64,000 nucleotides of DNA from Pseudomonas denitrificans (nom. rej.) (lineage in GTDB: Bacteria; Pseudomonadota; Gammaproteobacteria; Pseudomonadales; Pseudomonadaceae). A program made the position numbers and the translations under genes. The stretch is from the NCBI RefSeq assembly GCF_008807415.1, contig NZ_CP043626.1, positions 1,488,001-1,552,000 on the forward strand. Reading direction: 5' to 3'. Below are positions 1-64,000 of this stretch, in pieces. Within the stretch, counting starts at the first letter, position 1; every line of letters starts with the position of its first letter. The notes below the pieces were generated by a model that was not told the origin of the DNA, did not search any database, and saw only the letters and a program-made list of their open reading frames with translations.

Positions 1-558
1 TCGGTGCTGATCGGCCTGGAAGGCCACGGCCGCGAGGACATCCTCGACGAGGTGGACCACAGCCGCACCCTGGGCTGGTTCACCAGCCTGTTCCCGCTGC
101 GTCTGACGCCGGGGCAGGGCGACTACGCCCAGGCCATCCCGGCGATCCGCCAGCAACTGCGCGCGGTGCCGGACAAGGGCATCGGCTACGGCGCCCTGCG
201 CTATCTGGGCGACAGCGCGCTGCGCCGCCAGCTCGCCGCCCGCGCGGAGCCGCGCGTCACCTTCAACTACCTCGGCCAGTTCGACCAGAGCTTCGACGAC
301 AAGGCACTGTTCGTGCCGCTGCAGGAAAAGCCCGGCGACACCTACGCCGCCAGCACGCCGATGAACAACTGGCTGGAGATCGTCGGCCAGGTCTATGACG
401 GCGAGCTGACGCTGCGCTGCATGTTCAGCCGCCGGGTGTTCCGCCCGTCGCGCATCGAGGTGCTGATGGCGCAGTTGCGCACGGAACTGGAAGGGGTGAT
501 CGGCCATTGCTGCGCCCAGGTGGAAAGCGGCGCGCGCCAGGAGCAAGCCACGGTATGA
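1..558 (+). CDS. NRPS C-terminal epimerization domain (5' truncated by window edge)
   Basis: Only the last 185 codons are present; the frame is open to the left edge. The sequence matches the C-terminal half of a condensation-like epimerization (E) domain: EGHGRE near the start, the SRTLGWFTSLFP block, then a VPDKGIGYGALRY block and an FNYLGQFD block, all hallmark E-domain motifs. E domains convert the L-aminoacyl or peptidyl thioester on the preceding carrier protein to a D/L mixture. After the domain there are only about 20 residues (ending QEQATV), so this polypeptide ends in an E domain without a thioesterase. In known assembly lines such an end usually docks to a separate downstream NRPS (family knowledge). 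The stop codon overlaps the next gene (ATGA). The product cannot be identified from this fragment. Confidence 0.9.
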   Translation, partial: SVLIGLEGHGREDILDEVDHSRTLGWFTSLFPLRLTPGQGDYAQAIPAIRQQLRAVPDKGIGYGALRYLGDSALRRQLAARAEPRVTFNYLGQFDQSFDDKALFVPLQEKPGDTYAASTPMNNWLEIVGQVYDGELTLRCMFSRRVFRPSRIEVLMAQLRTELEGVIGHCCAQVESGARQEQATV

Positions 559-1517
559 ACGCAATGATGAAAGAGGTCGGCATGCTGCACCCGGAGATTT
601 CCGCCTTTCTGGACATGGTCGACGAGGGGCGTCGCGCTGGCCGGCCGGCGCTGCACGAACTGCCGGTGGAGCAGGCGCGACAGGACTTCGAGGCTTCCTC
701 GGAGTCACTCAAGGCCGGCGCACCGTCGATGCCGGTGGAAGACCTGCTGATCCCGGTGCGGGAGAGCCGCCAGCTGCCGGTACGTCTGTACCGGCCAGTG
801 GGAGCTGGTGACGCGGCGATCCTGTATTTCCACGGTGGTGGCTATACGGTCGGCAGCCTGGATTCCCATGACGGGCTGTGCCGGTGGTTGGCGAAGCACT
901 GCGATTGCGCGGTGATTTCGGTGGGTTACCGGTTGGCGCCGGAGGCACCGTTCCCGGCTGCGACCCATGACGCCCGTGATGCCTGGAGCTGGTTGCTGGA
1001 GTCCGCCGCCAACCTCGGCCTGAACCCGCGCCGCCTTGCCGTTGGCGGCGACAGTGCAGGTGCCACGCTGGCCACTGTGCTCTGCGCCGAGCTGGCGGGC
1101 GAGGGCGCCGAGCAGCCCTGTGCCCAGCTGCTGTTCTATCCGGCAGCGGACGCCAGCACGCGTACTGAATCGGAGGAACTGTTTGCCGAGGGCTATCTGC
1201 TGGAGACGGCCAGCCTGGACTGGTTCTACCAGCAGTACGTGCCTGACGTTACGCAGCGCAGTGATTGGCGCTGCTCGCCGGTCCATGCCGGTGTGGCGCT
1301 GCAGGGCAGTGCGCCGGTATTGCTGTTCGCGGCCGAGTTCGATCCGTTGCTGGACGAAGGCCTGGCCTACGCTCATGCGCTGGTGGAGCAGGGCGTGGAG
1401 GTGGAGGCTGAGCGCTGCTGCGGGATGACCCACGACTTCCTGCGCATGGGCAACCTGGTGCCGGAGGTGGAGGGCTATTACCGGCGCGTGGCGGAATTCC
1501 TTGCCGCCCGCTGGTAA
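555..1517 (+). CDS. alpha/beta hydrolase, hormone-sensitive-lipase family esterase
   Basis: Protein of 320 aa. The oxyanion-hole motif HGGG is at about residues 93-96 and the nucleophile elbow GDSAG at 165-169 (Ser167). The Asp (in EFDPLLDEG) and His (MTHDF) of the triad follow near the C-terminus, which is classic for the HSL/family IV esterases. It hydrolyses short-chain esters; the natural substrate is unknown. I chose the ATG at 555 because it overlaps the NRPS stop (ATGA), a sign of translational coupling; an upstream in-frame start would lie inside the NRPS gene. The coupling suggests a role with the peptide product, for example release, deacylation or trimming, but that is inference. 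It is not a type II thioesterase by motif. Confidence 0.88.
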   Translation: MNAMMKEVGMLHPEISAFLDMVDEGRRAGRPALHELPVEQARQDFEASSESLKAGAPSMPVEDLLIPVRESRQLPVRLYRPVGAGDAAILYFHGGGYTVGSLDSHDGLCRWLAKHCDCAVISVGYRLAPEAPFPAATHDARDAWSWLLESAANLGLNPRRLAVGGDSAGATLATVLCAELAGEGAEQPCAQLLFYPAADASTRTESEELFAEGYLLETASLDWFYQQYVPDVTQRSDWRCSPVHAGVALQGSAPVLLFAAEFDPLLDEGLAYAHALVEQGVEVEAERCCGMTHDFLRMGNLVPEVEGYYRRVAEFLAARW

Positions 1518-1853
1518 GCCAGCGACACCTTGCAGGACGGGATAAGGCGCCCAACCGATGCCCGGACTTCGGTTGGGCCGGCGTGTGCCACCTTGAGTTG
1601 AGGATTCGGGGACGCCAACCAGGCATCCTCCCTCGACAGGCCATTCCTGGCCCTACAGCGCTCTAGCGGCACTCATGCCGCTGCACTCTCTGAAACTCCG
1701 CTTCAACGACGCCTCCTGAACGGAGCGTTCAGGCGGTTGCGGACGTTTCACCGGAACTCCCCTTGCAGGAGCGCTATCCAGCACATGCGTCCAATAGGAC
1801 GACCGTTGCCGCCGCCATAGTGAGCGGACCTCAATCATGAGTCCGGAACACCC
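1518..1853. other. intergenic region, no gene recognised
   Basis: A 9-bp stem with a 10-base loop (1550-1558 pairing with 1569-1577) lies 30 bases after the esterase stop. It may end the NRPS-esterase transcript, but no T-run follows it. The remainder shows no ORF with protein-like composition. A weak GGAA precedes the ATG at 1854. Confidence 0.4.
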
Positions 1854-2423
1854 ATGAGCGCCGAAACCATCGATCTGAACAGCGTGGTGACGCTGGTGGT
1901 CCACCACAAGGTGCGTTGCGAAGCCCTGCCCAGCTACGAGGCCTGGCTGCGCCGCACGGTTTCGGCCGCGCGCCGGCAGCCGGGGCACCTGGGGGTGAAC
2001 GTGATCCGCCCGGACGGCGAAGGTGCGATGTATACCACCGTGGTGCGTTTCGCCGCCGCCGCGCAGTTGCAGGCCTGGATCGACTCCCGCGAGCGCGCCG
2101 AGCTGATCGACGAGGTTTCGCCGTTGCTGGAAGAGGGCGACCACCCGCTGATCCACAACGACGCCGAATTCTGGTTCACCCCCGAGCACGGCAACGTGCG
2201 CCAGCCGCCGAAATGGAAGCAGGCGCTGCTCACCTACCTGGTGATCAGCCCGCTGACCATGGTCATCCCGCCGCTCTGGGGACCTGCCTTCGAGCGCTTC
2301 CCGGTACTGGCCGGGGTGGTGCCGAGCAACCTGCTGGTGACCCTGTGCATCGTTCTTCCGGTGGTCTACCTGATCATGCCCTGGGTGACCCGGCGCTGCG
2401 CCGGCTGGCTCAACGCCGATTGA
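1854..2423 (+). CDS. antibiotic-biosynthesis-monooxygenase-like (ABM) protein with C-terminal membrane anchor
   Basis: Protein of 189 aa in two parts. Residues about 8-105 resemble an ABM/dimeric alpha-beta-barrel domain (a VTLVVHHKV strand, EAWLRR, a QPGHLGVNVIRP strand, a region like FWF near the end). ABM domains occur in small cofactor-free monooxygenases and heme-degrading proteins. From about residue 120 there are two hydrophobic segments (LLTYLVISPLTMVIPP and LLVTLCIVLPVVYLIM), giving a membrane-anchored form also seen in proteins annotated as 'antibiotic biosynthesis monooxygenase' in proteobacteria. No catalytic function can be read from the sequence. It is a stand-alone gene 70 bases before the next start. 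Confidence 0.75.
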   Translation: MSAETIDLNSVVTLVVHHKVRCEALPSYEAWLRRTVSAARRQPGHLGVNVIRPDGEGAMYTTVVRFAAAAQLQAWIDSRERAELIDEVSPLLEEGDHPLIHNDAEFWFTPEHGNVRQPPKWKQALLTYLVISPLTMVIPPLWGPAFERFPVLAGVVPSNLLVTLCIVLPVVYLIMPWVTRRCAGWLNAD

Positions 2424-2493
2424 TTTTCCCTCCCGCGGCGTCTACGTGGCGCCCGTACCCACATCGTCCTGCATGGCAGGCAGAGGAGTTTCC

Positions 2494-3312
2494 ATGAGCA
2501 CTTTCGTTACCCGCGACGGCACCGAGATCTATTACAAGGACTGGGGCAGCGGCAAACCCGTGCTGTTCAGCCACGGCTGGCCGCTGGACGGCGACATGTG
2601 GGAATACCAGATGCAGTACCTGAGCAGCCGCGGCTACCGCACCATCGCTTTCGACCGTCGCGGTTTCGGTCGTTCCAGCCAGCCGTGGAACGGCTACGAC
2701 TACGACACCTTCGCCGATGACATCGCCGGCCTGATCGAGCACCTGGACCTGCGCGACGTCACCCTGGTCGGCTTCTCCATGGGCGGTGGCGACGTCAGCC
2801 GCTACATCGGCCGCCACGGCACCTCCCGCGTTGCCGGCCTGGTGCTGCTGGGCGCCGTCACGCCGATCTTCGGCAAGGCCGCCGACTTCCCGCTGGGTGT
2901 GGACACCGCCGTGTTCGACGGCATCAAGGCCGGCCTGCTGCAGGACCGTGCGCAGTTCATCGCCGACTTCGCCGCGCCGTTCTACGGCACCAACCATGGC
3001 CAGAAGGTCTCCGACGGCGTGCTGACCCAGACCCTCAACATCGCCTTGCTGGCGTCGCTGAAAGGCACCGTGGACTGCGTCAGCGCGTTCTCGGAAACCG
3101 ACTTCCGCGCGGACCTCGCCAAGGTCGACGTGCCGACCCTGGTGATCCACGGTGACGACGACCAGATCGTGCCGTTCGAGACCACCGGCAAGCTGGCCGC
3201 CGAGCAGATCAAGGGCGCAGAACTGAAGGTCTACGCCGGCGCTCCCCATGGATTTGCCGTCACCCATGCGCAGCAACTCAACGAAGACCTGCTGGCCTTC
3301 CTGCAACGCTGA
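2494..3312 (+). CDS. alpha/beta hydrolase, non-heme chloroperoxidase/arylesterase type
   Basis: Protein of 272 aa, the usual length for the cofactor-free bromo/chloroperoxidase and perhydrolase group. It has the oxyanion HGWP motif (27-30), nucleophile elbow GFSMGG (Ser95), an acid within HGDDDQIVP (219-227) and the catalytic His in GAPHGF (His252). These enzymes act as esterases and, with acetate and peroxide, form peracids; the physiological substrate is usually unknown. Start at 2494 is chosen for the AGAGGAG ribosome site at 2482-2488. It lies 11 bases before the amidohydrolase gene, so the two are probably co-transcribed, and katG follows. Confidence 0.9.
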   Translation: MSTFVTRDGTEIYYKDWGSGKPVLFSHGWPLDGDMWEYQMQYLSSRGYRTIAFDRRGFGRSSQPWNGYDYDTFADDIAGLIEHLDLRDVTLVGFSMGGGDVSRYIGRHGTSRVAGLVLLGAVTPIFGKAADFPLGVDTAVFDGIKAGLLQDRAQFIADFAAPFYGTNHGQKVSDGVLTQTLNIALLASLKGTVDCVSAFSETDFRADLAKVDVPTLVIHGDDDQIVPFETTGKLAAEQIKGAELKVYAGAPHGFAVTHAQQLNEDLLAFLQR

Positions 3313-3323
3313 GGGCCACGAGC

Positions 3324-5177
3324 ATGAGCAACGCAGAGCGCAACGCAGACCTGATCCTGTTCAACGGCAAGCTGCACACCGTTGACCCGGAACGCCCGCA
3401 CGCCACGGCCGTGGCCATCGCCGACGGCAAGTTCCTGGTCGTCGGCACCGACGCCCAGGCGATGGCCTACCGCGACGCCTCGACCCAGTTGGTCGACCTC
3501 AATCGCCGTACCGTCATCCCCGGCCTCAACGACTCGCACCTGCACCTGATCCGCGGCGGCCTGAACTACAACCTCGAACTGCGCTGGGAGGGCGTGCCGT
3601 CGCTCTCCGACGCGCTGGAAATGCTGCGCCTGCAGGCCCAGCGCACGCCCTCGCCGCAGTGGGTTCGCGTGGTCGGTGGCTGGAACGAATTCCAGTTCGC
3701 CGAGCGCCGCCTGCCGACCATCGAGGAGCTGAACAAGGCTGCGCCGGATACCCCGGTGTTCGTCCTGCACCTGTACGACCGCGCGCTGCTCAACCGCGCC
3801 GCGCTGCGCGTCGTTGGCTACACGAAAGACACGCCGAATCCGCCCGGTGGCGAGATCGTCCGCGACAGCAACGGCGAGCCCACCGGCATGCTGATCGCCC
3901 GCCCGAATGCGATGATTCTCTACGCGACCCTGGCCAAGGGGCCGAAGCTGCCGCTGGAGTACCAGGTCAACTCGACCCGCCAGTTCATGCGCGAGCTGAA
4001 CCGCCTCGGCCTGACCAGCGTGATCGACGCTGGCGGCGGCTTCCAGAACTACCCGGACGACTACCAGGTGATCCAGCAGCTGGCCGAAGCCGACCAGCTC
4101 ACCGTGCGCATCGCCTACAACCTGTTCACCCAGAAGCCCAAGGAAGAGCTGGCGGACTTCAAGAACTGGACCTCCAGCGTGACCTACGGTCAGGGCACCG
4201 ACTTCCTGCGCCATAACGGCGCGGGCGAGATGCTGGTGTTCTCGGCTGCCGACTTCGAGGACTTCCTCGAACCGCGTCCGGACCTGCCCGGCACCATGGA
4301 AGCGGAGCTGGAGCCGGTAGTGCGCCACCTCGTCGAGCAGCGCTGGCCATTCCGCCTGCACGCGACCTATGACGAGTCCATCTCGCGCATGCTCGACGTG
4401 TTCGAGAAGGTCAACCTGGACATCCCGTTCAACGGCCTGCCGTGGTTCTTCGACCACGCCGAGACCATCACGCCGAAGAACATCGAGCGGGTGAGGGCGC
4501 TGGGCGGCGGTATCGCCATCCAGGACCGCATGGCGTTCCAGGGCGAGTACTTCGTCGACCGCTACGGCAAGCAGGCCGCCGAGGCCACGCCGCCGATCAA
4601 GCGCATGCTGGCCGAAGGCGTGCCCGTTGGCGCCGGCACCGACGCCACTCGCGTGTCCAGCTACAACCCCTGGACCTCGCTGTACTGGATGGTCAGTGGC
4701 AAGACCGTGGGTGGCCTGAGCCTCTACCCGGAGGGCCTGTCCCGCGAGGTGGCGATCCAGCTGTTCACCCACGGCAGTGCCTGGTTCTCCAGCGAGCAGG
4801 GCAAGAAGGGCATGCTCAAGGCCGGCCAGCTGGCGGACCTGGCGGTGCTGTCGGAGGACTTCTTCAGCGTCGAGGAAGAGGCGATCAAGTCCATTGAGTC
4901 GGTGCTCACCGTGGTGGGCGGCAAGATCGTCCACGGCGACCGCGAGTTCGACAAGCTGGCCCCGCCGAGCATCCCGGTGGTGCCGGAATGGTCCCCGGTG
5001 GCCATGGTTCCCGGTCACTGGCGTCCGCAGGCGCCGCTGCAGCAGGCCGTGCACCAGTGCGTCGGCTCCTGCGGCGTGCACGGCCACAGCCACGAGCGCG
5101 CGCGTACCAGGGATGTCCCGGTGAGTGACTTTGCCGGGTTCTGGGGCGCCTTCGGTTGTTCCTGCTTCGCCTTCTGA
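3324..5177 (+). CDS. amidohydrolase, YtcJ-like metal-dependent hydrolase
   Basis: Protein of 617 aa of the amidohydrolase_3 (YtcJ) family. It starts with the small beta-sandwich (ADLILFNGKLHTVD), then the metal-binding HxH in NDSHLHL at about residues 73-76, a His in FFDHAETI and the late Asp in GAGTDATRVS, followed by the closing sandwich (GQLADLAVL). Family members hydrolyse amide or amine bonds of imported compounds; the substrate is not predictable. The C-terminal tail of about 45 residues is rich in Cys and His (CVGSCGVHGHSH, then GCSCFAF) and could hold an extra metal, which is unusual for YtcJ proteins. It follows the hydrolase gene by 11 bases. Confidence 0.87.
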   Translation: MSNAERNADLILFNGKLHTVDPERPHATAVAIADGKFLVVGTDAQAMAYRDASTQLVDLNRRTVIPGLNDSHLHLIRGGLNYNLELRWEGVPSLSDALEMLRLQAQRTPSPQWVRVVGGWNEFQFAERRLPTIEELNKAAPDTPVFVLHLYDRALLNRAALRVVGYTKDTPNPPGGEIVRDSNGEPTGMLIARPNAMILYATLAKGPKLPLEYQVNSTRQFMRELNRLGLTSVIDAGGGFQNYPDDYQVIQQLAEADQLTVRIAYNLFTQKPKEELADFKNWTSSVTYGQGTDFLRHNGAGEMLVFSAADFEDFLEPRPDLPGTMEAELEPVVRHLVEQRWPFRLHATYDESISRMLDVFEKVNLDIPFNGLPWFFDHAETITPKNIERVRALGGGIAIQDRMAFQGEYFVDRYGKQAAEATPPIKRMLAEGVPVGAGTDATRVSSYNPWTSLYWMVSGKTVGGLSLYPEGLSREVAIQLFTHGSAWFSSEQGKKGMLKAGQLADLAVLSEDFFSVEEEAIKSIESVLTVVGGKIVHGDREFDKLAPPSIPVVPEWSPVAMVPGHWRPQAPLQQAVHQCVGSCGVHGHSHERARTRDVPVSDFAGFWGAFGCSCFAF

Positions 5178-5226
5178 TGCTCATCTGAGCGCAGGAGCAG
5201 GCTCTGTCGGCGAACCCTTTTCGGGT

Positions 5227-5300
5227 TCGCGGGCATGGCCCGCTCCTGCAGAAGCGAGGGCGCCGACCCCAGGATTGAAGGAGCGGGCCATGCCCGCGAC
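5227..5300. repeat. inverted pair of REP-like repeats upstream of katG
   Basis: The 24-base block at 5227-5250 (core GCGGGCATGGCCCGCTCCTG) returns in reverse orientation at 5277-5300. It is the common Pseudomonas extragenic palindrome, and the same family recurs at 9426-9451, 9535-9560, 11137-11173 and about 45404-45432. The rest of 5178-5484 should hold the katG promoter. I see an AAGGAG ribosome site at 5473-5478 but no convincing full OxyR site. Confidence 0.75.
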
Positions 5301-5433
5301 CCTCCCCGCAACGATCCTGCCGGCACACCCCTCTGTAACACGGCTTTTCGCCATCCCCGCATCGATAGCCTTTTACCGCTCGAGCCGATCAATAACTGCA
5401 ATAGCAGCCCGTCCCGTTTGATCTATCTTCTGA

Positions 5434-7677
<2,244 letters not shown>

Positions 7678-7694
7678 TCGGGCAGGGAAGGGCA

Positions 7695-7729
7695 AAGGGC
7701 CCGCGGACGAGCGATCGTCCGCGGGCCTT
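7695..7729 (+). terminator. rho-independent-type terminator after katG
   Basis: Near-perfect hairpin: GGCCCGCGGACGA, GCGA loop, TCGTCCGCGGGCC, with flanking AA and TT. It begins about 18 bases after the katG stop and is followed by TTGTCGTT. Confidence 0.85.
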
Positions 7730-7821
7730 GTCGTTCATGAGTGGGCTGGCCGTCGCAAGAGCTTCACAGGCCGCCGGCAGACTGGGCCGCTTATCCGTTA
7801 CCCAGCCAAAGGGTTTCGCAC

Positions 7822-8910
7822 ATGCGCCGTCGCATCATCGCTGTACTGGGCTCCATCGCACTGGCCGCCGCCAGTTTCACCGCCAGCGCCGAGGACTCAC
7901 CCGGCCGCGCCCTCAGCGAGGCCGCCGGCGTTCCCTGGCCGGCGGTGATCGCCCACCGCGGCGCTTCCCACGATGCGCCGGAGGAAACCGCGCCGGCCTA
8001 TCTCGCCGCCCGCGACCTGGGCGCGGACTACCTGGAAGCGGACCTGCAGCGCACCAGCGACGGCGTGCTGGTGGCGGTGCATGACGACACCCTGGAGCGC
8101 ACCACCAACATCGCCAAGGTCTTCCCCGGCCGCGAGAAGGACCCGGTGAGCAAGTTCACCCTGGCCGAACTCAAGCGCCTGGATGCCGGCAGCTGGTTCA
8201 ACGCCATCTATCCCGAGCGCGCCCGCTCCAAGTACGCGGGGCTGCGCATCCTCACGCTGGACGAGTTGATCGACATCGCCGAAGGCGGCGGCGAAACCCC
8301 CGGCCTGTACCTGGAAACCAAGGCGCCTGGGCAGTTCCCCGGCATCGAGGAAGACCTGCGCAAGACCCTGGAAAACCGCGGCTGGCTCAACGCGGACGGC
8401 GAGCCGCAAGGCAAGATCGTCCTGCAGACCTTCGAGAAGAGCAGCCTCGAACTGCTGCAGAAGAGCATGCCGAAGGTGCCGAAGATCCTGCTGCTGTGGA
8501 CTGGCGATGGCTATATGGCGGCGAAGAGCCCGACGACCTTTGCCCAGTCCGGAGAGAAGATCAAGGCGGACTTCTATGCCCGGCAGGAGGTGAAGTCCAG
8601 GGAAGAGTTCTTTGCCTGGCTGGACTGGGCCAAGGCCCATGGCGCGCTGGGCACGGGCCCTTCGGCGACCCTGACCGCCCGTGGCGACCAGAGCTACATG
8701 GACCTGGTGCAGCCGTGGATGAACCAGGCCGCCCACGAGCGTGGACTGTTCGTGCATGCCTACACCGTCGACGACTCGGTGGACTTCGACAAGCTCACCA
8801 AGGCCGGCGTGGACGGCTTCTTCACCAACCGTACCGACCAGCTGCTGATGTTCCTCGGCCGGCCGCCGAGCCTCGACATGGAGGAGGTGCTGAAGTCGGT
8901 GGGGTACTGA
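7822..8910 (+). CDS. glpQ: periplasmic glycerophosphodiester phosphodiesterase
   Basis: Protein of 362 aa with a Sec signal peptide (MRRR, hydrophobic core, cleavage near ASA at about residue 23). The GDPD barrel shows the catalytic HRGA motif (AHRGASHDAPEETAPA), the metal-binding ExD (LEADLQRTSDG) and the second catalytic His (VAVHDDTLERT). It cleaves deacylated phospholipids such as glycerophosphocholine to glycerol-3-phosphate and an alcohol, feeding carbon and phosphate use. The length and signal peptide fit the periplasmic GlpQ subfamily rather than cytoplasmic UgpQ. No glp transporter or regulator is adjacent, so the symbol rests on family only. Confidence 0.9.
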   Translation: MRRRIIAVLGSIALAAASFTASAEDSPGRALSEAAGVPWPAVIAHRGASHDAPEETAPAYLAARDLGADYLEADLQRTSDGVLVAVHDDTLERTTNIAKVFPGREKDPVSKFTLAELKRLDAGSWFNAIYPERARSKYAGLRILTLDELIDIAEGGGETPGLYLETKAPGQFPGIEEDLRKTLENRGWLNADGEPQGKIVLQTFEKSSLELLQKSMPKVPKILLLWTGDGYMAAKSPTTFAQSGEKIKADFYARQEVKSREEFFAWLDWAKAHGALGTGPSATLTARGDQSYMDLVQPWMNQAAHERGLFVHAYTVDDSVDFDKLTKAGVDGFFTNRTDQLLMFLGRPPSLDMEEVLKSVGY

Positions 8911-8997
8911 GTTGGCGCGCAGGGGTGTCTACACTCGCAGTGGCGCCCCGCGTTGCGTCGAACGCAACCAGGAGCGCCCCATGAACAGGAGAATCCC

Positions 8998-9396
8998 ATG
9001 AATGCCCGCAAACTGATTCCCGCGGTCCTCGCCGCCGCGTTGCTGCCCTGGTCGATGACCCAGGCCGCCTCCCTCGGCGATGTCGCCGGCCAGCTCGGCG
9101 GCCTTGGCAGCCTGCCGTCCGCTTCGTCGAGCAGCAGCAACGTCGCCGGCTTGCTGGAATATTGCGCGAAGAACAACTACCTCAACGCCGATGCCGCCAC
9201 CCAGGTGAAGGACAAGCTGCTGGGCAAGCTGCCGGGCAACACCACCACCAGTGACAGCGGCTACAAGGATGGCGCCAAGGGCATCCTTACCGGCAGCGAC
9301 GGCAAGAGCCTTGACCTGTCCGGCAGCGGCATCAAGGAAAAGGTCACCAAGCAGGTGTGCGACAAGGTCCTCAGCCAGGGCAAGTCGCTGCTGTGA
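8998..9396 (+). CDS. DUF2501 family periplasmic protein (YjjA-like)
   Basis: Protein of 132 aa with a signal peptide (MNARKLIPAVLAAALLPW, cleavage near TQAA). The mature part has a Gly/Ser-rich stretch, then LLEYCAKNNYL and a terminal helix with VCDKVL. The two Cys flanking the folded part are typical of DUF2501 (E. coli YjjA), whose role is unknown. Start at 8998 follows AGGAGA at 8986-8991; an in-frame ATG at 8981 is out of frame with this gene. It is 87 bases after the phosphodiesterase and may share its transcript. Confidence 0.8.
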   Translation: MNARKLIPAVLAAALLPWSMTQAASLGDVAGQLGGLGSLPSASSSSSNVAGLLEYCAKNNYLNADAATQVKDKLLGKLPGNTTTSDSGYKDGAKGILTGSDGKSLDLSGSGIKEKVTKQVCDKVLSQGKSLL

Positions 9397-9425
9397 CGGT
9401 GCTTCCTGTCAGGCACGTCGTTTCC

Positions 9426-9560
9426 TGTAGGAGCGGGCCACGCCCGCGCACAGCGCCTGTAAGGCGCGGTCTGGAACCAGTGATGACGTTCGCCTGACAT
9501 TCAGCTGTTTGATCCGCCACCGGCCCTGCCGGCGGATCGCGGGCAGGGCCCGCTCCTACA
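9426..9560. repeat. inverted REP-like pair
   Basis: TGTAGGAGCGGGCCACGCCC at 9426-9445 and its near-complement at 9541-9560 (GGGCAGGGCCCGCTCCTACA) face each other across about 80 bases. They fill the space between convergent genes and could fold into one long hairpin. Confidence 0.75.
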
Positions 9561-9574
9561 GTGAGAATTCACGG

Positions 9575-10033
9575 TCAGGGGCGGGGCTTCTCGTAGCGCA
9601 CATCCCGCTCATCCACGCGCTCGGCGAGTTGCCAGCCGTGGCGGCGGTAGAAGGCATTGGCGCGAATGCCATCGCCACCATCGGTCACCAGCCAGATGCT
9701 CCCGTGCTTGCGGAACAACTGCTCCTCGGCCGCCGCCAGCAAAAGCCGACCCATGCCCTGGCCCTCGAACTCCGGGCGTACGAACAGGGCGAAGAGTTCT
9801 CCCTCTTCGGTATCCACCATGGCGAAGCCGCCGGCAATACCGTCGATCTCGGCGACCCACGCGCAAGGCGCAGATTCAATTGCCTCGGCCAGCACCTGCG
9901 GCGTGATGCCCATATCGGCCATCTGCTCGCGGCTCAGGTGGTTCTCCCGCACGCTGGTGCGGATGTCGAAGAGGGTGTCGATGTCCGCCGGGGTGGCGGG
10001 GCGGATCGATGCCGTGCTGATCGATGGAGACAT
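9575..10033 (-). CDS. GNAT family N-acetyltransferase
   Basis: Protein of 152 aa covering one GNAT fold: IRPATPADIDTLFDIR at the N-terminus, the beta-4 strand ELFALFVRPEFEG, the acetyl-CoA loop QGMGRLLLAA (motif A, Q/RxxGxG/A) and the C-terminal ANAFYRRHGW. It transfers an acetyl group from acetyl-CoA to an amine; the acceptor is unknown. It begins 18 bases after the stop of the YjhQ-like gene on the same strand, so it is probably the third gene of the yjhX-yjhQ transcript. Confidence 0.87.
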   Translation of the reverse strand: MSPSISTASIRPATPADIDTLFDIRTSVRENHLSREQMADMGITPQVLAEAIESAPCAWVAEIDGIAGGFAMVDTEEGELFALFVRPEFEGQGMGRLLLAAAEEQLFRKHGSIWLVTDGGDGIRANAFYRRHGWQLAERVDERDVRYEKPRP

Positions 10034-10050
10034 GGCGACTGTTCTGGTCT

Positions 10051-10553
10051 TCAGGTCGCGGAGAAAACGCTGTGGTAGGCAACCTGTCCGGCGGCCTTCG
10101 AGCCGTCCAGCGACAGCGCCATGAAGTATTCCGGCGGCACGCCCGCATACTGGATCGCCGGGTCCTGGCGAAAGCCGAAGCGCGGGTAGTAGGCCGGGTC
10201 ACCGAGCACCACGCAGCCTTTCGCACCCAGGGCGTTCAGGCGCTCCAGCCCGGCGCGAATCAGCGCGGCACCGATGCCCGGCCGTGCAGGTCCGGCCGCA
10301 CCGAGACCGGCCCCAGGCCGTACCAGCCGAGGTCCGCACCGTCCAGGGTGACGGGCGAGAAAGCCACATGGCCGACCACCTCGCCCTCCAACGTGGCGAC
10401 CAGGGAAACGCTCAGCGCCCCGGCCGTGCGCAAGGCATCGACGATGGCACCTTCGGTGCCGCTGCGGTGTTCGGCCACGGCGAAGGCGGCGGTGGTTACT
10501 TCGGCAATGACGGCGACATCTTCAGGCCGTTCCCGGCGAATCTCGTAAGGCAT
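10051..10553 (-). pseudogene. yjhQ: YjhQ-like GNAT protein, putative antitoxin (frame broken by a 1-base shortfall)
   Basis: The N-terminal frame (10553 down to about 10278) encodes MPYEIRRERPEDVAVI... up to VRPDLHGR; then the frame is lost and translation would stop 6 codons later. With one C added to the CCC at 10277-10279, the GNAT motif A (GRGIGAALIRAG) is restored and the frame runs on through VLGDPAYYPRFGF to a stop at 10051-10053, giving about 167 aa. It lies directly downstream of the yjhX-like gene on the same strand, the arrangement of E. coli topAI(yjhX)-yjhQ, where the GNAT-fold YjhQ neutralises the toxin. Because six other genes here show the same type of break, a sequencing error is more likely than real loss. 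Confidence 0.75.
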
Positions 10554-10611
10554 GGTGTAGTTCCCCTGTGCAGGTGGCCGGGCGCGCGAAGCCGGCCCGG
10601 CCTTTGGTGGG

Positions 10612-10869
10612 TCAGCGGTTGTCCAGTTGTGGGCGCACGGCGCCCAGGCCTGTGGCGTTGATCCGGTAGGGTGAACCGCCGCGCGAGATGATCAGGCGCT
10701 TGTCCCTGAGCTTCCTGAAGACAGCCAGGGTGCAGTCGGCCAGTACATACCCGTCACGGGTATAGCACTCGACGAAGACGACGCGTCCGGCGTCGTCGCG
10801 CTGGAAGGAAATGTGGCCGCCCTTGGCGAGGACGTGCAGGGTCCGTTGTTCCGGTCTGGAAATATTCAT
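10612..10869 (-). CDS. topAI: TopAI/YjhX family toxin (UPF0386)
   Basis: Protein of 85 aa that matches the UPF0386/YjhX family end to end: [18 protein letters not shown] at the start, [16 protein letters not shown] in the middle, PYRINATGL and a PQLDNR end. E. coli YjhX (renamed TopAI) binds and inhibits topoisomerase I and is counteracted by YjhQ. The start at 10869 is chosen by family alignment; an upstream in-frame start at 10968 would add 33 residues of poor composition. It is followed 58 bases later by the YjhQ-like GNAT gene. The toxin frame is intact while the antitoxin frame is not. Confidence 0.85.
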
Positions 10870-11242
10870 GATGGAAACCTGAATGCAGTAGGTGCGTAGA
10901 AACCGCAGACACGAGGTGGTGTCTGCCAGCGTTTGTGCGCATCGATAACCGGCCCGCCTTGTCGGCAAGGCGAAGGGGGTTATCGGATTACTGCTATCTC
11001 CAACATGAAGCCTGTCTCAACGGATCAGAAAGGAATGCCCGGAAATCGAGCCCGGTGATTCTAGGTGCGACGGCCGAAGCCGATCAACCCGGCGTTTGTT
11101 GCCACGTCTTTCAAACAGGCTGCTCGGCAGTGCCTGACAGGAGCTGTCGGGGGCATGGTCCGCTCCTGCAGGGGGAGTTCGGCGCACCGCGCGATGCGGT
11201 AAGCTCCGCAGCTTTCCCAGCGTTCCATGCGGAGAACGATCC
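10870..11242. other. intergenic region between divergent yjhX-like and lysR genes
   Basis: It must hold two divergent promoters. A degenerate REP-like palindrome (GGGGCATGGTCCGCTCCTGC, 11151-11170) sits 70 bases before the LysR gene. I see no further gene in it. Confidence 0.5.
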
Positions 11243-12148
11243 ATGGAAGACCTCAACACCCTCTATTACTTCACCCAGGTGGTGGAGCAGGGTGGTTTCG
11301 CCGCTGCCGGCCGCGCGCTGGACATCCCCAAGTCCAAGCTCAGCCGGCGCATCGCCCAACTGGAGGAACGCCTGGGCGTGCGTCTGCTGCACCGAACCAG
11401 CCGGCACTGCTCGCTGACCGAGATCGGCCAGGAGTACTACCAGCGCTGCGTGGCCATGCGCATCGAGGCGGAAGGCGCTTCCGAGGTCATCGAACGCAAC
11501 CGTGCCGAGCCGCGCGGACTGGTGCGGCTGGCGTGCCCGACGACGCTGCTCAACTCCTGGGTCGGGCCGATGCTCACCCGCTATATGCTCCGGTACCCGC
11601 TGGTGGAGCTGTTCATCGAGAGCACCAACCGCCGCGTCGACCTGCTCCATGAGGGTTTCGACATCGCCCTGCGGGTGCGCTTCCCGCCGCTGGAGAACAC
11701 CGACATGGTGATGAAGGTGCTGGGCAACAGCACCCAGTGCCTGGTGGGGCGCCCGGACTTCCTCGAACTCATGGCCGGCGACAGCTCGCCGCTGGGCTTC
11801 GGCCAGCTGCCCAGCCTGCATTGGGGCGGCATGCAGCGCGAATACCAGTGGGAGCTGTTCAACGAGGAAGGCGAGCGCCTGCTCATCTCGCACAAGCCGC
11901 GGATGGTCACCGATGACCTGCTGGCCCTGCGCAACGCGGTGATTGCCGGTGTCGGCATCGCCCACGTGCCGCGTGTGGCGGTGCGCGAGGACCTGGCCGC
12001 CGGCCGGTTGGTGGAGTTGCTGCCGGGCTGGTCGCCCAAGTGCGGCATCGTCCATGCGATCTTCCCTTCGCGCCGTGGCCTGCTGCCCTCGGTGCGCACG
12101 CTGATCGACTTCCTCGCCGAGGAGTTCAGCAACAGCGACATGGCCTGA
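11243..12148 (+). CDS. LysR family transcriptional regulator
   Basis: Protein of 301 aa, standard LysR length. The N-terminal winged helix-turn-helix (residues about 1-60: LYYFTQVVEQGGFAAAGRAL, then SRRIAQLEERLGVRLLHRTS) is followed by a periplasmic-binding-like effector domain. It belongs to the CrgA/AaeR-like group by the RLACPTTLL and GFDIALRVR motifs. It sits 119 bases upstream of the MFS gene in the same direction and probably regulates it or itself. The inducer is unknown. Confidence 0.9.
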   Translation: MEDLNTLYYFTQVVEQGGFAAAGRALDIPKSKLSRRIAQLEERLGVRLLHRTSRHCSLTEIGQEYYQRCVAMRIEAEGASEVIERNRAEPRGLVRLACPTTLLNSWVGPMLTRYMLRYPLVELFIESTNRRVDLLHEGFDIALRVRFPPLENTDMVMKVLGNSTQCLVGRPDFLELMAGDSSPLGFGQLPSLHWGGMQREYQWELFNEEGERLLISHKPRMVTDDLLALRNAVIAGVGIAHVPRVAVREDLAAGRLVELLPGWSPKCGIVHAIFPSRRGLLPSVRTLIDFLAEEFSNSDMA

Positions 12149-12267
12149 GGCCCGCGCCGGCAGGCAGCGTTGCGTTTCGCGCACCGCTGTATTGCCGGCC
12201 CGACCGATTCTGCGCGGGAGGCTGCCGGCATAGGCTGGCGCCACTGTTTTTCCCACAAGGAATGGTC

Positions 12268-13467
12268 ATGAACCCCGCTTCGAATTCCCTTCCGGCCGAC
12301 CACGCGCAGCCGACCCTGTCCTCGGCAATGGTGGTGCTGCTCGCGTTCTGCTGCGGCGCCGTCGTCGCCAACCTGTATTACGCGCAACCCATCGTCGAGC
12401 TGATTGCCCCGGCGATTGGCCTCTCCACCGAAAAAGCCAGCCTGATCGTCTCGCTGACGCAGTTCGGCTACGCCATTGGCCTGCTGTTTCTGGTGCCGCT
12501 GGCGGACCTGCTGGAAAACCGCAAGCTGGTGATCGGCTTCACCCTGGCCGTGGCGCTGTGCCTGGCCGGCGCCGGGCTGGCGAATTCGCCGTCGGTGCTG
12601 CTGGCCTGCGCACTGCTGATCGGCCTGACCTCGGTGGCGGTGCAGATCCTCGTGCCGCTGGCCGCGCACCTGGCGCCGGAGGAGGCCCGTGGCCGTGTGG
12701 TGGGCAACATCATGGGCGGCCTGTTGCTGGGCATCCTGCTGTCGCGGCCGGTGTCCAGCCTGGTGGCGGAAGTCTTCGGCTGGCGCGGAGTGTTTCTCGC
12801 CGCGTCCGTGCTGATGCTGGTGATCGCGCTGGTGATGGCGGTGGCGCTGCCGCGCCGCGTACCGGCCCACAGCGCGACCTACCCGCAGTTGATCGGTTCG
12901 GTGTTCTCCCTGGCGCGGCGCTACGCTGTGCTGCGTGAGCGCGCGCTTTATCAGGGCCTGCTGTTCGCCGCTTTCAGCGCCTTCTGGACCATCGCCCCCA
13001 TCGAGCTGATCCGCCACCACGGCTTCAGTCAGACCCAGGTCGCGCTGTTCGCCCTGGTCGGCGCGGTCGGAGCCGTTGCCGCGCCCATCGCCGGACGGCT
13101 GGCCGATGCCGGGCATACCTTCAAGGGCACCCTGGTGGCGCTGCTGCTGGCGCCGTTCGCGCTGTTGCTCGGCGCGCTGCCCGGTGCGGGGTTCTTCTGG
13201 CTGGTGGTGTGCGCGGTGCTGCTGGATTTCGCCGTGCAGCTGAACATGGTGCTCGGCCAGCGCGAGGTGTACGCCCTCGACCCGCACAGCCGTGCGCGCC
13301 TGAACGCGGTGTACATGACCAGCATCTTCGTCGGCGGTGCACTCGGTTCGCTGGTCGCCAGCCCGCTCTACGAAGCCATCAGCTGGACGCCGTTCGCCAT
13401 CGGCGCGGCGGTTGTCCCGACCATCGCCACTTTGCTCTTCCTGTTGCGCGGCGACAGCCACGCCTGA
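12268..13467 (+). CDS. MFS transporter, 12 TM drug/sugar-efflux type
   Basis: Protein of 399 aa with about 12 hydrophobic segments. The MFS motif A appears as VPLADLLENRKLV between TM2 and TM3, and NLYYAQPIVELIAP in TM1 is typical of the DHA1-like 'MFS arabinose/YnfM' efflux group. It probably exports a small molecule by proton antiport in the inner membrane. I chose the ATG at 12268 because the AAGGA at 12257-12261 is directly adjacent to the alternative ATG at 12262 and too close to serve it. LysR genes flank it on both sides. Confidence 0.88.
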   Translation: MNPASNSLPADHAQPTLSSAMVVLLAFCCGAVVANLYYAQPIVELIAPAIGLSTEKASLIVSLTQFGYAIGLLFLVPLADLLENRKLVIGFTLAVALCLAGAGLANSPSVLLACALLIGLTSVAVQILVPLAAHLAPEEARGRVVGNIMGGLLLGILLSRPVSSLVAEVFGWRGVFLAASVLMLVIALVMAVALPRRVPAHSATYPQLIGSVFSLARRYAVLRERALYQGLLFAAFSAFWTIAPIELIRHHGFSQTQVALFALVGAVGAVAAPIAGRLADAGHTFKGTLVALLLAPFALLLGALPGAGFFWLVVCAVLLDFAVQLNMVLGQREVYALDPHSRARLNAVYMTSIFVGGALGSLVASPLYEAISWTPFAIGAAVVPTIATLLFLLRGDSHA

Positions 13468-13540
13468 GAGCACAGGCGTGCAAGGCGAGCGCAGGGGTGA
13501 TTGGGTACACTCCGGGGTTTCCCGCTCCCGGAGTGCCGCC

Positions 13541-14443
13541 ATGGACAAACTGCAGGCCCTGTCGATGTTCGTCGAGACCGTCCGTTGCGGCGGCTACTCG
13601 GCGGCGGCCCGCAAGCTCGGCGTGGCAACCTCCTCGGTGACCCGCCAGGTGGCGGCGCTGGAAGCGGAACTGGGCGCCACGCTGCTCAACCGCACCACCC
13701 GCCACAGCAGCCCGACCCTCGCCGGGCAGGCGTACTACGACAAGGCCGTGGAAATCCTCGAGGCGCTGGTGGAGGCCGACGGCCTGGTCAGCGACCGTGG
13801 CCGCGAGGCGAAGGGGCGGTTGCGCGTCAGCGTGCCGGTGGAGTTCGGTCGCCGGGTCATCGCCCCGCACCTGGGGCGCCTGCTGGCGCAGTACCCGGAG
13901 CTGGAGGTCAGCCTGTCCCTCAGCGACCAGATCACCGACCTGCCGAAACAGCAGATCGACCTCTCCGTGCGCCTGGGTTCGAGCCTTACCAGCGACGACA
14001 TCATCAGCCGCCCCATCGGCCAGTTCCAGCGCTGGCTGGTGGCGAGCCCCGACTACCTGCAGCGCGCCGGCACACCGGCCCACCCGCTGGACCTGATGGA
14101 GCACCAGTGCCTGCGCTTCGACTACGGCGGCGCGCACCTGACCTGGACCTGCAGCGACGGCCAGGACACCTGGCCGCTCAACGTGCAGGGCCGCCTGCAG
14201 AGCAACAATGCCGATGTCCTGCGCGAGACCGCGCTGGCCGGCGGTGGCATCGCGCTGCTGTCGGACTGGCTGGTGGCCGAAGACGTTCGCGCCGGAAGGC
14301 TGGTGCGCCTGCTGCCCGAGTACGACTCCTATCCCGGCAATACCGTGGGCAGCATCAACGTGCTGTACCCGCCGAGCCTGCGTGAATCCAGCCGCATCCG
14401 CGTGTTCGTCGCCTTCCTCGAGGAGCTGATGGCGGCTCAGTGA
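13541..14443 (+). CDS. LysR family transcriptional regulator
   Basis: Protein of 300 aa. The HTH part (LQALSMFVETVRCGGYSAAA, then SSVTRQVAALEAELGATLLN) and the effector domain (GRLRVSVPVEFGRRVIAPHL) are complete. The start at 13541 follows a weak GGAG. Its 3' end overlaps by 7 bases the end of the convergent DHA2 transporter gene. Target unknown; the MFS gene upstream or the efflux operon downstream are both possible. Confidence 0.9.
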   Translation: MDKLQALSMFVETVRCGGYSAAARKLGVATSSVTRQVAALEAELGATLLNRTTRHSSPTLAGQAYYDKAVEILEALVEADGLVSDRGREAKGRLRVSVPVEFGRRVIAPHLGRLLAQYPELEVSLSLSDQITDLPKQQIDLSVRLGSSLTSDDIISRPIGQFQRWLVASPDYLQRAGTPAHPLDLMEHQCLRFDYGGAHLTWTCSDGQDTWPLNVQGRLQSNNADVLRETALAGGGIALLSDWLVAEDVRAGRLVRLLPEYDSYPGNTVGSINVLYPPSLRESSRIRVFVAFLEELMAAQ

Positions 14444-16029
14444 CTGTCCGCGCTGGGCTGCGTGGGCGGAGCAATCCTGCGCATCAGTGGCACCAGCAGC
14501 AGCGTCACCGCGAAGCACGCGCCGACCAGCAGGAAGGCATCGGCGAAGGTCAGCGTCTGCGCCTCGCGCCAGGTCAGGTCCCACAGGTGTTTCAGCGCCT
14601 GTTGCGAGGGTTCGCCGTTGAACTCCATGGAGGGCGCCAGCCAGTGGTTGAGCGCTTCGTTGCCGCTGTTCAGGTGCTCTGCCAGACGCAGGAAGTGCAG
14701 GTTGGCGCGGTCGTTGAGCACCGTGGCGCAGGCGGCGATGCCGATGGCGCCGCCCAGGTTGCGCATCAGGTTGAACAGCCCGGAGGCGAGCTTCAGGCGC
14801 TCCGGCGGCAGTGAGCCCAGTGCCAGCGTCACGGTGGGCGCTACGCAGAACTGCTGCGCCATGCCGCGCAGGGCCTGCGGGAACATCAACTGGCCCGCGC
14901 CCCAGTCGTGGGTCAGCGGGGCGAATTCATACATCGACAGGGTGAACATCACCATCCCCAGCAACAGTATCCAGCGCAGGTCGACGCGCCGGGCGAGGGC
15001 GGCGTAGAGCGGGATGCTCATGATCTGGAAGATGCCCGTGGAGAAGATCGCCAGGCCGATGTCCAGCGCGCCGTAGCCGCGCACCCGGCCGAGGAACAGC
15101 GGGGTCAGGTAGATGGTGGCGAAGATGCCGATGCCGGTGACGAAGCTGAACAGGCAGCCGAGGGCGAAGTTGCGTTCCTTCAGGGCGCGCAGGTCGACTA
15201 TGGGGTGCGCGGCGGTCAGGCTGCGGTAGATGAAGGCAATGCCGCATAGTGCGGAAATCCACGCGGTGGCAACGATGGTGTCGTCGCTGAACCAGTTCCA
15301 GCGCGGGCCTTCCTCCAGGGTGTATTCCAGGCAGCCGAGGAACAGCGCCATCAGCAGAATCGCCGGGTAGTCGGCGCCCTTGAGCAGCGACAGGTCGGAC
15401 TTGTCGATACGCACCATGACCGGCACCACGATGGCGACGAACAGCCCCGGCACCAGGTTGATATAGAACAGCCAGGGCCAGGAGGAAATGTCGGTGATCC
15501 AGCCGCCGACCACCGGCCCGAGAGTCGGCGCCAGGGAGGCGATGGCGCCGATGGTGGCGGCGACTATCACCCGCTGCTTGCCGTCGAAGTAGAGGAAGCC
15601 GGTGGTGAACACCATGGGGATCATCGAACCACCGAGGAAGCCCTGCAGCGCGCGGAAGGCGATCATGCTCTGGATGTTCCAGGCCATGGCGCAGAGCAGG
15701 CTGGTAAGGGTGAAGCCCAGTGCCGAGGCGGCGAACAGCCAGCGCGTGGAGAGCACCTTGGACAGCCAGCCGGAGAGCGGGATGACGATGATCTCGGCGA
15801 TCAGGTAGCTGGTCTGCACCCAGGCCAGTTCATCGGCACCCGCCGATAACCCGCCGCCGATGTCGCGCAGCGACGCGGAGACGATCTGGATGTCCAGCAG
15901 GGCGATGAACATCCCCAGGCACATGCAGGCAAAGGAGATGACTTTGCGGCCGGTGGAAAGACTCTCCACCGGGATCACCTCGCTGCTCCAGTGCTTTGCG
16001 ATCCACAGCTTGCTGGCGGAGAGGTTCAC
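14437..16029 (-). CDS. DHA2 family multidrug efflux MFS (EmrB-like)
   Basis: Protein of 530 aa, about 14 TM segments. The first TM carries CMCLGMFIALLDIQIVSASL, with the DIQIV form of the DHA2 motif, and there is an antiporter motif C-like GPVVGGWITD. EmrB-type pumps work with an EmrA-type fusion protein and an outer membrane channel to expel drugs, uncouplers or fatty acids. The GTG at 16029 is taken as start because it overlaps the stop of the upstream fusion-protein gene (GTGA); the open frame further upstream has low-complexity shadow sequence. No outer membrane factor is in this operon, so one must be borrowed. Confidence 0.9.
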   Translation of the reverse strand: MNLSASKLWIAKHWSSEVIPVESLSTGRKVISFACMCLGMFIALLDIQIVSASLRDIGGGLSAGADELAWVQTSYLIAEIIVIPLSGWLSKVLSTRWLFAASALGFTLTSLLCAMAWNIQSMIAFRALQGFLGGSMIPMVFTTGFLYFDGKQRVIVAATIGAIASLAPTLGPVVGGWITDISSWPWLFYINLVPGLFVAIVVPVMVRIDKSDLSLLKGADYPAILLMALFLGCLEYTLEEGPRWNWFSDDTIVATAWISALCGIAFIYRSLTAAHPIVDLRALKERNFALGCLFSFVTGIGIFATIYLTPLFLGRVRGYGALDIGLAIFSTGIFQIMSIPLYAALARRVDLRWILLLGMVMFTLSMYEFAPLTHDWGAGQLMFPQALRGMAQQFCVAPTVTLALGSLPPERLKLASGLFNLMRNLGGAIGIAACATVLNDRANLHFLRLAEHLNSGNEALNHWLAPSMEFNGEPSQQALKHLWDLTWREAQTLTFADAFLLVGACFAVTLLLVPLMRRIAPPTQPSADSH

Positions 16030-17153
16030 GGCTGGTTGCTCAGGACGACGCGCTGGTCGGCGGCATCGTGCGCGTGGGCACGGGTATCCACTTCCACCAG
16101 TACCGAGAGGCCGGGGCGCAGGTTGCCCAGGCGGCCGTCGGCATCGTCCAGGTGCACGCGCACCGGCACGCGCTGGACGATCTTGGTGAAGTTGCCGGTG
16201 GCGTTCTCCGGCGGGAGGATGCTGAACTGCGCGCCGGTGGCCGGGGCGAGGCTGTCCAGGTGGCCGTGGAAGACCTTGCCGGGCAGGATGTCGGCCTCGA
16301 TGGTCACCGCCTGGCCGGGCTGCATGCGCGCCAGTTGGTCTTCCTTGAAATTGGCGTCCACCCACAGGCCCTGTGCGGGCACCACGGCGAGCAGCTGGGT
16401 ACCGGCGGCGACGTAGCTGCCGACCCGTGCGCGGCGGTTGCCGATGTAGCCGTCCACCGGGGCGCGCAGTTCGGTGTAGCTGAGGTCCAGGCGGGCCAGG
16501 TCACGGGCGGCTACGGCCTGCTCCAGCGCTGCCTGGGCCTGCTGCCGCTGGCTGTGGATCACGTCCAGCTGGCGACGCGCGGCGAGCAGGCTGGCGCGGG
16601 CCTTGTCGCTGTTGGCGCGGGCGGATTTGAAGCTGGCGTCGGCGCGCTGCGCGGCCTCCACCGATACGGCGTTGGTGCGCACCAGGGTGGCGTAGCGACG
16701 CTGGTCGTCGTGGGTGCGAACCTCTTCGGCGGCGGCCGCGTCGATCTCCGCCTGGCTCTGGCGGATCAGCGCGTCCTGCAGCGAGGCCTGGGCGTCGACA
16801 TTGCCCAGCGCTGCCTCCTCGGCATGCACCGCGCCCTCGGCCTTGGCCAGCGCGGCACGGTAGTCACGGTCGTCGATACGAGCGAGCAGGTCGCCGGCGT
16901 GCACCAACTGGTTGTCGCTCACTTTCAGCTCGGCGATGTAGCCGGCCACGCGCGGGCTGATGACGGTGACGTCGCCGCCGACGTAGGCATCGTCGGTCTT
17001 TTCCAGGAAGCGCCCGTCGAGCCACCAGTGTCCGACGTAGGCGGCGGCGCCGAGGATGGCGGCGGTGGCGATGGCCAGCTTGAGCGCCTTGCGGGATTTC
17101 GCTCTGGCCGTGTCGACGGCAGGCGTGGCGGGGAGGGTGACGGGCTGGTTCAT
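16026..17153 (-). CDS. HlyD/EmrA-type membrane fusion protein
   Basis: Protein of 375 aa with one N-terminal membrane helix (residues about 27-46, LAIATAAILGAAAYVGHWW), the lipoyl-type start TDDAYVGGDVTVISPRV, a long coiled-coil hairpin (about 95-210) and the closing beta-barrel (LSYTELRAPVDGYIGNR, FKEDQLARMQPGQ). It bridges the inner membrane pump and an outer membrane channel. It is translationally coupled to the DHA2 gene and 11 bases downstream of the HxlR gene, making a three-gene operon: regulator, fusion protein, pump. Confidence 0.92.
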   Translation of the reverse strand: MNQPVTLPATPAVDTARAKSRKALKLAIATAAILGAAAYVGHWWLDGRFLEKTDDAYVGGDVTVISPRVAGYIAELKVSDNQLVHAGDLLARIDDRDYRAALAKAEGAVHAEEAALGNVDAQASLQDALIRQSQAEIDAAAAEEVRTHDDQRRYATLVRTNAVSVEAAQRADASFKSARANSDKARASLLAARRQLDVIHSQRQQAQAALEQAVAARDLARLDLSYTELRAPVDGYIGNRRARVGSYVAAGTQLLAVVPAQGLWVDANFKEDQLARMQPGQAVTIEADILPGKVFHGHLDSLAPATGAQFSILPPENATGNFTKIVQRVPVRVHLDDADGRLGNLRPGLSVLVEVDTRAHAHDAADQRVVLSNQP

Positions 17154-17164
17154 GGCGGCCTCGC

Positions 17165-17665
17165 TCAGGCGTGATCGGCTTGGGGGATGTTCTGGGAGTT
17201 CGCTTGCGGGACGACGGGGACGAGTCGGTCGTCCTCGCGGCGGTGAATCTGGTGTTGCGGGCCGATGGGCTCGCCGCTGTCGGCATCCACCAGGGCAATG
17301 CGCACCGGGCGGCCGCTGCGGGTGTCCACCAGTTCGGCGGTGCTGGCCATGCCGGCGTGGCGCTTGCCCCACTGCAGCAGCGTCAGCAGCACCGGGCGCA
17401 GGTCGCGGCCGCGCTCGGTGAGCAGGTAGTCGAAGCGCGGCGGGTGATCGTTGTACTGGCGGCGCTGCAACAGCCCGCTATCCACCAGGGCGCGCAGGCG
17501 GCGGGTGAGCACGTTGCTGGCGATGCCCAATCGTGCGAGGAACTGGTCGAAGCGGGTGGAGCCGTAGAAGGCTTCGCGCAGGATCAGCACGTTCCAGCTG
17601 TCGCCGATCAGGTCCAGCGCCTGGGCTACCGGGCAGGGCAGGTGGTCGAAGCTGGTTCTGCGCAT
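17165..17665 (-). CDS. HxlR family winged-helix regulator of the EmrAB-like operon
   Basis: Protein of 166 aa. The HxlR signature is clear: CPVAQALDLIGDSWNVLILRE with Cys11 at the usual sensor position, then NVLTRRLRALVDSGLLQRR and FDYLLTERGRDL. HxlR proteins are dimeric repressors or activators that often sense thiol stress, aldehydes or quinones through the N-terminal Cys (family knowledge). The length is about 45 aa above the minimal family size; the C-terminal tail (VDTRSGRPVRIALVDADSG) is a known extended form. First gene of the efflux operon, so autoregulation is likely. Confidence 0.9.
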   Translation of the reverse strand: MRRTSFDHLPCPVAQALDLIGDSWNVLILREAFYGSTRFDQFLARLGIASNVLTRRLRALVDSGLLQRRQYNDHPPRFDYLLTERGRDLRPVLLTLLQWGKRHAGMASTAELVDTRSGRPVRIALVDADSGEPIGPQHQIHRREDDRLVPVVPQANSQNIPQADHA

Positions 17666-18002
17666 GGTCGCACCCTTTACATGAGAGTCGTCATCTAATT
17701 GGGCCGCCTTGTCTCGGGCCTGGCAAGGCGACAGGCAAGGTCTGGCTGAAAAAGATTATGGTCGTAATTTAAAGCGGTCACTTGCTTTGCGCAAGTGACT
17801 CGTTGGGGGCGGCGCAAGGCAGGGGATGAACGGCGTACCGGGTGAATTTCCGGCTGGCGCAAGGGTTGCCCGATCCTGCGGAAGTTGCCCGGCCAAGTTC
17901 AGGGGAAGTTCGCGGAAAGTACCGTCCGGATAACTCGGAAAGTGGCCGGGATAATTATCCGGAAATGGTCTGGAACGGCTGTTCCATAACTTTCCTTCAG
18001 GC

Positions 18003-18029
18003 AAAAAAAGGCCGCCTGGGGAGGCGGCC
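18003..18029 (-). terminator. orphan rho-independent terminator on the minus strand
   Basis: Read on the minus strand: GGCCGCCTC, CC loop region, AGGCGGCC followed by TTTTTTT. The stem is 8-9 bp with a U-run, so it is a textbook terminator. No protein gene lies upstream of it on this strand for more than 1.6 kb, which suggests it ends an unannotated RNA starting in about 18040-18300. Confidence 0.8.
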
Positions 18030-18290
18030 AAACCAAAGGATGATGAAGTGGAGCAATCCTCCGGACGCTCTGGAGCGGGCATCCGGGACTCATGTTCTTC
18101 ATCGGGGCGCAAGCTTAATGGCGCGGCTGGGAAATGCTTAATCATTCGTCTCGATATCGACTATCGACACTGCTGGTTGGAGACGCAGACGGCGGATTGT
18201 TATCTCTTCGCTCGCTCTGCCTAGGGCGGGGAAACATAAGAAAGTTGTTCAGAAGTCACTCGATACACCTGCCAAGACAAGTCCAACAAA
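18030..18290 (-). ncRNA. candidate small RNA ending at the 18003-18029 terminator
   Basis: Inferred only from the orphan terminator. The segment just before it on the minus strand can fold into an imperfect hairpin (CGGATG ... CGTCCG, about 18059-18091) and has several GGA triplets. The 5' end is not determined; I saw no unambiguous promoter. I could not match it to a known Pseudomonas small RNA from memory. Confidence 0.3.
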
Positions 18291-18299
18291 GGGTAGCAG

Positions 18300-19640
18300 A
18301 TGTCCGCGTTCCGTCTTTCAATGCTCGGTGCCTGTGTCAGTGCATCACTCGCCGGCATTCCGTTCCAGTTGGCGCATGCCGCCGCCGTTTCCGACCAGTC
18401 CGAAGCCACCGGCTTCATCGAAGGCAGCAGCGCTTCGCTGCTGATGCGCAATTACTACTACAACAGCGATCGCAAGTCCGGGGCCGGTGACCGCAAGGAC
18501 TGGACCCAGGGCTTCACGCTGAACTACAGCTCCGGCTTCACCCAGGGCACGGTAGGTTTCGGTGTCGAGGCCTTCGGTAACTGGGGTATCCGCCTGGATG
18601 GCGGCGCCGGCACCTCCGGCACCGGCAACCTGCCGGTGCGTGACGATGGCTCGCCGGAAAGCGAGTACGGCCGTGCCGGCGGCGCGGTGAAGCTGCGTGT
18701 GTCGAAAACCGAACTGCGCTGGGGCGATCTGCAGCCCACCGCACCGGTGTTCGCCGCCGGCGGCACCCGCCTGTTCCCGCAGACCGCCACCGGCTTCAAC
18801 GTGCTCAGCAGCGAGATCGCCGGGCTGGATCTGGACGGCGGCCACTTCACCGGTGGCAACGGCCCGGTGACCACCAACGGCGACCACGGCATCTGGGCCT
18901 CCTACGCCAACGTCGAGGCCAGCAGCATCGACTACGTGGGCGGCAAGTACGCGGTCAACGACGCGCTGAACTTCTCGCTGTATGCGTCCAAACTCGAAGA
19001 CGTGTGGCGCCAGTACTACGGCAACGCCAACTACACGCTGCCGCTGGCGGATGACCAGTCGCTGAACTTCGACTTCAACCTCTACCGCACCAATGACGAC
19101 GGCAGCGCCAAGGCCGGCGAGATCAGCAATACCACCTGGTCCGCCGCTGCTGCGTACACCTTCCTCACCGCGCATACCCTGACGCTGGCCTACCAGAAGG
19201 TCCACGGCGATACGCCGTTCGACTACGTGGCCTTCGGCGTCAACGGCCCCGGCGACACGGGCGACTCGATCTTCCTCGCCAACTCCATCCAGTACTCGGA
19301 CTTCAACGGTCCGGAAGAGAAGTCCTGGCAGATGCGCTACGACCTGGCGATGGCCACCTACGGCATCCCCGGCCTGAGCTTCATGGCCCGCTACGTCAAC
19401 GGCCATGGCATCGACGGCACGAAAATGGCCGCCGACAGCCCTTACCGCGGCTATGGCTATGGTGAGGACGGCAAGCACCACGAGACCAACCTGGAAGCGA
19501 AGTACGTGGTGCAGTCCGGGCCGGCGAAGGACCTGTCCTTGCGCCTGCGCGAGGCGATCCACCGGGGCAATGCCGACCAGGCCGAGGGCGACGTCAACGA
19601 GTTCCGCCTGATCGTCGACTACCCGCTGTCGATCCTGTAA
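18300..19640 (+). CDS. OprD family outer membrane porin
   Basis: Protein of 446 aa with a signal peptide (cleavage near AHA at about residue 27). OprD-family marks: GFIEGSSASLLMRNYYYN, SGFTQGTVGFGVEAFG, TRLFPQTATGFNV, IQYSDFNGPEEKSWQMRYD and the terminal strand EFRLIVDYPLSIL. These 18-strand substrate-specific channels let small organic acids, amino acids or peptides through the outer membrane. The sequence alone does not fix the OccD or OccK subtype. No transporter or regulator is adjacent on this strand. A strong GC hairpin follows. Confidence 0.93.
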   Translation: MSAFRLSMLGACVSASLAGIPFQLAHAAAVSDQSEATGFIEGSSASLLMRNYYYNSDRKSGAGDRKDWTQGFTLNYSSGFTQGTVGFGVEAFGNWGIRLDGGAGTSGTGNLPVRDDGSPESEYGRAGGAVKLRVSKTELRWGDLQPTAPVFAAGGTRLFPQTATGFNVLSSEIAGLDLDGGHFTGGNGPVTTNGDHGIWASYANVEASSIDYVGGKYAVNDALNFSLYASKLEDVWRQYYGNANYTLPLADDQSLNFDFNLYRTNDDGSAKAGEISNTTWSAAAAYTFLTAHTLTLAYQKVHGDTPFDYVAFGVNGPGDTGDSIFLANSIQYSDFNGPEEKSWQMRYDLAMATYGIPGLSFMARYVNGHGIDGTKMAADSPYRGYGYGEDGKHHETNLEAKYVVQSGPAKDLSLRLREAIHRGNADQAEGDVNEFRLIVDYPLSIL

Positions 19641-19647
19641 TGGCTGG

Positions 19648-19678
19648 CACCGGCGCCCCGTTCCGGGGGCGCCGGTGC
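19648..19678. terminator. GC-rich hairpin between convergent genes
   Basis: GCACCGGCGCCCC pairs with GGGGCGCCGGTGC across a short loop, starting 8 bases after the porin stop. There is no T-run on either side, so it may act as an attenuated or processing hairpin rather than a canonical terminator. Confidence 0.55.
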
Positions 19679-19692
19679 GGCACCTCGCGGGT

Positions 19693-20463
19693 CTAACAGG
19701 CGAGGTGGGAAATTGCCTGCGCCAGGCCATCCGGGTTGTCGTAGGCGATCATGTGCCCGCTATGGGCAACGATCTCAACCCGGCAGCCGGCCTGGTGATA
19801 CAGACGGATGTCGTTGAGCGGTGTGTTGTCCGAGAGGATCACGGCCTTCCTGGGGGTACGCAGCATTTTCAGCGCCTCGATCCACGCGCCTGCGTCGTAG
19901 TCGGCGAGCGCCGCGCCGGCCCACTGGTAGATGGCCTGGGGTGAGCAGATCTGGAAAGGGCCGAGCCAGGCTTCGTTGTCGCCGTCTTCCCCGAGTCGTT
20001 CGAGCAGTTGTGAAAAGCCGATGGCGACAAACTCGCTCTCACTCATGGAGGTGATGGATTCGAGCAGGGCAATGCCATAGTCGCTGAGACCGGGTTGGCA
20101 GAGGATCAGCTTGTTAACCTTGTTCGGCAGGGCGGCTGCGAGCTTGAGAGCGATGAAGGCGCCGGCGCTGTGGCCGAACAGGCCGCAGCGGTTGACGCCG
20201 GTGCTGAGAATCCAGCTTTCCAGCGTCTGGGCCTGGGCGGTTGTGCCGTAGAGGGTGGCGTCGGGCTTGTCGCTGAAACCGGCGCCGGGCAGGTCCACCA
20301 GCCAGGAGCGGCGCCGGCAATAGGCGTCCGATGCGATGACCGCGGGGTAGTCACTGGTCGATGCGCAGCCCAGGCCGTGAATGTAGATCAGGGGTGACGC
20401 TCCGTAGCAGACGTCTTGCCAACGCAGCAGGTCCTTCTGCTCGTCAAAGGGGTAGGTATTCAT
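19693..20463 (-). CDS. alpha/beta hydrolase
   Basis: Protein of 256 aa with an alpha/beta hydrolase plan: oxyanion IHGLGC, strand/loop LVDLPGAGFSDKP, nucleophile elbow GHSAGA (Ser at about 98), and a late His in AHSGHMIAYDNP. The substrate cannot be read. The start ATG at 20463 follows GGGAGTGTGAG. It is a single gene, convergent with the porin. Confidence 0.85.
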   Translation of the reverse strand: MNTYPFDEQKDLLRWQDVCYGASPLIYIHGLGCASTSDYPAVIASDAYCRRRSWLVDLPGAGFSDKPDATLYGTTAQAQTLESWILSTGVNRCGLFGHSAGAFIALKLAAALPNKVNKLILCQPGLSDYGIALLESITSMSESEFVAIGFSQLLERLGEDGDNEAWLGPFQICSPQAIYQWAGAALADYDAGAWIEALKMLRTPRKAVILSDNTPLNDIRLYHQAGCRVEIVAHSGHMIAYDNPDGLAQAISHLAC

Positions 20464-20814
20464 GTCTCACACTCCCATTGGGATTGCAGAACCCGGAGGC
20501 TTGCGGAAGACGCACGAGACGGCATGACAGCTTCTTCGTGCGTACCGTCATGGGCATGTCGGTGAGCTGAGGTTAGGGGCGGTGACAGGCCTGCGGGATG
20601 GCAGTTCGGGCGAGGTTGAAACCGGTCAAGTTTGGGTCTGCTTTTCTTGTGGGAAGCGTCAGTTTGTTCGTCATTCGTTTGCCACTCCCGATGAAGGGGA
20701 GAACGACATCCGATCCGCTGTTGTCCTGGCGGACCCGCGGCGAGGCTTGCCTGCCATGACGCGCAGAAGCACCGGTCCTACAATGCGGGTTCCCTCCCGT
20801 CCCAAGGAAATCCC
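20464..20814. other. intergenic region, nothing recognised
   Basis: 351 bases between divergent hydrolase genes. It must contain both promoters. I found no hairpin with a T-run, no repeat of the families seen elsewhere, and no credible small ORF. Confidence 0.4.
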
Positions 20815-21462
20815 ATGCCCGCCGAAGAACAGCGCAGCACACAACTGATCGATGGCCCGGTGGGCAAGCTGCAGTTGCTGATCGACCGGCCGGACTTGCC
20901 GGTGCAAGGCCTCGCGCTGATCAGCCATCCGCAGCCGCTGCTCGGCGGCAGCCCGAAACACCGCGTGCCGCTGACCCTTTCGCGCAAGCTCTGTGGCGCC
21001 GGCTGGATGACCGTGCGGCCGAGCTTCCGGGGTGTGGATGGCAGCGAGGGCGAGTACGCCGAAGGCATCGGCGAGGCGCAGGACATGCTCGCGGTGATCG
21101 CGCACCTGCGTAGCGAGTATCCGGAGCTGCCGCTGGCGCTGGTGGGCTTTTCCTTCGGCTCGTATGTATTTGCCCGCATAGCCAGCGAGCTGTCGCCGCC
21201 CGCGCAGGCCATCGCGCTGATGGGTTTGCCGTTGGGCACGGTGCCCGGTGGCCGGGACTACGAAGCACAGGACCTGCCTGCCGATTGCCTGCTGCTGCAT
21301 GGCGAGGCGGACGAGATGGCGCCGCTGGCGAACCTGCTCGACTGGGCGCGCCTGACGCAGCGCGAGGTGGTGCTCTACGCCGGCGCGGACCACTTCTTCA
21401 AGGGTTGCCTGGAGCGCGCGGTGGAGCGCGTGCTGGAGCACCTGTCCCGCGCGATCACCTGA
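20815..21462 (+). CDS. alpha/beta hydrolase, dienelactone-hydrolase-like
   Basis: Protein of 215 aa. It shows ALISHPQPLLGGS near the N-terminus, RPSFRGVDGSEG, the nucleophile elbow VGFSFGSYV (Ser at about 111), an acid in LLHGEADEMAP and the His in GADHFFKG. This is the short cytoplasmic hydrolase group often annotated as 'alpha/beta hydrolase, putative esterase' in Pseudomonas. Function unknown. Its end meets the DUF971 gene end to end (1-base gap, convergent). Confidence 0.85.
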   Translation: MPAEEQRSTQLIDGPVGKLQLLIDRPDLPVQGLALISHPQPLLGGSPKHRVPLTLSRKLCGAGWMTVRPSFRGVDGSEGEYAEGIGEAQDMLAVIAHLRSEYPELPLALVGFSFGSYVFARIASELSPPAQAIALMGLPLGTVPGGRDYEAQDLPADCLLLHGEADEMAPLANLLDWARLTQREVVLYAGADHFFKGCLERAVERVLEHLSRAIT

Positions 21463-21463
21463 G

Positions 21464-21748
21464 TTATCTCCGTCCCAGTTCGCGCAGGTAGGACCAGGGG
21501 TAGATACCCCGGTCGTGGCCATCGTCGAACACCAGCTGCACGCCATAACCCTGCAGGTTCAGCTCCTGCAGGACGACTCCGGCGCAGACCAGCTCGATGC
21601 GCCCCTGAAGGCGCGCCGCCCGGCACTGCGAGCAGGGGCAGGCGCCGCGCAGGCGGGTGAAGGCGATGCACTGCTCGACGCCGTCGTCCCAGCGGATGCG
21701 CAATTCCCTGTCGGCGCTGGAGCGGTGCAGTGCGACGGGTGTGTTCAC
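21464..21748 (-). CDS. DUF971 protein (gamma-butyrobetaine-hydroxylase-like N-terminal domain)
   Basis: Protein of 94 aa. The CPCSQCRAA motif (about residues 37-45) gives the Zn-binding Cys set of the DUF971/GBBH_N domain, followed by LQELNLQGYGVQLVFDDGHDRGIYPWSYLREL, split over typical conserved positions (YGVQLVFDDGH, IYPWSYL). The free-standing domain is found in Fe-S-related contexts as well as fused to 2-oxoglutarate dioxygenases. Its start overlaps the end of the HEAT gene by 4 bases, so it is the last gene of the ABC operon. Confidence 0.85.
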   Translation of the reverse strand: MNTPVALHRSSADRELRIRWDDGVEQCIAFTRLRGACPCSQCRAARLQGRIELVCAGVVLQELNLQGYGVQLVFDDGHDRGIYPWSYLRELGRR

Positions 21749-22728
21749 GCTGACTGCCCCAGTTGGGTGAGGGCGATACGCACGGCCTTGCGGACTTCCG
21801 GGTCGCCGTCGTTTTCGGCGTTGCGCAGCGCCTCGATGGCGTCGTCGCTGCCCAGTTCGCCCAGGGCCAGCGCCGCCTCCTTGCGCAGGTTGCTGATGCC
21901 GTGGCCGAGCACGCTCTTCAGGCCTTCCAGCGCCGGCAGGTAACGCAGCTTGCCCAGCGAGCGGGCGGCGCGCAGGCGTACCTGCCAGAAGTCGTCTTCC
22001 AGTGCTTGCACCAGCGCATCACCGGCTTCCGGCAGGGCCAGCTTGCCGAGGGTGCCGGCGGATTCCTCGCGCACCTGCCAGGCCGGGTCGAGCAGCGCCA
22101 CCTGCAAGGCCGGCAGCACGCTGGCGTCGATAGCCAGACCGAGGGCGCCGGCAGCCGCGCGGCGGACTTCGGCGTCCGGATCGTCGCGGGTCAGGCGTGC
22201 CAGGTGCGGCAGCGCGTCGGTGCGCTTGAGCCAGCCGAGGATGCCCACGGCTTCGCGGCGCACGCCGGCGTCGCTGTCGTCCAGCGCTGCCAGGGCCGGT
22301 TCGGCGGCCACTTCCAGACGCAGTTCGCGCAGGGCGCGCAAGGCGCTGCGGCGAACGAAGAGGTCGGCGTGGGTCGCCCAGGGCAGCAGGCGCACGCCGG
22401 CCTCGGCGGTCTTCAGTTCGCTCAGGCTCTGGGCGGCGGCTTCGCGCACTTCATTGTCGCTGTCGGCCAGGGCCTGGCAGAGGGCGTCCACCACCTCGGG
22501 TTCTTCCCAGGCTTCCAGCAGGCGCGCGGCCTCGGCGCGGACGCTGGCGGCGGCGTCATGGTTCAGCGCGTGGGCGAGCCAGGGCAGGCCATCGGGTTCT
22601 TCCAGGTCGGCCAGTTCGATCAGGGCGATGCGCCGTACGCCGGCGTCGGCGTCCTGCAGGCGCGGCTGGAGGTCGAGGATGTCGGGATTGTCGGTGCTGA
22701 TGCTGGATGAGGGATTGAAGTCGGTCAT
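21745..22728 (-). CDS. HEAT-repeat protein
   Basis: Protein of 327 aa made almost entirely of tandem PBS-lyase-type HEAT repeats of about 31 residues, each with a variant of D..VR..AA..LG.L. I count about nine. There is no signal peptide, so it is a cytoplasmic solenoid, probably a protein-protein scaffold. It overlaps both neighbours by 4 bases (ATPase upstream, DUF971 downstream). A HEAT protein is not a normal component of an ABC importer; its presence links the importer to the flavoprotein/ferredoxin pair further upstream (inference). Confidence 0.88.
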   Translation of the reverse strand: MTDFNPSSSISTDNPDILDLQPRLQDADAGVRRIALIELADLEEPDGLPWLAHALNHDAAASVRAEAARLLEAWEEPEVVDALCQALADSDNEVREAAAQSLSELKTAEAGVRLLPWATHADLFVRRSALRALRELRLEVAAEPALAALDDSDAGVRREAVGILGWLKRTDALPHLARLTRDDPDAEVRRAAAGALGLAIDASVLPALQVALLDPAWQVREESAGTLGKLALPEAGDALVQALEDDFWQVRLRAARSLGKLRYLPALEGLKSVLGHGISNLRKEAALALGELGSDDAIEALRNAENDGDPEVRKAVRIALTQLGQSA

Positions 22729-23573
22729 ATGGCGAATCGCGGTATCCGTTGTGGAGTGGGCAGGCCCAGTGGCGTCAGGCGCGGCAGCTGGCGGCCGTCT
22801 TCGTGGCGCAGCAGTTCCAGGCAGTGGCGCTTGAGCCGGGAGAATTCCGGGCTGGTGAGCAAATCGGCGTGGCGCGGGCGCGGGAAGTCGAGGCGGATGT
22901 CTTCGAGGATGCGTCCGGGTCGGGGGCTCATCACCAGGATGCGGTCGGCGAGGAACAGCGCCTCGTCGATGTCGTGGGTGATGAACAGCACGCTGGTGCG
23001 CAGGCGCGTCCAGATGTCCAGCAGCAGCTCCTGCATCATCATCCGCGTCTGCGCATCGAGGGCGCCGAAGGGTTCGTCCATCAGCAGCAGGCGCGGCTGG
23101 TTGATCAGCACGCGGGCGATCTCCACGCGTTGCTGCATGCCGCCGGAGAGCTGCGATGGCCAGCGCCCTGCAAAACCGTTCAGGCCCACCAGCTGGAGCA
23201 TCTCGTCCGCCTGGCGATGGCGCTCGGCGCGGGGCACGCCGCGCATCTTCAGGCCGAAGGCGACGTTGTCGCGCACCCGCCGCCAGGGCAGCAGGGTGTG
23301 GTGCTGGAACACCATGCCGCGCTCGGGCGACGGCCCGGCGACGCTCTGGCCGTCCACTTCCAACTGGCCGGCGCTGGGCCTCAGGTGCCCGGCCAGGGCG
23401 CCGAGCAGGGTGGACTTGCCGCAGCCGGAGGGGCCGAGCACGCAGACGAACTCGCCGGGCTCGATGGAAAAACTCAGCGACTGCACGGCCTCGAAGGCGT
23501 CACGGCCGCTGCCCAGGTGGATCGACAGACCGTCGACGCGTACGCGCCCCGGTGCGCTGGCGGGCAGGGTCAT
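22725..23573 (-). CDS. ABC transporter ATP-binding protein (SsuB/TauB-like)
   Basis: Protein of 282 aa. Walker A GPSGCGKST, Q-loop VFQHHTLLPW, signature LSGGMQQR, Walker B LLLMDEPFGALD and H-loop ITHDIDEAL are all intact. The QQR signature and the IDEAL switch are typical of nitrate/sulfonate/taurine importers. It has about 25 residues beyond the usual SsuB C-terminus. The start at 23573 overlaps the permease stop by 4 bases. Confidence 0.93.
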   Translation of the reverse strand: MTLPASAPGRVRVDGLSIHLGSGRDAFEAVQSLSFSIEPGEFVCVLGPSGCGKSTLLGALAGHLRPSAGQLEVDGQSVAGPSPERGMVFQHHTLLPWRRVRDNVAFGLKMRGVPRAERHRQADEMLQLVGLNGFAGRWPSQLSGGMQQRVEIARVLINQPRLLLMDEPFGALDAQTRMMMQELLLDIWTRLRTSVLFITHDIDEALFLADRILVMSPRPGRILEDIRLDFPRPRHADLLTSPEFSRLKRHCLELLRHEDGRQLPRLTPLGLPTPQRIPRFAI

Positions 23574-24357
23574 GGCTTGCCTCCGGCCTGGCGCTGCCAG
23601 GGCATGACCAGGGCGCCGAGCTGGCGTACCAGCAGGCTGCTGGCCATGCCGAGCACGCCGATCAGCAGCATGCCGACGACAATGTCGGGGTAGTTCTGCA
23701 AGGTGTAGGACTCCCAGGTGTAGTAGCCGATGCCCCATTGCCCGGAGATCATCTCGGCGGTCACCAGGCAGAACCACGAGGTGCCCATGCCGATGGCCAG
23801 GCCGGTGACGATGCTCGGTGCGGCGCCGGGCAGCACCACTTCGCGCAGCAGCGCCCGGCGCCCGGCGCCGAGGCTGCGGGCGGAGGCGAGCAGGCGCGGG
23901 TCGACCGCTTCGACGCCGTGGATGGTGTTGAGCAGGATGGGAACAGCGCGCCGGTGAAGGTGATGAAGATCATCGACAGCTCGGAGCTGGGGAACATCAG
24001 GATCGCCAGCGGAATCCAGGCCACCGCCGGGATCGGCCGCAGCACTTCCAGCGGTGGCAGCAGGCTGTCGCGCGCCCAGCGCCCGCGGCCGATGACCAGG
24101 CCGAGGAGGATGCCGGCAAAAGCCGCGAGCAGGTAACCGGCGAGCACCCGCAGCAGGCTGCTGCCCAGGTGGCGGCCGAGCTTGCTCGATTGCGCGAGGT
24201 TCCAGGCGGCGTCGAGCACGTCGCGCGGGCCGGGCACGTTGGCGAAGGTGACCACGCCGAGGTTGACGTGGCGCGCGCTGAGCACCTGCCAGAGTACGAG
24301 GCAGACCAGCAGCGAGGCCAGGCGCAGGCTCCAGCGGGTGAGAGGGGTGGTGTTCAT
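23570..24357 (-). pseudogene. ABC transporter permease, SsuC/TauC-like (frame broken by a 1-base shortfall)
   Basis: The N-terminal frame (24357 to about 23942) encodes the first four TM segments to FITFTGALFP. The rest (VEAVDPRLLASARSLGAG, the EAA-type loop, then GLAIGMGTSWFCLVTAEM) lies in another frame down to 23570. Adding one G to the GGG at 23939-23941 restores FTGALFPILLNTIHGV and a 262-aa protein, the normal family length. All motifs on both sides are conserved, so the gene was functional very recently or the base is a sequencing error. It overlaps the ATPase gene and follows the substrate-binding gene by 50 bases. Confidence 0.85.
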
Positions 24358-24407
24358 CTGCGGTCTCCGCCAGCCCCGGCGCGCGGGCGCCGGGGCTGGT
24401 TGTCGAT

Positions 24408-25814
24408 TCAGCGGCTGGCCACGGCCTGCTGGCTGGCAGCGGCGAAGTCGGCGACTTCACCACCGTGCTGACGGGCGAAGGCATCGGCCTGTTCGCGCAG
24501 CAGGAAGGCATCCAGTGCGCCGTCCTTGCCACGCACGAACCAGGCCTGCCCGGCGAGCAGCTTGATGCCGCTGTCGCTGGCCTGGGCGTACACCGCGCGG
24601 ATGTCCTTGCCCTGTTGCTTGAGTTCGGCCAGCTGCCCCAACGCCTCCTTGGCGGTCGCGTAGCTACGCACTTTCGGCTCACCGCGCACCCAGATCTGCG
24701 CGACCTTGCGGGTATCGCTGATCGGCTGGTCGGTCAGCGCGTCATTGCCCAGCAGCGGCTGTTGCGCGTAGTTCTTCAGCGCGGCGTCGTAGTCGGCACC
24801 GGAGGCCTTGAAGGCGGCGCGGAGGTAGCGGTCGTCGACGAACTGGTCGACGTTCAGCCCGCGGTCGGCTTTCTTCAGCAGCTTCAGGGTATCGATGGCG
24901 GTGGCCACGGCCTGGCGGTATTCGGGTTTCCAGGTCAGGTCCCGCGTCTGCAGGCCGAGCGGGCCGTGGAACAGGTAGTTCACCTCGGCCGGAATGCCGG
25001 CGACCTTCTCGATCAGCTCGCTGTACTTCTCCGGGTCTTGCGCCAGCAACTGGTTGGCTTCGTAGGTGGCGCGCAGGTAAGCCTCGACGATTTCCGGGTA
25101 CTTCTGCGCGTAGTCGGCTTCCACCAGCGCGCCGTGGAAGGTCGGCGCCTTGGCCTGGGAGCCGTCGTAGATCTTGCGGGCGATGCCACGGCTTTCGAAC
25201 AGCTCGGCGAAGGGCACGAAGTCGGCGTGGGCGGCGATCTTGTTGGCCTGCAGGGCGGACCCGGCGACTTCCGGCGGCTGCGCGATGATGGTGACGTCCT
25301 TCTCCGGGTCCCAGCCTTGTGCTGCGATGGCGCGCAGCAGCAGGCCGTGGGCGGTGGAGGCGAAGGGCACGGAGATGGTCTGGCCCTTGAGTTCGGCCAG
25401 CGACTGCACCTTGGAGGCGGCGGGCACGACAATGCCATTGCCGCTGCCGTCGATGCTGCCCGAGAGCACGCTGATGAACAGGCTGCGCTTTCCGGCGGCC
25501 TCGTGGGCGACGCCGTTGAGCGAGCCGGGGAAGTCGGCCATGGCGCCAAAGTCGAGCTTGCCGGCGACCATCTCGTTGGTCAGCGGCGCGCCGCTGGTGA
25601 AATTCTTCCACTGCACGTCGTACTGCGCGTCCTTGTACGCGCCGTCGTGGGGCAGGTACTTGTCGAGCAGGCCGAGTTCGCGGATCAATAGGCCGCCAGC
25701 GGCGCAGTTGATGGTGGTGTCCTGGGTGCCGATGGCGACGCGGATCGTTTCCGAGTGGGCGGAAAGACTGGCAATGGCGAGCGCAAGGCCGGCCAGGGTG
25801 GTGCGCAAGGTCAT
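24408..25814 (-). CDS. ABC substrate-binding protein (SsuA/NrtA type) with C-terminal NosL-like domain
   Basis: Protein of 468 aa, about 130 longer than SsuA/TauA. Signal peptide with cleavage near SAHS (residue 21). Residues about 22-345 form a NMT1/SsuA-like binding domain (IRVAIGTQDTTINCAAGGLL, GKLDFGAMADFPG, LKGQTISVPFASTAHGLLLR). Residues about 365-460 resemble NosL: VAQIWVRGEPKVRSYATAKE, DIRAVYAQ, AWFVRGKDG and ADAFARQHGGEVADF. NosL is a copper-binding accessory lipoprotein, but its CxM metal motif is not visible here. It is the periplasmic receptor of the ABC importer. The ligand is unknown; the AtsK/TauD/TonB neighbours suggest an organosulfur compound. A good GAGGGGAAC precedes the start. 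Confidence 0.85.
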   Translation of the reverse strand: MTLRTTLAGLALAIASLSAHSETIRVAIGTQDTTINCAAGGLLIRELGLLDKYLPHDGAYKDAQYDVQWKNFTSGAPLTNEMVAGKLDFGAMADFPGSLNGVAHEAAGKRSLFISVLSGSIDGSGNGIVVPAASKVQSLAELKGQTISVPFASTAHGLLLRAIAAQGWDPEKDVTIIAQPPEVAGSALQANKIAAHADFVPFAELFESRGIARKIYDGSQAKAPTFHGALVEADYAQKYPEIVEAYLRATYEANQLLAQDPEKYSELIEKVAGIPAEVNYLFHGPLGLQTRDLTWKPEYRQAVATAIDTLKLLKKADRGLNVDQFVDDRYLRAAFKASGADYDAALKNYAQQPLLGNDALTDQPISDTRKVAQIWVRGEPKVRSYATAKEALGQLAELKQQGKDIRAVYAQASDSGIKLLAGQAWFVRGKDGALDAFLLREQADAFARQHGGEVADFAAASQQAVASR

Positions 25815-25975
25815 GGGTGTTCCCCTCGAATCATCAGTGTTGGAATCGTCTCCGCCGCAGGCCTTGCGGTGGGAAACGAGGGGCGGTGCATCAGGCGTCC
25901 GGCGGTGGGGCCGGATGGCGTTTCTGGTTATCGGTGTCGTCCTGCGTTCACCTGCAGGAGCCGCGTCGTAGCACC

Positions 25976-26055
25976 GTAGGGCGGATAACCTGGAACAGGT
26001 TATCCGCCGATGGATCCATGGCGGATAACGCTGGCGCGTTATGCGCCCTACGGAG
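25976..26055. repeat. composite palindromic repeat (GTAGGGCGGATAAC family)
   Basis: GTAGGGCGGATAAC ... GGTTATCCGCC followed by GCGGATAACGCTGGCGCGTTATGCGCCCTACGG-type arms (given here as positions: left arm 25977-26011, right arm 26022-26054). The same family occurs at 29421-29454, 35237-35316 and 45050-45125. It lies between the ferredoxin and substrate-binding genes, in a 259-bp gap that holds nothing else I recognise. Confidence 0.75.
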
Positions 26056-26073
26056 CTGCACGGGACGGCGGTC

Positions 26074-26319
26074 TCAGCGCAGGAGGTAGGGAATCTCGAC
26101 CTTCACCGCGCCGGTCGGGCAGTCCTTCTCGCAGGGCATGCAGTACCAGCATTCGTCGAAGGCCATGTAGGCCTTCTGGGTGGCGGGGTTGATCGCCAGC
26201 AGGTCCATCGGGCAGACCTCGACGCAGACGGTGCAGCCCTTGTCGGCGATGCACTTGTCCTCGTCCACCGTCACCGGGGCGCTGGAGCGGAAAAAGATTT
26301 CCTGGGGTTGGTAGGCCAT
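26074..26319 (-). CDS. 2[4Fe-4S] ferredoxin, AprB-like
   Basis: Protein of 81 aa with two cluster motifs: Cys23-x5-Cys29-x2-Cys32-x3-Cys36-Pro and Cys57-x2-Cys60-x2-Cys63-x3-Cys67-Pro. The longer first spacing and the aromatic FDECWYCMPC segment resemble AprB, the electron-transfer subunit of adenylylsulfate reductase, but the AprB tail is absent. It probably passes electrons to or from the AprA-like flavoprotein encoded 264 bases upstream on the same strand. The gap between them holds a palindromic repeat element (26413-26563), not a gene. Confidence 0.88.
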   Translation of the reverse strand: MAYQPQEIFFRSSAPVTVDEDKCIADKGCTVCVEVCPMDLLAINPATQKAYMAFDECWYCMPCEKDCPTGAVKVEIPYLLR

Positions 26320-26412
26320 TGCACGCGGTCCTCATCGTGTTGCTTGCCGGCCGTCGTGGCGGCCGGCTGATTCTGTTCGGTGTTCCTGGGTGGTTCTGGT
26401 GCTCGGGGTCTT

Positions 26413-26563
26413 CCCTCACCCTAACCCTGGCTGCGCGCCCCGCTCCAGAGGGAGAGGGGACTGTCCTGAACGGTGAAGAAATCGGCGCTCGCCGGCTGAC
26501 GACATTGTCGCCCTTCGCGCCGAACGACCTCCTCTCCCTCTGGGAGAGGGCTGGGGTGAGGGG
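26413..26563. repeat. MITE-like palindromic element, copy 1
   Basis: Ends are inverted: CCCTCACCCTAACCCT at 26413-26428 and GGGCTGGGGTGAGGGG ending at 26563. The interior (GACTGTCCTGAACGG, AAATCGGCGCTCGCCGG) is shared with copy 2 at 29255-29394 and partly with copy 3 at 45262-45377. No coding capacity. It interrupts the space between the flavoprotein and ferredoxin genes. Confidence 0.75.
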
Positions 26564-26582
26564 CTCCTCGGCGAACGACCTA

Positions 26583-28330
26583 CTATGCCGCCTCGCTCTT
26601 CACCCGCAGCTTCTCGTAAGCCTGCTGCTCATCCTCATCCAGCGCGATCACATAAGGCTCGATGGGCTTCTTGAAACTGGTCATCGCACCGTCTTCGCCC
26701 TTCTTCAGGTGCGCATGGCAGAACCACTCGGCATCGTTGCGCAGCGGGTAGTCGACGCGGTGGTGGTACAGGCCCCAGCGGCTCTCGGTACGGAACAGCG
26801 AGGCGCGGGCGGCCATCTCGGCGCAGTCGCGGATCACGCTGACTTCCATGGCGCGCATCAGTTCATGGGGGTTGGCCTTGAGCTGGTCGAGGTCGCGGGC
26901 GATCTCGGCGAAGCGCTGCAGGCCGATCTCCATCTTCTTCGTCACCTTGGGCGGCTGCAGGTAGTCGTTGACCATGCGCCGCAGCTTGTACTCGACCTGC
27001 GCCGGCGGCAGGCCGTGCTCGCGCTTGAGCGGGGCGAAGACGCGTTCGCGCTCACGCTCGACCTGGGCGGCATCGACTTCGCTGAACTCGCGCCCGGCCA
27101 CGTACTGTGCGGCGTTGGCCCCGGCGAACCAGCCGTAGGTGAAGGCCCGAGCATGTAGTTGTGCGGTACGGCGGCCATGTCTCCGGCCGAATACAGGCCC
27201 CTGACGCTGGTCTCGGCCTTCTCGTTGACCCAAACGCCCGAGGCCGAATGGCCGGAGCAGAAACCGATCTCCGAGATGTGCATCTCCACCATCTGCTGAC
27301 GGTAGTCAGTACCGCGCCCGGCATGGAATTGGCCACGGCTGGGGCGTTCGTTGCTGTGGAGGATGTCCTCGATGGTCTGGATGGTTTCCTCGGCCAGGTG
27401 GTCGAGCTTGAGGAACACCGGACCGTTGCCGCCTTCGAGTTCCTGGTGGAACTCCCACATCATCTGGCCGCTCCAGTAGTCGCACTCGATGAAGCGCTCG
27501 CCCTTGCTGTTGGCGGTGTAGCCGCCCAGCGGGCCGGTGACGTAGGCGCAGGCCGGGCCGTTGTAGTCCTTGATCAGCGGGTTGATCTGGAAGCACTCCA
27601 GGTTCGAAAGTTCCGCCCCCGCGTGGTAGGCCATGGCATAGCCGTCGCCGGCATTGGTGGGGTTCTCGTAGGTGCCCATCAGGTAGCCGGACGAGGGCAG
27701 GCCCAGGCGGCCGGCGGCGCCGCAGGCGAGCACCACGGCCTTGGCGCGGATCACCTGGAACTGTGCAGTGCGGCAGTCGAAGCCGAGCAGGCCGTTGACC
27801 GCGCCCTCGGCATCGGTCAGCAGGCGGGTGACCACCAGGCGGTTGGTGATCTCGATGCGTGCACGCTTGAGCTGGCGGTACAGCACCTTCTTGATGTCGT
27901 GGCCCTCGGGCATGGGCAGCACGTAGGCACCCATGTGGTGGACCTTCTTCACCGCGTAATCGCCGACTTCGTCCTTCTCGAATTTCACGCCCCAGCGGTC
28001 CAGCTGCTGGAGGGTCTCGAAGCTGTGGGTGGCATAGGCGTAGACCGCCGCCTGGTTGACGATGCCGTCGTTGGCGACGGTGATTTCCTTGGTGTACTGC
28101 TCGGGCGTGGCGTGGCCGGGAATGATCGCGTTGTTCAGCCCGTCCATGCCCATGCTGATGGCGCCGCTGCGCTTGACGTTGGCCTTGTCCACCAGCAGCA
28201 CGCGCAGCTCGCGGTTGGCTTCCTTGGCCTTGATCGCCGCCATCGGGCCGGCGGTGCCGCCGCCGATCACCACGATGTCGTAGGCGAGTTCCTTGTCCGC
28301 GGGTACCTCGGAGAGGTCGAACTGGCTCAT
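26583..28330 (-). pseudogene. AprA-like FAD flavoprotein (fumarate reductase/adenylylsulfate reductase alpha family; frame broken by a 1-base shortfall)
   Basis: Start at 28330 (MSQFDLSEV) gives the FAD-binding IVVIGGGTAGPMAAIKAKE, RSGAISMGMDGLNN, the second nucleotide motif AVVLACGAAGRLG, and GLYSAGDMAAVPHNYMLG. There the frame is lost. Adding one C to the CCC at 27146-27148 restores MLGAFTYGWFAGANAAQY and the C-terminal helical domain down to 26583, about 582 aa in all. The family includes AprA, SdhA and FrdA; the SAGD segment and adjacent ferredoxin favour an AprA-like enzyme. No ATP-sulfurylase or dsr genes are present, so dissimilatory sulfate reduction is excluded in this window. The substrate is unknown. 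Its ATG overlaps the GntR stop. Confidence 0.85.
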
Positions 28331-29076
28331 TGGTGCTGTCCCTTGTGGCGGTCGATGCGCAGGCGGTACTGGAAGGCATCGCCGCGGTAGTAGAGGTGTT
28401 CGTAGTCCAGTGGCGCGCCGTCGGCGGTGTGGGTCAGGCGCTCGATGCGCATCACCGGCGAGCCTTCCTGCACCTCCAGCGCGCGGGCCAGTTCGGCGTC
28501 GGCAAGGATGGCGTCGATGGCCAGGTCGGCATGGCCCAGGGGCAGGGCGCAGTCGTTCTCGAGGATCAGGAAGATGTCGCGGCTGACCAGGTCGGCCTTC
28601 TCCAGGCGCTTGCCGACGTGCTCGGGCAGCCAGGTGATCTCCAGCGACACCAGCTCGCGGTTGACCAGGCGGGCGCGCTTGATCTGCACCACGTTCTCGC
28701 CCTCGGCCACCTGCAGGCGGGCGGCGACCTGGGCGTTGGCCGGCACGGTCTTGAAGCTGCGCAGGCGGTTGATCACCTCGTAGCCGCGCTGGGTCATGGA
28801 TTCGCCCAGGCCCTGCAGCGTGCTGACGTTCTGGAATGCCTTGGGCTTGGCGACGAACGTGCCCTTGCCGTGGATCTTGAAGATCAGCCCTTCCTTCTGC
28901 AGGTCGCCCAGCGCCTGGCGCACGGTGATCCGGCTGACTTCGAAGGCCTTGCCCAGCTCGGCCTCGGAGGGCATGCGGCTGAGCGGCGGATAGGTGCCGT
29001 CGAGGATGCGCGTACGCAGGACTTCCTTGAGCTGGCTGTAGAGGGGAACGGGGGAGAGGGGGAGTAGTTCGGCCAT
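28327..29076 (-). CDS. GntR/HutC family regulator
   Basis: Protein of 249 aa. N-terminal wHTH of GntR type (PLYSQLKEVLRTRILDGTYP, SRITVRQALGDLQKEGLI, GKGTFVAKPK) and a C-terminal UTRA effector domain (residues about 95-245, with LEITWLPEHVG and FQYRLRIDRHK). It is the first gene of the flavoprotein operon and overlaps the next start by 4 bases (ATGA). A perfect 16-bp palindrome lies 4 bases upstream of its start codon, so autorepression of the whole operon, relieved by a ligand, is the likely control. Confidence 0.92.
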   Translation of the reverse strand: MAELLPLSPVPLYSQLKEVLRTRILDGTYPPLSRMPSEAELGKAFEVSRITVRQALGDLQKEGLIFKIHGKGTFVAKPKAFQNVSTLQGLGESMTQRGYEVINRLRSFKTVPANAQVAARLQVAEGENVVQIKRARLVNRELVSLEITWLPEHVGKRLEKADLVSRDIFLILENDCALPLGHADLAIDAILADAELARALEVQEGSPVMRIERLTHTADGAPLDYEHLYYRGDAFQYRLRIDRHKGQHQ

Positions 29077-29079
29077 AGT

Positions 29080-29095
29080 TCATAACTTGTTATGA
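29080..29095. promoter_or_regulatory. putative GntR operator and promoter
   Basis: Perfect inverted repeat TCATAACTTGTTATGA. On the minus strand a possible promoter, TTGTCC - 17 bases - TTATAG, lies just upstream (about 29112-29151), so a protein bound at the palindrome would block transcription. Position and symmetry are seen; the binding protein is inferred. Confidence 0.65.
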
Positions 29096-29191
29096 CGAGT
29101 TGCCGAAACTATAAAAGGAATAATTGATTCAGGACAAGAAACGATTTGGCATAAGCATAGAGAGCGTTGTCTGCAGGGCTTTTCGGGGGAT

Positions 29192-29454
29192 TGCGGCGGA
29201 TATCGCTGGCGCGTATTCACCCTACGGGGCTGGAGGTTCCTACAAAATCAAAGGCCCCTCACCCTAACCCTCTCCCGCAAGCGGGAGAGGGGACTGTCCT
29301 GAGCGGTTCTGAAATCGGCGCTCGCCGGGTGACTTCATTTTCGCCAATCGCACCGAACGGCCCCTCTCCCTTTGGGAGAGGGCTGGGGTGAGGGCAGTCT
29401 CGCCGCGGATACTCCGGTTCGTAGGGCGCATAACGCGCCAGCGTTATCCGCCGC
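29192..29454. repeat. MITE-like element copy 2 nested between GTAGGGCG-family repeats
   Basis: 29255-29394 is the second copy of the CCCTCACCCTAACCC element, with the same interior as copy 1. It is flanked by a degenerate repeat at 29192-29230 (CGGATATCGCTGGCGCG, CCTACGGGG) and a clean one at 29421-29454 (GTAGGGCGCATAACGCGCCA). The whole 29100-29469 gap between gntR and the TauD-like gene is made of these and the gntR promoter. Confidence 0.75.
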
Positions 29455-29469
29455 AGGTGGGACGGTGCC

Positions 29470-30359
29470 TCAGAACGGCCGGCTGCCGGAGAGACTGATG
29501 CGCTTCAGACGCCGCTTCTCGCTCGCCGGGAACGCATTGCGGCCATGCAGCACGGCCTGGTTGTCCCACCAGACGATGTCGCCGACCGACCACTTGTGGC
29601 TGTAGATCAGCTCGGGCTGCTGCAGGTGTTCGCGCAGTTTCTCCACCAGCGCGGCGCCCTGCTGCGGGTCGGCCCCGGGGATTTCCACTTCGGTGTGCAC
29701 GGAGAGGAACAGCACGCGCTTGCCGTTCTCCGGGTGGGTGCGCACCAGCGGGTGTTCGGTGCCCTGGATCGGCTCGATGTCCGGGGTGCGGTAGCGCACG
29801 AAGGTGCCGTTGTAACCGCCACTCTTCAGGCGGATGAATGGGTTGTAGTTGATCAGGCGCAGCGGGTCGATCTCGGTGCGGGTTGCTTCATCCAGCGTCT
29901 CGTAGGCGCGGGCGAGGTTGGTGAACTGGGTTTCGCCGCCGGTCCTGGGCACCTCCAGCGCGTAGAGGAAGGAGCCGGAGGAGGGCACCGGGGTCCACTG
30001 GTGGTCGACGTGGGCGGGCAGCGCGAAATTGCCCAGCTCGCCGTCTTCGGTGTTGGCCACCTTGACGATGTCCGGGCCTTGCCGTCGGCGCCGGAGGACA
30101 GCACCGGCACGTCGGCGGGCGGCTGGAACACCGCCCCGAACAGGGTGGCGAAGCGCAGGTACTGCTGGTCGTCGAGCTGCTGGTCCTTGAAGATCAGGAT
30201 GTGGTGCTCGCGGTGGGCCTGCCTGATCGCCAGGATCTGTTCCGGCGTCAGCGGCTCGCGGGCGTCCAGCCCGCGCACTTCTGCGCCCAGCGGGGCGTCG
30301 AGGGGGACGATGGCGAAGGGTTCGGGGGTGGATTTCGGAAGGGCGTTGGATTGAGTCAT
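29470..30359 (-). pseudogene. TauD-family 2-oxoglutarate/Fe(II) dioxygenase (frame broken by a 1-base shortfall)
   Basis: The N-terminal frame (30359 to about 30077, to SSGADGKA) and the rest (DIVKVANTEDGELG... down to 29470) are joined by adding one G to GGG at 30074-30076, giving about 296 aa. The iron site is present: His117 and Asp119 (PAHVDHQW) and the distal His in QAVLHGRNAF, with the 2-oxoglutarate Arg in RLKRISL. TauD-family enzymes hydroxylate the carbon next to S, N or O and so release sulfite from sulfonates or attack carboxylates and aromatic ethers. Substrate unknown. It is downstream of the AtsK-like gene, probably in the same transcript. Confidence 0.85.
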
Positions 30360-30441
30360 CGGGATAATCCTGAGTGGGGGATTCCCTCTCCCTGAAGGGA
30401 GAGGGTCAGGGAGAGGGGCTCCTGGCTTTTGTGGTTAAGGC

Positions 30442-31347
30442 TCAAGCCTTCTTGATGGTCCGGCTGCGCTGTCCGTCGACGCCCACCGGCACATCGCCGT
30501 CGAGGGTCACGCGGCGCACGATGCGCGGCTGGGTGCCGTAGTCGTCGACGGCGTAGTGCTGGGTCGCGCGGTTGTCCCAGATGGCCACGTCGCCCGGCTG
30601 CCAGCGCCAGCGCACGGTGTTCTCCAGGCGCGTGACATGGCTCTGCAGCACGGCGAACAGGTGCGCCGAGTCATGCTGCGAGAGGCCTTTCAGACGCTTG
30701 ACGAAGTGCCCCAGCAGCAGCGTTTTCTCCCCGCTGACCGGATGCACGCGCACCACCGGGTGCTCGGTCTCGTAGACGGTGGAGGTGAACACCTTGCGGT
30801 ACTCCTCCAGGCGTGCCGGGTCGAAGTTCGGGCGGATGCCGGCGTAGTCGTACTCGTTGCTGTGCACCGCCCAGAGCGAATCGGCCAGGGCCTTGAGCTC
30901 CGGCGTCAGGTCGTCGTAGGCGCTGGCGGTGTTGGCCCAGACGGTGTCGCCACCGGCCTCGGGGGCCACCACGTTGCGCAGGATCGAGGCCTTGGGATAG
31001 GCGTCGACGAAGGTCACATCGGTGTGCCAGGAGTTGGCGCGGCGGCCCTGGGCGCCGTCCAGTTCCAGCAGGTAGTGGGTGCCTTCCTGCACCGGCACGG
31101 TGGGGTGGGCCACCGGGTTGCCGAGCAGCTGGGCGAAGGCCTCCTGGCCCTGGTCGTCGAGGTCCGTCTGGCCGCGGAAGAAGATCACCTTGTGCTTCAC
31201 CAGCGCCGCCTGGATGGCGTCGGTGGTGGCGGCGTCCAGCTCGCCGGACAGCTTCACGCCGCGAATCTCGGCGCCGATGCGGCCGGCAACCGGGTGGATG
31301 TCGAGGCTTACTGCGTGCTGCTGGATAGCTTGTGCTGCGTTGCTCAT
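30442..31347 (-). CDS. atsK: AtsK-like alkylsulfatase, 2-oxoglutarate-dependent dioxygenase
   Basis: Protein of 301 aa, the length of Pseudomonas putida AtsK as I recall it. Iron ligands His108 and Asp110 (SWHTDVTF) and His264 (ATQHYAV), plus Arg275 and Arg279 for 2-oxoglutarate, sit at the same numbers reported for AtsK. AtsK oxidises sulfate esters such as 2-ethylhexyl sulfate to an aldehyde and sulfate, for sulfur supply. Start at 31347 follows GAGGAC; an in-frame start 8 codons upstream is less well placed. It lies between the TonB receptor and the TauD-like gene. The exact substrate remains open. Confidence 0.88.
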
Positions 31348-31403
31348 CTCATCGTCCTCTTGCTGTGGCAATAGAGCCGCGCGCCGGGCGCGGCGGATGG
31401 GGA

Positions 31404-33773
31404 TCAGAAGTCGTAGCGAACCGAGGCGCCCAGGGTGCGCGGCTGCCCCACCGAGGCGGTGTAGGAGCCGTTGATGCTGGCGAAGGCGGCCAGGTAGTAG
31501 TCCTTGTCGAAGGCGTTCTTCAGCCAGACCGAAGCGTCCAGCTGACCGTCGCCGAGGTCCTTGCGCAGGCCGACGGAGAAGTTCGCCAGGCCGTAGCCGT
31601 CGATCTTCGAAAGCTCGGAGTTGTCCAGCGTGCCTTCGGCCTCGGAGCGGTAGGAGTAGCTGCCGCTCACGTAGGGGCGGATGCCGTCATCGAGGTTCCA
31701 GGCGTATTCGCCGTTGAGGTTGGCGATCCACTTCGAGGCGCCGACCACGCGGTCGCCGGTGAGGTCGCAGGTGGCCGGGGCATTGGGTTGAGTGGAGATT
31801 TCCGCCGGGCACGGGGCGTCCTTGAACGACAGGTAGGTGACGTCGTTGTAGGAGCCGTTGAAGTTCAGCGTCAGGCCGCGAACGGGCAGGGCGGTGGCCT
31901 CGAACTCCAGGCCGCGCGAGCGCACGCTGCCGGCGTTGGAGAGCACCGAGACCAGCTGGGTCGAGCCCGGCGGCTGGTACAGGGTGGTCGCCTGGTAGCC
32001 GTGGATGCCCGTCCAGAAGAGGTTGGTGTTGAGCTGCAGGTGGTTGTCGAACAGGGTCGTCTTGATCCCCAGTTCGGCGTCGTTGGCGCGTTCTGGGCCG
32101 ACCAGCAGCGAATCCGCGCCCGCCGTCGGGGCGCTGGCCACGGCCAGGTTCACACCACCGGATTTCTCGCCATGGGACAGTGAGGCATAGCCGAGGAAGT
32201 CATCGGTGAACTGGTAGCTCAGGCTCAGCAGCGCCGAGGGCGCGAAGCTGTAGAGGCTGAGGTCGCCCGAGTCATACGCGCCCAGCTGGTTGCGCCGTAC
32301 CACGGCGCCGACGCCGGCTACCGGTGCGCCGCCGACCGGGTCGAAGCGCTCGACCTTGGCGTCCTTCTCCTCGTAGGTGCCGCGCAGGCCGGCGGTGAAA
32401 TCCAGCTTGTCGGTGAGGTGCCAGGTGCCCTGGGCGAACAGCGCGAAGCTGTCGGTCTCGATCTTGCCGTTGGCTTTCGAGTAGGTGTTGTTCAGCGCAT
32501 TCAGGTCGGTGCCCAGCAGGTAGCGGTCGGCCAGCGGGCCGTAGCTGGTGAAGGTCTTGTTGCCCAGGTTCTGATTGAACGCATAGGCGCCCAGCACGTA
32601 GTCGAAGAAGCCGCCGGTGGGCGAGGCCAGGCGGATTTCCTGGGAGAACTGGCGGTCGTGGACTTCCACGCCGGTGTTGTTGATCGCCGAGACGTCGAGC
32701 TGCTCGTCGTTGGCCGGGGTGAAGTGCCAGTAGCGGTAGGCGCTGATGGAGGTCAGCTTGTAGCCGCCATTGAGGTTCCAGTTGGCCTCCACCGAGCTGC
32801 CGCCCTGGTGCACGCTGACATGCTGGCGAGCGTTGATGTTGACCTTGTGCCGGTCCGGATCGCGCACTGGCGAGGCACCCACCGAGGCGGCGCGCTGCCA
32901 GAAGCGGTCGGCGGCGCCGTACCCCACCATGCTGCCGTTGCTCGAATCTTCCTCGTTGTAGTCGTTGATCCAGCGAAGGTCGAAATCCTCGTTGGGCTTG
33001 AACAGCAGCTGCCCGCGGATGCCCTGGCGCTCGCCGCCATTGAGAGTGTTGTCGTCGTGGATGTTCTTGATGTAGCCGTCATCGCGGGTGCGGTAGGCCG
33101 AGACGCGCCCGGCCAGGGTGTCGGTCAGGGCGCCGGAGACGCTGCCCTTGCCCTGGAAGTAGCCGTCCTGGCCACCGGAGACCTCGACGCTGCGCTCGGG
33201 GGTGAAGGTCGGCGCGCGGGTGCTGATGTTCAGCACGCCGGCCGTGGTGTTCTTGCCGAACAGCGTGCCCTGTGGGCCGCGCAGCAGCTCAAGCTGCTCG
33301 ATGTCCAGCAGGTCGAACACCGCCATGCCGGGGCGGCCGAGGTAGACGTTGTCCAGGTAGACCCCGGCGCTGCCTTCCAGCCCGTCGCTGGCCGGGTTGT
33401 TGCCGATGCCGCGCACGGCAATGCTCGACTGCCGCGCGTGAATGAAGGCCACGTTCACGCTGGGCAGGATCTGCTGCAGGTCCTGCACCTTGTAGACGCG
33501 CTGGGTCTCCAGGGTCTCGCCGCCGACCACGGTGATCGGCGTGGGCACCTTCTGCGAGTCTTCCTCGCGGCGGCGAGCGGTGACGGTGACCTTGCCCAGG
33601 GTGGCGTCGGCCTTGGCGGGCGCTGCGCTCACGGGCTTGGCAGTATCACTGGTAGTGCTGCCGTCCTCGGCTTCCTCGGCGAATACCGGCAGGGCGCCGC
33701 CCAGGGCCAGCAGGAAAATGGCCTGGCGCAGCCGGTGGGGCTTGAAAGGGAAGGGCGAATGTCTCGAAGTCAT
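31404..33773 (-). CDS. TonB-dependent outer membrane receptor
   Basis: Protein of 789 aa with a signal peptide (cleavage near VFA, residue about 33). The plug domain has [38 protein letters not shown] and [17 protein letters not shown]; a 22-strand barrel follows with [20 protein letters not shown] and the C-terminal Phe of outer membrane proteins (SVRYDF). This group is the non-siderophore class ('TonB-dependent receptor, AtsK/sulfonate-linked'). It probably takes up the sulfur ester oxidised by the downstream dioxygenases. No N-terminal signalling domain, so it is not an ECF-coupled transducer. Its promoter region is shared with a divergent LysR gene. Confidence 0.93.
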
Positions 33774-33955
33774 GCTGTGTCCTTGTCTCTGCACGCTGTT
33801 CGCGGGCAAAACGGGGCCGCGCCAGGCAAAAGTGGCGAACGACGTTTTTTCGTTGTGGGTGGGTGCGGCTTTGGCTGTCAGCGACAGCGGGACAGGCACA
33901 TTCGCGAGGAAAGGAGGTGCAGGGCTGGCATCGGGCGACTCCTGGTCTGAGCTAT

Positions 33956-34009
33956 ATTCTTAGTTCATAAAAGAATAGATGTTTGTTTTATTCTTCGTTG
34001 ACGGAATAA
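33956..34009. promoter_or_regulatory. paired inverted repeats in the receptor/lysR intergenic region
   Basis: Two dyads: ATTCTT-9-AAGAAT (33956-33976) and TTATTC-10-GAATAA (33988-34009), 11 bases apart. The AT-rich dyads with about 10-base centres fit LysR-type recognition and activation sites. They lie between the divergent TonB receptor and lysR genes, so the regulator most likely binds here. The surrounding region 33774-34084 is clearly AT-richer than its neighbours. Confidence 0.6.
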
Positions 34010-34084
34010 GAGCTTGCATTTAAAACCAGCGCATACCCAGCGGCAAATGCCTTTGCCCACTATTTTCAATGCCGGAAATGCATC

Positions 34085-35005
34085 ATGGATCTGCGCCAAC
34101 TCCGCTACTTCATCGCCCTCAACGAACACCGCAGCTTCGTTCGCGCCGCCGACGCCATGGGCATCACCCAGCCGGCGTTCAGCCGCAGTATCCAGGGCCT
34201 GGAGCAGGAGCTGGGCTGCCGTCTGGTGGACCGTGGCAGCAAGGACCTGCGTCCGACCCCCGAGGGCCAGGTGGTGCTGCAGCACGCGCTGAGCCTGGTG
34301 CAGGGCGCCAATAACCTGAGCCACGCGGTGGCCCGTCTGAACAAGCTGGACTCCGGCGAGCTGCGCTTCGGCAGCGGGCCGGCGCCGGCGCAGAAGCTGG
34401 TGTCCGATGCGGTGTCACGCTTCGTCCAGCGCTACCCGCGCATCCACATCCAGTTCGGCGTGGACAACTGGGAGCGCCTGGCGCGCAGCCTGAGCCGCGA
34501 GGAGATCGAATTCTTCGTCGCCGACATCCGCCATTTCGAAGCCGACCCGAACTTCCAGACCCGCGCGCTGAAGCCGCGCAGTGGGCTGTTCTTCTGCCGC
34601 GAGGGGCACCCGCTGCTGGCCAAGGAGAGCCTCTCCACCAACGACATGTTCGCCTATCCGCTGGCGGCCACGCTGATCCCGCCCAGTGCGCGGAAGATGC
34701 TCGCCAACCTCAGCGGCAAGATCGACATCAGCACCAACGTGCAGTGCGAGGACATGGCCTCGCTGGTGCGCATCGTCAGCCAGACCGACGCCATCGGCAT
34801 CGCGGTGGAAGAGGCGCTGAGCGAACCGATGGCGCGTGGTGAACTGGTGCGCCTGCACTTTCGCAACCTGCCGCAGAACGTCGACATCCTCCAGGCACGC
34901 TGCGGGATCGTCACCCGCAGCGGCGACCGCCTCTCGGCGGCGGCGCGGGCGATGATCGAGCTGCTAGTGGACCTGGATGCGGGGGTGGAAAGCGCGGTGG
35001 CGTGA
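34085..35005 (+). CDS. LysR family regulator, divergent from the TonB receptor operon
   Basis: Protein of 306 aa. HTH at residues 1-60 (LRQLRYFIALNEHRSFVRAA, SRSIQGLEQELGCRLVDRGS), then an effector domain with LRFGSGPAPAQKLVSDAV and a DAIGIAVEEAL segment. Transcribed away from the receptor-dioxygenase operon, the normal layout for a LysR activator of its neighbour. The inducer may be the sulfur compound or a sulfur-starvation signal such as O-acetylserine or adenylyl sulfate (inference from CysB/Cbl-type systems). Confidence 0.92.
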   Translation: MDLRQLRYFIALNEHRSFVRAADAMGITQPAFSRSIQGLEQELGCRLVDRGSKDLRPTPEGQVVLQHALSLVQGANNLSHAVARLNKLDSGELRFGSGPAPAQKLVSDAVSRFVQRYPRIHIQFGVDNWERLARSLSREEIEFFVADIRHFEADPNFQTRALKPRSGLFFCREGHPLLAKESLSTNDMFAYPLAATLIPPSARKMLANLSGKIDISTNVQCEDMASLVRIVSQTDAIGIAVEEALSEPMARGELVRLHFRNLPQNVDILQARCGIVTRSGDRLSAAARAMIELLVDLDAGVESAVA

Positions 35006-35358
35006 GGAGCCGTTGGGATTGCGCGACCAGACGGCCACGGCGAGCTGGAGAAGCCCGCCATCAGCTGATGTTGGTGGAAGGCTCGCGATTAGCGCTGCTC
35101 GACTGGCGTGGCGATCTCTGGATACGTCTGCAGGAGCTGCCGCACTTCCGCCGGCCGGACGAGCCCGAACCACGGTCAAGGCTGTCCTGGCTGCGGCGCT
35201 GAGCTTGTCCTGAAACGCAACCGGCGCTCTGCAGTTCCGTAGGGCGGATAACGCGCCAGCGTTATCCGCCGTCGCGGTATCGGCGCATAACCCGTTCCGG
35301 GTTATGCGCCCTACGGGGCTGGGTTACCGGCAGTACGAATTGCGCATCGACTGAAGCG
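35006..35358. other. intergenic region with a GTAGGGCG-family repeat (35237-35316)
   Basis: 35068-35202 on the plus strand is open for 44 codons (MLVEGSRLALLDWRGDLWIR...), without a ribosome site; it may be a gene remnant. From 35237 to 35316 there are two facing copies of the CGTAGGGCGGATAACGCGCC repeat. Nothing else is seen. Confidence 0.5.
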
Positions 35359-36033
35359 TCAGACCCACTCGGTGCTGCGTTTGCGGCGCACGCGCAGCAT
35401 GGTCGGCAGGATCAGCCCGGCGAGCAGGCCGGCGCCGGCGATGCTGCCGCCATAAGCCATGTAGCGCATCAGCACCTGCTTGTTCTCGTCGCCCAGTTGC
35501 GCCTGGGTATCGCGCAGCTGCGAGCGCGCCTGGTTCAGCTCGGCGTCCAGCGCGCTGCGCGCGGCCTGCAGCTCATCGATGAGCTTCTTGCGCGCGTCCA
35601 GGGTTTCCTGCATGCCCTGCACACGGTTCTTCCAGGAGTCGTCGATGGTCTGCAACTGGGTGGTCAGCTCGGTGACCTTCTGTTCCAGCGAGGGCAGGCG
35701 TTCTGCCTGGCCGGGCTTCTCCTGCAGGTCCTTGCTGGCGATCCACACGGTGCTGCCGCTGTCGCTGCGCACCTGGCTGTAGTCGCCGGAGGTGCTGACC
35801 AGCTGGACCTTCTGCCCGGAGGTCAGGGTGCCGACGATGCGGTAGCCGTCGGTGGGGCCGCTGCGCACGTAGGTACTCAGACTGTCGTTCACCCAGCGCG
35901 CGTTGCTGGCGGGCTCCTCGGCCTGGGCCGGAGCGCCGGCGGCCAGCAGGCTGGCGAACAGGCAGGCACCGAGGGCGCGGGTCTGGAGGGGAGAAACTCG
36001 TGCGGGGAAGCGACGCGATAGGGACATGGGCAA
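35359..36033 (-). CDS. TIGR04211-type SH3-domain membrane protein (YgiM-like)
   Basis: Protein of 224 aa (217 if the ATG three codons in is used). Signal peptide to about residue 38, bacterial SH3 domain (residues about 45-105: RWVNDSLSTYVRSGPTDGYR, GTVWIASKDL), a long coiled coil (about 112-190, with Arg/Gln/Glu heptads) and a C-terminal membrane helix (GGSIAGAGLLAGLILPTML) ending in basic RVRRKR. This is the plan of E. coli YgiM and its relatives: a periplasmic SH3 domain anchored to the inner membrane. The role is unknown, possibly envelope maintenance. Single gene. Confidence 0.87.
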   Translation of the reverse strand: MPMSLSRRFPARVSPLQTRALGACLFASLLAAGAPAQAEEPASNARWVNDSLSTYVRSGPTDGYRIVGTLTSGQKVQLVSTSGDYSQVRSDSGSTVWIASKDLQEKPGQAERLPSLEQKVTELTTQLQTIDDSWKNRVQGMQETLDARKKLIDELQAARSALDAELNQARSQLRDTQAQLGDENKQVLMRYMAYGGSIAGAGLLAGLILPTMLRVRRKRSTEWV

Positions 36034-36335
36034 TCTTCACATGACTTGGAACGAAACCCGCCTTGCGGGAGCGAAAACGTCGGCCGGGCAACTTATTGAG
36101 AACTGACCGGGTGGCCAATGGCCAGGAAATCCACCCGGGGGCCGACAGCACACAGACAGTTGTCGGACGCCGAGAGTTCACCGTTGGGAAAATGCACGGA
36201 TGAGTGGTGGGAAATTGCCTGCTTTGCCGCAGTGGCCCGTGCGCCGGATAACCGAATCGTCATCCTTGCCTCAGCTTCCCGTTAGCGGCGGCCTCTTAAG
36301 GTGGAGTCACTTTCAACCACCACGAGGTGACTGCC

Positions 36336-36671
36336 ATGAAACTCTCCCGCATCTTCCTGACCGCCGCCCTGCTGGGCGCTTCCTCCCTGGCCCTGGCCGA
36401 CGGTGGCGGCGACATCACCTTCGCGCGCATGGAGCAGGCCCGCCAGCAGGTCATGCAGGCCCGCCAGGGTGCGCCGTCGCCGACGCAGATCGCCGAGGCC
36501 AAGCAGTACACCTACGGGATGAACCTGGACATCGCCGAAGTCGTGGCGGTGACGCCGATGAGCAGCGACTGCGGCGTGGTGCCGGTGCAGCTGCGCTACA
36601 AGGACTCCTTCGGTGACGAACAGGCCATCGAGTACCGCACCGAGCGCGTTGCCTGCCGCGCCACCCGCTGA
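36336..36671 (+). CDS. DUF2790 small periplasmic protein
   Basis: Protein of 111 aa with signal peptide (MKLSRIFLTAALLGASSLALA). The core YTYGMNLDIAEVVAVTPMSS, CGVVPVQLRYKDSFGD and a second Cys near the end (VAC) match the DUF2790 family, found mainly in Pseudomonas and often next to copper or metal two-component systems. The pair of Cys may form a disulfide. Start at 36336 follows GAGGTG; a GTG at 36327 is possible. It ends 1 base before the end of the convergent czcS gene. Function unknown. Confidence 0.8.
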   Translation: MKLSRIFLTAALLGASSLALADGGGDITFARMEQARQQVMQARQGAPSPTQIAEAKQYTYGMNLDIAEVVAVTPMSSDCGVVPVQLRYKDSFGDEQAIEYRTERVACRATR

Positions 36672-36672
36672 C

Positions 36673-38054
<1,382 letters not shown>

Positions 38055-38058
<4 letters not shown>

Positions 38059-38729
38059 GCGCGGGACTCCAGCACGTAGCCGACCCCGCGCAGGGTGTGG
38101 ATCAGCTTGTCGGCGAAGGGATCGTCGACCTTCGCGCGCAGGCGGCGGATGGTGACTTCCACCACGTTGGTGTCGCAGTCGAAGTTCATGTCCCAGACCA
38201 GCGAGATGATCTGCGTGCGCGAGAGCACTTCGCCGCTGCGGCTCATCAGCAGGTGCAGCAGGGCGAACTCCTTGCTGGTCAGGTCGATGCGCTGGCTGTC
38301 GCGGTAGGCGCGATGGCGGCCGGGGTCCAGCTCCAGCCCGCCGATCTGCAGCACTTGCGGCTGGTCGATGCGTTCGCTGCGGCGCATCAGCGAGCGTACG
38401 CGGGCCAGCAGTTCGGGGAACTCGAAGGGCTTGAGCAGGTAGTCGTCGGCGCCCAGGTCGAAGCCTTTCACCCGCTCGGTGAGACGGCCGCGGGCGGTGA
38501 GCATCATCACGCGGATGTCGCTGTGCTGGCGCAGGCTGGCGAGCACATCCCAACCGTCCATCTGCGGCAGGTTCACATCGAGAATGACCAGGTCGTAGGC
38601 GCACTGCCGGGCCAGGTGCAGGCCGTCGACGCCGTTGTCGGCGCGGTCGACGACATAGCCGCTTTCACTCAGTCCCTGTTGCAGATAATCGGCCGTCTTG
38701 TGGTCGTCCTCGATGAGCAGGATTTTCAT
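38055..38729 (-). CDS. czcR: OmpR-family response regulator CzcR
   Basis: Protein of 224 aa. Receiver domain with Asp8/Asp9, phosphoacceptor Asp51 (LVILDVNLPQMDGW), Thr at MMLTARG and Lys in LLKPFEFPEL. The C-terminal winged helix has LTSKEFALLHLLM and NVVEVTIRRLRAKVDDPF. It activates czcCBA and czcRS in P. aeruginosa and also represses oprD, linking metal exposure to carbapenem resistance (established there). Divergent from czcC across a 402-bp regulatory region. Confidence 0.92.
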
Positions 38730-39019
38730 GGATAGTTACCCGGTAATTACGTGAAGAGTGGTTCCGCAAGCGCAGGGAAGTTCATGCCGCCAACGAGAAA
38801 GGCGCGCAGTCTAGAAGCTGTAGCGACTTCAGGGTCAACCGTGGCGATGTCGCATTTCTGGCTGGGGGCGGAGTACTGAAAGTTCTGTAGGTCGCTGGTC
38901 TGTAAGGGATTTCAGAAGGGCTTCAGTTTGTCCGGGATGCCGCGAATTGTTTCCTGAAGTTACCTGGAAGAGGCGCGGGGCCTTTTTAAATACATACAAC
39001 GGGAAGTCGGCAGATGGCC

Positions 39020-39037
39020 AATTACATGTTTGTAATT
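39020..39037. promoter_or_regulatory. putative CzcR/CopR box upstream of czcC
   Basis: Perfect dyad AATTACA-TGTT-TGTAATT, 94 bases before the czcC start, in the czcR-czcC region. TTACA/TGTAA dyads are typical of CopR/CzcR-type sites. Nothing else in 38730-39131 looks like an element except AT-rich stretches likely to be promoters. Confidence 0.6.
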
Positions 39038-39131
39038 ATCCAGTCACCTTGTCGCTAGAGAGGCACTTCTAGATTCGCCGGTGGAAATGACGGGATGCCG
39101 TCGAAGTTGACTCCACCGTGCGAGGTTCGCC

Positions 39132-40379
39132 GTGTTTTCAAGACGTACTGGATTTGCCGTGCCGGCAATGCTGCTGGCGTTGCTGCTCTGGCAGTTGCCA
39201 AGCGGGGCGCAGGCCCGCGAGATCGGCATCGAGGATGCCCTGCAGGCCGCCGCCAGCGGCAACCCCGAGCTGGCCGCCAGCGGCCGGGAAATCGGCATCG
39301 CCCAGGGATTGCGCGAACAGGCCGGCCTGCTGCGCAACCCGACGCTGTCCTGGGACCAGGAAGGCACGGATTCGCGCAATCGCACCACCACGATCGGTAT
39401 CAGCCAGCCGCTGGAGCTGGGCGGCAAGCGCGGCGCGCGGGTGGAGCTGGCCGAGCGCGGCCAGGATGTTGCCGCACTGAGCCTGCAGGCGCGGCGCAAC
39501 CAGTTGCGTGGCGAAGTGATCGCGGCTTTCTACACGTCCTTGCGCGCCCAGGAGCGGGAGCGCCTGGCACAGCAGTCGGTGGAACTGGCGCAGCGTGGTG
39601 TGACTGCGGCTGAGGGGCGTGTGCGTGCCGGCAAGGCACCGCCGCTGGAGGCCAACCGCGCGCAGGTGCAACTTGCCGAAGTACGCCTGGAGCAGTCCCG
39701 CGCCCGCCGCGAACGAGCCGACGCCAACCAGGCACTGGCCGCGCTGATGGGCTTGGCACTGCCGGATTTCAGCGGCGTGCGCAGCGACAGCGTCGAACCC
39801 TTGCCCGGCCTGCCCAGCAGCAATCAGCTGCTCGACCGCCTGGGCGACAGCGCGGAAATGCGTCTGGCGCAGACCCGCATCGATCAGGGCGAGGCCGCTG
39901 TGCGGCTGGCGAAGACCCAGCGCATTCCCGACCTCGACGTCAGCGTCGGCACCCAGGAGGCCATCGACGCCGGCAACCGCGACCGCATCGCGGTGATCGG
40001 CTTCAGCCTGCCGCTGCCGCTGTTCGACCGCAACCAGGGCAACATCCTCGCCGAATCCCGCCGCGCCGATCAGGCCCGTGACCTGCGCAACGCCACCGAA
40101 CTGCGCCTGCGCCAGGAAACCCAGCAGGCGCTGCAGCAGTGGAGCACCGCCCAGGGCGAGGTGAATGCCTTCCGCCAGACCATCCTGCCCAGCGCCCAGA
40201 CCGCCGTGGAGAGTGCCACGCGCGGCTTCGAGATGGGCAAGTTCGGCTTCCTCGAAGTGCTCGACGCCCAGCGCACCCTGATCACCGCCCGCGACCAGTA
40301 CCTGCGTGCGCTGGCCCAGGTCAGCGATGCCTGGGGACGGATCGAAAGGGTCTACGGCGATGTCGGCGCGGCCCGCTAG
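39132..40379 (+). CDS. czcC: CzcC, outer membrane factor of the CzcCBA efflux system
   Basis: Protein of 415 aa with signal peptide (cleavage near AQA, residue about 28). Two TolC-type repeats with long helices (LREQAGLLRNPTLSWDQEG, GISQPLELGGKRGARVELAE; LAKTQRIPDLDVSVG, FSLPLPLFDRNQGN). It is the trimeric channel that carries Zn, Cd and Co from CzcBA across the outer membrane. First gene of the operon, 402 bases from czcR. Confidence 0.92.
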   Translation: MFSRRTGFAVPAMLLALLLWQLPSGAQAREIGIEDALQAAASGNPELAASGREIGIAQGLREQAGLLRNPTLSWDQEGTDSRNRTTTIGISQPLELGGKRGARVELAERGQDVAALSLQARRNQLRGEVIAAFYTSLRAQERERLAQQSVELAQRGVTAAEGRVRAGKAPPLEANRAQVQLAEVRLEQSRARRERADANQALAALMGLALPDFSGVRSDSVEPLPGLPSSNQLLDRLGDSAEMRLAQTRIDQGEAAVRLAKTQRIPDLDVSVGTQEAIDAGNRDRIAVIGFSLPLPLFDRNQGNILAESRRADQARDLRNATELRLRQETQQALQQWSTAQGEVNAFRQTILPSAQTAVESATRGFEMGKFGFLEVLDAQRTLITARDQYLRALAQVSDAWGRIERVYGDVGAAR

Positions 40380-40554
40380 GCGCCGCTGCGCCTGGTTCGG
40401 CCTGCTGCTCGTGAGCCTGACGCCGTCTGGCGCCGCGCCGACCGTGAGCCTGCCCGTGCACTGGTGCGTCCACGACCTCTTCAGCACCCTCCATCACCCT
40501 GCGGTGCCTGCGCTACGGCGCGGCGCCGGCGGAAATTTCCCGGAGCTTCCATGA
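40360..40554 (+). CDS. small ORF bridging czcC and czcB, possible secreted peptide
   Basis: 64 codons. It starts inside the end of czcC and its stop overlaps the czcB start (ATGA). The N-terminal part (RRRCAWFGLLLVSLTPSGAA) looks like a signal peptide, followed by a His/Cys-containing segment (VHWCVHDLFSTLHH). It may be a translational coupler for czcB or a metal-binding peptide. No ribosome site is evident and I know no family for it, so it may be chance. Confidence 0.35.
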   Translation: MSARPARRRCAWFGLLLVSLTPSGAAPTVSLPVHWCVHDLFSTLHHPAVPALRRGAGGNFPELP

Positions 40555-41813
40555 TCAAGAAAACCCCTCTCGTCGTCGCCGTTCTGCTGGCCTCCGCGCT
40601 GGGTGTCAGCGCCTACGCCTGGATGGGCAGCGAACAGGCCGGTGGCAGCCACCTCGACGACGCGACCCATGTGGACGGCGAGCACCACGGCAACGCCGCG
40701 CCGACGCGCCATGCCGAAGCGCCAAGCCATGCTGATGCTGAACATCACGCTGCGCCACCGCTCAGCGCCTCCAGCGAAGCCGAGGAGGAGGGCCTGCACC
40801 TGAGCCCCGCACAGATCCAGGCCGCCGGTATCCAGCTCGCCACGGCCGGGCCGAAGGCACTGGACGAGGCGTTCAGCCTGCCCGGCGAGATCGGCTTCGA
40901 CCAGGACCGCACCGCCCACGTCGTGCCGCGCACGCCCGGCGTAGTGGAATCGGTGGCGGTGGACCTCGGGCAGAGCGTGAAGAAGGGCCAACTGCTGGCG
41001 GTGATCGCCAGCCAGCAGGTCTCCGAATTGCGCAGCGAGCTGGCCGCCGCCCAGCGCCGGGCGAGCCTGGCGAGCAAGACCTTCGAGCGCGAACGGGAGT
41101 TGTGGCAGGAGAAGATTTCCGCCGAGCAGGACTACCTGCAGGCCCGCCAGGACCTGGAAGAGGCGCGCATCGCCCTGGCCAATGCACAGCAGAAAACCAA
41201 TGCGCTAAGTGGCGTGTCGGTCAGCGCCGGGGGCAATCGCTATGAGCTGCGCGCGCCCTTCGACGGCGTGGTGGTGGAGAAGCACCTGGTGCCCGGCGAG
41301 GTGGTCAGCGAGACCACCGCGGCCTTCACGCTGTCCGACCTGTCGCGGGTCTGGGCCAGCTTCAGCGTGGCGCCGCAGGACCTGGCGCGGGTGCAGGTGG
41401 GCAAGCCGGCGCGGGTGGAGGCGGCGGACCTCGGCATGCAGGTCGACGGCCGCGTCAGCTATGTCGGCAACCTGCTCGGTGAGCAGACCCGCAGCGCGGT
41501 GGCCCGCGTCACCCTGGCCAATCCCGATGGCGCCTGGCGCCCTGGCCTGTTCGTCAATGTGCGGGTGAGCAGCAATGCGCGTCAGGTGCCGGTCGCGGTG
41601 CCGGAGCAGGCGATCCAGGAGGTGGAAGGCAAGCCCAGCGTGTTCGTGCGCAGTGCCGAGGGCTTCGACCCGCGGCCGGTCGATCTCGGCGTCCGCAGCG
41701 CAGGTCTCGTCGAGGTGCTGGCCGGGCTTGTCGCCGGCGACCAGGTGGCGACCGAAGGCAGCTTCATTCTCAAGTCGGAGCTGGGCAAGAGCTCGGCGTC
41801 CCACGCGCACTGA
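40551..41813 (+). CDS. czcB: CzcB, periplasmic membrane fusion protein
   Basis: Protein of 420 aa. After the N-terminal helix there is a His/Asp/Glu-rich stretch (residues about 34-66, 10 His) that probably binds metal. Then the CzcB core: ALDEAFSLPGEIGFDQDRTA, lipoyl half-motifs, coiled-coil helix pair, barrel-sandwich ELRAPFDGVVVEKHL and the C-terminal barrel. It ends in a further SHAH. It links CzcA to CzcC and may pass metal to the pump. Start at 40551 is set by CGGAGC and family alignment. Confidence 0.93.
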   Translation: MIKKTPLVVAVLLASALGVSAYAWMGSEQAGGSHLDDATHVDGEHHGNAAPTRHAEAPSHADAEHHAAPPLSASSEAEEEGLHLSPAQIQAAGIQLATAGPKALDEAFSLPGEIGFDQDRTAHVVPRTPGVVESVAVDLGQSVKKGQLLAVIASQQVSELRSELAAAQRRASLASKTFERERELWQEKISAEQDYLQARQDLEEARIALANAQQKTNALSGVSVSAGGNRYELRAPFDGVVVEKHLVPGEVVSETTAAFTLSDLSRVWASFSVAPQDLARVQVGKPARVEAADLGMQVDGRVSYVGNLLGEQTRSAVARVTLANPDGAWRPGLFVNVRVSSNARQVPVAVPEQAIQEVEGKPSVFVRSAEGFDPRPVDLGVRSAGLVEVLAGLVAGDQVATEGSFILKSELGKSSASHAH

Positions 41814-41825
41814 CGGGGCGAGAAC

Positions 41826-44800
41826 ATGTTCGAACGCATCATTCGTTTCGCCATCGAGCAGCGCTATCTCGTGCTGCTCGCCGTCCTCGGCATGGCCGGC
41901 CTGGGTATCGCCAGCTACCAGAAGCTGCCCATCGACGCGGTGCCGGACATCACCAACGTGCAGGTGCAGGTCAACACCTCGGCGCCGGGCTTCACCCCGC
42001 TGGAGACCGAGCAGCGCGTCACCTACCCGGTGGAGACCGCCATGGCGGGCCTGCCGGGCCTGCAGCAGACGCGCTCGATCTCGCGCTCGGGGTTGTCGCA
42101 GGTGACGGTGATCTTCAAGGACGGCACCGACCTGTTCTTCGCCCGCCAGTTGGTCAACGAACGCCTGCAGCAGGCGCGCGAGCAACTGCCCGAGGGCGTC
42201 GAGTCGGTCATGGGGCCGATCTCCACCGGCCTCGGGGAAATCTTCCTGTGGACCATCGAGGCCGAGCCGGGCGCGCGCAAGGAGGACGGCAGCGAGTACA
42301 CGCCGACCGACCTGCGGGTGATCCAGGACTGGGTGATCAAGCCGCAGCTGCGCAACGTGCCGGGCGTCGCCGAGGTGAACACCATCGGCGGCTTCGCCAA
42401 GCAGTTCCAGGTTGCCCCCGACACCCGCCGGCTGGCGGCCTACCGGTTGACCCTGGCGGATGTGATCGCCGCGCTGGAGCGCAACAACGCCAACGTCGGC
42501 GCCGGCTACATCGAGCGCAACGGCGAGCAGTTGCTGGTGCGCGCACCGGGGCAGGTGGGCAGCCTGGAAGACATCGCCAATATCGTGGTGGCCAATGTCG
42601 ACGGCACGCCCATACGCCTGCGCAACATTGCCGAGGTCGATCTCGGCCGCGAGCTGCGGACCGGCGCCGCCACCGAGGATGGCCGCGAAGTGGTGCTCGG
42701 CACGGTGTTCATGCTGATCGGCGAGAACAGCCGCACCGTCGCCAAGGCGTCTGCGGCGAAGCTGGAGGAGATCAACCGCACGCTGCCGGCCGGGGTCAAG
42801 GCGGTGACCGTCTACGACCGCACGCAACTGGTCGACAAGGCCATCGCCACGGTCAAGCGCAACCTTACCGAGGGCGCGATCCTGGTGATCGCCGTGCTCT
42901 TCCTGTTCCTCGGCAACATCCGTGCGGCGCTGATCACCGCCATGGTGATCCCGCTGGCCATGTTGTTCACCTTCACCGGCATGTTCAGCAACCGCATCAG
43001 CGCCAACCTGATGAGCCTCGGCGCGCTGGACTTCGGCATCATCGTCGACGGCGCCGTGGTGATAGTCGAGAACGCCATCCGCCGCCTGGCCCACGCGCAG
43101 CAGCACCACGGCCGCATGCTGACCCGCAGCGAGCGCCTGCATGAGGTCTTCGCCGCCTCGAAGGAAGCGCGTCGCGCGCTGATCTACGGCCAGTTGATCA
43201 TCATGGTGGTGTACCTGCCGATCTTCGCCCTCACCGGTGTCGAGGGGAAAATGTTCCACCCCATGGCCTTCACCGTGGTGCTGGCGCTGCTGGGCGCGAT
43301 GATCCTCTCGGTGACCTTTGTGCCGGCGGCCATCGCGCTGTTCATCACCGGCAAGGTCAAGGAAGAGGAGAACCTGCTGATGCGCGGTGCGCGCCGCGCG
43401 TACGAACCGGTGCTGGACTGGGTGATGGCGCGTCGTGCACTGGTGTTCGCCGTGGCCGCCGTGCTGGTGGTGCTCTCGGGCGTGATTGCCAGGGGCATGG
43501 GCAGCGAGTTCGTGCCCAGCCTGGGCGAGGGCGACTTCGCCCTGCAATCGCTGCGCACGCCAGGCACCAGCCTGTCGCAATCGGTGGCCATGCAGGAAAA
43601 GCTCGAGCGCCAGGTGCTCGACAAGGTGCCCGAGGTGCAGCGCATGTTCAGCCGCACCGGCACCGCGGAGATCGCCTCCGATCCGATGCCGCCGAACATC
43701 TCCGACGCCTACGTAATGCTCAAGCCCAAGGACCAGTGGCCCGACCCGAAGAAGAGCCGCGCGCAGCTGGAGGCGGAAATCCAGGAAGCCGCCAACGGCG
43801 TGCCGGGCAGCGCCTACGAACTGTCGCAGCCGATCCAGCTGCGTTTCAACGAGCTGATTTCCGGGGTGCGCAGCGACGTGGCGGTGAAGGTCTTCGGCGA
43901 CGACATGGGCGTGCTGAACCAGACCGCCGAGCAGATCGCCGGCGTGCTGCGCCAGGTGCAGGGCTCGTCCGAGGTGAAGGTCGAGCAGACCAGCGGCCTG
44001 CCGGTGCTTACCGTCAACATCGACCGCCAGCGTGCGGCGCGCTACGGGCTGAATGTCGGCGACATCCAGGACAACGTCGCCGTGGCCATCGGTGGCCGTG
44101 AGGCGGGCACGCTGTTCGACGGCGACCGCCGCTTCGACCTGATCGTGCGCCTGCCGGAAAACCTGCGCAGCGATATCGACGCGCTGTCGCGCATGCTCAT
44201 CCCGGTGCCGGCTCCGGCCAACGCCACGGACTCGCGCATCGGCTTCATCACCCTGGGCGAAGTGGCGCGCCTGGAACTGGTGCAGGGGCCGAACCAGGTC
44301 AGCCGCGAGAACGGCAAGCGTCTCGTCGTGGTCAGCGCCAACGTGCGCGGGCGGGACATCGGTTCGTTCGTCTCCGAGGCCAGCGCCAGCATCGGGCAGC
44401 AGGTGAAGCTGCAGGCCGGTTACTGGACCACCTGGGGCGGCCAGTTCGAGCAGCTGCAGTCGGCGGCGCAGCGCCTGCAGATCGTGGTGCCGGTGGCGCT
44501 GCTGCTGGTGTTCACCCTGTTGCTGATGATGTTCAACAACGTCCGTGACGGACTGGTGGTGTTCACCGGGATTCCCTTCGCTCTTACTGGCGGTGTAGTC
44601 GCGCTGTGGCTGCGCGACATTCCTCTATCGATCTCCGCCGGCGTGGGCTTCATCGCGCTGTCGGGGGTGGCGGTGCTCAACGGTCTGGTGATGATCTCCT
44701 TCATCCGCAGCCTGCGGGAGGAAGGGCGCGGCCTCGACGCGGCGATCCGCGAGGGTGCTCTGACGCGTCTGCGTCCGGTGCTGATGACGGCGCTGGTGGC

Positions 44801-44975
44801 GTCCCTGGGCTTCGTGCCCATGGCCCTGGCGACCGGCACTGGCGCGGAAGTGCAGCGGCCGCTGGCGACGGTGGTGATCGGCGGCATCCTGTCCTCGACC
44901 ACACTGACGCTGCTGGTGCTGCCGGCGTTGTATCGGTGGATGCATCGGCGGGATGAGGAGGGGCAGGGCGCCTGA
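41826..44975 (+). CDS. czcA: CzcA, heavy-metal RND efflux pump
   Basis: Protein of 1049 aa with the HME-RND plan: TM1, large periplasmic loop, TM2-6, second loop, TM7-12. The proton/metal relay in TM4 is intact (GALDFGIIVDGAVVIVENAI: Asp, Asp, Glu as in CzcA). It exports Zn, Cd and Co from periplasm and cytoplasm using proton flow. CusA-type copper Met clusters are not evident, supporting the Czc assignment. Last gene of the operon. Confidence 0.94.
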   Translation: MFERIIRFAIEQRYLVLLAVLGMAGLGIASYQKLPIDAVPDITNVQVQVNTSAPGFTPLETEQRVTYPVETAMAGLPGLQQTRSISRSGLSQVTVIFKDGTDLFFARQLVNERLQQAREQLPEGVESVMGPISTGLGEIFLWTIEAEPGARKEDGSEYTPTDLRVIQDWVIKPQLRNVPGVAEVNTIGGFAKQFQVAPDTRRLAAYRLTLADVIAALERNNANVGAGYIERNGEQLLVRAPGQVGSLEDIANIVVANVDGTPIRLRNIAEVDLGRELRTGAATEDGREVVLGTVFMLIGENSRTVAKASAAKLEEINRTLPAGVKAVTVYDRTQLVDKAIATVKRNLTEGAILVIAVLFLFLGNIRAALITAMVIPLAMLFTFTGMFSNRISANLMSLGALDFGIIVDGAVVIVENAIRRLAHAQQHHGRMLTRSERLHEVFAASKEARRALIYGQLIIMVVYLPIFALTGVEGKMFHPMAFTVVLALLGAMILSVTFVPAAIALFITGKVKEEENLLMRGARRAYEPVLDWVMARRALVFAVAAVLVVLSGVIARGMGSEFVPSLGEGDFALQSLRTPGTSLSQSVAMQEKLERQVLDKVPEVQRMFSRTGTAEIASDPMPPNISDAYVMLKPKDQWPDPKKSRAQLEAEIQEAANGVPGSAYELSQPIQLRFNELISGVRSDVAVKVFGDDMGVLNQTAEQIAGVLRQVQGSSEVKVEQTSGLPVLTVNIDRQRAARYGLNVGDIQDNVAVAIGGREAGTLFDGDRRFDLIVRLPENLRSDIDALSRMLIPVPAPANATDSRIGFITLGEVARLELVQGPNQVSRENGKRLVVVSANVRGRDIGSFVSEASASIGQQVKLQAGYWTTWGGQFEQLQSAAQRLQIVVPVALLLVFTLLLMMFNNVRDGLVVFTGIPFALTGGVVALWLRDIPLSISAGVGFIALSGVAVLNGLVMISFIRSLREEGRGLDAAIREGALTRLRPVLMTALVASLGFVPMALATGTGAEVQRPLATVVIGGILSSTTLTLLVLPALYRWMHRRDEEGQGA

Positions 44976-45261
44976 CGTCTTGCTCGCTCTCTGGACGCGG
45001 GCCATGCACGCGATTGCGTCCATGGGACGCTCCTTGCAGGTCAGTATGCAGGGCGGATAACCCGGAACGGGTTATCCGCCGATGCCACGACGGCGGATAA
45101 CGCTGGCGCGTTATGCGCCCTACGGTCCAGCCTCGAGTGATGTAGAGATGCTCTGGGTAGGACCGAGGGGGACGCCTAGTCCTTGCTCGCAAACCGCCCA
45201 ACGCCGACGTTTCCTTGTAGGGGCAACTGTCTTTCCCTGGTAGTCCCGTGTTTGTGCTTTC

Positions 45262-45377
45262 CCCCTCACCCCAGCCCTCTCCCTCAGGGAGAGGGAGCAA
45301 ATCGTGCCGGCTGACGCTGTGGTTTCATCCGGCACCGAACGGTCCCCTCTCCCTCTGGGAGAGGGTTAGGGTGAGGG
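45262..45377. repeat. MITE-like palindromic element, copy 3
   Basis: Ends CCCCCTCACCCCAGCCCTCT and GGGTTAGGGTGAGGG are inverted. The interior is shorter and diverged from copies 1 and 2 but keeps GCCGGCTGACG and GCACCGAACGG. Confidence 0.7.
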
Positions 45378-45545
45378 CCGATCCGAGCACAGATCTATCC
45401 GGTAGGAGCGGTCCATGCCCGCGATCGCGCGCATGGCGCGCTTCTGCAGGTCAGCTCCGTCGTCTTGGGTAACTTGGGAGCCAACAGATAGGTGCCGTGC
45501 AAACCACAGGCATGAGCCGCCCCCACAGGGAAGTTTCTTCAAGGC

Positions 45546-45570
45546 AAAAAAAGGCGCCCATTCGGGCGCC
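45546..45570 (-). terminator. rho-independent terminator, probably for the oprD gene at 45748
   Basis: On the minus strand GGCGCCC-GAAT-GGGCGCC followed by TTTTTTT. It lies about 180 bases after the porin stop. Between the two, an inverted repeat (45687-45699 with 45727-45739, one mismatch) starts right after the stop codon, so the 3' UTR is long and structured. Confidence 0.8.
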
Positions 45571-45747
45571 GAGAGTTCCTCTCCCCCCAAAGGGCACGTG
45601 GAGCGCCAGGGAGAGGAGCAGTGCTGCGGGGAAATCATCACCAGTAGCCTTGGGGGGCGGTGATGGCTTCCGTTATACGCAGGCGCGCCTAACGGGAGGC
45701 TGAGGCGCAGCTGACAATTCCCTCATCCTCCCGTCAGGCGCAGGCCG

Positions 45748-47085
45748 TCACAGAATCGCCAGCGGGTATTCGACGATCAGTCGCACTTCGTCCAGGTCCG
45801 TCTCGAAGGCGGTGGCGCGGGTTGTCGCCTGGCGTACGCGCAGGGACAGGTCCTTGAGCTGGCCTTCCTGGAACACGTACTTGGCCTCGATGTCGCGCTC
45901 CCAGCGCTTCTGATCGGTGAGCGGGTCGCCGTTGTCATCCGTGCGCATGTACACGGCGTTGGCGTTGGAGTAGTCGGCGTCGGTGCCGCGGGCATAGCGG
46001 GTCATGAAGCTCAGGCCCGGTACGCCGTAGGTGGCCATGTCGAGGTCGTAGCGGACCATCCACGAGCGCTCCTTCGGCGAGTTGAAGTCGCTGTACTGGA
46101 TGGAGTTGTCCAGGTAGATCGAGTCGGCCTGGCGCAGGTAGTCGAAGTCGTTGTTGCCGTTGTTGCGCTGGTGGCTGACGGCGATGCGGTGGGCGCCGAA
46201 GTGTACGCCGGCGCTGGCGCTCCAGATGTTGGTGTTGAACTCGCCGAGCAGCTCGCGGCCTTCGTCCTGCGATTTGTAGTAGTTGAAGCCGCCGAACAGC
46301 TCCACGGCCTCGCTGAGCGGGAAGTTCAGCGCAGTGCCGAAGTAGTACTGGTTCCAGGCGTCCTTCAGGCGGCTGCTGTAGAGGCTGACGCTGGCGTTGT
46401 CGTTGATGGCGTAGTCGCCGCCGCCGTAGGCGAGCCAGGCCGAATCCACCGGGCCGGCGTAGAAGGTGGCGAAACCGTCGTCCATCTGCCGCGACTGCGG
46501 CTGGCTCATGGCGTGCAGGCGGCCGCCTTGCAGCGTCAGGCCTTCGAGGCTGGTGTTCTGCAGGGTAAAACCACGGAAGGATTCGGGCAGCAGGCGCGAA
46601 TCGCCGTAGTGCACCACGGGAGTTTCCGGGAATACGTCGCCGGCCTTCAGTACGGTGTCCCACAGGCGCACCTTGGCCGCGCCGCCGGCCTTGGCGTAGT
46701 CGCTCTCGGTGCGCCCGTCGTTGTCGGTGGGCAGCACGTCCACCGAGCTGCCGGCGCCGTTACGCCCGTCACCGGTGTCGAGCTGGAAGCCGACCATGGC
46801 GAAGGCGTCGACGCCCACGCCGAGTGTGCCCTGGGTGAAGCCGGATTCGAACTTGCCGATGATCCCCTGGGCCCAGACTTCCGAGTAGCCGTTGCCGCGC
46901 GGCGGCACTGACTGGCCGTGGCGGGCGTCGCGGTTGAAGTAGAGGTTGCGGTTGAGGATTTCCAGGCTGGCGCCTTCGAGAAAGCCTTCGGCTGTCTCTT
47001 TGCTTTCGGCCTCGGCGAAGACGGTCGGCGAAGCGACCCCCAGTGCCAGCAGCGAAGCCGCCAGCGGGAATTTGCGTCGGTACAT
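45748..47085 (-). CDS. OprD family outer membrane porin
   Basis: Protein of 445 aa, signal peptide with cleavage near VFA (residue about 24). OprD marks: GFLEGASLEILNRNLYFN, SGFTQGTLGVGVDAFAMVG, SRLLPESFRGF, IQYSDFNSPKERSWMVRYD and EVRLIVEYPLAIL at the end. Start at 47085 follows GGGAGC; 27 upstream in-frame residues have no signal-peptide character. It admits small organic solutes; subtype unclear. It is distinct from the porin at 18300, with similarity along the whole length. Confidence 0.93.
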   Translation of the reverse strand: MYRRKFPLAASLLALGVASPTVFAEAESKETAEGFLEGASLEILNRNLYFNRDARHGQSVPPRGNGYSEVWAQGIIGKFESGFTQGTLGVGVDAFAMVGFQLDTGDGRNGAGSSVDVLPTDNDGRTESDYAKAGGAAKVRLWDTVLKAGDVFPETPVVHYGDSRLLPESFRGFTLQNTSLEGLTLQGGRLHAMSQPQSRQMDDGFATFYAGPVDSAWLAYGGGDYAINDNASVSLYSSRLKDAWNQYYFGTALNFPLSEAVELFGGFNYYKSQDEGRELLGEFNTNIWSASAGVHFGAHRIAVSHQRNNGNNDFDYLRQADSIYLDNSIQYSDFNSPKERSWMVRYDLDMATYGVPGLSFMTRYARGTDADYSNANAVYMRTDDNGDPLTDQKRWERDIEAKYVFQEGQLKDLSLRVRQATTRATAFETDLDEVRLIVEYPLAIL

Positions 47086-47337
47086 GATTTGCTCCCAAGG
47101 GCAGGAATGGTCGGTGACCACCTGCTGTTGTTGTTTTTGCCCAGGCGTGGCGAGGGCCACGGGCATCGTGTGGGAGCGCGGATAACGGCGAGATGAGCGG
47201 CGGATGACAAATCTGTCAGGGGCGGGTCAGCGGAGGGCGGGCAGCGCTGGCAGACATACCGATGTCGAATCCAGGCAACTCCTGGTGGCGGATCGTGGCT
47301 AGGGTGGCGGACCTTCACCGCAACGACTGGAGCTGTC

Positions 47338-47682
47338 ATGTCCGATTTCATCACCGTACTGCGCGACACCTGCCCGACGCCCGTGCTGGACGCCACCAAG
47401 TGGAAGCGCATCGGCGGCGACCCGCACACCGTCAACCTCAATGCCTACCTGTCGGCGGACGGCAGCAAGATCATGGGCACCTGGATCTGCACCCCCGGCA
47501 AGTTCGAGGTGAACTACGAGAAGTGGGAGTACTGCCATTTCCTCGACGGCTACTGCGTCATCACCCCCGAGGGCGAGCAGCCGGTGCACCTGCGTGCCGG
47601 CGACGTGTTCGTCATCGAGTCGGGCATGAAGGGCACCTGGGAAGTGGTGGAGACGGTGCGCAAGTACTTCGTCTTCGCCTGA
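47338..47682 (+). CDS. cupin domain protein (DUF861/cupin_3)
   Basis: Protein of 114 aa forming a single cupin barrel. Motif 1 (GTWICTPGKFEVNYEKWEYCHFLDG) and motif 2 (LRAGDVFVIESGMKGTWEVVE) resemble the cupin_3 group with a Tyr/Trp-rich core. The usual His metal ligands are only partly present (Glu and His in EYCHFL). Such proteins can be epimerases, metal-bound lyases or EutQ-like. No function can be assigned. Single gene. Confidence 0.8.
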   Translation: MSDFITVLRDTCPTPVLDATKWKRIGGDPHTVNLNAYLSADGSKIMGTWICTPGKFEVNYEKWEYCHFLDGYCVITPEGEQPVHLRAGDVFVIESGMKGTWEVVETVRKYFVFA

Positions 47683-47853
47683 CGCCGGGCCTTCGGGGCG
47701 CGGACAAGGTCCCGCCACGAGCGCAGCACGGAGCAGCCCGGCGGTGCGCGACACGGGTCCTGCGGAGCGCTCCCGCAAGGTTGAATCCCTGTATCGATGC
47801 AGGGGTTTGCCCGCTAAAGTGGCCGTTCCTTTCAACGGAAGAGATTTGGCGAG

Positions 47854-48162
47854 ATGGTCACCTGTTACCTGCGCTATGTGCTGGACCCTTACAAGCTCAA
47901 GGAATTCGAACACTACGGCCGGTTGTGGATGCCGCTGGTGGAGCGCTTCGGCGGTCAGCACCACGGTTACTTCCTGCCCTCCGAGGGTGCCAGCAACATT
48001 GCCCTGGCGATGTTCACCTTCCCCAGCCTGGCCGACTACGAACGCTACCGGCAGCAGTCCATGGACGATCCCGAGTGCCAGGCAGCGTTCCGCTACGCGG
48101 AAGAAACCCGTTGCATCCTCAGCTACGAGCGGAGCTTCTTCCGCCCGGTATTCGGCGGCTGA
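47854..48162 (+). CDS. NIPSNAP family protein
   Basis: Protein of 102 aa, a single dimeric alpha-beta-barrel: CYLRYVLDPYKLKEFEHYGR, a VERFGGQHHGYFLPSEGA loop and LADYERYRQQSMDDPECQAA. This is the small bacterial NIPSNAP form. Function unknown; often a stand-alone stress or metabolite-binding protein. It is followed by a bidirectional terminator. Confidence 0.85.
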   Translation: MVTCYLRYVLDPYKLKEFEHYGRLWMPLVERFGGQHHGYFLPSEGASNIALAMFTFPSLADYERYRQQSMDDPECQAAFRYAEETRCILSYERSFFRPVFGG

Positions 48163-48300
48163 GCAGCCGCTGCGCCATGGTTGTCCGTCATGCGCCGACC
48201 CCGCCGGCAGGCACCCCGCAGAAGCGGAGCAGGTGCGTGATCGCGCTCGTAGGGCGTTCCTGCGGAGGGCTTGGGTGCTTCGGCCTTCGCACGAACACGG

Positions 48301-48330
48301 AAAAAAGGGAGCCCATGGGCTCCTTTTTTA
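48301..48330. terminator. bidirectional terminator between nipsnap and mgtC genes
   Basis: AAAAAAGGGAGCCCATGGGCTCCTTTTTT-type hairpin (stem GGAGCCC/GGGCTCC) with A and T runs on both sides, so it works for both convergent genes. Confidence 0.9.
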
Positions 48331-48341
48331 TCGTGCGATGC

Positions 48342-49034
48342 CTACTGCGGCCCGTCGCTGACCGACCAGCTGGCTGCCGAAACGTAGGGGGCCAGGGCCA
48401 GTTCGCCGACCAGCGACTCCAGCAGGCTGTCCTTGTCGCTCGGGGCCAGCACCAGGGCGGCCACTTCCACGTCCCCGCCGGTCTTGCGCGCGTGGCTTTC
48501 CAGGCTCTGCAGGGCCAGGCCGTTGGCGCTCAGACGGCGCAGCAGGGTGGAGCGCACCAGCGCTTCCTGGTGGGCTTCGGTGACGGCCTGGACCGTGTAG
48601 TAGCGCTCGCTGCTCGGCTCGATAGGGGCGTGACGCTGGATCCAGCGGGTCACCGAGGGCAGGGTGAGGTTGCACAGCACGATCAGCAGGGTGGCGACCA
48701 GCGCTGCCGCGAGGAATCCGGCGCCTGCCAGCACACCCACCGCGCCGGTGCACCAGACGGTGGCGGCGGTGCTCAGGCCGCGCACGCTGAGGCCGTCGCG
48801 CATGATCACGCCGGCGCCGAGGAAGCCGATGCCGGTGACCACCTGGGCTGACATGCGCACCACCTGGTCTTCCGCGTTCATGAGGAAGGGCAAGGTGGCG
48901 AAGGTGGCTGCGCCGAGCGCGACCAGACCGTGGGTGGCGACGCCGGTGAAGCGCTGGCGCCACTGGCGCTCCATGCCTATCAGGGCGCCAAAGCAGAGCG
49001 CCGCGAAGAGGTCGAGGACGATTTCGAAGGACAT
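48342..49034 (-). CDS. MgtC/SapB family membrane protein
   Basis: Protein of 230 aa. Five hydrophobic segments with the family motifs AALCFGALIGMERQWRQR, GAATFATLPF, GIGFLGAGVIMR and GLSTAATVWCTGAVG, then a cytoplasmic ACT-like C-terminal domain (YYTVQAVTEAHQEALVRS). MgtC supports growth at low magnesium and modulates the F1Fo ATPase and virulence in Salmonella and P. aeruginosa (established). Start at 49034 chosen by family alignment; no ribosome site upstream of the longer frame. Single gene. Confidence 0.9.
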   Translation of the reverse strand: MSFEIVLDLFAALCFGALIGMERQWRQRFTGVATHGLVALGAATFATLPFLMNAEDQVVRMSAQVVTGIGFLGAGVIMRDGLSVRGLSTAATVWCTGAVGVLAGAGFLAAALVATLLIVLCNLTLPSVTRWIQRHAPIEPSSERYYTVQAVTEAHQEALVRSTLLRRLSANGLALQSLESHARKTGGDVEVAALVLAPSDKDSLLESLVGELALAPYVSAASWSVSDGPQ

Positions 49035-49346
49035 GCCTTTGTTACTCCGCGCCGGCCTTGCGCCAGCGCCCGTGGAAAGGGGCATCTTGCCCCGGTGAGG
49101 ATGAAGGTGTGGCCAGTCTACCGGGCCGGAGAGTACGGCGGGCTGATATGTCGCAATCCAGTCGCCGGACCGCCTGGACGCGCCGTGGGTGCCACTCTCC
49201 TGGGCAGTTGGATGGGAAGTTTCCCATGCCTTTCTCAGTCTGCGAGCGTCCGCATGACCAGGGGCGCACTCTAGAATTGCGCTCTTGCCGGCAGTTGTTC
49301 GTCAGCAGAATCCGACACCCGTTCAATTTGGCGCAAAGGCGTTTAC

Positions 49347-50279
49347 ATGAAGTTCAAGGAAGTCATTGCCTCTCTGTTCATTGGCACCATGCTGGTGGGT
49401 TGTGACCAGTCGGGCAAGACAACTGCCGACCCCGCCAACTGGCTCAGCGTTCCGACGTTGCCGATCATCCAGGATGCGATCCTGCCCCTGGCGCCGACCT
49501 TCGGTGGGCAGCGCGATGGCGTGCTGAGTCAGCAGATCTGCGCGCTGGCTACCGGAAAGGCCACACAGGGCCAGATCAACGAACAGCTCAGAAAACTGAA
49601 CATCGAGCCCACCCGTTTGCCGTTGACCAGCAACGATGCGGTGGCTTTGCTGGTCAACGGCAATGTGGCGGCGCAGACCATCGCTTGCGCCGCGTATCAG
49701 GCCACCGAAGTATTGCGCCCGATCGATATGCGCGACGTCATCAAGCCGGCGAGCCAGGCGAGTGATCTGCAAGAGCAAGGCACGACGGTCGCCGAGGTTG
49801 GCAAGGAAAAGGGCAGAGAGAAAGAAGCGAGCAAGGCCACGGCTCCAGCGAAAGATGTCGATGCCGGCCGCGTTGCCCAGCTACTGCCGCTGCGAATTGC
49901 CCAGGCACGAGCCAACGCGGACATCTTTGCCCTGATTGCGGAACAGTTGCAGCGCACACCAGGCCTCAGTATTCAGGAGTATCGCGACAAGGCTCGGGAT
50001 CTGTTCATCCGCCTGGCACCGATTTATCTGGAGCGAATCGCGCAGCAGATGCCGCCGAGCAACGCCGGCTACCAGGTCCAGCAAATGGATGCCCGGCGCT
50101 TCGTCTTCAGCAACAACGTCGGCGCGCGATTCGATTATTCCGTCGAGAATGGACTGTTGCTCAGTCAGAACGGAGTGATCTGGTATGGCAATGGACATTT
50201 ACTGGGTTCTGTCTATCGGTTGAGAGCGGCTTACTTCCCAGCAGGTGTCAGTAAGCTGTTGGCAGCGAAGCAGCCGTGA
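49347..50279 (+). CDS. lipoprotein A of the adhesin locus (paralogue of 57052-57957)
   Basis: Protein of 310 aa. The lipobox is LVGC (Cys19), so it is membrane-anchored. The mature part has NWLSVPTLPIIQDAILPLAP, a QICALATGKATQ segment, a charged, Lys/Glu-rich linker (about 140-175) and a conserved C-terminal half: ARANADIFALIAEQLQRTPG, LFIRLAPIYLERI, FDYSVENGLLL and an IWYGNGHLLG strand. The same blocks occur in lipoprotein B on the far side of the adhesin and TpgA genes. I do not recognise a known family. It ends 67 bases before a terminator and is transcribed separately from the adhesin gene, about 800 bases away. Confidence 0.85.
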   Translation: MKFKEVIASLFIGTMLVGCDQSGKTTADPANWLSVPTLPIIQDAILPLAPTFGGQRDGVLSQQICALATGKATQGQINEQLRKLNIEPTRLPLTSNDAVALLVNGNVAAQTIACAAYQATEVLRPIDMRDVIKPASQASDLQEQGTTVAEVGKEKGREKEASKATAPAKDVDAGRVAQLLPLRIAQARANADIFALIAEQLQRTPGLSIQEYRDKARDLFIRLAPIYLERIAQQMPPSNAGYQVQQMDARRFVFSNNVGARFDYSVENGLLLSQNGVIWYGNGHLLGSVYRLRAAYFPAGVSKLLAAKQP

Positions 50280-50346
50280 AGAGGAGGGCTGTAGATGGCG
50301 TTTCGGCTTTCCCGATCGGAGTGTTAGCTCCCTGTCCTGCATCATG

Positions 50347-50372
50347 AAAATCCCGGCTACTGCCGGGATTTT
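50347..50372. terminator. rho-independent terminator after lipoprotein A
   Basis: AAAATCCCGGC-TAC-TGCCGGGATTTT, a perfect hairpin with A and T runs on both sides, about 67 bases after the stop. Confidence 0.88.
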
Positions 50373-50379
50373 GCTTTCT

Positions 50380-50660
50380 GGAGTCAGCACCAGAGCATCT
50401 GCCGGGAAGCCATTGTCGAAGCGGGCTGCGCACCATTTGTCCAAATGGGCGCATGCCTGAAGGCGCTCGACCAGGGCCTCGGTAAATTCCTACGACCCAA
50501 TCAGTATTGGGTTCATATTCCAATTTCCCCCATCTCTCTAGCATGCCTTCCATCAGGATTATCTGGCGATAATTCATGTGATTAAAGGCAGAACCTAAAG
50601 TGATTTCTAGAAGTTTGAGCGAGCAGGCGTGCAGCCTTTCCATGGCCGCCAGCTGCAATT
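50380..50660 (-). pseudogene. possible gene remnant in an AT-richer stretch upstream of the adhesin
   Basis: The minus strand has protein-like sequence split over two frames: MERLHACSLKLLEITLGSAF and LERWGKLEYEPNTDWVVG, then, in another frame, EALVERLQACAHLDKWCAA and RFDNGFPADALVLTP. The change of frame is near 50487-50500. This stretch is clearly poorer in GC than the flanking genes. No family was recognised and no stop is placed before the terminator, so it may also be non-coding. The rest of the 50280-51072 gap should hold the adhesin promoter; nothing else is seen. Confidence 0.25.
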
Positions 50661-51075
50661 GGCGCGTCCGCCTCGCTCTTCGCCACGCTGGACTCCTCGC
50701 TGTAGGGCGCTCCTGCCTCGGCCAAATCGAAGTCGCCGTTAATTATCCATGCACCTCTTCTGTATCCGGACTTTCCGGCTCGCCCGCGGCGGATCTGGCC
50801 GTCGGGGCGAGTGCTGTCGCCGGCCCGGATGAGTTCGCCCCACGTCCTGTAAATCGCTGCATCCCAACGCAAGTTCCGCCAGGGGTGTCGGTGCGTTTTT
50901 CCTGAATCGAAATGGCGTTGCGGATCACCCGCCGGGAAGTTGCCGCTTCGGCGATCAGGCAATTTCCGGGGCGAGTGACTCCCGAGCATCGCGTCGTGCG
51001 TAGCCGCTACCTGCCGAACCAGCAGGTATCCGTAACGCCGAGCGCCATCGCGGTTTTGCTTCTTCTGGAGTAATG

Positions 51076-54000
51076 ATGAACAAGGTGTATCGTCTGGTTT
51101 GGAATGCCGCCCTCAATGCCTGGGTGGTCGCTTGTGAATTCGCCACGGCCAAGGGCAAGGGCAAGCGTGGCTCGCGGCGCCAGAAAGCCCGTGGAGCAGG
51201 CCTGGCGGCGACTTCGCTGGCGTTGGCCATCGGGGCCTCGCAGGTCGCTTGGGCCGAAGAAGCGCAAAGCGTGAATTTCGCTGATGCCTCGAAGTCCATC
51301 AGCAGTTCTGCATCCGCTTCCCGTGATGCGGAGTCGTCCGCAGCCCTGGCATATTCCACGGCCCTGGGCGCCTTCAGGGCTGTAGCGGAGACTCCTGCTG
51401 CTGCGATAGGCAGCACCAGCTACGCGCTTGCTCCGGCGTCGGCCGCAGAAGCCACCAGCCCGAAAGCCGGATCGCTGGGTGCGGCTCTGATGAACTCCGC
51501 GGGCAGCACGGAGGCGCATTACGCAAGTGTCAACGACGGCAATGTCCAGGGCGCGAACTACACCAACGACGGCGCGAGCGGGACCAACTCGATGGCCGTC
51601 GGCGTCAGCGCGAAAGCTTCCGGTGCGCGAGCCACGGCGCTGGGCTACAGCACCAGCGCTGGCGCCATCGACAGCCTGGCACTTGGTTCGGGTTCGAAGA
51701 CCACCGCGATTCGCAGCATGGCAATCGGCACCAATGCATCGGCGGCCGGAGTAGGGGCCATTGCCCAGGGTGACGGCGCCAGCGCGACTCCCAACGATTC
51801 CATTGCCATGGGCACGAATGCCCAGACGCTCGCCAACGACGCCAGTATCGCCATCGGCAAGGACTCGGTATCCCAATCCATCCTCGGCCCCGGTTCGGTG
51901 GCAGTCGGCAACGAAGCCCAGGCACTGACCAGCGGTAGCGTTGCCATCGGTTATCAGGCGCTGGCCGATGAGGTCAATCCGCCCAGCGCGTTTACCGGCA
52001 ACGTCGCTATCGGCCGCATGGCCCATGCGACCAACAGCCTGACGGACCCCAGCGAGGCTTCGACGGCTGTCGGTAACGAGTCCTTCGCCGACAAGGGTGG
52101 CGTAGCGATCGGTGAGCGCACCAATGCCGCGGGCAAACTCAGCACCGCTCTGGGTAACTCTGCCTCCGCGACCATGGATAATGCCGTGGCAGTGGGCCCG
52201 AAGGCCAAGGCAACGGCTATCGATGCGGTGGCCATTGGTAACGGCGCCTCGGCGCAACACGCGCGCTCGGTGGCCCTGGGCGTCAGCTCCACCACCAGTG
52301 CGACGGTTGCCACGAAGAACATCCAGATCGGCGACACCACCTATGATTTCGCCGGTGTGGCACCGACCAGCACCGTCAGCATCGGCAACGTTGGCAACGA
52401 ACGTACGCTGACGAACGTTGCGGCGGGGCGAATCAGCCGGACCAGCACGGACGCCATCAACGGCTCCCAGCTCTTTGCGGTCACCGAGTCGATCGATGAC
52501 GTGATCGCCACGCCGATCACCTTCGCCGGCAACACCGGCAGCACGGCCAAGCAACTGGGCGACACCCTGACTGTGCAAGGTGCAGCCACCACGGCTGGCA
52601 CGTACAGTGGCGCAAACCTGAAGACCGAGGTCGATGCCAATGGGCAGCTCAATCTGCTGCTGGCCGACAACCCGGCCTTCACCAGCCTGACAGCCGGCGG
52701 AACGACGACGCTGGATGGGGCGGGCCTGACCATTGCCAATGGTCCTAGCGTGACCACTGCCGGGATCGATGCCGGCGGCGAGCAGATCAGGAACCTTGCC
52801 CAGGGCGTCGACGGTACCGACGCGGTCAACGTCGACCAGTTGAACGACACGATCAACCGCTCCGCCAAAACGCACTACTACAGTGTCAATGACAACGGCG
52901 AGCAAGGTGGCAACTACGACAACGACGGCGCCACTGGTGTCAACGCACTGGCAGCTGGCGTGGGCGCCAAGGCCGCGCAGGAAGGCGCAGTTGCCCTGGG
53001 CTCGGGTTCGGTAACCGATGCTGCCGTAGCCACCACTGGCACCACCGTTGCCGGCACGGATTACACCTTCGCCGGAGCCGCGCCGACCAGCACGGTCAGC
53101 GTGGGCAGTGTTGGCAATGAGCGCACCATCACCAACGTTGCGGCTGGCCGCCTGAGCGAAACCAGCACGGATGCGGTCAACGGTTCTCAGCTGTTCGCCA
53201 CCAACTCCGCCATCGGCCACCTCGATGCGGGTTCGGTGAAGTACGACGTCAACCCTGACGGCACCATCAACTACAACACCATCGCCCTGGGTGGTGATAC
53301 CTACAACACGACCACCAGGACCGGCGGCACGCGAATCAAGAATCTCGCTGCGGGTGTGGACGGTGGCGATGCGGTCAACGTCGACCAGCTGAACGATACC
53401 GTCGACGGCGCGAAGACCCATTACTACAGCGTCAATGACAACGGCGTACTGGGCGACAACTACAACAACGACGGCGCCACCGGTGTGAACGCACTGGCCG
53501 CTGGCATGGGCGCCAAAGCCGCACAGGACGGCGCAGTTGCGCTGGGTTCGGGTTCGGTAACCGATGCTGCTGTAGCCACCACTGGCACCACCGTTGCCGG
53601 CACGGATTACACCTTCGCCGGAACCGCGCCGACCAGCACGGTCAGCGTGGGCAGTGTTGGTAATGAGCGCACCATCACCAACGTTGCGGCGGGCCGCCTG
53701 AGCGAAACCAGCACCGATGCGGTCAACGGTTCTCAGCTGTTCGCCACCAACTCCGCCATCGACAACCTCGATGCGGGTTCGGTGAAGTACGACGTCAACC
53801 CCGACGGCAGCATCAACTACAACAGCGTGACCCTGGGTGGTGACACCTACAGCAGCACCACCAGGAACGGTGGGACACGCATCACCAACGTCGCTCGCGG
53901 CGTGGGTGACAGCGATGCGGTGAACATGTCTCAGCTCAATGAGACCAACACCCAGGTTACCCAGAACACCACGGACATCGGTGGTCTGGACGGCCGTGTC

Positions 54001-56090
54001 ACCAACATCTACGAGACGGGCACCAAGTACTTCCACGCCAATTCCACCGGTACGGATTCCGTGGCTTCCGGCCAGGATTCCGTGGCCATAGGCATGGGCG
54101 CCTTGTCCAGTCACGACGGTAGTGTGGCGCTGGGGGCGGGTTCCGTTGCGGACGGCAGTACGCTGGAGCACGAGGCTTATCTGGCAGGTGGAACTGCCAA
54201 GGGTGAGGTGAACATCGGTGATCGTCGCATCACTGGCGTGGCGGCTGGCGCAGAGGATACCGATGCGGTCAACGTAGCCCAGTTGAAGCTCGCGGCGAGC
54301 GAAGCATCGGCCGGTGCAGTCAAGTACGACGTCAATCCCGACGGCAGCATCAACTACGACAGCGTGACCCTGGGGGCGACACCTACAACAGCACCACCAG
54401 GACCGGTGGGACACGCATCACCAACGTCGCTCGCGGCGTGGACGACAGCGACGCGGTCAACATGTCTCAGCTCAATGAGACCAACGCCCAGGTTACCCAG
54501 AACACCACGGACATCGGTGGTCTGGACGGCCGCGTCACCAACATCTACGAGACAGGCACCAAGTACTTCCACGCCAATTCCACCGGCACAGATTCCGTGG
54601 CTTCCGGGCAGGATTCCGTGGCCATTGGCATGGGCGCCGTTTCCAGCCATGACAGCAGCGTGGCATTGGGCGCGGGTTCGATCACGGACGAGGCTGTCGC
54701 CACCACTGGTACGACAATCCGAGGCACAAGTTACAGCTTCGCCGGCACCGCGCCGACCAGCACGGTCAGCGTGGGCAGTGTCGGCAATGAGCGCACCATC
54801 ACCAACGTTGCTGCTGGCCGTCTGAGTGAAACCAGCACTGATGCCGTCAACGGTTCGCAACTGTTTGCGACCAACCAGGCCATCGAGAATATCGACGGCA
54901 GCCTCGGCACGCTGGACAAGGGCGCGGTCAAGTATGTGATCAACGAGGACGGCAGCGTCGACTACAACGCCGTTGCCCTGGGTGGTACGACTTACAACAA
55001 GTCCGGACGCTCCGGCGGTACGCGCATTACCAACCTCGCTGCGGGGGTCGACGGCGGCGACGCGGTCAACGTCGACCAGCTGAATATCGCGATGGCCAAT
55101 GCCGAGACGCACTACTACAGCGTCAACGACGGTGGCGAGCAGGGTGGCAACTACGCCAATGATGGCGCGCAGGGCAAGAACTCGGTGGCAGCGGGTGTCA
55201 ATGCCAGTGCTACCTCCGATGGTGGGGTGGCCCTGGGCAGCGACTCGGTGGCAGCTCGGGAAGCGGGCGCGACCGGGTATGTTCCTGATGGCGCTACCGA
55301 TGAGCAGACGCAGGCGATTGCCGCGACCACCAGCACCAGGGGCGCAGTCAGCGTCGGTGACGCAAGCTCCGGTATCTATCGCCAGGTGACTGGCGTTGCT
55401 GCCGGCAGCGAGGACAGCGACGCAGTCAACGTGGCCCAGCTCAAGGGGGTGGTGAACAGTACCAACGCTGATATCACCAACATCGCCAACGGCAAGGACG
55501 GCATGTTCCAGGTGAACAACACCAGTAACCTGCCCAAGCCGAAAGTCACCGGAAAGGACGCCGTGGCTGGTGGTGCTGGCGCCGAGGCTTCCGGGGCCAA
55601 CTCCGCAGCCATCGGTACCCGCGCCAAGGCGACCGCCAGCAACTCGGTCGCGCTGGGTAATGACTCGATCGCCGATCGCTCCAACTCGGTCTCGGTGGGC
55701 AGCGCCGGTTCGGAACGGCAGATCACCAACCTGGCCGCCGGCACCGCCGATACGGATGCGGTCAACCTGGCTCAGCTCAACAAGGCTACCGGGGACATCA
55801 ACAACAACATCAACAACGTCTATAGCGACCTCAAGCATGACTTGAAGAAGCAGGACGACACCTTGAGTGCTGGTATCGCGGGAGCGCTGGCGGCCGCGAC
55901 GCTGCCACAGCCGTATGTGCCGGGTGCAAGCATGGCGTCGGTGGGTATGGGCAACTACCGCGGGCAGAACGCCCTGGCAATTGGTGTTTCGCGCATCTCC
56001 GACAACGGCAAATGGGTAACCAAACTTTCCGGCAACACGGACTCCCAGGGCGAGTTCGGCGTGTCGGTTGGCGTTGGTTACCAGTGGTGA
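51076..56090 (+). pseudogene. trimeric autotransporter adhesin, YadA/Ata family (frame broken by a 1-base shortfall)
   Basis: About 1671 aa if one G is added to the G-run at 54372-54376; as given the frame shifts there. N-terminus: extended signal peptide region MNKVYRLVWNAALNAWVVAC, then a long signal peptide to about residue 60. Head: YadA-like 14-residue repeats (SMAIGTNASAAG, SVALGVSSTTS). Then several stalk modules, each with a neck motif such as AAGRLSETSTDAVNGSQLF, a YYSVND segment and a VKYDVNPDG segment. C-terminus: coiled coil and the 12-strand-forming anchor (YRGQNALAIGVSRISDNGKW, GVSVGVGYQW). It makes a trimeric surface fibre for adhesion. TTG-GGAG ribosome site at 51067-51070 favours the second ATG. 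Followed by TpgA in one operon. Confidence 0.9.
52873..53964 (+). repeat. tandem 546-bp coding repeat in the adhesin stalk
   Basis: Two 182-residue modules begin at the HYYSVNDN codons (52873 and 53419). Long stretches are nearly identical at DNA level, for example about 53021-53190 against about 53567-53736 with only a few silent changes. A further pair (53923 and 54459) repeats NMSQLNETN and YFHANSTGTDSVAS. Confidence 0.85.
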
Positions 56091-56108
56091 TCCCTTCCTG
56101 AGGTCGAG

Positions 56109-56140
56109 GCCCGGCTCAGCCGGGCCATTCGCGGTTTTTT
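56109..56140 (+). terminator. hairpin with T-run between adhesin and tpgA
   Basis: GGCCCGGCTCAGCCGGGCC (56109-56127), then CATTCGCGG and TTTTTT. It is 19 bases after the adhesin stop and 14 bases before the TpgA start. It probably lowers, but need not abolish, read-through into tpgA. Confidence 0.7.
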
Positions 56141-56153
56141 CGAGGTTTATCAG

Positions 56154-56966
56154 ATGTTCGAGCAATTCAAACTGGGCGGCCTGAAGCTGGCCCTCGCGGC
56201 ATCCGCGCTGACTGCGCTGGCCGCCTGCGGAACCGTCAGCGACGTCGACTCGGCAGGGCATACGCAGCAGCCGGTGTTCCCGGCGATGGACGATGCCAGC
56301 CTTCCCGAAGGCAGTTACGTCAACCTGGAAAACCTGGGCAAGATGCGTCCGGGCATGACCAAGCATCAGGTCCAGGACCTGCTGGGCCACCCTCAGTTCT
56401 CTGAGGGCATGTTCGGCGTGCGTGAGTGGGACTACATCTTCAAGTTCCGTCAGGCCGAAGGCCAACCTGACAAGGTCTGCCAGTACAAGGTGCTCTACGA
56501 CAAGGACCACATTGCGCAGTCCTTCTACTTCCTCCCGGCAGATTGCCAGCAGGCGGCCCCGGCGCCGGTGCCGGCACCCTCGCCGGCGCCTCAACCCAGG
56601 GCGCGGACACTCAATCTGGAGGCAGATGCCTCGTTTGCCTTCGGTAGCGCAGTGCTGCGTCCGGAAGGCAAGGCGAAGCTGGATGAGCTGGCCGAAGGCC
56701 TGAAGAGCGCCGAAGTCACTTCAGTGGAAATCGTCGGCTACACCGACCGCATCGGTAGCGTGCAGAACAATATCCGCCTGTCCCAGGCGCGGGCCAATGC
56801 GGTGCGCTCCTACCTGATGCAACACGGTATCTCCGGAGCGCTGATCAGCGCCGAGGGGAGAGGGCCTGCTCAACCGCTGGTCAATTGTCCGGGAGCATCG
56901 ACACCCGAGGTCATTGCCTGCCTGGCGCCTAACCGTCGCACGAGCGTGGCGGTTCAGGCGAACTGA
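56154..56966 (+). CDS. tpgA: TpgA-type OmpA-domain lipoprotein, partner of the trimeric autotransporter
   Basis: Protein of 270 aa. Lipobox LAAC (Cys25). N-terminal SmpA/BamE-like domain (residues about 55-115: LGKMRPGMTKHQVQDLLGHP, WDYIFKFR). Pro/Ala-rich linker (APAPVPAPSPAPQPRA). C-terminal OmpA peptidoglycan-binding domain (FAFGSAVLRPEGKAKLDELA, VGYTDRIGS, LSQARANAVRSYL). In Acinetobacter, TpgA has this same combination, sits next to the Ata/AtaA gene and is needed to place the fibre on the cell surface while holding peptidoglycan. Gene order here is identical: adhesin then TpgA, 63 bases apart. Confidence 0.88.
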   Translation: MFEQFKLGGLKLALAASALTALAACGTVSDVDSAGHTQQPVFPAMDDASLPEGSYVNLENLGKMRPGMTKHQVQDLLGHPQFSEGMFGVREWDYIFKFRQAEGQPDKVCQYKVLYDKDHIAQSFYFLPADCQQAAPAPVPAPSPAPQPRARTLNLEADASFAFGSAVLRPEGKAKLDELAEGLKSAEVTSVEIVGYTDRIGSVQNNIRLSQARANAVRSYLMQHGISGALISAEGRGPAQPLVNCPGASTPEVIACLAPNRRTSVAVQAN

Positions 56967-57051
56967 GGCTGAGGCGCAGCAGCGGCCAGCTGTTGCGCCT
57001 TCCTTACTTCTGGCACCCCTCTCTTTTTCTCTTCTCCAGCTCCTGCCTGCC

Positions 57052-57957
57052 ATGATCCTTCGATACTGCGTCCTTGCTCTTGCCTTGAGCTCCCTGGCCT
57101 TGTCTGGCTGCAGGGAGCCGCACCCAGCTCAACCCTCGGGAAGCGCTGCCGTTCATCGCAACTGGTTGAGTCTACCTGCCTTGCCGTTGGTGCAGGGCGC
57201 CGTGCTCGAGCTGGCGCCTCGGCTGGACAATGGCCTTACGGCGGAGTTGATGAACCAGATCTGCGGCCTGGCGCGCGGCGACCTGTCACAGGATCAGGTC
57301 AACCAGTTCCTGGCCGATCGAAGGCTGGACGCCGCGCCAGGGCAGGATCGCAACCCGGCTCTGGTGCTGCTGAAAAACGGTGACCGGGCGGGGCAGGCCA
57401 CCCTTTGTGCCGCCTACCTGGCGGGCACCGTGTTCAGTACGGCCGATCTGCAGCCATTTCTGGAGGCGAGCGCTGGTACCAACCACGCTGCCGATGGGAA
57501 AGCCAACCAGCCGGAGGCGACGGCGAGCCAGGACAGCGTGACGATGCTGCTGTCAGTACGGCTCGCCGTTGCTCGCGCCAATGCCGATGTCTTTGCATTG
57601 ATTGCCAGCGAAATGCAGCGGCGACCCGGGCTGACGCCCCTGGAAGTTCGCGAGCAGGTGCAGCAGCTTTTCAGCCGCCTGGCGCCAACCTATCTGGCAC
57701 GTATCCGTGCCCGCTTTCAGGCGCCCGGAACAGTGCTTCAACAGATTCGCCTGGACAAGGAGACGCTTGTTTTCAGCTCCTCCGATGGCGCCGATTTCGT
57801 GCTGGAAAAGGGGCAGCTGCGGCTTCGTCAGGACGGCGTGATGATCTATGGAGACGGTCGCCTGCATGGCCTGATTCGAGCATTGCAGGTGGCTTATTTC
57901 GACGCTCAGGCGGCGGCGTTGCTGACACCCTCTGACATGGCTGTGCCGGACAATTGA
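57052..57957 (+). CDS. lipoprotein B of the adhesin locus (paralogue of 49347-50279)
   Basis: Protein of 301 aa. Lipobox LSGC (Cys20). Shared blocks with lipoprotein A: NWLSLPALPLVQGAVLELAP, an ICGLARGDLSQ segment, ARANADVFALIASEMQRRPG, LFSRLAPTYLARI and a FVLEKGQLRLRQDGVMIYGD-type strand. The linker differs. It lies 85 bases after tpgA in the same direction, so it is probably the third gene of the adhesin operon. Start at 57052 follows a pyrimidine-rich stretch with no clear ribosome site. Function unknown; an accessory role in fibre assembly is inference. Confidence 0.82.
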   Translation: MILRYCVLALALSSLALSGCREPHPAQPSGSAAVHRNWLSLPALPLVQGAVLELAPRLDNGLTAELMNQICGLARGDLSQDQVNQFLADRRLDAAPGQDRNPALVLLKNGDRAGQATLCAAYLAGTVFSTADLQPFLEASAGTNHAADGKANQPEATASQDSVTMLLSVRLAVARANADVFALIASEMQRRPGLTPLEVREQVQQLFSRLAPTYLARIRARFQAPGTVLQQIRLDKETLVFSSSDGADFVLEKGQLRLRQDGVMIYGDGRLHGLIRALQVAYFDAQAAALLTPSDMAVPDN

Positions 57958-58146
57958 TCGCCTGGAGCCCCGCCGCGGTATAAACCGGATGACGCAACGG
58001 CTCTGCGCGTTTGCGGGCGGACGAATCAGAAGCCTCAGTACGGAAAGCCTGGGTGTGGACGAATGTCCTGTCAGAAATATCCTTAATCGACTTTGGGCGG
58101 CGGCTTCGCGGCGGGCAGAGCGGCAGAATGCGCGGCAGTCTTGTCG

Positions 58147-59753
58147 ATGCGCTCGGCAAGCTCGTATTCCGACTCAATAGGCCATTCTTCCGTGTCCGTA
58201 TCCGCCGCATCGCAGCCGTCTTCCTACGCCAGTTCCCTGCAGCCATCTTCGAATTGCCATCCGCATACCGCTCCCGAGCACCTGGCCGTGCTGGCCTGGC
58301 TGTTCGGCCTGGAGCCGCCGAACGTGGGAACCGCACGGGTACTGGAGCTGGGCTGCGGGAGTGGCGCCAACCTGCTGCCTTTTGCGACCCGAAATCGCCG
58401 CGCAAAGGTGCTGGGAATCGACCGATCGGATGACGCTGTCGAGTCGGGCCTGCAAGCGGTGCGGCAGCTGGGCCTCAACAACGTGCGGCTACACGCTGCC
58501 GACTTGGGTGAGATCACCGGGGAGCTGGGCCAGTTCGACTACATCATCTGCCACGACCACTACAGCCATCTGTCTTCCCAGGATCGTCGCGCTGTAGCGC
58601 GTATCTGCAAGGAAAACCTCGCCGCCAACGGGATCGCCTACGTCAACTTCAATACCTATCCGGGGTGGAAATCCCGTGAAATGGTGCGCGATGCCATGCT
58701 GTTGCGCCTGAGTGGCCGCGTACCGGGTGTGCAGGAACTGGCCGAGGCGCAGGGCATGTTCGACTTCCTGAAGCGCTGGGCGCATCTGGGGGGGAATGCG
58801 CTCAAAGGTGCGGTGGAGGAGTGCGAGTCGCTGCGCGGAGATCCTGCGCGTTTGTCCACCTTCCTCGAGCCGAGCAATACTCCGTTTTACCTGACTGACT
58901 TTGTACAGCGCTTCGAGCAGCACGGCCTGGCCTATCTGGCCGATACCCGCGCCGCCGGGATGTTCATCAACCATTTTCCCGAGGGCGTTCAGCAGGCGCT
59001 GCTCAGCGAGTGCGGGAACAGTCAGGTTGCCCTTGAGCAGTACTTCGACATCCTGACCAATCGCAGTTCCCGCCAGACACTGCTGGTCCACGCGGAGCAG
59101 GCGGATGCGATTCGCTACCGGTTGGCCCCGAGCGGTTGGCGAAGCTGCACGTCACGGCGCGCTTCGAGTGCGAAGGGGCGGTTCAGCTGGACGACAGCGA
59201 ACAGTCTTTCCGGGTGGCTGACGGCCGTCGCGTCGGCCTGCGTGGCGCAGCGATGAAAGTCGCTGCATACCGCCTCAACGAGGTTTGGCCTCGGACGCAG
59301 AATCTGCCGGCTCTACTGGCGTACGTCGAGCAACAGCTGGGGAGTCTGCCGCCCAACGCCGACGCGCAGTTGTTGGATCTGTTCGAGCACATTGTGGTGT
59401 CCGACTTTGGGCGCTTCCGGCTCTCAGCCGTGGTCGGCGGGCCGGGGGCGGCAGGGATGCCACGGGTCGACCCGGAAGTCATTGCCTACGCACAGCTGTC
59501 GGGCTGTATCGAAGGAAGCGTCACGTTCAACCCCTGGCACGAATCGGTCACGCTGGATGCATTCTCGGCGTTGCTGCTGCCGCTGCTGGACGGATGTCAT
59601 ACCCAGGATGAATTGCTCGAGGTCATTGCTGACGCCGTTGCAGAGGGGCGTCTCGGGTTCCTGCGCGACGATCGGCCGATCACCGATCGGGCAGAACTGG
59701 GCAGGGTCGGTGTTCTGCATCTGCATCGGGTGCTGGAGTCGCTGCTGGCCTGA
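58147..59753 (+). pseudogene. class I SAM methyltransferase with regulatory domain, PKMT-like (frame broken by a 1-base shortfall)
   Basis: About 535 aa if one C is added to CCCC at 59126-59129, restoring LAPERLAKLHVTARFECEG. Residues about 35-200 form the SAM-binding core (RVLELGCGSGANLLPFATRN, VLGIDRSDDAVESG, QFDYIICHDHYSHL, VNFNTYPGWKSREMVRDAML). Then the methyltransferase regulatory domain (TPFYLTDFVQRFEQHGLAYL) and a C-terminal winged-helix-like part. This is the plan of the rickettsial PKMT enzymes that methylate lysines of the autotransporter OmpB. The start is uncertain: 58147 (ATG) chosen, with GTG at 58192 and a TTG at 58093 as alternatives; no clear ribosome site. Confidence 0.78.
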
Positions 59754-59810
59754 CGGGCACCCCTTGGACCCGAGTGGCCAGGTCCATGGGCTGCTACAGC
59801 TGCAGGCCGA

Positions 59811-61241
59811 TCAGCGGTGGGCAGCGAGTTCGTCCTTGCCCCAGCCGCCGCCGAGGGCGCGGAACAGGTCTACCAGGGCGATCTGCCGTTGGGTGCTGGT
59901 CTCGATGTAGGCCGACTCGTTGACGAAGTTGCTGCGCTGCGCGTCGAGGTAGCGCAGGTGGCTGTCGACGCCGCCTTCGTAACGCGCCTTGGCCAGTTTC
60001 AGGGTTTCGTTGGTGGTGTTGGCCAGAGCCCGCCGTGCGGCTTCCTCGCGGCGCAGGGTGTCGGTCGCTGCCAGCGCGTCGGCCACTTCGCGGAACGCCG
60101 TCTGGATGGTGCCTTCGTAGGCGGCCACGGCGGAGTCCTTGCGCACCTTGGCCAGGTCGAGGTTGGCGCTGTTGCGGCCGGCATCGAAGATCGGCAGCGA
60201 CAGGGTCGGCACGAAGCTCCACGAGCGCGAGCCGCCGTCGAACAGCCCGGACATCTCTGCGCTGGAGGTGCCGAAGCTGCCGGTCAGGCTGATGCGCGGG
60301 AAGAACGCCGCGCGGGCCGCGCCGATGTCGGCGTTGCGCGCCTTGAGCACATGCTCGGCGGCGAGGATGTCCGGGCGCCGCTCGATCAGCTCCGACGGGG
60401 TGCCGGGCGCGATGTCCTGGATCAGCATGGGCTTGTCCTGCGGCACCTGCGGGATACGCTTGGCCGCGTCGGATGTGCCGAGCAGCAGCACCAGGGCATT
60501 GAGCGCCTGCTGCTTCTGCCGCGCATTGCTTTCCAGCTCGGCGCGGGACTGTTCGACCAGCCCGAGCGCTTCCTGATAGTCCAGCGCCGTGGCCGCGCCA
60601 GCGGTGCGCCGCTGGCTGATCAGGCTCAGTGAATCCTCGCGGCTGGCCAGGGTCTGCTCGGTCAGCTGCAGGCGGCGCTGGGCACCGTCGTAGGTGAGAT
60701 AGGCCTGGCTGACCTCGGCGATCAGCGCGATGCGCGCACTGCGGGCGGCTTCCTCGGTGGAGAGGTACTGCTCCAGCGCGGCGTCGGTCAGGCTCTTCAC
60801 CCGGCCGAACAGGTCCAGCTCGTATTCGGGCAGCGCGAGGCCGACCTGGTAGCTGCTGCTCACCGCCGAGCTACCGCTGTTGGACAGGTCTGCCGGCAGC
60901 CGCTGGCGGTTGCCGTTGGCGGCGCCGTTCAGGCCGGGCACGCGGTCGGCGCGCTGGATGCGGTACTGCGCGCGAGCCTGTTCGATGTCCAGAAGGGTCT
61001 GGCGCAGCGAGCGGTTGTTGTCCAGGGCGACGTTCACCAGTTCGCGCAGTTCGCTGTCGACGATGAAGCTCTGCCAGTCGAGGTTGCTGGCCGCGGCACC
61101 GGGCTGGGCGGCGGGGCCGCTCCAGCTCTGTGCCACCGGTGCTTCGGGGCGCTCGTAGGTGGGCGCCATGGAGCATCCGGCCAGGACCATCGCCAGTAGC
61201 AGGCTGCTGACGGTAAAGGCAGGTTTGCGCAGGGTGGTCAT
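59811..61241 (-). CDS. oprJ: OprJ, outer membrane channel of MexCD-OprJ
   Basis: Protein of 476 aa. Lipobox LAGC (Cys23). TolC-fold repeats with [60 protein letters not shown] and [20 protein letters not shown]. These blocks match P. aeruginosa OprJ nearly residue by residue as I recall it. The start overlaps the mexD stop (ATGA). It is the exit duct for fluoroquinolones, macrolides, chlorhexidine and other amphiphiles expelled by MexCD. Confidence 0.93.
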
Positions 61242-64000
61242 TGCGCGGCCTCCGTGGGTTGATGCGCAGGTTTGGGTTGGCGACGCAGTAGCGACAGCAT
61301 CCAGACGAAGCAGATGGGCACGAAGATCACCCCCAGCAGCGTGGCGCTGAGCATCCCGCCGATCACCCCGGTGCCGATGGCGCGCTGGCTGGCGGCGCCG
61401 GCTCCGCTGGCGACCACCAGCGGCACTACGCCGAGGATGAAGGCCATAGAGGTCATGATGATCGGGCGGAAGCGCAGGCGCGCGGCCTGGATCGCGGCGT
61501 CGCGCAGGCTGTGGCCCTGTTCCCAGAGTTCCTTGGCGAATTCGACGATGAGGATCGCGTTCTTCGCCGCAAGACCAATGATGGTGATCAGGCCGACCTT
61601 GAAGTACACGTCGTTGGGCAGCCCGGTGACCGTCACCGCCAGCACCGCGCCGAGGGCGCCGATGGGCACGATGAGCATCACCGATAGCGGGATCGCCCAG
61701 CTCTCGTAGAGCGCCACCAGCAGCAGGAACACCACCAGGATCGCCAGGGCGAACAGTTGGGTGGCCTGGCCGCTGGCGACCTTCTCCTGGTAGGAGAGGC
61801 CGGTCCACTCGTAGCCGATGCCGGCCGGCAGCTCGCTTACCAGACGCTGCATTTCCGCCATGGCTTCGCCGGTGCTCACGCCCGGAGCGGCGTCGCCGGA
61901 GATGCGGATCGACGGGTAGCCGTTATAGCGCGCCAGCTGCACCGGGCCTTCTTCCCAGCGGGTGCTGACGAAGGCGGACAGCGGCACCAGCTCGCCGGCG
62001 CTGTTGGGCACGTAGAGCTTGAGCACGGCTTCCGGGGTCATCCGGTCGCCTTGTTCGGCCTGCACCACCACGCGCTGCTGGCGACCCGCGTTGGCGAAGT
62101 CGTTGATTACCGAGGAGCCGAACGCGGTGGACAGCGCGCTGCTGATGGACTCGAAGCTGACGCCCAGGGTGCGTGCCTTCTCGCGGTCGATCTCCAGGCG
62201 CAGCTGGGGAGCTTCGGCGAGGCCTTCCATCATGGCGTAGAGGATCTTCGGGTTGCCGTTGGCCTCGCCGAGCAATTGGTCGCGGGCCGCCAGCAGCGCT
62301 TCGCGGCCGAGGCCGGCGCGGTCCTGCAGGCGCAGCGAGAAGCCGCCGGAGTTGCCCAGACCGTCGATCGGCGGCGGGGTCACGGCCATGATCGCGCCGT
62401 CGCTGATGCCGGCGAAGCGTTCGTTGATCGCCGCGGTTTCCGCCTCCGCGGACTGCGATTTGTCACGCACGGACCAGTCCTTCAGGGTCGGGAAGGCCAG
62501 CGCGGCGTTCTCGCCCATGCCGGAGAAGCTGAAGCCCATCACCAGGAAGGACGAGGCCACGGCCTCGCGGGACTTGAGGAACTGCTCCAGCTCCTGGCCG
62601 GTGACGTCGGCGCGCGCACGGGTGGCGCCCGGCGGCAGCTGGATGTCGACGATCATGTAGCCCTGGTCTTCCACCGGCACGAAGGATTCCGGCAGGCGCA
62701 GGTAGCTGTAGCCGAGCAGGGCGACGATGCCGGCGTAGATCAGCATGTAGCGCCCGGCACGTTTCACCAGCGCGGTGTTGAGCAGCGTGTAGCGCTCGGT
62801 CAGCCGGTTGAAGCCACGGTTGAAGGCGCCGAAGAAGCCGCGCTTCTCGTGGTGACCTTCGGGGATCGGCTTGAGCAGCGTCGCGCACAGCGCCGGGGTG
62901 AAGGTCAGGGCGAGGAAGCCGGAGAACAGGATCGACACCGCCAGCGACAGGGAGAACTGCTGGTAGATCACGCCTACGGAGCCAGCCATGAATGCCAGCG
63001 GCATGAACACCGCCGACAGCACCAGGGTGATGCCGATGATCGCGCCGGAGACCTGGCCCATCGCCTTGACCGTGGCGGCGGCCGGGGAGAGGCCTTCCTC
63101 GGCCATGATCCGCTCGACGTTCTCCACCACCACGATGGCGTCGTCCACCAGGATGCCGATGGCCAGCACCATGCCGAACATGGTCATCATGTTCACCGAG
63201 AAGCCCAGCAGGTACATCATCGTCAGCGTGCCGAGCAGGCACACCGGCACCACGATGGCCGGGATCAGGGTGTAGCGCACGTTCTGCAGGAACAGGAACA
63301 TCACCAGGAACACCAGCACCATGGCTTCGATCAGGGTGTGGATCACCTTCTCGATGGCCACGTCGACGAAGCGCGAGGTGTCGTAGGGCACCGAGTACTC
63401 GACGTCGTCGGGGAAGTTCACCGACAGCTCGGCCAGGCGCTCCTTCACCAGCGCGGCGGTCTGCAGCGCGTTGGCGCCGGGGAGAGCTGGATGGCACCGG
63501 CCACGGTGGGCTTGCCGTCCAGGCGCGCGGTGAAGTTGTAGCTTTCGCTGCCCACTTCCAGGCGCGCCACATCGGCCAGCTTGACGGTGGAACCATCCGG
63601 ATTGGCGCGCAGGACGATGCGGCCGAACTCCGCCGGGTCGTCCAGGGTGCCTTTCACGGCGAGAGTGGCGGTCAGCTCCTGCTCGGTGCTGCCGGGGGAG
63701 GCGCCGAAGCTGCCGGCTGGTACCTGCACGTTCTGCCCGCGAATGGCGTTGCCCACGTCATCGATGGACAGCCCGTAGCCGACCAGCTTCTGCGGGTCGA
63801 TCCACACGCGCATGGCGGCTTCGGAGGAGAAGAACTGCAGCTTGCCGACGCCTTGTACGCGGCGCAGCTCGTTGTTGATGTTGCGCGCGGCGTAGTCGCC
63901 CAGGGCGGTGGTATCGGTGCGCGCGGAGCCTTCCTTGTAGTTGAGCGCGTAGATCAGCAGGAAGCCGGCGCTGGTCTGCTCGACCTCCAGCCCTTGCGTG
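61238..64000 (-). pseudogene. mexD: MexD, RND multidrug pump (5' part beyond the window; frame broken by a 1-base shortfall)
   Basis: The C-terminal 736 codons (61238-63448) and an N-terminal part still open at the right edge are joined by adding one G to GGGG at 63479-63482, which restores [23 protein letters not shown] motifs: [34 protein letters not shown], the TM4 relay [20 protein letters not shown] with both Asp, and TM segments to the end ([15 protein letters not shown]). Its sequence is very close to MexD of P. aeruginosa. It expels amphiphilic drugs from the periplasm together with MexC (outside the window) and OprJ. In P. aeruginosa NfxB represses the operon. Confidence 0.92.

Follow-up and report, generated by a model that had tools for sequence, protein, structure and literature searches.

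How a trimeric autotransporter adhesin (TAA) crosses the periplasm and becomes anchored is only partly understood, and to our knowledge SadB and TpgA are the only two dedicated TAA helpers. A locus in Pseudomonas denitrificans (nom. rej.) raises the question of whether further proteins assist in this process. A preliminary description of the 64,000-nucleotide stretch of DNA analysed here, which we refer to as the window, had proposed a five-gene set in which two paralogous lipoproteins bracket an adhesin and a TpgA-like protein and a PKMT-like methyltransferase follows. All five genes are present on the forward strand between positions 49347 and 59753 (Table 1), and the lipoproteins LipA and LipB share 37% identity and hold the flanking positions proposed for them. 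If they are helpers, this unnamed lipoprotein family would give a direct entry to the question of TAA passage and anchoring.

Table 1. Genes and other features of the adhesin locus, with positions in the window.
Feature	Position	Strand	Remarks
lipA, 310 aa lipoprotein, lipobox LVGC-DQ	49347..50279	+	Upstream-type member of the TAA-companion family
11-bp terminator-like hairpin between lipA and the adhesin gene	50347..50372	+	-21.4 kcal/mol, z -4.0
Adhesin gene (TAA), first frame, with YadA-type repeats and a start judged ESPR-like by eye	51073..54375	+	End placed where colinearity with the G002 adhesin stops in this frame
Adhesin, second frame, through the YadA anchor to the stop	54372..56090	+	Frame break
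tpgA-like gene with BamE and OmpA domains; lipobox identified by eye	56154..56966	+	
lipB, 301 aa lipoprotein, lipobox LSGC-RE	57052..57957	+	Downstream-type family member
PKMT-like gene, first frame: SAM-binding domain and PF10119	58192..59127	+	Probable GTG start (about 58192)
PKMT-like gene, second frame: C-terminal winged-helix domain PF21782	59130..59753	+	Frame break

Gene content and boundaries of the block

The adhesin carries a YadA anchor domain (PF03895) at 55905–56087 which scored 76.6 bits against a cut-off of 22.7, and in this assembly there is no single intact frame running from signal to anchor, as would be expected of a YadA-type TAA, since the gene is split over two frames near 54.37 kb. 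The PKMT-like gene is split in the same manner near 59.13 kb, and each of the two genes is a single unbroken frame in the relatives G002 and G022. These breaks are likely to be assembly errors rather than signs of gene decay, because an adjacent RND efflux gene is broken in the same way near 63.48 kb despite its two pieces being 96–100% identical to three relatives.

The tpgA-like gene lies directly behind the adhesin gene, 63 bp after its end, with lipB following 85 bp behind the tpgA-like gene, and the product of the latter matched the BamE and OmpA domains with 64.7 and 74.1 bits, respectively. It also matched NCBIfam NF047726, which we take to represent TpgA of the Acinetobacter AtaA–TpgA system, with an E-value of 1e-42 and 146.2 bits, a score below the curated equivalog cut-off of 350 bits. 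Judged from its sequence, the product is a TpgA-like homologue and not the equivalog itself. The order of a TAA followed by a BamE–OmpA protein is common to the Acinetobacter system and the locus described here, but the Pseudomonas locus includes two further lipoproteins and the methyltransferase. The gap between lipA and the adhesin gene is long (about 790 bp), and because it holds a strong hairpin lipA may be a transcription unit of its own. It should be noted that this hairpin was absent from the list produced by our consensus terminator scan, and that the sites found in the sigma-70 and terminator consensus scans were no commoner than in shuffled sequences.

A check of gene order in Pseudomonas found the complete five-gene block again in G002 and G022. 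The block is flanked in G000, G002 and G022 by a cupin gene on one side (a remnant in G022) and by RND genes on the other, and the same cupin and RND flanks are found together without the block in G023, which defines the boundaries of the module. A genome of the same species, G056, gave no match to the lipoproteins, the anchor or the PKMT. We note that linkage could also mean co-inheritance within one mobile block.

A lipoprotein family with two position-bound subfamilies

LipA and LipB belong to one family, and both have the two conserved cysteines and C-terminal G-x3-G by which we recognise its members. All ten proteins of a wide alignment retain these cysteines (LipA residues 65 and 114), and a single cysteine was seen in one of 26 family rows (Leminorella, L088). 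The lipobox cysteine is replaced by tyrosine in three Pseudomonas copies, and for two Enterobacterales copies no lipobox or signal was found and there was no TAA nearby. No Pfam-A model matched LipA or LipB at an E-value of 0.1, and the family had no PDB-sequence match and no NCBIfam match above cut-off. The predicted structure is helical plus beta (pLDDT 85; a single-sequence model of LipB had a pLDDT of only 50 and was set aside), and a Foldseek search with the better model returned no significant match. A class-wide search of 369 genomes with a lipoprotein profile matched our own genome alone; this sample must be considered too sparse, as Enterobacterales members exist yet escaped the search. 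The lipoprotein gene of an E. coli plasmid, when used as a DNA query against 5,426 E. coli genomes, matched only its own record.

Members of the family are strongly linked to adhesin genes. Among 25 genomes of the genus, 31 of the 37 lipoprotein gene places have a YadA anchor no more than 12 kb away and all 31 of these share the anchor's strand, with 20 downstream and 11 upstream (direction relative to the TAA was counted within the genus only). Of the downstream copies, 19 of the 20 lie 563–1079 bp past the anchor and the remaining one, a fragment, lies at 85 bp. At the level of whole genomes, 17 have both lipoprotein and anchor, one the lipoprotein only, two the anchor only and five neither (Fisher p 0.002). 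Of the six places away from an identified anchor, one is a fragment, one sits on a contig of 7 kb and one has a weak anchor match of diverged sequence close by. TAAs can also do without these lipoproteins, as 11 of the 38 YadA anchors counted in the genus lack one within 12 kb. Pseudomonas chlororaphis PCL1601 (L074) has a locus of just two genes, a TAA and a single lipoprotein gene downstream of it. A set of named loci gave a similar picture, with 17/23 lying by a TAA (these genomes are partly shared with the set of 25, and one locus was counted on a weak, partial anchor match), as did Enterobacterales plasmids from five genera (Escherichia, Serratia, Enterobacter, Hafnia and Arsenophonus), where 6/6 places have a YadA-annotated gene on the same strand at a distance of up to about 5 kb. 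The plasmid proteins are only 23–26% identical, and in E. coli pKTa005_5 the order of genes is TAA, BamE–OmpA protein and lipoprotein. LipA and LipB had been put forward as companions of the TAA, and this withstood the comparison, as homologues of the two are not found mostly away from TAA genes.

The two sides of the adhesin gene are also reflected in the family itself. In a tree of 46 proteins, 12 upstream (A) copies are set apart from 28 downstream (B) copies with a single change, although the branch dividing A from B is weakly supported (86/46). By eye, an acidic residue is seen at lipobox position +2 in 8/15 LipA rows, and lysine or arginine in 16/26 LipB rows having a lipobox (a post hoc count of related rows). 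Aspartate at this position was rejected as a mark of lipA (6/15 versus 4/23, p 0.15, not significant, from a script which misread five of the B rows).

A possible role for the lipoproteins in adhesin biogenesis

SadB is an inner-membrane lipoprotein which acts as a helper of the TAA SadA in Salmonella, and the locus resembles this system in having a TAA with an adjacent lipoprotein gene and a likely helper role for the product. It differs in having two lipoprotein copies on fixed sides plus a tpgA-like gene, and in the lack of a Pfam match for LipA and LipB, which by sequence places them outside the SadB family, presumably DUF3251. As members of their family go together with fibre genes in numerous Pseudomonas and also on certain plasmids of enterobacteria, LipA and LipB are good candidates for helpers which build or anchor the fibre.

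We infer such a role, and consider it probable that the locus is a movable TAA module in which the lipoproteins help with periplasmic passage, assembly or anchoring and to which the PKMT is a local addition. The adhesin would be exported by Sec and inserted by means of its own YadA anchor, which the TpgA-like protein would tie to the peptidoglycan. LipA and LipB, which look like long-separated branches of a single family of periplasmic lipoproteins with two cysteines, would each act on the adhesin at a step of their own, be it periplasmic passage, trimer assembly or anchoring. Their task would resemble the one that SadB performs for SadA, although they come from a different sequence family. 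More tentatively, the two might form a new family dedicated to TAA biogenesis with side-bound branches, with LipA at the inner and LipB at the outer membrane, as their residues at lipobox position +2 would suggest, and a disulfide-stabilised periplasmic domain that holds the trimerising chains or passes them to BAM and TpgA.

The lipoproteins might instead be passengers or regulators, such as sensors of envelope stress or lipoproteins displayed on the cell surface together with the fibre, which take no part in assembly. The absence of a match to any known fold, the strong hairpin separating lipA from the adhesin gene and the existence of orphan copies are all compatible with this, but we regard it as unlikely since same-strand linkage across genera and on plasmids, together with side-specific subfamilies, is more than a passenger would need.

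The methyltransferase and its neighbours

The preliminary description had also recognised the domain order of the rickettsial lysine methyltransferases, and this was borne out: the SAM-binding domain, PF10119 and PF21782 were found in order when the two fragments were scanned separately, and L100 has the same order within one frame. The best PDB match of the G002 orthologue is PKMT1 (E 7e-60), with another PKMT match at E 2e-49 (5dnk and 5doo, PKMT1 and PKMT2, which we take to be Rickettsia enzymes). These share the methyltransferase domain, PF10119 and PF21782 in the same order with the Pseudomonas protein, but the gene of the latter adjoins that of a trimeric autotransporter, and any link to it as a substrate is putative. 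We adopted an N-terminal YxxxPY motif as a criterion of our own choosing, and this was present in 34/37 class-wide rows and the single G013 row (1/1), in 0/3 distant family rows and in 0/4 TAA-linked PKMTs; the activity of the TAA-linked enzymes may differ, given its absence.

A close PKMT was found in five of the 25 genus genomes, behind lipB in three and behind tamB in two. One of the latter shares its strand with a TAA about 8 kb upstream of it; the other follows tamAB, with no TAA within the 18 kb examined. Outside the genus, a YadA anchor, lipoprotein or tamB gene was found in 0/39 stretches around PKMT genes (these were 4 to 19 kb long and were searched with profiles built from Pseudomonas rows, which distant or far genes may escape). 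On these stretches the enzyme is not a general part of the TAA set, and the idea of it as a general companion of type V proteins was likewise rejected. Among 44 genomes searched, a TPS domain was directly beside the PKMT only in G513 and G401, both of one genus, where an FHA-like adhesin is next to the PKMT, and by coordinates no PF03797 place was beside a PKMT. Going by these gene arrangements, the PKMT is a local recruit to the block and probably a later addition.

The Rickettsia enzymes methylate lysines of OmpB, and the PKMT might similarly methylate a type V protein on its lysines ahead of export. That the substrate is the adhesin or another such protein is a guess, the positive evidence for which is confined to local linkage and the rickettsial precedent. 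We know of no earlier case of rickettsial-type lysine methylation being tied to a trimeric adhesin, so that a real link would have no precedent known to us. Methylation of the adhesin before export, altering its stability or adhesion, would fit with PKMT1 and PKMT2 being the best solved relatives, with the PKMT ending the block in three genomes and, in a fourth, following tamB at a site downstream of a TAA, and with its position next to an FHA-like adhesin in two genomes of one other genus. We nevertheless think it rather unlikely, given the outside stretches without a TAA anchor, the missing YxxxPY motif in the four TAA-linked copies and the lysine content of PKMT-linked TAAs, which is not raised (2.4–2.6%, counting the second fragment only for the window, versus 0.8–5.7% in others). 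A slightly less doubtful possibility is that the PKMT has its function with the RND efflux genes, or that it is unrelated to the block and stands at its end by chance: it ends 57 bp from a convergent RND efflux gene in the window, RND genes also come next in G002 and G022, and no TAA lies close to its relatives from outside the genus. Against this, the RND genes are on the opposite strand and in G023 and G003 have no PKMT next to them, and the PKMT reads the same way as the adhesin genes.

A five-gene block and its chromosomal site

The source genome (G000) is complete (6.88 Mb), and the window covers positions 1488001-1552000 of its contig C1. All five genes of the set ascribed to this adhesin locus in the preliminary description are present on the + strand, namely those for a first lipoprotein (lipA), a trimeric autotransporter adhesin (TAA), a TpgA-like BamE-OmpA protein, a second, paralogous lipoprotein (lipB) and a PKMT-like methyltransferase. 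The gaps are 63 bp between the TAA and tpgA-like genes and 85 bp between the latter and lipB, with the PKMT gene probably starting at a GTG 234 bp behind lipB, while lipA is set apart from the TAA gene by approximately 790 bp and a strong hairpin.

Coordinates of the block genes and other features (lip, the family of lipA and lipB)
Feature	Sequence	Position	Strand
lipA	window	49347-50279	+
TAA gene	window	51073-56090	+
tpgA-like gene	window	56154-56966	+
lipB	window	57052-57957	+
PKMT gene	window	58192-59753	+
Stretch without the PKMT N-terminal YxxxPY motif	window	58087-58260
RND efflux gene, frame break	window	63445-63484
Type V-rich stretch	G000:C1	1556173-1571619
PKMT of G023	L099	4536-6209
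PKMT of G013	L100	8005-9588
Half-TpgA neighbour of another TAA	L105	6720-7501
lip homologue (Budvicia)	L085	9995-10753
lip homologue (Leminorella)	L088	6436-7182
Orphan lipA-type gene and neighbour	L039	8516-10153
FHA-like TPS adhesin	L139	1-6255
FHA-like TPS adhesin	L140	11062-16857

Judged against the genes of the genus relatives G002 and G022, the TAA and PKMT genes each fall into two reading frames, with breaks near 54.37 kb (TAA) and 59.13 kb (PKMT), and an RND efflux gene is likewise split near 63.48 kb, with pieces 96–100% identical to G002, G022 and G023. True gene decay may account for these breaks, but as all three fall within 9.1 kb we suggest that they are assembly (indel) errors.

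The whole five-gene order recurs in G002 and G022. In G002 it is flanked by a cupin gene on the lipA side and by RND genes beyond the PKMT gene; in G022 the RND genes are in the same place, and 88 bp immediately before lipA match the end of the cupin gene. G023 has the cupin, MgtC and RND stretches in one place but not the block, and searches of G056, a genome of the window's own species, for lip, the YadA anchor (PF03895) and PKMT found no match. As the same flanks occur with and without the block, and none of these searches matched in G056, the block looks to have been gained or lost at the cupin/RND site as one unit. We note that beyond the window end, within approximately 28 kb of the TAA gene, there is a type V-rich stretch with one TPS and one classical autotransporter domain.

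Association of the lip family with trimeric autotransporters

Lipoproteins A and B had been proposed as companions of the TAA, and their homologues are indeed found mostly beside such genes. Among 25 genus genomes, source genome included, 18 carry lip, 19 a YadA anchor and 17 both (Fisher p 0.002, ignoring kinship among genomes), and 31 of 37 lip places have an anchor within 12 kb, again with genome relatedness ignored. All 31 share the strand of the anchor (20 downstream, 11 upstream), and chance linkage is roughly estimated at <1% per place (38 anchors, 25 genomes of ~6.3 Mb). The six places without an anchor within 12 kb are in G004 (a fragment), G008:C16, G010:C20, G014:C42 (a 7 kb contig), G018 (a weak match by tblastn) and G021:C22; conversely, lip is missing from the 12 kb around 11 of the 38 anchors.

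Across the bacterial family, 22 of 248 sampled genomes carry lip, four of them outside the genus (G102, G148, G196 and G205; six places), and a TAA adjoins lip at all four of the places fetched from these. An anchor match was found in the stretch examined at 17 of 23 named lip loci in GTDB contigs (including L087, a weak, partial match at the same locus as in G018), the others being L075, L078, L082, L085, L088 and L089. It should be noted that the Budvicia and Leminorella homologues (L085 and L088) have no visible signal peptide, nor a TAA in the stretch examined. In the plasmid collection, the lipB and lipA queries together match five records at six places, all from Enterobacterales and all annotated as hypothetical, and each place has a same-strand gene annotated as YadA (the nearest at 0.4 to 1 kb in four and ~5 kb in two, L203 and L206); on E. 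coli pKTa005_5 the TAA gene is followed by that for the BamE-OmpA protein and then by lip.

Both cysteines are conserved in all ten aligned lip proteins, and the E. coli plasmid protein has no lipobox cysteine. In three Pseudomonas copies (L073, L074 and L084; sp. ANT_J12, chlororaphis and frederiksbergensis) Tyr replaces the lipobox Cys, and so these are probably not lipidated. Elsewhere, an orphan lipA-type gene (L039) is followed after 27 bp by a TPR-like protein which by eye has a glycosyltransferase-like look.

On a tree of 46 lip copies (fragments <180 residues omitted), upstream and downstream copies are separated by one change (12 and 28 rows; six orphans uncounted). Support for the branch that divides them is weak (86/46), and the long row L046_6972 sits at its base; when this row is left aside, the upstream clade (11 upstream copies, three orphans) has a support of 99/95. 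As position relative to the TAA follows the tree, A and B probably represent old subfamilies and not a recent local duplication.

Beside this observed gene content, family, linkage, pair of position-bound branches and module, we place a model in which LipA and LipB would act on the TAA in the periplasm in the manner of SadB, although they belong to another family. In the AtaA–TpgA pair, TpgA ties the anchor to peptidoglycan, and by analogy the TpgA-like protein would hold the TAA anchor in the same way. At some TAA loci the upstream lip occurs alone, and at others (seven from Pseudomonas and one, L090, from Enterobacteriaceae) lip follows the TAA with no intervening TpgA, which suggests that each helper is useful separately. 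Another TAA of the genome (L105) has a neighbour whose match to TpgA is confined to the first, BamE half, and no lip.

The methyltransferase

For the PKMT (METHYLTRANSFERASE), a search of the PDB set with the intact G002 orthologue gives matches to PKMT1 (E 7e-60) and PKMT2 (2e-49), and close homologues occur in five of the 25 genus genomes (threshold E 1e-20). Its membership of the block stands in G000, G002 and G022, where it lies behind lipB, but not as a general companionship: class-wide, 36 of 368 other genomes carry a PKMT (E 1e-30), and none of 39 fetched stretches (36 from 33 of these genomes, G417, G463 and G628 being omitted as the weakest three, plus three from distant family genomes) has a match to the YadA anchor, lip or tamB around it. 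The PKMT gene of G023 is directly behind tamA–tamB on the same strand, ~8 kb downstream of a TAA–TpgA pair, and that of G013 is also directly behind tamA–tamB, where the 18 kb fetched contain no TAA; this adjacency connects PKMT with type V assembly machinery for a second time.

An N-terminal YxxxPY motif, shared by 34 of 37 class-wide rows and by G013, is missing from the three distant family rows and from all four TAA-linked PKMTs (the window, L033, L034 and L099). The lysine content of PKMT-linked adhesins is ordinary. Our guess is that PKMT methylates the TAA or another envelope protein. Two genomes from a single further genus (L139 and L140) encode a large FHA-like TPS adhesin directly behind PKMT.
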